A DNA stretch of 34,531 nt. Origin: Pelodictyon luteolum (GTDB lineage Bacteria; Bacteroidota; Chlorobiia; Chlorobiales; Chlorobiaceae). The notes beneath the pieces were generated by a model. That model ran no database searches. It was not told the origin of the DNA and saw only the letters and a list, made by a program, of their open reading frames with translations. The stretch lies in the NCBI GenBank assembly GCA_020721225.1, contig DYNE01000025.1:1-34531 (forward strand), read 5' to 3'. Position 1 is the first letter of the stretch, and every line of letters starts with the position of its first letter. Below, piece by piece: positions 1 to 34,531 of the stretch. Position numbers and translations under genes: made by a program.

Positions 1-40
1 TGATCAGCGGGAAGCTTAATTTTGGCTTACCCACTTGAAA

Positions 41-325
41 TAGCGAGGAGCCTCTATACAAGTAACCGGCAAAACCGTTAAGTACTGGACGAAACAAATC
101 CTACCTGAGCCGGATAACTACGCAGTAGCGTCGCGTGTATTACTTGTCCAAATAGACCCTTCGCGCAGGACGATTACACTGCTGTACGCAGTAGGATACT
201 CCGCAAGCGGTGACTATGTGTTTGGGGAAGCGGCAAACATATCCAGCCCGATCATTCCCGGATCGGTGTTCGAAGCGGAAGCTAACTATGTCTGTAAACT
301 GACCGGCGTGAAGCTCAGGAGATAA
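41..325 (+). pseudogene. Fragment of a secreted surface-adhesin-E-like protein (C-terminal part)
   Basis: An open frame with coding character ends at the TAA at 323-325 but has no usable start. In-frame stops lie at 17-19 and 38-40 and no ATG follows them. The translation contains GKTVKYW near its beginning and ends with IIPGSVFEAEANYVCKL. That ending resembles the C-terminus of small secreted proteins with a surface-adhesin protein E-type domain, in which a Pro-Gly/Asp-Ser-Val motif and a late Cys are typical. Frame 1 just upstream (about positions 4-54) is also open, so a single frameshift near 45-55 could restore a longer protein. The window edge hides the N-terminus. The family assignment is by eye. 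It may be a decayed gene or one broken by a sequencing error. Confidence 0.42.
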
Positions 326-335
326 GCTACGAGAC

Positions 336-815
336 ATGAGAGAACAAAGAGAGGATGATCCCGAGAGCGTTTTCGTAAGAAAAATCAAATACTCGATCAA
401 ACTGGCAGGGTACTTCGGGGTACACACCATAGGCTTTTTACTTCTCCCCGCGTTCTTTTTGATTGGCGTAAAGTGGTTGCAGGCAATTCTGTCTCTGCAT
501 CCGCCAGTTCCAAAGCACGCAGGTTTTATTGAGGAAGCCTCTTGGGGTATTCTTGTGTCAGGTCTTTGTGGCTGGGCGCTGTTTTATGTGTTGCCTGGGG
601 TTCTACTGTTCATAGCGCATGTGTACAGCAGCATGTTTCACGGGCACTACTACAAAAAGGGGCCAGACGTTTTTGATGCCATACCGAACGAAGCAAGAGA
701 AAGTTTTATGTGGCTCTCGAAGATGTCGAGCTGGCTTGTTTTTATTGGCGTTGTTTTCGTGGTACTCGGGCAGCTTTTTTTCGGCTGGCCCTCTCCTGAT
801 GTTTTAATGGATTGA
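336..815 (+). CDS. Small integral membrane protein, function unknown
   Basis: This encodes 159 residues, starting at an ATG 11 bases after the adhesin-like fragment, with a GGAG-like ribosome site inside that fragment's end. The N-terminus is polar (about residues 1-20). Three to four hydrophobic segments follow, at about 30-52, 70-100 and 130-152, the middle one broken by Gly and Pro. A charged stretch at about 104-125 (YYKKGPDVFDAIPNEARE) probably lies in a loop. I see no catalytic motif and do not recognise the family. It sits among decayed or very short genes, so it may belong to an accessory segment. The reading frame is intact and its codon use looks coding. Confidence 0.6.
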   Translation: MREQREDDPESVFVRKIKYSIKLAGYFGVHTIGFLLLPAFFLIGVKWLQAILSLHPPVPKHAGFIEEASWGILVSGLCGWALFYVLPGVLLFIAHVYSSMFHGHYYKKGPDVFDAIPNEARESFMWLSKMSSWLVFIGVVFVVLGQLFFGWPSPDVLMD

Positions 816-821
816 CCAATT

Positions 822-920
822 ATGAAAACCATACGAACTCTGACCCTCACCCTCCTGTTCGTTCTGTTTACACTTCCGGAGCAGATTTGTAGCAAGGTAG
901 CTGAAGAAACCTGCAAATAA
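822..920 (+). CDS. Tiny ORF with a signal-peptide-like N-terminus
   Basis: This is a 32-residue ORF starting 6 bases after the preceding membrane-protein gene. It begins MKTIRTLTLTLLFVLF, a short positive N-region followed by a hydrophobic core typical of a Sec signal peptide. It then ends after a Cys-containing tail (CSKVAEETCK). It could be a very small secreted peptide or the surviving 5' end of a truncated exported protein. No downstream continuation in another frame was recognised. Confidence is low because of its length. Confidence 0.3.
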   Translation: MKTIRTLTLTLLFVLFTLPEQICSKVAEETCK

Positions 921-1011
921 CGGGCTATTTACGAACACCGGGGGCGGGGGGGTAGATATGGATTTTAAGTATATTCATACACATTCAGCATGAAAACTTA
1001 AACTATTAGGT

Positions 1012-1236
1012 ATGGACGAGTGGAAAAAAGCTAAAACGCCTGAAGAGCTTTTCAGGGCCGCAGCGTTAGGTGCTATGCAAGGCCCTATCGGAGATGATGC
1101 AAAAGAGACTATAATTATGGCATTAAAAAGGTGCGGACATAAAGATATTCTTTCTGAGAGGGATGAGTTAATTATATTGACAGCGTTCATGCTCGGTTAT
1201 CAGCATGCATTCGATGTTTCGCATGATAGGCATTAA
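1012..1236 (+). CDS. Hypothetical protein, 74 aa
   Basis: This is a short soluble protein with no signal peptide or membrane segment. It is rich in Ala, Lys and Glu, with a predicted-helical look (MDEWKKAKTPEELFRAAALG). A His/Asp-rich C-terminus ends DVSHDRH. No family is recognised. The frame is intact and the composition plausible for a real small protein. It is flanked by non-coding or decayed sequence on both sides, so it is probably transcribed alone. Confidence 0.45.
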   Translation: MDEWKKAKTPEELFRAAALGAMQGPIGDDAKETIIMALKRCGHKDILSERDELIILTAFMLGYQHAFDVSHDRH

Positions 1237-1251
1237 CCATACCCCCGTTTT

Positions 1252-1637
1252 TTATAGCTTACAACTCCCGCAAGTCACATACCCAGCCTGAATAGCTTCT
1301 TCTCTGCTACTGAACTTAGCTATGCAGTTCTTGCAGTTGCAGTTTTGGCGGTTCGGGCGGTGAAACTTGTGGCTCTTGATGATTCAACGGTTGATTGTCT
1401 TCGATTGTTACCGACTCACGTTTTCGATGAAATTGCCTTAGTATTGTTGCTGTATTGTTGTTCTCGGTGTAGCTGTATTCGCATAAAATGTTATCGGATA
1501 TAGTCTTAAATATGTAACCCTACATTCCACCACAGAATCAACAGAGTGTCGTTTTTTTGTTCTCCAGCATGGGTTTTTATGGAAAGAAGAACTAAAACGG
1601 TGCAGATGAGGAGGATGCTGGCTATGGATTTCTTCAT
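1252..1637 (-). pseudogene. Frameshifted secreted Cys-rich protein with an Ada-type Cys motif
   Basis: On the minus strand an ATG at 1635-1637 opens MKKSIASILLICTVLVLLS, a clear signal peptide with a likely cleavage after THA. That frame stops at 1506-1508. A second minus frame continues through about 1370-1490 (ILCEYSYTENNN, then RKRESVTIEDNQPL) and stops near the Cys region. A third frame carries CNCKNC, then FSSREEAIQAGY, then TCGSCKL and the final TAA at 1252-1254. Read together, the three frames make one exported protein of roughly 120-125 residues broken by two frameshifts. An A7 run at about 1552-1558 is one plausible slip site. The last segment resembles the Cys-rich Ada/nuclease-type zinc motif (Cys-x-x-Cys near an F-SREEA-x-x-AGY stretch). 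That resemblance is by eye. Confidence 0.45.
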
Positions 1638-1748
1638 AATCGCTTATCTTTGCATAAATTTTTCTTTACTATTGTAGAATGTATAGTTATTCCGGATTTT
1701 TCGATATTACCGTTCCGGTTTTCTCTACCCACTGATCCAGAGAACAGT

Positions 1749-2177
1749 ATGACTCATATGCATGATGTCAAGAAGCAGGCGAAGGATATTCTTGAAGAGA
1801 CTCTTGACAGGGAGGCCGTTATTGTCCTGGCAAGGATTTCTGAAGAAATGCAGCTGCTTTTCAATGCTCATCCGGAACCGGATCACGGCGAGGTGTCCCG
1901 AATTGTGACTGGTTTTTTTCTGGAAAAAGGCAAGTCCGAGGCGTTCATAGAGGATTGGATCAATACCTCTCTTGAATACGGACGAACAAGAGGGTTGAGC
2001 GGGAGTGATCTGCCAAGAGCGATGCTTTCGGATCTTGGCGTGTTCAGGTTCATGAGTTTTCTCAAGGACAAGGGACTGACCGATGAGCAGATTACCATTG
2101 TATTGACCGGAGCCGTTCAGCAGGCGGCTTCCGGTATGGCAGAGCCCGGCGACGGAAACGGGCAGAGCTCCTGCTGA
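1749..2177 (+). CDS. Hypothetical protein, 142 aa
   Basis: This is a soluble, mostly helical, acidic protein of unknown function. The frame is open from 1650, but the first 33 residues look non-coding. The ATG at 1749 (MTHMHDVKKQAKDIL) gives a conventional amphipathic start and was chosen for that reason. Repeated Glu/Asp/Leu patterns are visible, with a Gly-Asp-Gly C-terminal tail ending SSC. No domain is recognised. It precedes purC by about 35 bases on the same strand and may share a transcript with it. Confidence 0.6.
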   Translation: MTHMHDVKKQAKDILEETLDREAVIVLARISEEMQLLFNAHPEPDHGEVSRIVTGFFLEKGKSEAFIEDWINTSLEYGRTRGLSGSDLPRAMLSDLGVFRFMSFLKDKGLTDEQITIVLTGAVQQAASGMAEPGDGNGQSSC

Positions 2178-2212
2178 ACGGAATTTTTTTATTATTTATT
2201 GATACAAAAAAT

Positions 2213-2923
2213 ATGCAAAAGACAACATTGCTTCACGAAGGCAAAGCGAAAAAAGTATTTTTGACGGGAGACAGCGATCTTGTTATACAGGAATTCAAGG
2301 ACGACGCAACAGCTTTCAACAACAAGAAGAAGGGCACTATAGCCGATAAGGGCGTTGTCAATAACGCCATATCCTGCAAGCTGTTTACCATGCTTGAATC
2401 GCATGGCGTAAAGACACATCTTGTCGAGAAGCTTTCCGAACGCGATATGTTGTGCCGTCGTCTCGATATTATCAAGGTTGAAGTTGTCGTTCGTAATATT
2501 GCAGCCGGTTCTCTGGTGAGACGATATGGTTTTATCGAGGGAACGGTTCTCGATAAGCCAATTGTAGAGTTTTACCTTAAGGACGACGATCTTGACGATC
2601 CGCTGATGAACGAGTCACATGCGGTTGCTCTCGGCGTAGCGACCCTCGAGGAGCTTTCTGTGCTCAGGAACAGGGCTGAAGCGATAAATGTGGTGCTGAA
2701 AGAGTTTTTCGCCCAGCGGAAACTGAAGCTGGTTGATTTTAAACTTGAATTCGGACGGTACCATAACGAAATTCTGCTTGGTGACGAAATAAGCCCGGAT
2801 ACATGCCGGTTCTGGGATCTTGACACTGACGAGAAAATGGACAAAGACCGCTTTCGCTTCGATCTTGGTGGCGTCGAGGATGCTTACAGCGAAGTGCAGA
2901 GAAGAGTTCTCGAACAAGACTGA
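2213..2923 (+). CDS. purC: Phosphoribosylaminoimidazole-succinocarboxamide synthase (SAICAR synthetase)
   Basis: This enzyme joins CAIR with aspartate using ATP to form SAICAR, a cytoplasmic step of de novo purine synthesis. The protein has 236 residues, the usual bacterial length. Family signatures include the N-terminal LHEGKAKKVF strand, KGTIADKGVVNNAIS, the VVVRNIAAGSLVRRYG segment, KLVDFKLEFG and the substrate-binding EISPDTCRFWD. The ATG start gives the canonical N-terminus. The gene stands alone among unrelated neighbours; purL occurs about 24 kb away on the other strand, so purine genes are scattered here. Confidence 0.96.
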   Translation: MQKTTLLHEGKAKKVFLTGDSDLVIQEFKDDATAFNNKKKGTIADKGVVNNAISCKLFTMLESHGVKTHLVEKLSERDMLCRRLDIIKVEVVVRNIAAGSLVRRYGFIEGTVLDKPIVEFYLKDDDLDDPLMNESHAVALGVATLEELSVLRNRAEAINVVLKEFFAQRKLKLVDFKLEFGRYHNEILLGDEISPDTCRFWDLDTDEKMDKDRFRFDLGGVEDAYSEVQRRVLEQD

Positions 2924-2955
2924 GTATCGTTTTTACGGTGGGGGCCGGTCAGATC

Positions 2956-3600
2956 ATGCTTGATTCCATAATCGTTTATCTGCAGCACGCGGATCCTGCA
3001 GCGATCTATGTTTTTCTTTTCTGCATTGCATTTTTTGAAAACGTAGTGCCCCCGATTCCCGGGGATGTTCCCGTAGCGTTTATCGGGTATCTGATCCATC
3101 ACAGTAAAATTTCCTTTTTCGTTTCGGTTTTGTGGGCCTCAGCAGGTTCGACGGCCGGATTTATGCTGGTCTATCTCCTGAGTCGTCATCTTGGGATGAA
3201 GCTTTATGCCGAAAATGGCTCACATATGCAGCATAGCTTATCCAAAAGCGTTCACCGCTTTTTTCCTCCTGCCGATATGGAGTTGTTGCGAGGCCGTTTT
3301 TCCTCTCACGGCTATCTTGCTGTACTCGCCAACCGGTTTCTTTTTGGTTCGAGAGCGGTTATTTCGGTTATGGCAGGTTTAATGCATCTGAAACCGCATC
3401 TTGTTCTGCTCGCTTCTGCGACAAGCGCAATGGCATGGAATGTACTACTGCTTTATGGAGGGCTTCTGCTTGGTCGGAACTGGCAGGAGATCGGCAAATA
3501 TGCTGTGGTGTACAGTCTTCCTGTTTCTTTTCTTTTTCTTGCCCTTCTGTTTTTTTCCGTCCTGCGTTTTTTTCGAGAAAGAAAACAGAGGCATGAGTGA
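2956..3600 (+). CDS. DedA/SNARE-associated (VTT-domain) membrane protein
   Basis: This is a polytopic inner-membrane protein of the DedA family, whose members are implicated in undecaprenyl-phosphate or phospholipid flipping. The signature E-x-x-x-PPIPGD is present (ENVVPPIPGD). The later GSRAVISVMAGLMHL segment fits the second conserved block around the re-entrant loops. Hydrophobic stretches fill most of the 214 residues, and the C-terminus is strongly basic (RFFRERKQRHE). A GTG at 2938 would add six residues (MGAGQI). I prefer the ATG at 2956 (MLDSII) because family members begin close to this point. The substrate is not determined from sequence. Confidence 0.85.
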   Translation: MLDSIIVYLQHADPAAIYVFLFCIAFFENVVPPIPGDVPVAFIGYLIHHSKISFFVSVLWASAGSTAGFMLVYLLSRHLGMKLYAENGSHMQHSLSKSVHRFFPPADMELLRGRFSSHGYLAVLANRFLFGSRAVISVMAGLMHLKPHLVLLASATSAMAWNVLLLYGGLLLGRNWQEIGKYAVVYSLPVSFLFLALLFFSVLRFFRERKQRHE

Positions 3601-3685
3601 TTTTTTTTTCTTATTTATAGCATCCGGAACCAGTTTCTTCAGTGTTTCGGATTAATTTATTATCAAGAATGTTGCTGAAATAACA

Positions 3686-4603
3686 ATGGCAAAAGATTTA
3701 GCACTGTATCCGGCAGACAGGAAAGGCGAGCTTCTTGAACTCGCTACGATTGACGATCTGAAAACAATGGCCAGGCAGGTTCGCAGGGACATCGTCAGAA
3801 TGCTTGCAATGGCCAATTCCGGTCATACAGGCGGTTCACTCGGGATGGCGGATATTTTCACCGCGTTGTATTTCAGGCTCATCAGTCACAACCCGCACGG
3901 GTTCTGGGAGCATGATGACGAAGATATGGTTTTTCTTTCGAATGGGCATATTGCCCCGGTATGGTACAGCGTGCTTGCCCGTTCAGGGTATTTCCCGCTC
4001 AGTGAACTGGGTTCGCTTCGTCAGATCAATTCCTATCTGCAGGGACATCCTGCCTCCGAGGCAAAGCTTCCCGGTATCAGGATCGCTTCGGGATCGCTTG
4101 GTCAGGGACTCTCTGCTGCTGCCGGAGCGGCTCTTGGTCTCCGTATAGACGGTCGGACGAACCGGGTATTCTGTCTCATGGGCGATGGAGAGTGCCAGGA
4201 GGGGCAGATATGGGAAGGGGCCATGAGTGCCGCGCATTACGGTCTTGGCAATTTGATCGGTATCGTCGATTATAATAATCAGCAGATCGACGGAGAGGTT
4301 GACAAGGTTATGAATATCGAACCGTTTGCCGATAAATGGAGGGCTTTCGGATGGGAAGTTTTCAGTTGTGATGGTAATGATATTGAGGATGTCATCGCGA
4401 CGATCGACGGCATTCTTTCGATGACCGACCGGAAAAAGCCTTCGGTTGTGATCGCCTCGACCATAATGGGCAAGGGTGTTCCTTTCTTTGAGGGATCTAT
4501 GGCCGATGGTTCGAACTGGCATGGAAAACCTCCATCGAAGGGCGATGCAGAGAAGGCTCTCTCCCTGCTTGGCGAAACCGAGTTCGGTGATTTTCCGGTC
4601 TGA
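3686..4603 (+). CDS. Transketolase, N-terminal (thiamine diphosphate-binding) subunit
   Basis: Transketolase moves two-carbon ketol units between sugar phosphates in the pentose-phosphate pathway. This 305-residue protein covers only the N-terminal TPP-binding half. Visible features are ANSGHTGGSLG (about 43-53), the SNGHIAP segment and LQGHPASE. The TPP/Mg motif runs from GDGE at about 166 to the NN at about 197. A split enzyme needs a separate pyrimidine-binding/C-terminal subunit, normally encoded by an adjacent gene. None follows here: the next gene, 8 bases downstream, is rsmD. The partner must be elsewhere. Confidence 0.9.
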   Translation: MAKDLALYPADRKGELLELATIDDLKTMARQVRRDIVRMLAMANSGHTGGSLGMADIFTALYFRLISHNPHGFWEHDDEDMVFLSNGHIAPVWYSVLARSGYFPLSELGSLRQINSYLQGHPASEAKLPGIRIASGSLGQGLSAAAGAALGLRIDGRTNRVFCLMGDGECQEGQIWEGAMSAAHYGLGNLIGIVDYNNQQIDGEVDKVMNIEPFADKWRAFGWEVFSCDGNDIEDVIATIDGILSMTDRKKPSVVIASTIMGKGVPFFEGSMADGSNWHGKPPSKGDAEKALSLLGETEFGDFPV

Positions 4604-4611
4604 GGAGTTTC

Positions 4612-5163
4612 GTGCAGATTCTTGCCGGAACATACAGAGGGCAGAAAATAAAGAGCTCGCCATCACGCGACATCCGGCCATGCAGCAGCAGGGTCAAGAA
4701 GTCGTTGTTCGATACTCTTGTCGCTCGAGTTGATTTTGAGGATATGGTGGTGCTCGATCTTTTTGCCGGTTTCGGCAATATGGGATTTGAATCGTTGAGC
4801 CGCGGAGCGGGTTTCGTTTATTTTGTCGACCGTCACGCCGATGCACTGAAGTCCATGCAGGATACAGCAACGAATCTTGGCGTATCCGAACAGGTCTCTA
4901 TCGTCCGGTCCGATGTATCGGCATTTCTTCAGCGGACAGCTGAGCGTTTCGATCTTGTGTTCTGTGATCCCCCCTACAGCTGGCCTGATTACACGACGCT
5001 GATCGAAAGGATTGCCGGATCGGATATTCTTTCAGACGGCGGAATGATGCTTGTAGAGCACAGCGCCAATATTGATTTTCAAGCCTCTCCGTACTACCTG
5101 ATGCAAAAGGATTACGGGATGACGAGGGTTTCATTTTTTCAGCATCAGGAGGGCAGCTTATGA
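4612..5163 (+). CDS. rsmD: 16S rRNA (guanine966-N2)-methyltransferase
   Basis: RsmD methylates the N2 of G966 in 16S rRNA in the 30S subunit. The 183-residue protein starts at a GTG (MQILAG), which is the normal family start. It shows the RG-x-K-I-like entry segment, the SAM-binding motif [12 protein letters not shown] (family DLFAGSGALGLE), and the catalytic DPPY tetrad ([11 protein letters not shown]). The stop overlaps the coaD start as ATGA. That rsmD-coaD coupling is a common bacterial arrangement and supports both calls. Confidence 0.93.
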
Positions 5164-5672
5164 CACAGAAAGCCATATATCCGGGCACATTCGATCCCTT
5201 TACCAACGGGCATCTCGATGTTCTCGAACGGGCTCTGAATATTTTTCAGGAGGTAGTGGTAGTCATTGCCGACAACAGTCAGAAGCAAACCCTTTTCAGC
5301 GTCGAAGAGCGGCTCTCGATGATCCGGGAGATCATCGAGGATTATCCTGCCGTAAGCGTAGAGGTTCTGCATGACGGACTGCTTGCCGATTATGCCCGTC
5401 AGAAAGGGGCCAGGGCAATTGTTCGCGGAGTGCGTCAGGTCAAGGATTTCGAGTACGAATTTCAGATATCGCTCCTGAACCGTCATCTCTATCCGGAGGT
5501 GACCACGGTGTTTCTGATGCCTAACGTCAAGTACACCTATGTGGCTTCTTCGATTATCAAGGAGGTCGCCATGCTCGGTGGAGATGTTTCGAAATTTGTG
5601 CATTCCTCCGTTCTGAAGAGCCTTCATGGAAAACTTGAGGAATCAAAACAGCATAAACCTAACAATATATAG
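5160..5672 (+). CDS. coaD: Phosphopantetheine adenylyltransferase
   Basis: CoaD transfers AMP from ATP to 4'-phosphopantetheine, the penultimate step of coenzyme A synthesis. The protein has 170 residues, typical length. The nucleotidyltransferase motif [15 protein letters not shown] contains the T/H-x-G-H signature. [12 protein letters not shown] and the C-terminal [19 protein letters not shown] block match the family. In the latter, SSIIKE corresponds to the usual SSTxVKE. The start overlaps the rsmD stop by 4 bases, indicating translational coupling. Confidence 0.95.
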
Positions 5673-5675
5673 AAT

Positions 5676-6884
5676 ATGTCTACGACGAACGTTCCCGGTC
5701 AAGAGTATCTTACCCGCCGGGTGCTCAGTATGCAGGAGTCCCAGACCATGCGAATTACCGGTCTGGCGAATAAAATGAAAGCCGAGGGAAAAAATATTGT
5801 CAGCCTTTCGGCAGGCGAACCGGATTTCCCTACGCCCGATCATGTCAATCAGGCGGGTATCGATGCCATAAGGGCCGGTTTTACCCGTTATACAGCAAAT
5901 TCCGGTATTCCCGAACTGAAAAAAGCCATCCAGGAAAAATTCCGCAGGGATAACGGTATTGAATTTCAGGAAAACCAGATTATCGTAAGCAACGGAGGCA
6001 AGCAGACCCTTGCCAACACCTTTCTTGCGCTCTGTCAGGAGGGCGATGAGGTTATAGTACCGGCTCCTTACTGGGTCAGTTTTCCCGAAATGGTCAGGCT
6101 TGCCGGTGCCGAACCGGTTATTCTGAACACGACTCTGGAGAGTGACTATAAAATCACTCCGCTCCAGCTCGAAGCGGCCATTACGCCGAGAACAAAAATT
6201 CTGGTACTGAATTCTCCATCCAACCCGACCGGTACCGTTTACAGCGAAACAGAGGTACGGGCACTCATGAAGGTTCTCGAAGGCCGGAATGTTTTTGTGC
6301 TCTCCGATGAGATGTATGATATGATCGTCTACGGCGGAGTTCGCGCTTTCTCGCCAGCCCGTATTCCGGAGATGAAGGATTGGGTTATCGTGAGCAACGG
6401 CGTATCGAAGACCTATGCCATGACAGGTTGGAGAATCGGTTTTCTTGCCGGACCGAAATGGCTGATCGACGCATGCGACAAGATCCAGTCGCAGACCACT
6501 TCGAATCCCAATGCCATTGCACAGAAAGCTGCCGTGGCCGCATTGATTGGCGATCAGCAGATTGTTGAAGAGCGTCGTCTCGAATTCGAAAAGAGGCGTG
6601 ACTATATGTATGAAGCTCTGAACGGCATTCCCGGATTCAGAACGGCTCTGCCGCAGGGAGCCTTTTATATTTTCCCGTCGATCAGCGGAGTACTCGGCAA
6701 AACCTTTAACGGCGTTGTGATGAAGGATTCTGCCGACGTTGCCGAATATCTGCTGAAGGAACACTATGTGGCAACAGTTCCCGGAGATGCTTTCGGGGCT
6801 CCCGAAAACCTTCGTCTTTCCTATGCGGCATCGATTTCGGAGCTTGAAGAGGCGATAAAACGTATCCGAAAAGCCTTCCAATAA
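5676..6884 (+). CDS. Class I PLP aminotransferase, aspartate aminotransferase type
   Basis: This is a cytoplasmic PLP enzyme of 402 residues in aminotransferase subgroup I-gamma, most likely aspartate:2-oxoglutarate aminotransferase. Visible marks are [10 protein letters not shown] near residue 45, [15 protein letters not shown], the SPSNPTG block (about 180-186), the Schiff-base Lys in [14 protein letters not shown] (about K245) and the C-terminal substrate-carboxylate Arg in ENLRLSYA. It starts three bases after coaD, so it belongs to the same transcript. Sequence alone does not separate aspartate from prephenate or other amino-donor specificities in this subgroup. Confidence 0.88.
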
Positions 6885-6893
6885 GGCTGATCT

Positions 6894-7655
6894 ATGCTGA
6901 AAGTTCGTCGAAGCCGCCTCTATACGTTATGGTTCGGATGGTATTCGCGCCGGCAGTTCCGGCGGTATTTCAATACACTCCGGGTTTTTATGGAACCCGG
7001 AGTTCCGGAAATGGAAACAGGCATTCCGGTGATTTTTTATGGCAATCACGCCTACTGGTGGGATGGATTCTGGTCGCAACTCTGTACCGAAGAGTTTTTT
7101 CGGCAGAATCTTCATATCATCATTGAATATGAGCAGCTTAGCCGACACCGTTTTTTTACCCGTCTCGGCGCATTTTCCCTTGACCGTACCAATGCACGCA
7201 GTGCGCTGCAGACACTTGACTATGCAGCAGAATGCCTGACTTCCCCTTCGGAACGGCAGAATGCGCTCTGGATCTTTCCGCAGGGTCGTATCGAACATAT
7301 CGATAAACGGCCTCTTTTTTTCTTTAATGGAACCGCCGGCATCGTTTCCCGTGTTCTTCAGAAAAGTAAAGCGATTTACCTTGTTTCAGTTGTCAGCAGG
7401 ATTGAATATCTTGAAGAACAAAAACCTGAATTGCTTCTTTCGTTCAGGGCTCCGCTACTCTTGACAGGGCAGGACTTTACCTCTTCCCGTGATCTTACTT
7501 CCAGGATGCAGCAGGCAACGGAATGTCACCTGGATGCATTGATGGTAAAGGTTATGAGCCGTTCGCTGGATGGCGGATCCGTTGTGATTCAAGGGAGAGA
7601 GTCAGTCAACAGAAAGGTTGAGCGCTTCAGAAAACTGCTTGGTATGGCCGGATAG
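6894..7655 (+). CDS. Lysophospholipid acyltransferase-like protein (PlsC-type)
   Basis: This is a 253-residue membrane-associated acyltransferase candidate that would acylate a glycerolipid or other acceptor. The catalytic H-x4-D motif is present as NHAYWWD (about 51-57). The downstream FPQGR (about 128-132) replaces the usual FPEGTR block. LDRTNARSA fits the third conserved region. The N-terminal 30 residues are basic and aromatic rather than a clean transmembrane helix. It follows the aminotransferase by 9 bases. The substrate cannot be told; PlsC-like enzymes with this divergent motif also include carotenoid or lipid-tailoring acyltransferases. Confidence 0.75.
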   Translation: MLKVRRSRLYTLWFGWYSRRQFRRYFNTLRVFMEPGVPEMETGIPVIFYGNHAYWWDGFWSQLCTEEFFRQNLHIIIEYEQLSRHRFFTRLGAFSLDRTNARSALQTLDYAAECLTSPSERQNALWIFPQGRIEHIDKRPLFFFNGTAGIVSRVLQKSKAIYLVSVVSRIEYLEEQKPELLLSFRAPLLLTGQDFTSSRDLTSRMQQATECHLDALMVKVMSRSLDGGSVVIQGRESVNRKVERFRKLLGMAG

Positions 7656-7728
7656 CAGGGTTGCACAAAGAAAGGAAAAGAGGGCAGTATCGCTCTGCCT
7701 TGATCTTGAATTTAATTCATCTGTTGTT

Positions 7729-8709
7729 ATGAGTAATGTTATCTGCAGCTGCCTGCTTGGTGACAATGCAAAAGTAAGGCTCAGGTTGTCTCAGCTGCTG
7801 CACAGTGAAATTGAAGATATTTACGGTAAAATTTCGGATGATGAAGATAATCGACCCATTTGCGAGATCGAGCTTCAGGGTTGCCGTAGGGAGTTCTTTG
7901 ACAATCCGGATTCATTGCCTCTTGCGGTGGGCCAACAGGTTATTGTGGCCACTGATGGCGGTTATGATTACGGCGTTGTCTATTCAACCGGTCGCATTGC
8001 CTTGAAAAAGCTGAAACTTAAAGGGCTCGATAAACCGGGTTCGGAACGTCTTGAAATACTTCGCCTTGCCGATGAACAGGATATGCTGGTTATATCGGAA
8101 CTCAAGCGTCGCAAGGATGAAATTCGTGAAACATGCCTCGGCAAGGTAAAAAAGCATGATCTCGATCTGAAGCTTGTCGATGTTGAACTCCGTATGGATC
8201 AGCAGAAACTCTCCGTTTACTATACGTCTTCGCACCGGGTCGACTTTCGTTCGCTGGTACGCGACCTGGCAGGGGAGTTCAAGGCCAGAATTCAGATGGT
8301 ACAGATTACGACACGTGAGGAGGCCCGTCGGGCAAATTCCTTCGGGCCCTGCGGATGTTTGTTGTGCTGTTCAAGCTGGCTGCCGAAAATCCATGCCAAT
8401 CCTTTCGCTGAAAAGTCGCCGTTTGTCGAGGGAGCGAACAGCGACAGTCATGCTTTCAATATCACCGGAATCTGTAACCGTCAGAAATGTTGTCTTGGCT
8501 ATTCCAAACAGGAACGTTCTCACTCGGGCGGGTTAGCTCTCCCGGCTTCTGTTCCTCCGGCAGGAAGCAAGGTTACCACTCCTTTCGGAGAAGCGGTGGT
8601 CGAAAGCATAGATCATCAGAAAAAGCTTGTCTGGCTGCGTTACGTTCGGAACGATCAGAAGCGAAAAATTCCGTTCGAGAAATGCAATATTCTTGTTGTA
8701 AAAAAATAA
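7729..8709 (+). CDS. PSP1-domain protein, RicT/YaaT-like
   Basis: This 326-residue cytoplasmic protein is related to Bacillus RicT (YaaT), which with RicA and RicF binds Fe-S clusters and influences RNA maturation. The PSP1 domain includes SSHRVDFRSLVRDLA. It is followed by the Cys-rich FGPCGCLLCCSSW and the second ICNRQKCCLGY block, matching the GPCGRPLCC and LCGRLMCC pattern of RicT. A C-terminal SH3-like end (VTTPFGEAVVESI) also fits. The frame opens at 7618, overlapping the acyltransferase. The ATG at 7729 (MSNVICSCLLG) is preferred as it lies beyond the overlap and starts at a conserved strand. No RicA or RicF homologue is seen nearby. Confidence 0.82.
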   Translation: MSNVICSCLLGDNAKVRLRLSQLLHSEIEDIYGKISDDEDNRPICEIELQGCRREFFDNPDSLPLAVGQQVIVATDGGYDYGVVYSTGRIALKKLKLKGLDKPGSERLEILRLADEQDMLVISELKRRKDEIRETCLGKVKKHDLDLKLVDVELRMDQQKLSVYYTSSHRVDFRSLVRDLAGEFKARIQMVQITTREEARRANSFGPCGCLLCCSSWLPKIHANPFAEKSPFVEGANSDSHAFNITGICNRQKCCLGYSKQERSHSGGLALPASVPPAGSKVTTPFGEAVVESIDHQKKLVWLRYVRNDQKRKIPFEKCNILVVKK

Positions 8710-8750
8710 TGCAATTGACCGGTTGTATTTTGTTGTTCAGGTAACCGAGC

Positions 8751-8777
8751 GCAACGATTCGACCGGTTGCTTTTTTT
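8751..8777 (+). terminator. Possible Rho-independent terminator after the RicT-like gene
   Basis: A GCAAC/GTTGC stem (8751-8755 with 8766-8770) and a 10-base loop are followed directly by seven T. The stem is short. It lies between the end of the RicT-like gene and metG, where it would separate the two transcripts. Confidence 0.4.
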
Positions 8778-8798
8778 GTACTTTCCTGATTATCATTC

Positions 8799-11006
8799 AT
8801 GCAGCACGTTAAAAGAACTCTCGTTACTACGGCGCTTCCATACGCCAACGGTCCGGTGCACCTGGGTCATCTTGCCGGTGTTTATCTGCCGGCTGATATT
8901 TATGTCCGGTACAAGAGGATGAAAGGGGAGGATGTCATACACATCGGAGGTTCCGATGAACACGGTGTTCCTATTACCATTACAGCTGAAAAAGAGGGTA
9001 TTTCTCCCCAGGATGTCGTTGACCGCTATCACCGGATGAATAGTGAAGCGTTCCGTAAATGCGGCATTTCGTTTGATTACTATGGCAGAACATCTTCGCA
9101 AGGGCATCACGATACGGCAAAGGAGTTTTTTCTCGAGATCGAGAAAAAGGGAATTTTCAGGAGAAAGACCGAAAAGCAGTTTTTCGACGCGACTGCTGGA
9201 CGCTTTCTTTCCGACCGCTACGTAACTGGGACATGCCCCATATGCGGCAATCTGGAAGCAAATGGCGACCAGTGCGAACAATGCGGCACTCATTTGAGTC
9301 CAACTGAACTGCTCAATCCTAAAAGCAAGCTATCTGACGCCATTCCTGAGTTGCGCGAAACCATGCACTGGTATTTTCCGCTCGGGCGGTTCCAAAAAGC
9401 TCTTGAAGAATATGTGGATTTGCATGACTTGCAAAAAATCTTTACCGAGAACTTCGAAAAAGAACAGTATAGCGTTTGGCGACCAAACGTTGTGAATTAC
9501 ACCCGCACCTGGCTTAAACAAGGATTGAATGATCGAGCTATCACTCGCGACCTCAGCTGGGGTATTGAACTACCGATATCAGATCCCGAAGCCTGCGGCA
9601 AGGTGCTCTATGTATGGTTCGATGCTGTACTCGGTTATATTTCTTTTACCCGTCAGTGGGCGGTCGAGACAGGCGATGAAAGCTTATGGAGAGCGTATTG
9701 GCAGGATCCGGAGTCGAGGATCGTTAATTTTATAGGAAAGGACAACGTTGTGTTTCATACCCTTATGTTTCCGGCTATTCTGATGGCCTGGAACGAGGGC
9801 CGTGAACACGGTATCTACAATCTGGCCGATAATGTCCCGGCTTCCGAATTCATGAACTTCGAAGGCAGGAAATTCTCTAAATCGAGGAACTATGCGGTTT
9901 ATCTCGGCGAGTTCCTTGAAAAATTCCCTGCCGATACCCTGCGTTACAGCATTGCCATGAACTATCCCGAAAACAAGGATACCGATTTCAGCTGGCAGGA
10001 TTTTCAGAACAGAACCAACGGCGAGCTTGCCGATACTCTCGGTAATTTTATCAAGCGCTCCATAGACTTTACAAATGCACGCTTTGATGGCGTTGTGCCT
10101 TTTGATTGTCCTCGTGATGTTATGAGAGATTTTACTGTTTTATTATCTTATGACACAGGGGCCGAAATCGACGAGCTTGGCGATAGGGTGACTCTTGATG
10201 ATTTGATTGATGAAATTGGACAAGCCTATGATTGCTTCCATTTTCGTGAAGCGGTATCAAAAACCATGGACATCGCTCGCAGAGCGAACAGGTTTCTTAC
10301 ACAAAATGAACCATGGAAGCAAATAAAGACTGATCGTGATACTGCAGCGAAAATTATGTCTGTGTCACTCAATCTATGCAATTCTCTTTCGCTTCTTTTC
10401 TATCCGATTATTCCTGAGACGTGTAATAAAATTAGGAGTATGTTGGGTTGTCAGACAATTGAGCAGTTGCGTGAAGAGCTTAAGTCAGGCGAGTCAATCT
10501 GGGAGATGGCAAAAAACCCTTCCTTGTCCAAAGGACATAAACTTAAAGGTACTTCCGAAATTCTTTTCACAAAAATCGAGGACAAGGATATCGAGCCGGA
10601 ACTGAAAAAAATTGAGCAGCTGCTTGCCGAAGCCGAAAAACGGGAAGCCGGAGCTGCTGTGGAACACACCATATTCAAACCTGTCATCGGTTTCGACGAG
10701 TTTCAGAAAGTGGACCTTCGCGCAGCCACCGTAATCAGCGCAGAAAAAGTACAAAAGGCGGCCAAGTTGCTGAAACTGCTGCTCAAGGTCGGCACTGAAA
10801 CTCGCCAGGTGCTTGCAGGCATAGCACAGCACTATTCGCCCGAGGAAATGGTCGGAAAACAGGTTGTGCTTGTTGCCAATCTTGCCGAACGGACCATCAG
10901 GGGGGAGGTATCTCAGGGGATGATTCTTGCCGTAGAGGGGGCTGATGGCCGCCTTTGCGTTGTCGAACCGGTGGGTGATGAAATAAATGGCCAGCAGATA
11001 CAATAA
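8799..11006 (+). CDS. metG: Methionyl-tRNA synthetase with C-terminal tRNA-binding domain
   Basis: MetG charges tRNA-Met for initiation and elongation. The protein has 735 residues. The class I HIGH motif appears as HLGH (about 21-24) in YANGPVHLGH. A zinc knuckle is formed by Cys at about 146, 149, 159 and 162. The KMSKS loop is KFSKS (about 358-362). The anticodon-binding helical domain follows. The last ~100 residues form an EMAP/Trbp111-like OB-fold domain (FQKVDLRAATVISAEKV). The gene sits just upstream of an initiator tRNA-Met gene, a fitting but probably incidental neighbour. Codons around 10.08-10.5 kb look more A+T-rich than the rest. Confidence 0.97.
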   Translation: MQHVKRTLVTTALPYANGPVHLGHLAGVYLPADIYVRYKRMKGEDVIHIGGSDEHGVPITITAEKEGISPQDVVDRYHRMNSEAFRKCGISFDYYGRTSSQGHHDTAKEFFLEIEKKGIFRRKTEKQFFDATAGRFLSDRYVTGTCPICGNLEANGDQCEQCGTHLSPTELLNPKSKLSDAIPELRETMHWYFPLGRFQKALEEYVDLHDLQKIFTENFEKEQYSVWRPNVVNYTRTWLKQGLNDRAITRDLSWGIELPISDPEACGKVLYVWFDAVLGYISFTRQWAVETGDESLWRAYWQDPESRIVNFIGKDNVVFHTLMFPAILMAWNEGREHGIYNLADNVPASEFMNFEGRKFSKSRNYAVYLGEFLEKFPADTLRYSIAMNYPENKDTDFSWQDFQNRTNGELADTLGNFIKRSIDFTNARFDGVVPFDCPRDVMRDFTVLLSYDTGAEIDELGDRVTLDDLIDEIGQAYDCFHFREAVSKTMDIARRANRFLTQNEPWKQIKTDRDTAAKIMSVSLNLCNSLSLLFYPIIPETCNKIRSMLGCQTIEQLREELKSGESIWEMAKNPSLSKGHKLKGTSEILFTKIEDKDIEPELKKIEQLLAEAEKREAGAAVEHTIFKPVIGFDEFQKVDLRAATVISAEKVQKAAKLLKLLLKVGTETRQVLAGIAQHYSPEEMVGKQVVLVANLAERTIRGEVSQGMILAVEGADGRLCVVEPVGDEINGQQIQ

Positions 11007-11052
11007 AAATTTGCAATTGTGATTTATTTACTTACATTGTGAGTACAAACAT

Positions 11053-11125
<73 letters not shown>

Positions 11126-11130
11126 CTAAA

Positions 11131-11162
11131 AAAGCCGCACTTACAAGGTGCGGCTTTTTTTT
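11131..11162 (+). terminator. Rho-independent terminator of the tRNA-fMet gene
   Basis: A perfect 10-bp stem AAAGCCGCAC/GTGCGGCTTT (11131-11140 with 11148-11157) with a 7-base loop runs into a T tract ending at 11162, six bases after the tRNA. This is a strong intrinsic terminator. Confidence 0.92.
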
Positions 11163-11230
11163 ATGCCATCTTTGTTCTTTTTTTTTGGATACCCTCTTAC
11201 GGCAGTTATGAATTTTTCAGAAAAACAGAC

Positions 11231-11253
11231 AGCCCCGGCAGGTTGCCGGGGCT
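11231..11253. other. Strong intergenic hairpin
   Basis: A perfect 10-bp GC-rich inverted repeat AGCCCCGGCA/TGCCGGGGCT has a three-base loop. No T run follows directly on the plus strand; on the minus strand GTCTGTTTTT follows. It lies immediately left of repeat copy A, where that copy lacks the box array seen in copies B and C. It could be a terminator or part of an element boundary. Confidence 0.55.
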
Positions 11254-11261
11254 ATGAAAAC

Positions 11262-11467
11262 AAATTATGTTTTTTTTCAACTCCTGGCTGGATAGCAGGA
11301 TGGCAGCTGACAAGCCATCCTGCCTCTTCAACCTGACCCGTAACACTCAGCACGTTCTTCCGATCTCCACTCAGAACTCAGAACTAATTCCCCAATCTTC
11401 TACTGCGAAGCGATACTCCGTGATGCGACAGCGAGCATACTCCCGTTCGACCTGCGAACGATACTCC
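11262..11467 (+). repeat. Modular dispersed repeat, copy A (core plus right arm)
   Basis: This region aligns with 32040-32274. It shares the AAATTATGT linker and the CAACTCCTGGCTGG block. It also has a hairpin (stem 11296-11304 with 11314-11322), a conserved block through CTCTTCAACCTGACCC and CGATCTCCACTCAGAAC, and a right arm of boxes. The boxes are GATACTCC at 11412-11419, CATACTCCC at 11436-11444 and GATACTCC at 11460-11467. The spacer 11445-11459 is self-complementary (GTTCG/CGAAC). The left box array found in the other copies is absent. Open frames crossing this block are not believed. Sequence from 11468 to 11569 shows nothing further. Confidence 0.85.
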
Positions 11468-11569
11468 AGATCTCCGCCAACCAACTGCTCACTACCCACA
11501 ATTCTCATCTTTCCATTCCCTCATCGCCTGGTACTGGATTATACGTGCATTATTGAAAGAGAATTGGAA

Positions 11570-12022
11570 TTATGCTGTCGGTTGCAGCGACATGGCGATA
11601 TTATCTTTGATCATCTCCTCGATGTTGTTGGCCGGTATGAAGAACCTGTTGAGCGGACTTTTTTCCGTTGCATTATGCAGAATGCCTCTTGCCGTGCTTG
11701 CCGTAAGGGTTGCAAGATGTCCGGCGAAATTTTTCGGCAGGATAAAAAGGCCTTTTTCTTCATCTGCAAACAGCGACCATGAATCCGGATCAAAAGCAAA
11801 GATACAGCCGGTTTCGATTGTGATAAACGGAGTCTCTTCCTGCAGAAATACGTTTTTAAACAGTACCTTAAGCAGTTTTTTTCCGGTATCGATACCGAAG
11901 TTCAAGCCCGCATTGATTTTAACAGGAAGATTTTCTTCGATGATCTCAGGTACCAGATCGATCTGCTCGGTGGTGATTTTTACAAGCGCAAAATTTACTC
12001 TGCGGGTGTGATTGTCTGACAT
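11570..12022 (-). CDS. SecB-like protein, probable chaperone-fold
   Basis: This is a 150-residue cytoplasmic protein without signal peptide. The pattern of two beta-rich halves (VNFALVKITTEQIDLVP, then LLKVLFKNVFLQEETPFITIE) is followed by a helical end with STARGIL and FFIPANNIEEMIKD. It resembles the SecB-like family found in Bacteroidetes/Chlorobi and in toxin-antitoxin-chaperone systems. There, a T-x-R-G-I-L helix and an L/I-P-x-N block are typical. The function is inferred from this resemblance only. It lies 124 bases downstream of the caspase-like gene on the same strand, so co-transcription is possible. No toxin or antitoxin gene was recognised next to it. Confidence 0.5.
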   Translation of the reverse strand: MSDNHTRRVNFALVKITTEQIDLVPEIIEENLPVKINAGLNFGIDTGKKLLKVLFKNVFLQEETPFITIETGCIFAFDPDSWSLFADEEKGLFILPKNFAGHLATLTASTARGILHNATEKSPLNRFFIPANNIEEMIKDNIAMSLQPTA

Positions 12023-12146
12023 GAATATTTGTGCAAATGGTTATTAATAAAAGAACGTGATCAAGATAGAGAATTAATAAGAAAAAATTTACCGCGAAAT
12101 CAGATTCATATGATCCCGATGAGTAATGTATTGGTTCTGTATCTTT

Positions 12147-12974
12147 TCAGTTTCCGCTGATACCGTTTTTTTTTGTCTGGTCGCACTCAAGTTGCGGTAT
12201 CTGGGTATAGCGTCCGCTTTTCAGGCCAGCTTTTATTTTTTTCAGAAGCTCTTCTCTTGTCAGCTCGTTGTTCGAAGAACGGATTTCCCTGCAGAGAGAG
12301 TAGGTGAATGCTCCATGCCAGTTCCCTTCGATACAGGCATCGGCACTGGTTTGATCTGCCTTGCACCCCGACCAGAGGATGTGCCTGACTGATTCTTCGC
12401 TGCGCTGCAAGTCGCCAAGAGTTCTGGTTCTGAGCCCCTCGACCTGCAGGAAGGCTTTCAGCGATGGCGGGGGCATATACCGGGGTTTACGGTCATGCAG
12501 CAGATCTATAGCTCTCAGACCGGTTCCGCTGTGGCAGGTATCGAGGTAAACTTCCAGCGTGACCTTAGCAGGAATTGCAGCAAAGAGGCTGTTGAGTTCA
12601 TCGTCGGTGATGATATGATCGGCATGCCATCTGTCTCCGTCCTGCGCAAGATCGTATGGACAGAAAGCTTCATCGGCACTATCGGTTTCATCGCCCCCAG
12701 TATCGGGCACCTGAGTGCCGTGACTGGAAAAACTGAAAACAAGGTAATCATACTTTCCAGCGATAGCCCCATCGACCATTGCCTGCAATTTTGCCATTAT
12801 TCTCTCTTTGGTAGCTTTTGCATCCGTCAGCGTAGCTACGCTGTTCCTGTTGAAGCCGAAATAGGTCGTCAACAGATTTTTCATCTCTTTCGCATCGTTG
12901 ACACAGCCGTTCAGTGCGGCAGAGGGATAATGTCGGAATCGGTTTATGCCGACACATAATGCTTTTTTTGCCAT
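12147..12974 (-). CDS. Caspase-like (peptidase C14, metacaspase-type) protease
   Basis: This encodes 275 residues forming a p20-like caspase fold. It starts KKALCVGINRF, followed by LNGCVNDAKEM, the pattern of the first strand and helix. The catalytic His lies in FSSHG (about H85) and the catalytic Cys in DTCHSG (about C147). Between them the acidic DTGGDETDSADEAF-CPYD segment matches the calcium- or substrate-binding region of metacaspases. WSGCKADQTSAD and NWHGAFTYSL match the small-subunit side. Metacaspases cut after Arg/Lys. No signal peptide or extra domain is visible, so it is a minimal single-domain enzyme. Its partner or substrate is unknown. It is divergently arranged with the MurB-like gene. 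Confidence 0.88.
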   Translation of the reverse strand: MAKKALCVGINRFRHYPSAALNGCVNDAKEMKNLLTTYFGFNRNSVATLTDAKATKERIMAKLQAMVDGAIAGKYDYLVFSFSSHGTQVPDTGGDETDSADEAFCPYDLAQDGDRWHADHIITDDELNSLFAAIPAKVTLEVYLDTCHSGTGLRAIDLLHDRKPRYMPPPSLKAFLQVEGLRTRTLGDLQRSEESVRHILWSGCKADQTSADACIEGNWHGAFTYSLCREIRSSNNELTREELLKKIKAGLKSGRYTQIPQLECDQTKKNGISGN

Positions 12975-13212
12975 GGGATTACACTTGTTTCGTTATCGAA
13001 AGGATCATTGCGTAATGAGGGCATATTCAGGAATTATGAATCTGCAGGATAATTTAAGCTACTTCTGCCGCATCATCAAAAATCGTAGCGATGTATTCGT
13101 ATGGCAGGGATACGCATTGACGGCGGATGCAGGGCCCAGTTGGGAAACAGTGAGCGGATTGGTTATGTTGCGATTGTTTCATGTGCATACTAATTATAGA
13201 TTTTACAGGCAA

Positions 13213-14841
13213 ATGCAGGAGTTATCCCTTCCTTGTCCTTTCGAGCAGGATGTCGATCTTCGGGAAAAGAGTTATTACCGTATTGGCGGCAGAACGCGGT
13301 TCTTTGCAATGCCGCAGACTCTTCAACATCTTGGTGATCTTTTGCTCTGGAACCATGATCAGGATCTTCCTCTGGCTGTTATGGGCAGCGGAAGCAATAT
13401 GCTTTTTTCGGATGAACCGTTTTCGGGGATCGTCGTTGCAATGGAAATGATGAACCGGATGTTCTGGGTTTCTCCGGGAGAGCTGTTCTGCGAAGCAGGG
13501 ATTGAAAATACGGCTATTGCGGCTGAACTGCTTCGATGCGGCAGAGGAGGCGGGGAGTGGCTGCATATGCTGCCGGGCAGAATTGGCGGTACGATTCGCA
13601 TGAATGCCCGCTGCTTTGGCGGAGAAATATCCGGAGTGACCGCTTCTGTGGTTACTATGGATATGCGAGGAAGATTACGATGGTTGCCCGGGAACGAGGT
13701 CTTTCTTGGATATAAACAGACTTCGCTGATGGCAGGCAGGGAGATCGTTGTTGCCGCACTTCTTCGTTTTCCCGTTTCAAAAGCACCCGAAGAGATTCGT
13801 GCCGAAATGGGTCGATATGAAGAAGAGCGGCTGAGAAAACATCATTTCGATTTTCCGAGCTGTGGTTCGACGTTTAAAAATAACTATGGAGCCGGACGGC
13901 CCAGCGGTCAGATTTTTGAAGAATTGGGATTCAAGGGGCAACAGGAAGGCGGCGCAGCGGTCAGCGGCTATCATGCAAATTTTATCTACAATACCGGCAA
14001 GGCATCATCATCCGATGTGCTTGCCCTCGCTGGCCGGATGAGAAAAGCTGCCAGAGACAAATCCGGCGTTGAACTGGAGCTTGAAGTCGAGTGTACAGGT
14101 ATTTTCGAACGTGATCAGCTGAATGCCTGCGGTGTGCCGTTTGTTCCTGCAGATGCCGATAGTGGCAAAGGTTGGGCCGGGTTGCTCAGGAGTCCAGGTC
14201 AGGATAGTTCACGATCAGATTCAAATAGTGTATTTCCCCAAACGCTCCTGCATGGATACCTGACCGGATATTTCGGGGATAACGGTTCTTTTCCTCCCGG
14301 TATATCGGTTCATGTCGAACAGTTACACTCTATAGCTTATGCGGAAAGCAATCCGCTCATGCCGTTTCTGCGATGGACCACCCGTGCCGATTCGGAACCT
14401 TTTTCTGCTGACCGGTCCAGGGTTGTCGGAGCGCCGCCCTCCGGAATCTTTGTCGATGAACTCTGGAGATTTCCTGTCTCGGAGTTGTTTATCGGTTATG
14501 GCGTAAGGGTAGCGGGATATCTTGAATTTGAGATGCGCCCTTCCGGCGACTGGGTCGCATTGCGGTTCAATGACCGTCGCATTCGCGAAGCGGGTTTTGC
14601 CGTTCTTTCATCTGAATCATGGAGGGGAGACGTTGATCGTTTTGCCGACAGAGATGGTTTCGGTATGACGTTTTCGTTTCGGCTGCTCTACCCTTTTCTT
14701 GAAAAAAACAGGCTCTCCCTGCAGTGTTGTGCCTCTCTTGGAGATCAACGTTACGGACTTTTTCCCTGGTGGAAAACGGCTTCCGAAACACCTGATTTTC
14801 ATCAACCTGATCGTTTTCTGCGGGTAAGGCTCACTTCATAA
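13213..14841 (+). CDS. MurB-like UDP-N-acetylenolpyruvoylglucosamine reductase fused to a DOMON-like domain
   Basis: The first ~300 residues are a MurB flavoprotein, which reduces UDP-GlcNAc-enolpyruvate to UDP-MurNAc for peptidoglycan. Visible marks are SYYRIGGRTRFF, the FAD motif MGSGSNMLFSD, PGRIGGTIRMNARCFGGE, the catalytic-Ser block CGSTFKNNYG and HANFIYNTGKA...SDVLALAG. The remaining ~220 residues resemble a DOMON-like type-9 carbohydrate-binding module. DELWRFPVSELFIG then GYLEFEMRPSGDWVALRF corresponds to the W-x-C-F-E-x-F and YLEFNFSPSG-W patterns. The frame is open from 12946, but its first 89 residues look non-coding and overlap the caspase-like gene's start. The ATG at 13213 precedes the conserved core. 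It may be a second, non-canonical MurB paralogue. Confidence 0.82.
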   Translation: MQELSLPCPFEQDVDLREKSYYRIGGRTRFFAMPQTLQHLGDLLLWNHDQDLPLAVMGSGSNMLFSDEPFSGIVVAMEMMNRMFWVSPGELFCEAGIENTAIAAELLRCGRGGGEWLHMLPGRIGGTIRMNARCFGGEISGVTASVVTMDMRGRLRWLPGNEVFLGYKQTSLMAGREIVVAALLRFPVSKAPEEIRAEMGRYEEERLRKHHFDFPSCGSTFKNNYGAGRPSGQIFEELGFKGQQEGGAAVSGYHANFIYNTGKASSSDVLALAGRMRKAARDKSGVELELEVECTGIFERDQLNACGVPFVPADADSGKGWAGLLRSPGQDSSRSDSNSVFPQTLLHGYLTGYFGDNGSFPPGISVHVEQLHSIAYAESNPLMPFLRWTTRADSEPFSADRSRVVGAPPSGIFVDELWRFPVSELFIGYGVRVAGYLEFEMRPSGDWVALRFNDRRIREAGFAVLSSESWRGDVDRFADRDGFGMTFSFRLLYPFLEKNRLSLQCCASLGDQRYGLFPWWKTASETPDFHQPDRFLRVRLTS

Positions 14842-14935
14842 ACGGGTGTCAGCTGTGTGAATCCAGGATGTTTCGTACATTAACCGATACAACTGTTGTT
14901 CGTCTGATTGCGTTATCTTTACTCAGTACCACGTT

Positions 14936-15364
14936 ATGCCGAAACGTCCCGTTTTGTTGTTTTCACTCTTTTTTCTGGTTTTCCAGCTTCAGGCATGCGA
15001 ACTTTTTTTCGGAAAAACCGTTGAAGGTCGACTCGATATGGAGGTTGCGCTCAGGGGATTTTCGCTCGAGAGCGGTCTGGATATGGATAACCGGAATTTT
15101 ATTATTCATGACGGAGTTGCCTATGAACTGGTTTTTCTGCCCGATACAAAGCTGAAAAATATTACAGCCTCAACAGATGGCGTCGCGGTTCCTGTCCCTG
15201 CTGAGCTGGGCAAAGTGAAGCTTGAACCGGGAGGAATGTACAGAGTTAAAGGCAAAGTCGAAACGACCGGCGACCGGTTCGATACGTTTCCGGTCGAGAT
15301 GATGCATCTTCGTTCGATCGAATACCTTGGTTCAGGAGATGGCGGATTGCATATCAGGTTTTAG
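14936..15364 (+). CDS. Small putative lipoprotein
   Basis: This encodes 142 residues with a lipoprotein signal peptide. It begins MPKRPVLLFSLFFLVF and ends in the lipobox LQAC at about residue 21, so the mature protein would be anchored through Cys. The mature part is a small beta-rich domain, ending in strand-like segments with GKVKLEPGGMYRVKGKVETTGDRF and a last IEYLGSGDGG. No family is recognised. It follows the MurB-like gene by about 95 bases on the same strand. Confidence 0.7.
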   Translation: MPKRPVLLFSLFFLVFQLQACELFFGKTVEGRLDMEVALRGFSLESGLDMDNRNFIIHDGVAYELVFLPDTKLKNITASTDGVAVPVPAELGKVKLEPGGMYRVKGKVETTGDRFDTFPVEMMHLRSIEYLGSGDGGLHIRF

Positions 15365-15390
15365 AGGCCTGCCGCGCGACAGAACGAGAA

Positions 15391-15417
15391 AAGGCGCCTG
15401 GAGAATGCGCCTTTTTT
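15391..15417. terminator. Terminator between the lipoprotein gene and the Flx-Hdr cluster
   Basis: The stem AAGGCGC/GCGCCTT (15391-15397 with 15407-15413), with a nine-base loop, is preceded by an A-rich stretch and followed by a T run. It can therefore act for both convergent transcripts. It fits as the end of the lipoprotein transcript and of the minus-strand flxA. Confidence 0.8.
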
Positions 15418-15446
15418 CTCAAGAGAAAACAAGCCAGAGTTTACGG

Positions 15447-16313
15447 TTACAGATCTCCGGCCGGCATGCGTGATACCTCTGCAGCAGTAAAGACCGGTCC
15501 TTCCTTGCAGATGTAGACCGAACCGACATTGCATCTGCCGCATTTGCCGACGCCGCATTTCATTCGGTTTTCAAGAGTTGTATAAACATTCTCTTCATTG
15601 AACCCGAGTTTGCCCAGCGAGATCAGGGTGAACTTGATCATGATCGGTGGTCCGCACAGCACTGCGATGCAGTTTTCCGCTGAAGGTGCCGCCTGTTCGA
15701 GAATGGAAGGTACAAATCCTATCCGGTGCTGCCAGTCAGGGGATTCTCCTCCCGGATCGACGGTCAGAACCAGTTCGATATCACTGCGGTTCTGCCACTC
15801 TTCGAGCTCATGTTTGTAAACGAGGTCCGCAACGGTTCTCGCTCCGTAAACAATGGTTATCTTGCCGAATTTATCCCTCTGATCCAGGCACGACCAGATA
15901 ACGCTTCGGGTAGGAGGAAGCGCAATTCCTCCGGCTATGAAAAGCAGGTTTTTACCGTAGAAATCCTCGATAGGGAAGCGGTTTCCGTATGGGCCGCGAT
16001 AGGTAACCAGATCACCGATTTCAGCGCTTGCAAGCGCTGCTGTAACCCTTCCTGACTGGCGGAAAGTGCACTCGATGTATTCGTTACGGGTTTCAGGACT
16101 GGCAACGCAGAAGGTACTTTCACCTTCGCCATAGATGCCGTAAAGCCCGAACATTCCCGTACGGTAGCGCTGTTTGAACTGCTCGTGGTCAGCCGGGTTC
16201 TGAAATTCGAGCCTCAATGTTTTAACACCGGGAGCTTCGTCGCGTTTTGCAACGATTTTCATGATTGCCGGCTTGTAGATGTTCTGCCGGCCGTTCTGTG
16301 TGTTGTCTGTCAC
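15447..16313 (-). CDS. flxA: FlxA-like NAD(P)H/flavin oxidoreductase subunit
   Basis: This 288-residue soluble subunit resembles the ferredoxin-NADP reductase/dihydroorotate dehydrogenase electron-transfer family. An FAD-binding barrel comes first (about 15-110), followed by the NAD(P)-binding domain with FIAGGIALPPTRSV (about 125-139) and VLCGPPIMI (about 218-226). The C-terminal [2Fe-2S] site has Cys at about 253, 258, 261 and 269 (CGVGKCGRC). In Flx-Hdr complexes this subunit takes electrons from NADH. Its start overlaps the flxB stop by 4 bases (ATGA), showing tight coupling. It is the last gene of the minus-strand cluster. Confidence 0.88.
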   Translation of the reverse strand: MTDNTQNGRQNIYKPAIMKIVAKRDEAPGVKTLRLEFQNPADHEQFKQRYRTGMFGLYGIYGEGESTFCVASPETRNEYIECTFRQSGRVTAALASAEIGDLVTYRGPYGNRFPIEDFYGKNLLFIAGGIALPPTRSVIWSCLDQRDKFGKITIVYGARTVADLVYKHELEEWQNRSDIELVLTVDPGGESPDWQHRIGFVPSILEQAAPSAENCIAVLCGPPIMIKFTLISLGKLGFNEENVYTTLENRMKCGVGKCGRCNVGSVYICKEGPVFTAAEVSRMPAGDL

Positions 16314-17323
16314 TGCGATAATTTTGTTATCTCTTGTAAGGTTTCTATAATGCCCATGTCAACCGGACACTCGCGGGTACATCGACCGCAACCGCTGCAG
16401 CTGTTCAGATTGAATTTGCCGGGAAAATAGTTGAATTTGTGCATAATGCGCTGACGCCATCTTGCCGACTGTGTCGAGCGGGGATTACGGCCCGAAGTGT
16501 GCATAGTGAAGAGCGCAAATGAGCAGCTGTCCCAGTTTTTTCTGCGGATTCCCGTGTAGGTATCTCCCTCATCCTGAAAATCGAAACAGTGGCAGGTCGG
16601 GCAGAGGAAAGTACAGGTGCCGCATCCGATGCAACGCATCGAAATCTCTTTCCAGAAATGGCTTTCAAAATTTTCCGGGTTCTGCAGCCACTCACGGCAG
16701 AGATCAAGATCGAATTTTATCGGGACATCCGCCAGCGCGGCCGTTTGTGCCGGAGATTCTTCGAGCAGTGCCTCGATGCGGCTGAACGCTTCACGCCCCC
16801 GATCGGTCAGCTCCTCAACCTGCCATCCTCTATTGTCGCCGAGCGGACGGAGCAGAATATCGGAACCCTGTGTGCTGTCCGGAGCGAGTTTCAGGGAGGT
16901 GCACATGCAGAATTCATCCGCAGCCGTACAGGCTATCGTGACGATGACGGTTTCGTTTCTGCGTTTGAACCAGTAGGTATCCTGGTAATCCCAGCCGAAA
17001 AGGGGATCGTCGATGGCCATTGCCGATGCATCGCACGCTCTGGCGCCAAAAATAATTCTCTGCCGTCCGGGAGGGAGATACTCTTCAGTATCGATCTTCT
17101 GTTTACTGATTCGGTAGCTGAACATCGGTTCCGTCTGCGGAAAGAAGAGGTCTTTGAGTGTTCTGTCAGGAAGAATGATTCCCAGATCGAGTTCGCCGGC
17201 TTTTTTGACCGTGGCGTACTGAGAAATATTGTTTTTTCTGACAGGGCCGACTACATCGAAACCTGCGGCATGCCATCTGGTCAGGCAGTCGTCGAGTTTA
17301 TCGCGTAAGAGAATTTTTGTCAT
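16310..17323 (-). CDS. flxB: FlxB-like iron-sulfur subunit
   Basis: This 337-residue Fe-S protein belongs to the hydrogenase/sulfhydrogenase beta-subunit family. The N-terminal part includes IIFGARACDASAM, and the middle ACTAADEFCMCTSL. Two [4Fe-4S] sites follow: C-x2-C-x2-C-x3-C at about 231-241 (CIGCGTCTFLC, followed by the extra Cys of PTCHC) and another at about 309-319 (CSGCGRCTREC). It would carry electrons from the flavin subunit to the Hdr part. It lies 9 bases downstream of flxC and overlaps flxA. Confidence 0.87.
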   Translation of the reverse strand: MTKILLRDKLDDCLTRWHAAGFDVVGPVRKNNISQYATVKKAGELDLGIILPDRTLKDLFFPQTEPMFSYRISKQKIDTEEYLPPGRQRIIFGARACDASAMAIDDPLFGWDYQDTYWFKRRNETVIVTIACTAADEFCMCTSLKLAPDSTQGSDILLRPLGDNRGWQVEELTDRGREAFSRIEALLEESPAQTAALADVPIKFDLDLCREWLQNPENFESHFWKEISMRCIGCGTCTFLCPTCHCFDFQDEGDTYTGIRRKNWDSCSFALFTMHTSGRNPRSTQSARWRQRIMHKFNYFPGKFNLNSCSGCGRCTRECPVDMGIIETLQEITKLSQ

Positions 17324-17332
17324 ACGGGTTAC

Positions 17333-18166
17333 TTAGAGGATAAAGGTCTCGGGATCGTCCTTTTTGAAACTGGCCAGCACTGGTTCCTGGTTCTGGTTCA
17401 TGCCTGAGAAGTGGTCGAATGCATCGAGCACCTCATTGGCCATTCTCCGGTTTATGAGACGGAGAGGAATATTGACCGGACAGGCCCGGTCACATCCGCC
17501 GCATTCAACACAGCGGCCTGAAAGGTGGAATGCTCTGACCAGGTTCCATTCGAAATTTCCAAGGGTGTGGGAGGAAGTATGAACCCATTGCGGTTGATTG
17601 TTATCGACGATGCATCTTTTGCAGTAACACATCGGGCAGACCTGACGGCACGCATAGCATTTGATGCATTTTTCGAATTCCGCCTGCCAGAAGGCAAAGC
17701 GCTCCTGCGGGGTCATGGCTTCGATTTTATCGACAAGCGCCTGTTCTTTTTCGGAGGTTGTCCTGTTCTCCTTCAGGGCGGTCATCAGGGAGGTAAAGTC
17801 ACTTGCCTGAGTGCCTTGCAGGCCACTTACGGTACCGTTTTCTTCAGTAAAACCGAGAATGACGATCTGGTCGGGATCGAGCTGGGATTCGGCGGCAAGG
17901 ATATTGACGCTTCTGATTCCCTCGGGCTTCAGAAAAATTCCGATTTTCTTTTTGTCGCTCAGAAGGCCTTCGTTTACCAGATATCCCGACAGGTTTGCGT
18001 CGCATGCCGCATCGACATGGAACAGGGCGGCATCGTCGGCTGTGCGGGCAAACAGAGCCCTTCTTCTGTCGGGCGTCGAGCCCGATCCGTAGCCGATCAC
18101 AAGCTTCACTTCGCCTGATGAAAGCAGTTCTGCGGCTTTTTTTCTGTACTGTTCCTGTATACTCAT
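17333..18166 (-). CDS. flxC: FlxC-like iron-sulfur subunit
   Basis: This 277-residue protein is similar in type to F420-hydrogenase beta-subunit-like Fe-S proteins. The N-terminal half is a non-cluster domain (LVIGYGSGSTPDRR, DAACDANLSGYL). The C-terminal half has a CIKCYACRQVC site (about 167-177) with further Cys at about 180, 182 and 185. It also has a CVECGGCDRAC site (about 219-229), so two [4Fe-4S] clusters are likely. It sits between flxD and flxB with 15- and 9-base gaps. This position fits the flxABCD gene set in reverse order. Confidence 0.86.
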   Translation of the reverse strand: MSIQEQYRKKAAELLSSGEVKLVIGYGSGSTPDRRRALFARTADDAALFHVDAACDANLSGYLVNEGLLSDKKKIGIFLKPEGIRSVNILAAESQLDPDQIVILGFTEENGTVSGLQGTQASDFTSLMTALKENRTTSEKEQALVDKIEAMTPQERFAFWQAEFEKCIKCYACRQVCPMCYCKRCIVDNNQPQWVHTSSHTLGNFEWNLVRAFHLSGRCVECGGCDRACPVNIPLRLINRRMANEVLDAFDHFSGMNQNQEPVLASFKKDDPETFIL

Positions 18167-18181
18167 TGCTGTAGATAAAAA

Positions 18182-18631
18182 TTAAAGCGAAACCGGAGCT
18201 TCGGTCTCATGGATCATCGCCTTGTATTGTTCGAACGGGCCGAGTTTGCGGATGTCTTCGGTCAGGCTACTGATGAGTTCAGCGAATTTTACCCCTTCGG
18301 CGGCGCTGATCCAGGAGAAGCGGATCCGTTCGAGAGGAATGCCGGTAAAGTTCAGAAGGGCCCGGAAGACCGTCCACCGGCGCCGTGCGTGGTAGTTGCC
18401 GTGGGTGAAGTGGCAGTCGCCCGGATGACAGCCACTCACAAGCACGCCGTCCGCACCTTTCTGCAGAGCTTTGAGAATGAACATCGGGCTGATTCTTCCC
18501 GTGCAGGGAAGTCGCACCATGCGGATGTTCGGGGGATATTTCAGCCGGCTGGTGCCGGCAAGATCCGCTCCTGCATAGGTGCAGTAGGTGCAGACAAACG
18601 CGACGATTTTCGGTTCGAATGGTTTACTCAT
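18182..18631 (-). CDS. flxD: FlxD/MvhD-type [2Fe-2S] subunit
   Basis: This 149-residue homologue of MvhD passes electrons from a hydrogenase or dehydrogenase module to HdrA. Conserved Cys lie in FVCTYCTYAGADLAG (about C14 and C17), LPCTGRI (about C43) and SGCHPGDCHF (about C68 and C73). The RVRLPC-like stretch and the C-terminal HGNYHARRR match the family. It lies 15 bases upstream of flxC and 33 bases downstream of hdrA in transcription order. Confidence 0.93.
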   Translation of the reverse strand: MSKPFEPKIVAFVCTYCTYAGADLAGTSRLKYPPNIRMVRLPCTGRISPMFILKALQKGADGVLVSGCHPGDCHFTHGNYHARRRWTVFRALLNFTGIPLERIRFSWISAAEGVKFAELISSLTEDIRKLGPFEQYKAMIHETEAPVSL

Positions 18632-18664
18632 ACGTTCGGTTTATTGATTCTTTTGTCTCCGCTT

Positions 18665-20635
18665 CTATAGCCCCATGACTTCGGCGAATATCTGTTTTTC
18701 GGTAAATCCAGCCAGGTCGATGCTGTTCGATCGGCAGAAGGTTACGCAGGTGCCGCATCCCTGGCAGAGGCCGGGATTGATAAAGGCGACCTGTTTGATG
18801 AGCTCTCCCGAACGGCTGAGAATATCTTTTTTTTCGATGGCATTGTAAGGACAGGCCAGAGCGCAGCCCCAGCAGCCGGAACAGGTAGATTCGTTGTTGA
18901 TCGCTATGACCGGTTCGCGTTCGAGCTGATCGCGGCTGAAGAGGCCGATTACCTTGCTGGCGCAGGCCGATGCCTGGGAAACCGAGTCAGGAATATCTTT
19001 CGGCGACTGGCATGCGCCGGCAAGAAAAATTCCGGCCGTTGCGGTTTCAACCGGACGGAGTTTGAGGTGGGCTTCATTATAAAAGCCGTACTCATCGCAT
19101 CCGATACCGACAACCTTTGCGAACTCCCTTGCATCCGGCTGCGGGGTTATGGCCGTAGCAAGCACAACCATATCGGCTGCAATTTCAACGGGTTTACCGA
19201 GCAGGGTATCGACGCCCCGCACCATCAGCTTTCCGTTTTCCAGCCAGACTTTGCTGACCCGGCCTCTCATATAGGCGGCTTCATCCTCTTCAATCGCCCG
19301 GCGGGTAAACTCGTCGTACCCTTTTCCGGCCGCCCTTATATCCATATAGAAAACATGGGCTTTTCCGCCGTGAACCTTGTGGGCATAGAGCATGGCGTGC
19401 TTGGCCGTGTACATACAGCAGATTTTCGAGCAGTATTTTACCCCTTTCGAGGGATCCCGCGATCCGGCACACTGGATAAAAACAATGGTTTGAGGTTCCT
19501 TGCCGTCGGATGGCCGCAGAATTTTTCCTGCGGTAGGGCCGCTGGCAGAGGCAAGGCGTTCAAACTGAAGGCCGGTGATCACATCGGCATATTTCCCGTA
19601 ACCGTACTCGCCGTACATGGCGGTATTCTGAATCTGAAAACCGGTCGCCACGACAATGGCTCCTATTTCCAGGTCGAGGAACTCGTCCTGCATTTCGAAA
19701 TTTATGGCGTTCGTCTCGCAGACCTTCTGACACACCTTGCACTTGCCGTTTTTGAAAAAGGTGCAGTGTTCCTTGTCGATAACCGGTATGTTCGGCACCG
19801 CCTGGGCAAAAGGCGTATAGATCGCCGGCCGTTTGCCAAGAGCGCAATCGAATTCATCGCTGATTTTCTTCTGCGGGCACTTCTGGATGCAGTCTCCGCA
19901 TCCGGTACAGGCTTTCATATCCACATATCGGGATTTCTGGCGGATTCTGACCTTGAAATTGCCTATGAACCCTTCTACCTGTTCGATTTCCGAATAGGTC
20001 AGCAGGCGGATTTTCGGATGCTGGGCAGCCTCAACCATTCGCGGTGTCATGATGCACTGCGAGCAGTCAAGCGTAGGGAAGGTTTCGGAAAGCTGTGCCA
20101 TATGGCCGCCAAGCGATGGTTCCCGTTCGACAAGCACCACCTCCTGACCGGCATTGGCGATGTCGAGTGCGGCCTGAATACCGGCGATACCACCTCCAAT
20201 AACAAGGGCTCGCTTCGTTACCGGGACTTCTATAGGCTGCAGTTCGTTGTTCAGCTTGACCTTTTCGATAAGCGAACGGGTGATTTCGATGGCCTTTTCA
20301 GTAGCCATATCCTGATCGGTGTGTACCCATGAGCACTGTTCCCGGATATTGGCGATTTCGCACAGGTAGGGATTCAGTCCGGCTTCGGCGCAGGCTTTGC
20401 GGAATGTGGCCTCGTGCATTCTCGGTGAACATGCGGCAACCACAACTCCCGTAAGATTGTGTTCCCTGATGGCTTTTTTCACGTTCTCCTGACCGGGATC
20501 GGAGCAGAAATACTTGTACTCGACTGAAACCGATACGCCGGGATGGTCGTTCATGGCCGAAGTGAGTCGGGTACAGTCGATTTTTGCGCCGATGTTTTCG
20601 CCGCAATGACAGATAAAAACGCCTATTTTTGCCAT
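18665..20635 (-). CDS. hdrA: Heterodisulfide reductase subunit A (HdrA-like flavoprotein)
   Basis: This is a 656-residue FAD/Fe-S protein, the proposed flavin-based electron-bifurcation centre. Numbered from the ATG at 20635 (MAKIGVFICHCG), the CHCG cluster site is near residue 10. The FAD motif GGGIAGIQAALD is at about 147-158, followed by LDCSQCIMTPRMVEA. Ferredoxin-like sites are CTGCGDCIQKC (about 243-253), a C-x8-C-x2-C-x3-C variant after it, and two C-terminal sites (CSGCWGCALAC and CQGCGTCVTFC). A longer open frame adds 20 residues (MLKQPSGV) with no family support and was not used. It lies 302 bases from hdrCB and 33 from flxD. Confidence 0.93.
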   Translation of the reverse strand: MAKIGVFICHCGENIGAKIDCTRLTSAMNDHPGVSVSVEYKYFCSDPGQENVKKAIREHNLTGVVVAACSPRMHEATFRKACAEAGLNPYLCEIANIREQCSWVHTDQDMATEKAIEITRSLIEKVKLNNELQPIEVPVTKRALVIGGGIAGIQAALDIANAGQEVVLVEREPSLGGHMAQLSETFPTLDCSQCIMTPRMVEAAQHPKIRLLTYSEIEQVEGFIGNFKVRIRQKSRYVDMKACTGCGDCIQKCPQKKISDEFDCALGKRPAIYTPFAQAVPNIPVIDKEHCTFFKNGKCKVCQKVCETNAINFEMQDEFLDLEIGAIVVATGFQIQNTAMYGEYGYGKYADVITGLQFERLASASGPTAGKILRPSDGKEPQTIVFIQCAGSRDPSKGVKYCSKICCMYTAKHAMLYAHKVHGGKAHVFYMDIRAAGKGYDEFTRRAIEEDEAAYMRGRVSKVWLENGKLMVRGVDTLLGKPVEIAADMVVLATAITPQPDAREFAKVVGIGCDEYGFYNEAHLKLRPVETATAGIFLAGACQSPKDIPDSVSQASACASKVIGLFSRDQLEREPVIAINNESTCSGCWGCALACPYNAIEKKDILSRSGELIKQVAFINPGLCQGCGTCVTFCRSNSIDLAGFTEKQIFAEVMGL

Positions 20636-20743
20636 TCTTTCATGATTTGGTAGATCGTCGGGCCAGGCAGCAACGCCGCTTGGTTGTTTCAACAAGGCAA
20701 GACTGTGCCTCTGAAAACCGCAACGGTTGTATCCGTTTACCGG

Positions 20744-20789
20744 TTCAGTGTTTCACTGAAAAAAAATCCGTTCTGTTCACGGGAACAGA
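20744..20789 (-). promoter_or_regulatory. Hairpins with a T8 run in the hdrCB-hdrA gap (possible attenuator)
   Basis: Read on the minus strand, a 7-bp stem TCTGTTC/GAACAGA (20789-20783 with 20778-20772, loop CCGT) is followed after five bases by eight T (20766-20759). These then enter a second perfect hairpin, TTCAGTG/CACTGAA (20744-20750 with 20754-20760). The layout resembles a terminator or attenuator between hdrCB and hdrA. The whole 302-base gap (20636-20937) has no convincing gene. Confidence 0.45.
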
Positions 20790-20937
20790 CTGAAATCAAA
20801 GAGAGACGGCAGGCGTTCTTTCTCTGTATTGTCGGAGATCTCTGATACAGGCGAGAATGCCCTCAAGAGCGTCCGGACAGAACGGGAGAGCGGAATCGCT
20901 CCCTTGCTGCAGGAGAGTATTGCATCGGTCTCTCCGG

Positions 20938-22464
20938 TTACCGGTTAATGAGCAGGTCAAGTGCCGGAACGAAATGTTTTCCTACAGCAACCTCTGCAGG
21001 ATCGGCACCGCAGGCTACAGCAACAAGTTCCGAAATATAATAAACCGGCATGGCATCTATATCATTATACCGTTTTCTCATACCCTCTTGCCGCATATCA
21101 AGATTCGCATGGCAGAGCGGGCAGGCCACAACAAATGCCTTTGCGCCGTTTACCGATGCATTTCTCGCTATGCTGTGCGTAAGATCCTCGACCATCTCCT
21201 GCTGGGCGAGCGTCAACCCTGCTCCGCAGCATTCGATTTTGAATGCCCAATCAACGGGGTTGCCTCCCAGCGTGGTGACGACCTGTTCCATTTTAACCGG
21301 ATTCTCGGGATCATCAAAACTCATGGCATCCATAGGCCTTACGAGCAGACATCCGTAATAACAGGCCAGGCTGAGATTTTTGAGCGGGCGTTTCACCCGT
21401 TTAGCAAGCTCGTCATCACCGTAACCCTCGAGGAGTTGAGTGACTCCGATGAACTCTGCTCTGCCGGTCGGCTCGATGCCGGTTGTGCTTTTCACCTCAT
21501 TGCGGAGCTCTTCCGATTCGATAAGTGCCTTGCGGGTGGTTACCTGCCTGTTCTGGCATGCGGCGCACGGCGCAAGTACGTAGTCCATCCCGGCCGCGTC
21601 TGCAAGAGCCTGATTGCGGGCCGGAAGCAGGAGCGCGAGCCGGTGACTTGTCGCGTGAGCCGACGTCGCACCGCAGCAGTTCCAGTCGGGAATTTCCTGC
21701 AGGTGAATATCGAGGAACTCACACATTTTCCGCACTGAAATATCATACTCTTTGGCCGTACCGTTCAGTGAGCATCCGGGGTAATATCCGATGGTCTGTC
21801 CCGGTTTTATGGCTGGGGGGAGTTGGGGGGAAAAACTGATCTTTTTCGGCTTTCTTGCCGCAACACTGGTATGTGCGTCCTTTTCGGCAAGTTCGAAGAT
21901 TTTCTCGATCTGATTTTTCGCGCTGACACCTTCTTTTCCGCTGAATGAGGTGAGCGGATTGATTTTCCCATCACGGATCATTTTAATGCCGGATGAGGCA
22001 TCCTGAAGAAAGGTGCGCGTCCTCAACTTGTAGCTATTGACCAGAGAAAGCTCCTGCAACCGTCCATGTTTGCGGATGTTGTTCAGAAACGAGGTATGAA
22101 AGGCTGTAACCAGTTTTTTCGAGCGGTCTTCGGAAACAATGCCGGTTTTGATGGCAAGCTCCCTGAGCGCATCCATCGTTGCTGCAATATCCATGTTCTG
22201 GGGGCATCTTGACGTACAGGTCTGGCATCCGACGCAATACCACAGAGCATTGCTTCGCATGGCCTCTTCGAGGTATCCCGCCTGGACAAGACGCATGATC
22301 TTCGTGGGAGGGTTATCCATAAAGGCCCCCGCCGGACATCCTGCCGTACATTTACCGCACTGATAACAGCAGTTGTAGTCATTTCCCGTATGTTGACTTA
22401 TCTGCAGCTTGAATGCATCATTGGAGGAGATATTGAGTTTTGACACCGGGTTACTGATTAGCAT
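20938..22464 (-). CDS. HdrC-HdrB fusion, heterodisulfide reductase catalytic subunit (HdrD-like)
   Basis: This encodes 508 residues. The first ~100 carry two [4Fe-4S] sites, CYQCGKCTAGC (about 33-43) and CVGCQTCTSRC (about 77-87), as in HdrC. A linker of about 120 residues follows, then the HdrB part with two CCG modules. The first is YYPGCSLNGTAKEYD with WNCCGA and CAACQNR; the second is CYYGCLLVRP with IECCGAGL and CPLCHANLD. These ligate the non-cubane clusters where the disulfide substrate is reduced. In methanogens the substrate is CoM-S-S-CoB, which this organism is not expected to make. It lies first in the cluster, 302 bases ahead of hdrA. Confidence 0.9.
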   Translation of the reverse strand: MLISNPVSKLNISSNDAFKLQISQHTGNDYNCCYQCGKCTAGCPAGAFMDNPPTKIMRLVQAGYLEEAMRSNALWYCVGCQTCTSRCPQNMDIAATMDALRELAIKTGIVSEDRSKKLVTAFHTSFLNNIRKHGRLQELSLVNSYKLRTRTFLQDASSGIKMIRDGKINPLTSFSGKEGVSAKNQIEKIFELAEKDAHTSVAARKPKKISFSPQLPPAIKPGQTIGYYPGCSLNGTAKEYDISVRKMCEFLDIHLQEIPDWNCCGATSAHATSHRLALLLPARNQALADAAGMDYVLAPCAACQNRQVTTRKALIESEELRNEVKSTTGIEPTGRAEFIGVTQLLEGYGDDELAKRVKRPLKNLSLACYYGCLLVRPMDAMSFDDPENPVKMEQVVTTLGGNPVDWAFKIECCGAGLTLAQQEMVEDLTHSIARNASVNGAKAFVVACPLCHANLDMRQEGMRKRYNDIDAMPVYYISELVAVACGADPAEVAVGKHFVPALDLLINR

Positions 22465-22672
22465 GTTGAGGAGCGGAATTCAAAACGACACAAACGTAAC
22501 ATTGTAAGGAAAAAATAAATAAAGTCCAATTTGTAGAATAAGCTGATTTTGATAATAGCCGGCTTTTCTGACGCGGGGGATATTGTGGCAGTGACTTTCG
22601 TGTTCTATATTTCCCGAAAAAAACAGCCTCGTTCCAAATATTGTCAATTTTTAAACAATTACAATCATTTTT

Positions 22673-23125
22673 ATGCTTAAAGAGTTCAGAGAATTTGTCC
22701 TGCGCGGCAATGTGGCCGATATGGCAGTCGGTATCATTATCGGTGGTGCTTTCGGAGCTATCGTCAATACCCTTGTTTCAGACGTGCTCATGCCGCCGCT
22801 TGGTCTCCTGATCGGGGGGATCGATTTTTCGAATTTCTATCTGGTGCTCAAGGAGGGCTCAGCTCCGGCTCCATATGCGGCTCTTGCCGAAGCAAAAGCC
22901 GCCGGGGCGGTCACCGTAAACTACGGCATTTTCCTTAACGCCCTTATCAGCTTTCTGATCATGGCGTTTGCGGTATTCCTGCTTATCAAGTCCCTTACCT
23001 CGTTACGCGGCAAACCTGAACCTTCCGCGCCGTCGCCGGTCGTGAAAGAGTGTCCCTATTGCTGCAGCGCCATTCCTGTCAAGGCATCCCGTTGTCCGGA
23101 GTGTACATCCCGGCTTGAAAAATAA
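22673..23125 (+). CDS. mscL: Large-conductance mechanosensitive channel with C-terminal zinc-ribbon
   Basis: MscL opens under membrane tension to release osmolytes. The 150-residue protein starts MLKEFREFVLRGNVADMAVG, the canonical amphipathic N-helix, with the pore helix GIIIGGAFGAIVNTLVSDVLMPPLG following in two glycine-rich stretches. The second transmembrane helix spans about 85-106. An unusual C-terminal addition carries C-P-x-C-C (about 127-131) and CPEC (about 141-144), a small zinc-ribbon. The gene is alone on the plus strand between the minus hdrCB and the following plus-strand aminotransferase. Confidence 0.95.
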   Translation: MLKEFREFVLRGNVADMAVGIIIGGAFGAIVNTLVSDVLMPPLGLLIGGIDFSNFYLVLKEGSAPAPYAALAEAKAAGAVTVNYGIFLNALISFLIMAFAVFLLIKSLTSLRGKPEPSAPSPVVKECPYCCSAIPVKASRCPECTSRLEK

Positions 23126-23216
23126 AATAACCGCAGTATGGATATAAGTCTCTTTTTGCTTATGATATTGCAACGCATACAGTTTTTTTGCAGATGAATT
23201 ATTTCAGAACCTGATT

Positions 23217-24428
23217 ATGTTTGATGAAATCCAGTTTGACAAGATAAAGAGGCTTCCAAAGTATGTTTTCGCCGCCGTGAATGAGCTGAAAATGGCTGAA
23301 CGGAGGGCTGGAGAGGACGTTATCGATTTTTCGATGGGCAATCCTGACGGCCCTACACCGCAGCATATCGTTGACAAGCTGGTGGAGAGCATAAATAAAC
23401 CGAGAACCCACGGTTATTCCGTGTCCAAGGGCATTTACAAGCTGAGGGGGGCCGTTGGCAGCTGGTATCGGCGAAAGTACAATGTCGATCTCGATCTTGA
23501 CCGCGAGGTGGTTGTTACCATGGGATCAAAGGAGGGGTATGTTCATCTTGTTCAGGCAATCACCAACCCCGGCGATCTTGCAATGGTGCCCGATCCCTGC
23601 TACCCGATTCACTCACAGGCGTTTATCCTTGCCGGAGGCAATGTTCACCGGTTGAAACTGGAGATGCTCGAAGACTACCGTCTCGATGAAGATGCTTTTT
23701 TCAACAATATCGAAACCGCTCTCAGGGAGTCCTCTCCGAAGCCGAAATATCTTGTGGTGAACTTTCCCAACAATCCCACCACGGCCACGGTAGATATCTC
23801 CTTTTATGAACGTCTGGTCGAACTTGCCAGGAAAGAGCGTTTCTACATCATCAGCGACATTGCATATGCCGAGATAACCTTTGACGGCTATGTCACGCCC
23901 TCCGTTCTTCAGGTTCCGGGAGCGAAGGATGTTGCCGTTGAAAGTTACACCCTTTCGAAAACCTACAACATGGCCGGCTGGAGAGTCGGGTTCATGGTCG
24001 GCAACGCCAAACTCATAGGAGCCCTTGAAAAGATCAAGAGTTGGCTCGATTATGGCACGTTTACGCCTATCCAGGTGGCTTCAACCATTGCGCTTACCGA
24101 CGACCAGAGCTGTGTGGCGGAGATATGCGACGTTTATCGCCGTCGTCGCGACGTGATGATCAAAAGCTTCGATAATGCCGGATGGGAGATACTGCCGCCG
24201 AGGGCAAGTATGTTCGTCTGGGCACGCATTCCCGAACACCTCAGGAGCATGGGCAGTCTGGAATTCAGCAAGAAACTGCTTACGGAAGGCAAGGTCGCGG
24301 TCAGTCCCGGCATCGGTTTTGGAGCCTATGGCGATGAATATGTCCGCGTCGCCATGATTGAAAACGAAGAGCGTATCCGTCAGGCCGCCAGAAATATCAG
24401 GAAGTTCCTGAAAAACAGCGAATCCTGA
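23217..24428 (+). CDS. Class I PLP aminotransferase, AlaC-type (glutamate-pyruvate)
   Basis: This 403-residue aminotransferase closely resembles AlaC, which makes alanine from pyruvate and glutamate. Marks are IKRLPKYVFAAVNELKMA at the start, IDFSMGNPDGPTP (about 36-48), HGYSVSKGI, TMGSKEGYVHL, NFPNNPT and the PLP Lys in TLSKTYNMAGWRVG (about K248). LL-diaminopimelate aminotransferases share part of this pattern and remain an alternative. It is clearly a different subgroup from the aminotransferase at 5.7 kb. The gene is alone on its strand, facing nnrDE. Confidence 0.87.
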   Translation: MFDEIQFDKIKRLPKYVFAAVNELKMAERRAGEDVIDFSMGNPDGPTPQHIVDKLVESINKPRTHGYSVSKGIYKLRGAVGSWYRRKYNVDLDLDREVVVTMGSKEGYVHLVQAITNPGDLAMVPDPCYPIHSQAFILAGGNVHRLKLEMLEDYRLDEDAFFNNIETALRESSPKPKYLVVNFPNNPTTATVDISFYERLVELARKERFYIISDIAYAEITFDGYVTPSVLQVPGAKDVAVESYTLSKTYNMAGWRVGFMVGNAKLIGALEKIKSWLDYGTFTPIQVASTIALTDDQSCVAEICDVYRRRRDVMIKSFDNAGWEILPPRASMFVWARIPEHLRSMGSLEFSKKLLTEGKVAVSPGIGFGAYGDEYVRVAMIENEERIRQAARNIRKFLKNSES

Positions 24429-24450
24429 TTTCTGCACAACGTTTTCCCTG

Positions 24451-24480
24451 GACCTGCTCCTCTGCCTGGATGGGCAGGTC
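24451..24480. terminator. Hairpin between convergent aminotransferase and nnrDE genes
   Basis: A 7-bp inverted repeat GACCTGC/GCAGGTC (24451-24457 with 24474-24480) occupies the 59-base gap between two convergent genes. There is no clear T run on either side, so its role as a terminator is only suggested by position. Confidence 0.35.
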
Positions 24481-24487
24481 GAAGGTC

Positions 24488-26059
24488 TTATTCCTCCAGA
24501 GAAAAAATTTCCTGCACAGCGGCAGGTATGGCATCGAGGATGTCGTTTGCCGATACCAGGCTGGATATGTCATTTGCCAGATCTCCGGCTCTGCCGTGAA
24601 ACCATGCTGCCGCTGCTGCCGCGTCGAGAATGGCAGCCCCTTTTGCAGCAATCGCTGCAATCATGCCGGCCAGGATATCTCCTGAACCGGCGGTAGAAAG
24701 CGCTTCAGTGCCAGAGTCGTTGAGCATAAGCCCCTCGTTGCCGCCCACAATCAGCGTAGGATGACCCTTGAGCAGAAGATTGACCCTGTTTTGCCGTGCA
24801 AAATCAGTGGCAAGCACAAGCGCGTTCCGAGCGATATCGTCAGCCGGAAGGCCGCAAAGCCGGCTGAATTCTCCGTAATGCGGCGTAAGTATGGTATTGG
24901 CGAAATCGATTCCGGATGCAGGCAGGGCGGTGCCGGAAAGGGCAAAGAGCGCATCGGCGTCGAGCACGAGTTTACACCCTGTTATCTCGGGTTTACGGAG
25001 CAGCTCCCTTATGAAATCTACGGTTTCCGGATCCCTGCCAAGTCCGCATCCGATCAGCACGGCATCCGCCCATCCGGCTTTTTCGAGGATGGCATCCATC
25101 TCCTGGGCGATGACGATAGCTTCCGGCGCATACGCGTGCAGCACGCCCGCACCGGCGATGGGGATGGCTGCACAGACGTACCCGGCTCCTGTTTTTAGTG
25201 CGGCTTTAACGGCAAGCATTGCCGCGCCAAGCATCGAGGCGTTATCGGATTGCGATCCGGCGATAATGAGTACCTTTCCGCTCAGGTGCTTGGCGCCCTC
25301 AGGCTCTCTCAGAGTAAAATGTTCCGCGGCAAACTCTTTATCGGTCAAACGGCAGGCTGAGGGATCGATCAGAAATTCCGGGATAGATATTTCGGCAATA
25401 CGGACCTCACCGCAGTGACGGGGACCGTCATTGAAAAAAAATCCCGTTTTCAGAAAAGCCATGGAAACCGTCATATCGGCAAGAACGCACCTTTCGGAGG
25501 TAACGCCGGAGGTCGCATCGAGACCTGATGGAATATCGAGAGCTATGAGTGGCGAACCGGTACGCTCATGGATGTCGTTCAGCAGATCGATACCTTCGCG
25601 AAGCGGAGAGGAGAGCTGTCGGCGGAGTTTCAGTCCGGTTCCGAGTATCGCATCGATAAGAGCGTCATAGTGTATCTCCCGGACGAAAGGCAGAGCCTCG
25701 GCGTGACCATGAAAGATACGCAGCCGCCCGGTCAGGGATTGGTAGTCATCGAGGATGTCAAGTGCGTTGCGGTTGATCGGGGATAAATCCGTTTCGGGGT
25801 AGAGCAGCAGAATATCGACCTGCGCTCCATGGTTCAGCAGATGACGGGCAAGTACCAGGCCGTCGCCGCAGTTGTTGCCCTTGCCGCATACCAAAAGAAA
25901 ACCGATGCCGTCGATACCTTCTTTTTCGAAAAGTTCCCTGACGAGATCCGATGTACGGGCTCCGGCAAGCTCCATAAGCCGTATCGTTCCGATATGGAGA
26001 TCGTCTATAGCGGCACTGTCTGCTCTCGCCATTTCTGCCGCGGTAACTACTGGAAGCAT
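24488..26059 (-). CDS. Bifunctional NAD(P)H-hydrate epimerase / ADP-dependent hydrate dehydratase
   Basis: This 523-residue repair enzyme acts on damaged NAD(P)HX. The N-terminal YjeF-type epimerase half (about 1-225) starts LPVVTAAEMARADSAAI and contains VCGKGNNCGDGLVLARHL and DALFGTG-like DAILGTGLK. The C-terminal ribokinase-like half contains KVLIIAGSQ, GCGLGRD, VLDADALFAL, ILTPHYGEFSRL and the signature TAGSGDILAGMIAAIAA. Fusion of both activities is common in bacteria. It follows purL by 107 bases, which contain a long hairpin. Confidence 0.95.
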   Translation of the reverse strand: MLPVVTAAEMARADSAAIDDLHIGTIRLMELAGARTSDLVRELFEKEGIDGIGFLLVCGKGNNCGDGLVLARHLLNHGAQVDILLLYPETDLSPINRNALDILDDYQSLTGRLRIFHGHAEALPFVREIHYDALIDAILGTGLKLRRQLSSPLREGIDLLNDIHERTGSPLIALDIPSGLDATSGVTSERCVLADMTVSMAFLKTGFFFNDGPRHCGEVRIAEISIPEFLIDPSACRLTDKEFAAEHFTLREPEGAKHLSGKVLIIAGSQSDNASMLGAAMLAVKAALKTGAGYVCAAIPIAGAGVLHAYAPEAIVIAQEMDAILEKAGWADAVLIGCGLGRDPETVDFIRELLRKPEITGCKLVLDADALFALSGTALPASGIDFANTILTPHYGEFSRLCGLPADDIARNALVLATDFARQNRVNLLLKGHPTLIVGGNEGLMLNDSGTEALSTAGSGDILAGMIAAIAAKGAAILDAAAAAAWFHGRAGDLANDISSLVSANDILDAIPAAVQEIFSLEE

Positions 26060-26104
26060 GATCTTTTTCTCCTCCGCAGAAAAAAAAGTTATCGGGAATC
26101 GCCC

Positions 26105-26148
26105 ATCATTGCCGCAACAACCGGTAAACCGGTTGCTGCGGCAATGAT
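26105..26148. other. 20-bp-stem intergenic hairpin between purL and nnrDE
   Basis: Two 20-base arms (26105-26124 and 26129-26148) around a TAAA loop pair with a single mismatch. The stem is built from ATCATTGCCGCA and a CAACCGG stretch. No T run follows on the minus strand, so it is not a standard terminator. It could stabilise or process the secA-purL-nnrDE mRNA, or be a transcription block. Confidence 0.7.
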
Positions 26149-26166
26149 GACTCGATCGTGTCGGAT

Positions 26167-28449
26167 TTACAGTTCGTCGAGATGCAGGGCCTGTTCGAGC
26201 GCATTGAAATACGCATCGACAAGTTCTTCGTTTGTAAAGGAGAGCGCGGTTCGGCCGTTGATGGCTATTGTCGCACTCTTTTCGGTTACCTTGCCGATAA
26301 CCCGTACCGGTACATTGAAAAGCACGGCTTCTTCTATGACCTCTTTGGCTGATTCCGGCGCAATGCTCACCAGCACCCGTCCCTGAGCTTCGGAGAAGAG
26401 CTGCTGCTGGATATGGAAAGGATGGATCGCGGCATTTTCAATGTCGATGTCAAAACCGAGCGACTTGTCTGTATTCATAATGGCTTTCTCGGCAAGAGCC
26501 ACAAGCAATCCGCCATCGGAAATGTCGTGAGCCGAATGAAGCAGTTTTTTCGATGCCAGAGCCACAAGCAGTTCCTGAAGGTTTTTTTCATGCCGGAGAT
26601 CGATATCCGGAGCATCCTGTCCCGGCGTATCGTACTGCATGACCAGATATTCCGAACCATCAAGGGAAAGTTCGGGATCGCCGAACAACAGAATCGCGTC
26701 GCCGACATGCTGATAGGTTGATTCCACAACCGTGTCGATATCGTCGAGCAGTCCGATCATACCGATGGTCGGGGTGGGGTAGATGGAGGTGCGTTCGCCT
26801 CCGATCGAAGTTTCATTATAAAAGCTTACATTTCCTCCGGTTACCGGAGTATTGAAGGCCCTGCAGGCTTCGCCCATTCCTTCTACGGATGTTTTGAACT
26901 GAAAATAGACATCCGGTTTGTAGGGGTTGCCGAAGTTCAGGCAGTTCGTAATGGCCAGAGGTTTGGCCCCTGAGCAGGCAATGTTTCTCGCGCACTCGGC
27001 GACGGCGATTTTCCCCCCCTTAAGCGGGTTAAGGTAAACGTAACGGGCGTTGCAGTCGGTTTTCATGGCAAGGCCTTTCCTTGATCCTTTCACCCGTATC
27101 ACGGCTGCGTCGGATGTCCCGGTCGGGGTAATGGTGTTGGTCTGAACCATGGAGTCGTACTGTCGGTAAACCCACTGCTTGCTGGCTATGCTTGGCCGTG
27201 AAAGCAGGGCAAGCGAGAGCGCGTGCAGGTCGAGACGTTCGTCGGCGATCAGTTCGGCAACCGGCGTTGCCGGCTTTTTTTCCACAGCATCCCTGATATA
27301 GACCGGAGCCCCGCCGCCAAGCACCAGCGATTCGGCCGGAATTTCGGCAACGACCCGGCCATGCTGCCTCACCCTGATCTGATTGTCGGAGGTAACGGTT
27401 CCGATTACGACGGCCTGTACATCCCATTTGCGGTACACATCGATAACCCGTTCCTCGAAACCTTTTTCCGCTACGATAAGCATTCTCTCCTGTGATTCGG
27501 AAAGCATGATTTCATAAGCGCTCATACCTGCTTCGCGAGCCGGAACCAGATCCAGGTCGATGTCTATGCCGCCGCGGCCGGTTTTTTCAATTCCCCGTGC
27601 GCTCATCTCCGAAGTCGAACTGGTCAGGCCGGCTGCGCCCATATCCTGCAGTCCGACGACATAGCCGGTGGCGATAGCTTCGAGCGTAGCTTCAAGCAGC
27701 AGTTTTTCTGCAAAAGGATCGCCAACCTGCACGCTTGGCCGCTTGTCTTCGGAAGCTTCGCTGAGATCTTCTGAAGCGAATGTCGCTCCGTGAATGCCGT
27801 CCCGTCCGGTTGACGATCCAACGATCAGTACCGGATTGCCTTCGCCTTTTGCCGTCGCGCTGACGGTTTTATGGTGTTCGACAATTCCTACCGACATGGC
27901 GTTGACCAGGGGATTTCCGGTATAACACTCTTCGAAGTAGATTTCACCTCCCACAGTCGGCACGCCGAACGAGTTCCCGTAATCGCCGATTCCACGCACA
28001 ACGCCGTCAACAAGGTAGCGGACCCTGGGGTCTTTGGGTGAGCCGAAACGCAGAGAGTTCAGGGATGCGACAGGTCTTGCTCCCATAGTGAAAATATCGC
28101 GATGGATGCCACCCACTCCGGTTGCCGCGCCCTGATAGGGCTCGACGGCGGACGGGTGGTTATGCGATTCTATCTTGAAGGCGACGGCAAGGTTGTCGCC
28201 AATATCCACAAGACCGGCATTCTCCTCGCCGGCTCCGGTCAGCAGCGCGCCGCCGTCTCTCGGCAGCGTTTTCAGAACGGCGATAGAGTTTTTGTAACTG
28301 CAATGTTCCGACCACATGACCGAGAATATGCCAAGCTCGGTGAACGTCGGGGTTCTCTTGAGAATATCGAGGATTTTCTGATACTCTTCGGCATTCAGGC
28401 CATGCTCAAGGGCAAGCTGCAGGGTGACTTCTGGTTCAGTGAGTTTCAT
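26167..28449 (-). CDS. purL: Phosphoribosylformylglycinamidine synthase subunit II
   Basis: Small-type PurL (760 residues) converts FGAR to FGAM using ATP and ammonia supplied by PurQ, with PurS as the third partner; neither is in the window. Family marks are [14 protein letters not shown], the ATP-binding [64 protein letters not shown] and [10 protein letters not shown], with a C-terminal [14 protein letters not shown]. It lies 26 bases after secA on the same strand. The pairing with secA appears to be operon economy rather than shared function. Confidence 0.97.
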
Positions 28450-28475
28450 AGGGAACGATGAACGTTACAGGATGG

Positions 28476-31400
28476 TCATGGCTGCTGGCCGTGACAGTTT
28501 TTATATTTTTTTCCGCTGCCGCAGGGGCACAGGTCGTTACGCCCTGGTTTTTTTTCGGCTATGACCGTTTGCGGTACACTCTCTCCTGCATTATCCGCAT
28601 TCGAGCCGGTCGACTCCTCGATATGCTGATAGATGCTTTCCGCGGCCTGATGCTGCGCAACAAGTTTTTCCTGTCGAAGCGCCTCCTTTTTCTGGCGTGC
28701 TTCTATTTCGCGGGCTTCGTCGGGATTGACCGGAAAAAGTTTGAAGGCCAACGAAAGTGTTTCGAGTTCTATCTCCTGCAAAAGAACGACGAACAGGCGG
28801 AAAGCCTCCTGCTTGTATTCCAGCAGAGGATCTTTCTGGCCATAGGCCCGCAGGTTTATGCCTTCCCGCAGAGAGTCGATCTCTCTCAGATGTTCCCTCC
28901 ACTTTTTATCGATGACGCTAAGCACGGCATATTTTTCAATCTGTCCCATGATCTCTTCGGGAATTTCCTTTTCCTTGCGCGAGTAGAAGGCAAGGGCGGT
29001 CTCATAGAGTTTGTCGGCAATGCCTTTTGTGCCTTCACGGTCAAACAGGCCGCTTTCAGGCCGGAACTCGACCGAAAGTTCCCTGAGCAGGCGTTCTTCA
29101 AGTTCTTCAGGATCGAACGCCTTTTCATATTTTTTGACCACCATATCGCAGTAATCTCTGAGCAGATCGAAAATATCGCTGGTCAGACGCTCTTTCTGAA
29201 GGCCGTTTTTTCTTCTTGTATAGATAACGTCACGCTGCTGATTGAGCACATCGTCATATTCAAGAAGACGTTTCCGGATGGCAAAGTTCTGCTCCTCCAC
29301 CTTTTTCTGGGCTCTTTCAATCGATTTGGTGATCATGGTGTGCTCGATGACGTCACCCTCTTCATGTCCAAGGCGGTCCATGACCGAAATAACCCGGTCG
29401 GAACCGAACAGACGCATCAGTTCATCTTCAAGCGAAACAAAAAAGACCGATTCTCCGGGATCACCCTGACGTCCCGCACGTCCGCGGAGCTGCCGGTCAA
29501 TACGGCGTGATTCATGCCGTTCCGAACCGAGAATGAAGAGTCCGCCAAGTTCCCGGACGCCGGAACCGAGCTTGATGTCGGTGCCTCGTCCGGCCATGTT
29601 CGTGGCAATGGTGACCGCTCCTTTCTGGCCGGCTGCGGCAACGATTTCAGCTTCCCGGTCATGCTGTTTTGCGTTCAGTACGCTGTGCGCTATGCGTTTG
29701 CCGCGCAGCATTCTCGAAAGGGTTTCCGACACCTCGACGCTTGCGGTTCCCACAAGTACCGGCTGCCCCTTTTTCTGCAGTTCTTCGACCTTCTCGACAA
29801 CTGCATTGTACTTTTCACGTCTGGTCTTGTAAACCAGATCGTCCATATCCTTGCGCACGATCGGTCTGTTGGTTGGAATAACCACTACATCGAGCTTGTA
29901 AATCTCGTAGAATTCCGAGGCTTCGGTTTCGGCTGTACCGGTCATGCCGGCAAGCTTTTTATAAAGGCGGAAGAAGTTCTGTATGGTGATGGTCGCCATG
30001 GTCTGTGTTTCGCCTTCGATCCTGACATTTTCCTTGGCTTCGATAGCCTGATGCAGACCGTCACTGTAGCGTCGTCCCGGCAGAATTCGTCCTGTAAATT
30101 CGTCGACAATCATCACCTTTCCCTCCTGGACGACATATTCGTCGTCGCGCTCGAAAAGCGAGAATGCCTTGAGCAGCTGGCTGATGTTGTGCAGCCTTTC
30201 GGAACGATCGGCAAAGAGCCGGTAAACCGCATCCTTCTGTTTGACTTTCTCTGCGGCGGAGAGCGAGGTATTGCTCTCTATAATGGCAATCTCCGACCCG
30301 ACATCAGGAAGGAGAAAGATGTCGCTGTCCTGATGGCTCAGGCGGCTGAGAAAATCCCGCCCCTTATCGGTCAGATCGATAGTGCCGGCTTTTTCATCAA
30401 CGGCGTAAAAGAGTTCGTCATCGACCTCGTGCATGCGACTGGCATTGTCCTTGAGAAACTCGTTTTCCGTGCCCTGCACCAGCTTTGCCAGACCCTGCTG
30501 CGAGAGCATCTTGATGAAACGGCTATTTTTTGGCTGGCCCCTTTTGACTCTCAGGAGTGCAAGCCCGGCATCGAAATCGCCCGGTTTCGTTTTAAGAATT
30601 TTTTCCGCATCGGTCAGATACGATGCCACGAGCTGCTGCTGGTTGCGGACAAGCTGATCGATCCATGGCTTGATTTCCTGAAACTTGCTGTTGTCGGCAT
30701 TGGGTACCGGACCGGAAATAATCAGCGGGGTTCTGGCTTCATCGATCAGGACGCTGTCCACCTCATCGACAATGGCGAAATAGAAATCGCGCTGCACCAT
30801 CTCTTCGACGCTGCTTGCCATGTTATCGCGGAGATAGTCAAAACCGAATTCGTTATTGGTGCCGTACGTAATATCGCACCGATACTGCTCACGGCGTTCG
30901 AACGGGTGCATGGTGTTGAGAATGACGCCTACGCTCAGGCCGTGATACTCGAATACCGGCGTCATCCACTCTTTGTCGCGCTGGGCCAGATAGTCGTTCA
31001 CCGTAACGACATGCACGCCGCGGCCGGTCAACGCATTGAGAAATATCGGAAGGGTAGAGACAAGGGTTTTACCTTCACCGGTAGCCATTTCGGATATGCG
31101 GCCTGAATGGAGTACCATGCCGCCGATAAGCTGCACGTCGTAAGGTACCATATCCCATGTCATGTCATGCCCCATCACTGTGTAAACATGCCCTTTCAAA
31201 CGGCGGCAGGTGTCTTTTACCAGGGCGAATGTATCCGGAAGAATTCCTTCGAGCACCGATACGGTTGCTTTTTCATACTCCTCAGAAAGGGTATCGAGTT
31301 CGTCGTTGATCCTGTCGGCCTCTTCAAGTGAAATATCCGGGGTGCTGAGCTTTGAGAGCAGTTCCTGTTTTTTCTCCTCCAGAGGGCGCAAGGCACCGCG

Positions 31401-31559
31401 AACCGTACTGCGCAACTGAAGCCCCTTTTCCTTTAATCCGTCGTCAGAAAGCGATTGAAAGGAGAGTTGCAGCTCGTTGATACGCTGGATAACCGGCTGT
31501 ATTTTCTTTATGTCCTTATCGTGCTTTGATCCGAATATCTTCTCAAAAATTTTCAGCAT
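28476..31559 (-). CDS. secA: Preprotein translocase ATPase SecA
   Basis: SecA drives unfolded exported proteins through SecYEG. The protein has 1027 residues, about 125 longer than Escherichia coli SecA. Walker A is ATGEGKT (about 159-165) and the DEAD-type box DEVD is at about 265-268, with [16 protein letters not shown] around it. [13 protein letters not shown] and [13 protein letters not shown] are helicase motifs of NBD2. The C-terminal zinc site is [13 protein letters not shown]. The extra length lies in the preprotein cross-linking domain region after SGPVP, and such insertions are usual in this phylum. Start [12 protein letters not shown] is canonical. Confidence 0.97.
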
Positions 31560-31724
31560 TCTTTTTAGTCGTTCGAACTTGTGTTTGGACAGGTTAAAAA
31601 CCGTATAGATAATTGTTTTCTAAGGTATTGAATTACCTACTGAGAAAAAAGATGTCATCAAGAAAAAAAGCAGGGGAGCGGGCCTTTCCGATAATCGCTT
31701 TTTAACCGATTATTCCTTTAGATT

Positions 31725-31919
31725 CAATACAAATATGCTGTTATTACCCGCCAATCCTGAAATTTCTCCCATTTTAATATAATATACGCCCGTTTTGAAC
31801 GGTGAAACCGGATGATCAGGACGCCAATTCGTTAACAACCTCTTCCTCCCGTCCCTCAGAACTCGTAGCACTTAAAACATAGCACGTAACACGATCTTTA
31901 AACCAGGACGCCAATTCGT
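31725..31919. repeat. Leader block of the modular repeat plus a 16-bp direct repeat
   Basis: The stretch 31725-31774 (CAATACAAATATGCTGTTAT, then CAATCCTGAAATTTC) aligns with 34245-34302 ahead of copy C. It therefore looks like the element's left leader. Between it and the box array of copy B lies about 175 bases not seen in copy C. This extra part contains CAGGACGCCAATTCGT twice, at 31817-31832 and 31904-31919. No gene is seen between secA (31559) and the glycosylase (32437). Confidence 0.6.
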
Positions 31920-31950
31920 GCAAATCAGTGAAAATCCGCGGGCAGAAAAA

Positions 31951-32274
31951 GGAGTATCGCTTTGCGGGAGTATCGGTCGGGTACGACCGGGAGTATCATT
32001 CGTTCCGCGAATAGGAGTGTCGCGGGTCGCGCGGCATAAAATTATGTGCTTTTTTCAACTCCTGGCTGGGTAGCTGGATGGCTGACAAGCCATCCAGCCT
32101 CTTCAACCTGACCCGTAACACTCAGCACGTTTTTCCGATCTCCACTCAGAACTCAGAACCAGGAACCAATTTCCCAATCTTCTACCGCGAAGCGATACTC
32201 CGGCAATGCGAAGCGAGCTATACTCCGCGATGCGACAGCGAGCATACTCCCGAGCACGAAGTGCCCGATACTCC
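31951..32274 (+). repeat. Modular dispersed repeat, copy B (left arm, core, right arm)
   Basis: This is the most complete copy. The left arm has boxes at 31951-31958, 31966-31974 and 31989-31997 (G)GGAGTATC, and a variant at 32013-32021. They are separated by self-complementary spacers of 7, 14 and 15 bases, and an 11-base one follows. An AT-rich linker and a hairpin (32073-32082 with 32089-32098) come next, then a conserved block. The right arm has inverted boxes at 32194-32201, 32221-32226, 32243-32251 and 32267-32274. The spacer at 32252-32266 folds with one mismatch. No protein-coding potential is believed here. From 32275 to 32436 only low-information sequence is seen. Confidence 0.87.
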
Positions 32275-32436
32275 ATTGTCAACGTAACACGAATAACAAG
32301 ATCTTCCCATCCATCGACGCATTGCTGTGGATCATGTGTGCCTGAATGAATTGGAATTACGGGAAGCGGATCAGCCGGTTTCTTCGTCCGATCACCGTAA
32401 TACGCCTTCGCCGTGATCTCTGTACGGAAAAGTGAA

Positions 32437-33408
32437 TCATGCCGTTTTGAGACGCTTGACTTTTCTGCGCCAGCAATGAAAGAGCAGATGACCGGCATAA
32501 CCGGCCAGTTCCGGCCTGAGGATGGTGCGCACCTCATCCTGAAGCCTGAGATAGTTTTTTTCCGTCAACGACATGGAGGCTCTTCGGATGCCGAACCATT
32601 CCCCCAGATACTGGCGTACATGGGTGTCGATAGGAAATGCATCGAAACGATCGAGACTGAACAGTGCGATGCAGTCGGCGATTTTCGGACCTATGCCGTC
32701 ATATTCGCAGAGTGTCGCTCTGATCCTGTCAAGGGAGAGCGATTGTACCCCGAGGGTTGAAAAGTCAAGCGCTCCATTCGCCGCCGCGGCAGCGACACGC
32801 CTGATGTTGAGGGCTCTCCGGTAATTGTTGTTGGTGCAGGCCTGCAGCGACGACACAGAAGCTTCGGCGAGAATCTCCGGTTTCGGGAAGCGGTAAAGCC
32901 GGTGTTTTTGTCCCATGAACTCGATGGTACAGGGAGCGCCAAACTTCTCGCAAAGCATGGCAATCTGCCGACGTATCAGCGCCATGCCGATTCCCTGGGC
33001 ACACATGAAGGTTATGGTTGTTTCAAACGGATCCTGACGGAGCAGCTTCAATCCCGAATACTCCTTCAACAGCTTTGCGATGACAGGAAACTGTTTTATA
33101 AAGTAATCATCAAACAGTTTTTGGTTGTCGATATCCAGTGTAAAAAAAGCCGATAGAGCCTCTGAAACAGGGATACCTCGTATGGATTCATTCGATGTAT
33201 AAATATATATACTTCCATTATCAAGCTGATGTATAACTATCGGAATTCCTTGAATTACAGATACAAAACATTTCTCCATAAATGGGATACGGTTCCATAA
33301 AAAAGATTGACCGCTGTAAAGAGATTCTTCAATAAGTATAGGGCTTATGACCTGTAATGATGATCGATTAATCAGCAAAATGATGTCGTTATTATCCAAT
33401 GTTATCAT
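32437..33408 (-). CDS. 8-oxoguanine DNA glycosylase/AP lyase, OGG1 family
   Basis: This 323-residue base-excision repair enzyme removes 8-oxoguanine. GQSFLW (about 33-38) and RQDPFETTITFMCAQ (about 124-138) are family marks. The helix-hairpin-helix contains YDGIGPKIADCIALF with the nucleophilic Lys at about 242. The catalytic Asp is in FPIDTHVRQ (about 261). There is no C-terminal Fe-S cluster as in endonuclease III; the end is basic. The first third (33.1-33.4 kb) is noticeably more A+T-rich than the rest of the gene, next to the A+T-rich tract upstream. It is bracketed by repeat copies B and C. Confidence 0.9.
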   Translation of the reverse strand: MITLDNNDIILLINRSSLQVISPILIEESLYSGQSFLWNRIPFMEKCFVSVIQGIPIVIHQLDNGSIYIYTSNESIRGIPVSEALSAFFTLDIDNQKLFDDYFIKQFPVIAKLLKEYSGLKLLRQDPFETTITFMCAQGIGMALIRRQIAMLCEKFGAPCTIEFMGQKHRLYRFPKPEILAEASVSSLQACTNNNYRRALNIRRVAAAAANGALDFSTLGVQSLSLDRIRATLCEYDGIGPKIADCIALFSLDRFDAFPIDTHVRQYLGEWFGIRRASMSLTEKNYLRLQDEVRTILRPELAGYAGHLLFHCWRRKVKRLKTA

Positions 33409-33780
33409 ACTTGTGATTAATAAAAATAATTTGTATAATTTAGTTTAAATACTTTTAATATAACAAAATAAATTAACTTATCTAAAAATAGTTTATGTTT
33501 ATTAGTTGCGGTTATTGTGTTTGATAATTTTCATTTTTTGTTGGTAAATAAATTTATTATAAAAATTATATTTTTATATATCAGTGCATTTATTTACTGA
33601 TATAGCCTGATATTTTTGTGCTTGAATCAAATAATAAATCAAGATTTTTTTTAAATAAATTCAGGTATAAATATTTATAAATTCTTTTTGATCATTCTGT
33701 CATAATTTATGAATATCATTATAAACTGCTATATAACGCTTTATTATATAAGAAATTATAGTTTTTAATCTTGTTGATGA
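33409..33780. other. A+T-rich gene-free tract upstream of the glycosylase gene
   Basis: About 370 bases are strikingly A+T-rich with many short A and T runs. No believable open frame was found on either strand. It must contain the promoter of the minus-strand glycosylase gene. Its composition is unlike the rest of the window and suggests acquired DNA or a bent, protein-bound region. Confidence 0.6.
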
Positions 33781-33926
33781 TGGGTCTGTAACCGGATTGA
33801 CAGGAGGGATAATCAAGAGCTTATCAGGGCGATTGATGATGCTGAAATCGTTTTAAAACAATCGGTTACAGAGGTTATATGTATGTTTGAATAACGGATG
33901 CGCATGGCCGGTTTCGTGTATCGGAA

Positions 33927-34109
33927 ATGAAAGGGCGCCTTTCAGAAATTCCTGAACGGTTTGTGTTGATAGGGAGTGGGTTTTCCGGCGAAAAAACCGG
34001 AATCAGGCAGAGAGATATGCGCCTGGATATTTTCCTCGATATGGTTGAATCCGGCTGCGGATATTTCAACCCCACAGAACGGGCGACACAGCCCGCTCAG
34101 CTCTTTTAG
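33927..34109 (+). CDS. Possible short hypothetical protein or gene remnant
   Basis: This is a 60-residue frame starting MKGRLSEIPERFVL. It goes on with IGSGFSGEKTGIRQRDMRLD and ends near PTERATQPAQLF. The codon use resembles the organism's genes, and the frame stays open upstream to about 33894 without another start. A CGGGC/GCCCG hairpin (about 34079-34094) overlaps the end. No family is recognised. A minus-strand frame (33875-34075) overlaps and is less plausible. It may be a remnant; nothing else is seen from 34110 to 34244. Confidence 0.3.
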   Translation: MKGRLSEIPERFVLIGSGFSGEKTGIRQRDMRLDIFLDMVESGCGYFNPTERATQPAQLF

Positions 34110-34244
34110 CTCATTCCGGCAGACCCGGGACGGGCAGCTTCACGGCATCATATGATTTGGAAACGCTCAATAATAAAGGTTTTTGCATCATCAGGCGCGC
34201 GTGATGCGCTGCCAGGGCATGAATGCCTGTTCTTATTCCATTTC

Positions 34245-34487
34245 CAATACAACTATGCAGTTATATTGTCCGCGACAATCCTGAAATTCCTTGCCATTAA
34301 ACAATGAAAAAGGAGTATCGCTTCGCGGGAGTATCGGTCGGGTATGACCGGGAATATCATTCGCTCCGCGAATGGGAGTATCGCGCGCCGCGCGGCATAA
34401 AATTATGTTCTTTTATCAACTCCAGGCCGGATAGCTGGATGGCGGGACAACAAAACAGCACGTTTTTTCGATCTCCACTCAGAACTT
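34245..34487 (+). repeat. Modular dispersed repeat, copy C (leader, left arm, truncated core)
   Basis: The leader (34245-34302) is followed by boxes GGAGTATC 34312-34319, GGGAGTATC 34327-34335, GGGAATATC 34350-34358 and GGGAGTATC 34374-34382. The spacers at 34320-34326, 34336-34349, 34359-34373 and 34383-34393 are each self-complementary. The linker and the first hairpin arm (GCTGGATGGC) follow, but the second arm is deleted. The conserved block resumes at ACGTTTTTTCGATCTCC and stops near 34487. No right-arm boxes are seen before the window end. Confidence 0.85.
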
Positions 34488-34531
34488 AGGGGTTTGGAAA
34501 ATACTGATATACCTATTATAATGTTTTCATA

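Follow-up and report, generated by a model that had tools for sequence, protein, structure and literature searches.

We found that each copy of the modular repeat in the window, a stretch of 34,531 nucleotides of Pelodictyon luteolum DNA, is very probably (about 85%) a MITE-like, non-autonomous DNA transposon, with ends related to those of IS630-type insertion sequences (IS) and a modular cargo that includes a box-hairpin array. The repeat has the attributes by which MITEs are recognized, namely terminal inverted repeats (TIRs), a target-site duplication (TSD), a short length without a transposase gene, and ends in common with an autonomous element of the genus. The window is contig C78 of the host genome (G000), a 2.62-Mb draft of 144 contigs in which many copies of the element are cut at contig ends. 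The three copies with a common core in the original prediction, A, B and C, are present in the window as described, but their limits had to be revised. Copy B, placed at 31951-32274, is a real repeat, but the unit is larger (31713-32356), with TIRs and a duplicated TTA at its limits; copy A, placed at 11262-11467, is left-truncated and has its true end at 11569; and copy C, placed at 34245-34487, starts at 34236 and is missing its right end near the edge of the contig. The features are as follows.

31710-31712, no strand: left TSD of copy B (TTA), read from the sequence, with the same TTA at 32357-32359
31713-32356, plus strand: copy B, complete MITE-like element of 644 bp, delimited by the TIR ends of the family, the TTA/TTA flanks and comparison of the joined flanks with genomes G103 and G001
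31713-31738, plus strand: left TIR of copy B, TTCCTTTAGATTCAATACAAATATGC, diverged from TTCCATTTCCAATACAAATATGC
31951-32035, plus strand: left arm, with boxes at 31951, 31967, 31990 and 32014 (the last being GGAGTGTC) and a hairpin spacer after each
32036-32181, plus strand: core between the arms, with the GGCTGG..GGATGGCTGACAAGCCATCCAGCC hairpin and CACTCAGAACTCAG words
32182-32274, minus strand: right arm, with inverted boxes at 32194, 32219, 32243 and 32267 plus spacers, including two weak hairpins
32333-32356, minus strand: right TIR of copy B, diverged from TTCCAATTCTATTTCAATAATGCA on the minus strand
32357-32359, no strand: right TSD of copy B (TTA)
11262-11569, plus strand: copy A, left-truncated, with an intact right TIR at 11546-11569 followed by TTA at 11570-11572
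34233-34489, plus strand: copy C, with TTA at 34233-34235, left TIR at 34236-34259, left arm and partial core, the right end being lost near the contig end

In a typical copy, the left TIR is followed by about 70 bases, four box-spacer units (GGAGTATC-GCTTCGCG, GGAGTATC-GGTCGGGTACGACC, GGAGTATC-ATTCGCTCCGCGAAT and GGAGTATC-GCGCGCCGCGCGGC) and the core; the inverted arm, with the spacers GCGAAGC, GCAATGCGAAGCGAGC, GCGATGCGACAGCGAGC and then either GTTCGC/GCGAAC or GAGCAC/GTGCTC, is followed by a linker and the right TIR. The box is a fixed 7-base word, GGAGTAT, alternating with differing hairpins, and the arrays are inverted on either side of the core. The hairpins named at the outset, GGTCG/CGACC, ATTCG/CGAAT, GTTCG/CGAAC (copy A) and GAGCAC/GTGCCC (copy B), all exist. 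In copy B, the fourth left spacer has decayed (GCGGGTCGCGCGGC), and in all copies two of the four right-arm spacers (the GCAATGCGAAGCGAGC and GCGATGCGACAGCGAGC types) are only weak hairpins. Elsewhere in the window, the product of a minus-strand ORF (12147-12974) looks like a caspase-like (metacaspase) peptidase, as judged from its SSHGTQ and DTCHSG motifs.

The genome search found further copies beyond the three in the window: copy B had 49 BLAST matches within G000, and GGAGTATCG boxes numbered 242 genome-wide, about 20 times the 12 of the reversed control (116 and 126 on the two strands versus 4 and 8 for the reversed pattern). In the window itself, GGAGTATC occurred 11 times against an expectation of 0.68, a count reached in none of 100 shuffles. 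Full-element matches were confined to three of the 65 genus genomes (G000, G004 and G104). An exact scan for box-hairpin arrays in 84,980 species, in which records very near the host's own genome were possibly excluded, gave 41 stretches; the only array-like ones were those of Chlorobi, in the Chlorobiota/Chlorobiaceae MAGs VGGK01 and JAFGMZ01, and the remaining stretches were coding or simple tandem repeats with no comparable palindromes. Within open-access papers, the literature on Chlorobium MITEs and interspersed palindromes held nothing describing the repeat.

Alignment of the flanks showed that complete copies share two sharp ends, TTCCATTTCCAATACAAATATGC and (in reverse) TTCCAATTCTATTTCAATAATGC, which read as an ungapped, imperfect inverted repeat over about 33 bases; the TIRs measure about 24-33 bases. 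The TIR consensus had 78 matches in G000 (39+39) compared with 0+0 for the reversed control, and the TIR pattern had three matches in G104 and two in G004. Identical 3-bp TNA sequences flanked 23 of the 26 two-ended copies (13 TTA, 8 TAA and 2 TGA). Since TTA and TAA make up nearly all flanks, the fair test is a permutation of the right flanks rather than a chance of 1 in 64; the permutation gave a mean of 10.2 identical pairs, and none of 100,000 trials reached 23. TNA adjoined 74 of 77 element ends. The copies measured ranged from 239 to 955 bp, and the sequences read contained repeat cargo only, with no transposase gene inside the element. Copy B sits between two genes named from their translations, secA (28476-31559) and a gene for a DNA glycosylase (32437-33408); without copy B and one TTA, its joined flanks align across the corresponding gap between these genes in G103 and G001. 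A mobilised non-autonomous element, one of the architectures originally suggested, is thus upheld by the TIRs, the 3-bp TSDs, the empty sites in relatives and the dispersal of copies at about 50 sites in G000. Growth of tandem repeats in situ, or an error of assembly, with no transposition involved, might account for the variable unit number, the box-to-box deletions and the many copies at contig ends; however, such an origin is refuted by the statistics of the TSDs and by the empty site, is also at odds with the sharp ends and with insertions common to two other species, and is given practically no credence here.

A search of the genus genomes with the TIR pattern, allowing three mismatches, showed that about 12 other genomes carry a related end, TTCCATTTCTAAATCAATAATGAA. 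This end bounds an 1118-bp IS with two ORFs, one with a winged-helix domain (HTH_23/HTH_33) and one with a DDE_3 domain, i.e., an IS630-type IS. The right ends of the IS and the element shared 45 of 56 bases (outside the bases used in the search, 25 of 32), and their left ends matched each other best, a result equalled in none of 2000 shuffles. The related IS is flanked by TNA, with matching duplications in four of five complete copies. In the IS at L276 (459-1417) and its relatives in about 12 genomes, the ORF frames overlap, possibly with a programmed frameshift, and the duplication is TNA, not TA. IS630 elements usually duplicate TA rather than TNA; here, a TA duplication is excluded because TGA/TGA cases occur, and both the element and the related IS have the 3-bp TNA. 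We therefore describe the element as related by its ends to IS630-type IS and not as a typical IS630 MITE: its ends are homologous to those of the two-ORF, DDE_3-containing IS of the genus, but it differs from the IS630 family in having no transposase inside and in its 3-bp TNA duplication.

G000 yielded no intact transposase that could be the partner; the nearest candidate was a broken relative on contig C58, about 40% identical and carrying stops and a deletion. An IS4/IS5-type partner was rejected, as PF01609 gave merely two short fragments in G000; none of the host's DDE_3 genes was flanked by the TIR; and no autonomous copy emerged among the TIR matches, the inspected single ends running into cargo, host genes or contig ends. 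We infer that an IS630-type (DDE) transposase acting in trans on the TIRs would have moved the element into TNA sites, and that this transposase may now be absent, broken or unassembled in the host. The interior is a cargo of exchangeable modules, the most prominent being the box-hairpin array, inverted on both sides of the core.

The nearest described systems are RUP and BOX of pneumococcus, and REP/RAYT is the nearest by looks. RUP of Streptococcus pneumoniae is an IS630-Spn1-related MITE of 107 bp that has been proposed to be moved in trans (PMC3049150). RUP and the present element are both short and non-coding, with TIRs resembling the ends of IS630-family IS; however, RUP is a simple 107-bp unit, whereas the element here has 239-955 bp and modular cargo, a TNA rather than a TA duplication, and a host genome in which no intact partner was found. 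The Streptococcus BOX elements (boxA-boxBn-boxC), compared by their described architecture, are likewise modular mobile repeats whose internal units vary in number (PMC3049150), but the boxB units are alike, whereas here only the 7-base box is common and each hairpin is different; moreover, the arrays here are inverted on both sides of the core and also occur outside the element.

We found that boxes diverged from the consensus at 29 of 1581 positions (1.8%) versus 244 of 4633 (5.3%) in the other arm columns, and at 16 of 772 (2.1%) versus 98 of 2269 (4.3%) when the count was restricted to copies located through their ends; variation in the boxes is lower than in their surroundings by a factor of 2-3, with p-values that overstate independence, as the copies are related. 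The fixed box is thus retained as the conserved part. Conservation of foldability, proposed at the outset together with the fixed box, is not supported within the present population: stems (82/1645, 5.0%, a total that includes the GCGCGC-spacer columns) diverged like loops (28/541, 5.2%) and like the remaining linker and core (73/1371, 5.3%), and stem changes, with unit swaps set aside and the GCGCGC spacer excluded from the pair counts, broke pairing about twice as often as they kept it, an outcome named in advance as speaking against foldability. In the GGTCG hairpin, the commonest allele is mispaired, and the few double changes that preserve pairing in the GTTCG hairpin resemble an exchange for a unit of the GAGCAC type. 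We therefore see no support for foldability being selected at present.

These counts bear on an alternative, in which the repeat acts as a folded RNA or single-stranded DNA, the boxes being single-stranded protein sites between hairpins kept by selection. The conserved boxes would agree with this, as would copy B, which folds better than its shuffles (z of -5.1 as DNA and -6.6 as RNA), and the five unlike 7-3-7 hairpins, which were picked as palindromic types (two further types being weak) and are perfect: all 35 of their 35 pairs match, versus a mean of 23 under permutation. The hairpin form thus either mattered at the origin of new units or arises by itself at that stage. However, the fold excess of copy B arises partly because the inverted boxes of both arms pair together, the predicted RNA fold pairs the two arms and buries many boxes, and the repeat had no match in Rfam, the only match in the window being a tRNA at 11053-11125. 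Together with the divergence of the stems and their broken pairs, these data make a folded functional molecule unlikely.

Within the MITE-like element, the array behaves as a separate module carried by it, since at least eight TIR elements in G000 have no boxes (in C128, C34, C4, C63, C88 and C35, and two in C27), and arrays carrying other hairpins occur without TIRs (in C37, C59 and C5, and at an orthologous place in G004/G104). Some box-free members (C4:6876-7830, C128:2017-2638, C63:109317-109834 and others; L209, L208 and L211) contain quasi-tandem short words, such as CCGTGAAAATCCGTGGGCA, GGCTACCGGCTACTGAATACCG, GCTTGATAGCTCGATAGC and TAACACGTAACACG, with some blocks present twice per element. 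Arrays change by exact box-to-box losses of units, so the box acts as the register for recombination or slippage. For example, in the orthologous insertion pairs L036/L088 and L037/L087, G000 lacks exactly one box-to-box unit present in G104 and three left-arm units present in G004, and G004 lacks one right-arm unit present in G000. The box may have been kept constant by homogenisation among hundreds of copies or by protein binding, to which we give roughly even odds. A less favoured and rather unlikely possibility is that the array is an independent module that gains palindromic units beside GGAGTAT, is bound or processed there by a putative host or mobile protein, and was captured and amplified by the IS630-related MITE; a dedicated enzyme might then build or exchange units at the box.

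The insertion common to G000 (contig C43; L036/L294) and G104 (contig C12; L088/L295) is 92-97% identical between the two species, compared with about 75% for the secA region, and a Cas10/Csm1-like ORF, named by eye, is located near it in G104. Horizontal transfer of this region together with the element is possible. In addition, L036 contains an extra stretch of about 160 bp (around 1795-1965) that is absent from G104, has inverted repeats and lies inside the left end beside TATAG; it probably represents a small mobile element of another kind, inserted within this copy.

Arrays of this appearance also recall the REP/BIME/REPIN sequences associated with RAYT, in which a fixed tag lies beside a hairpin, in both orientations, at high copy number and with species-limited distribution (PMC3733652, PMC6006769). 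The present repeat shares all of these traits, its palindromy is kept across unlike units, and G000 has five Y1_Tnp genes, so that GGAG(TATC) could be viewed as a guide tag and the hairpin as a REP that a Y1 (HUH) transposase would move in single-stranded form. However, the tag (GGAGTATC, with GGAGTAT) is not GT[AG]G, and the roughly 40 Y1 loci that we inspected in the genus all lack a flanking box array, the nearest associations being a TIR element 4 kb from a Y1 gene (C27) and a Y1-like frame remnant beside one insertion (C43). The Y1 (RAYT-like) ORF on C9 of G000 (337-1020; L062/L156) has a different, 30-base inverted repeat of its own, CCCCTGGGAACGCGGAGCCCCGGCTCCGCA, a candidate REP. Y1 genes are present in 47 of 65 genus genomes, versus three for the full element. 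IS200/IS605-type transposition makes no TIRs or TSDs, both of which are found in the dispersed copies. We consider mobilization by Y1 highly improbable.

On the MITE-like reading, a striking dispersed repeat becomes a population of transposons whose ends, target site and relatives are defined and whose most conserved piece is a 7-base box and not a fold. Empty sites and orthologous insertions make the element datable, and the combination of a constant word with many unlike palindromes, reshuffled as exact units, offers a tractable case for the birth and spread of bacterial palindromic repeats.
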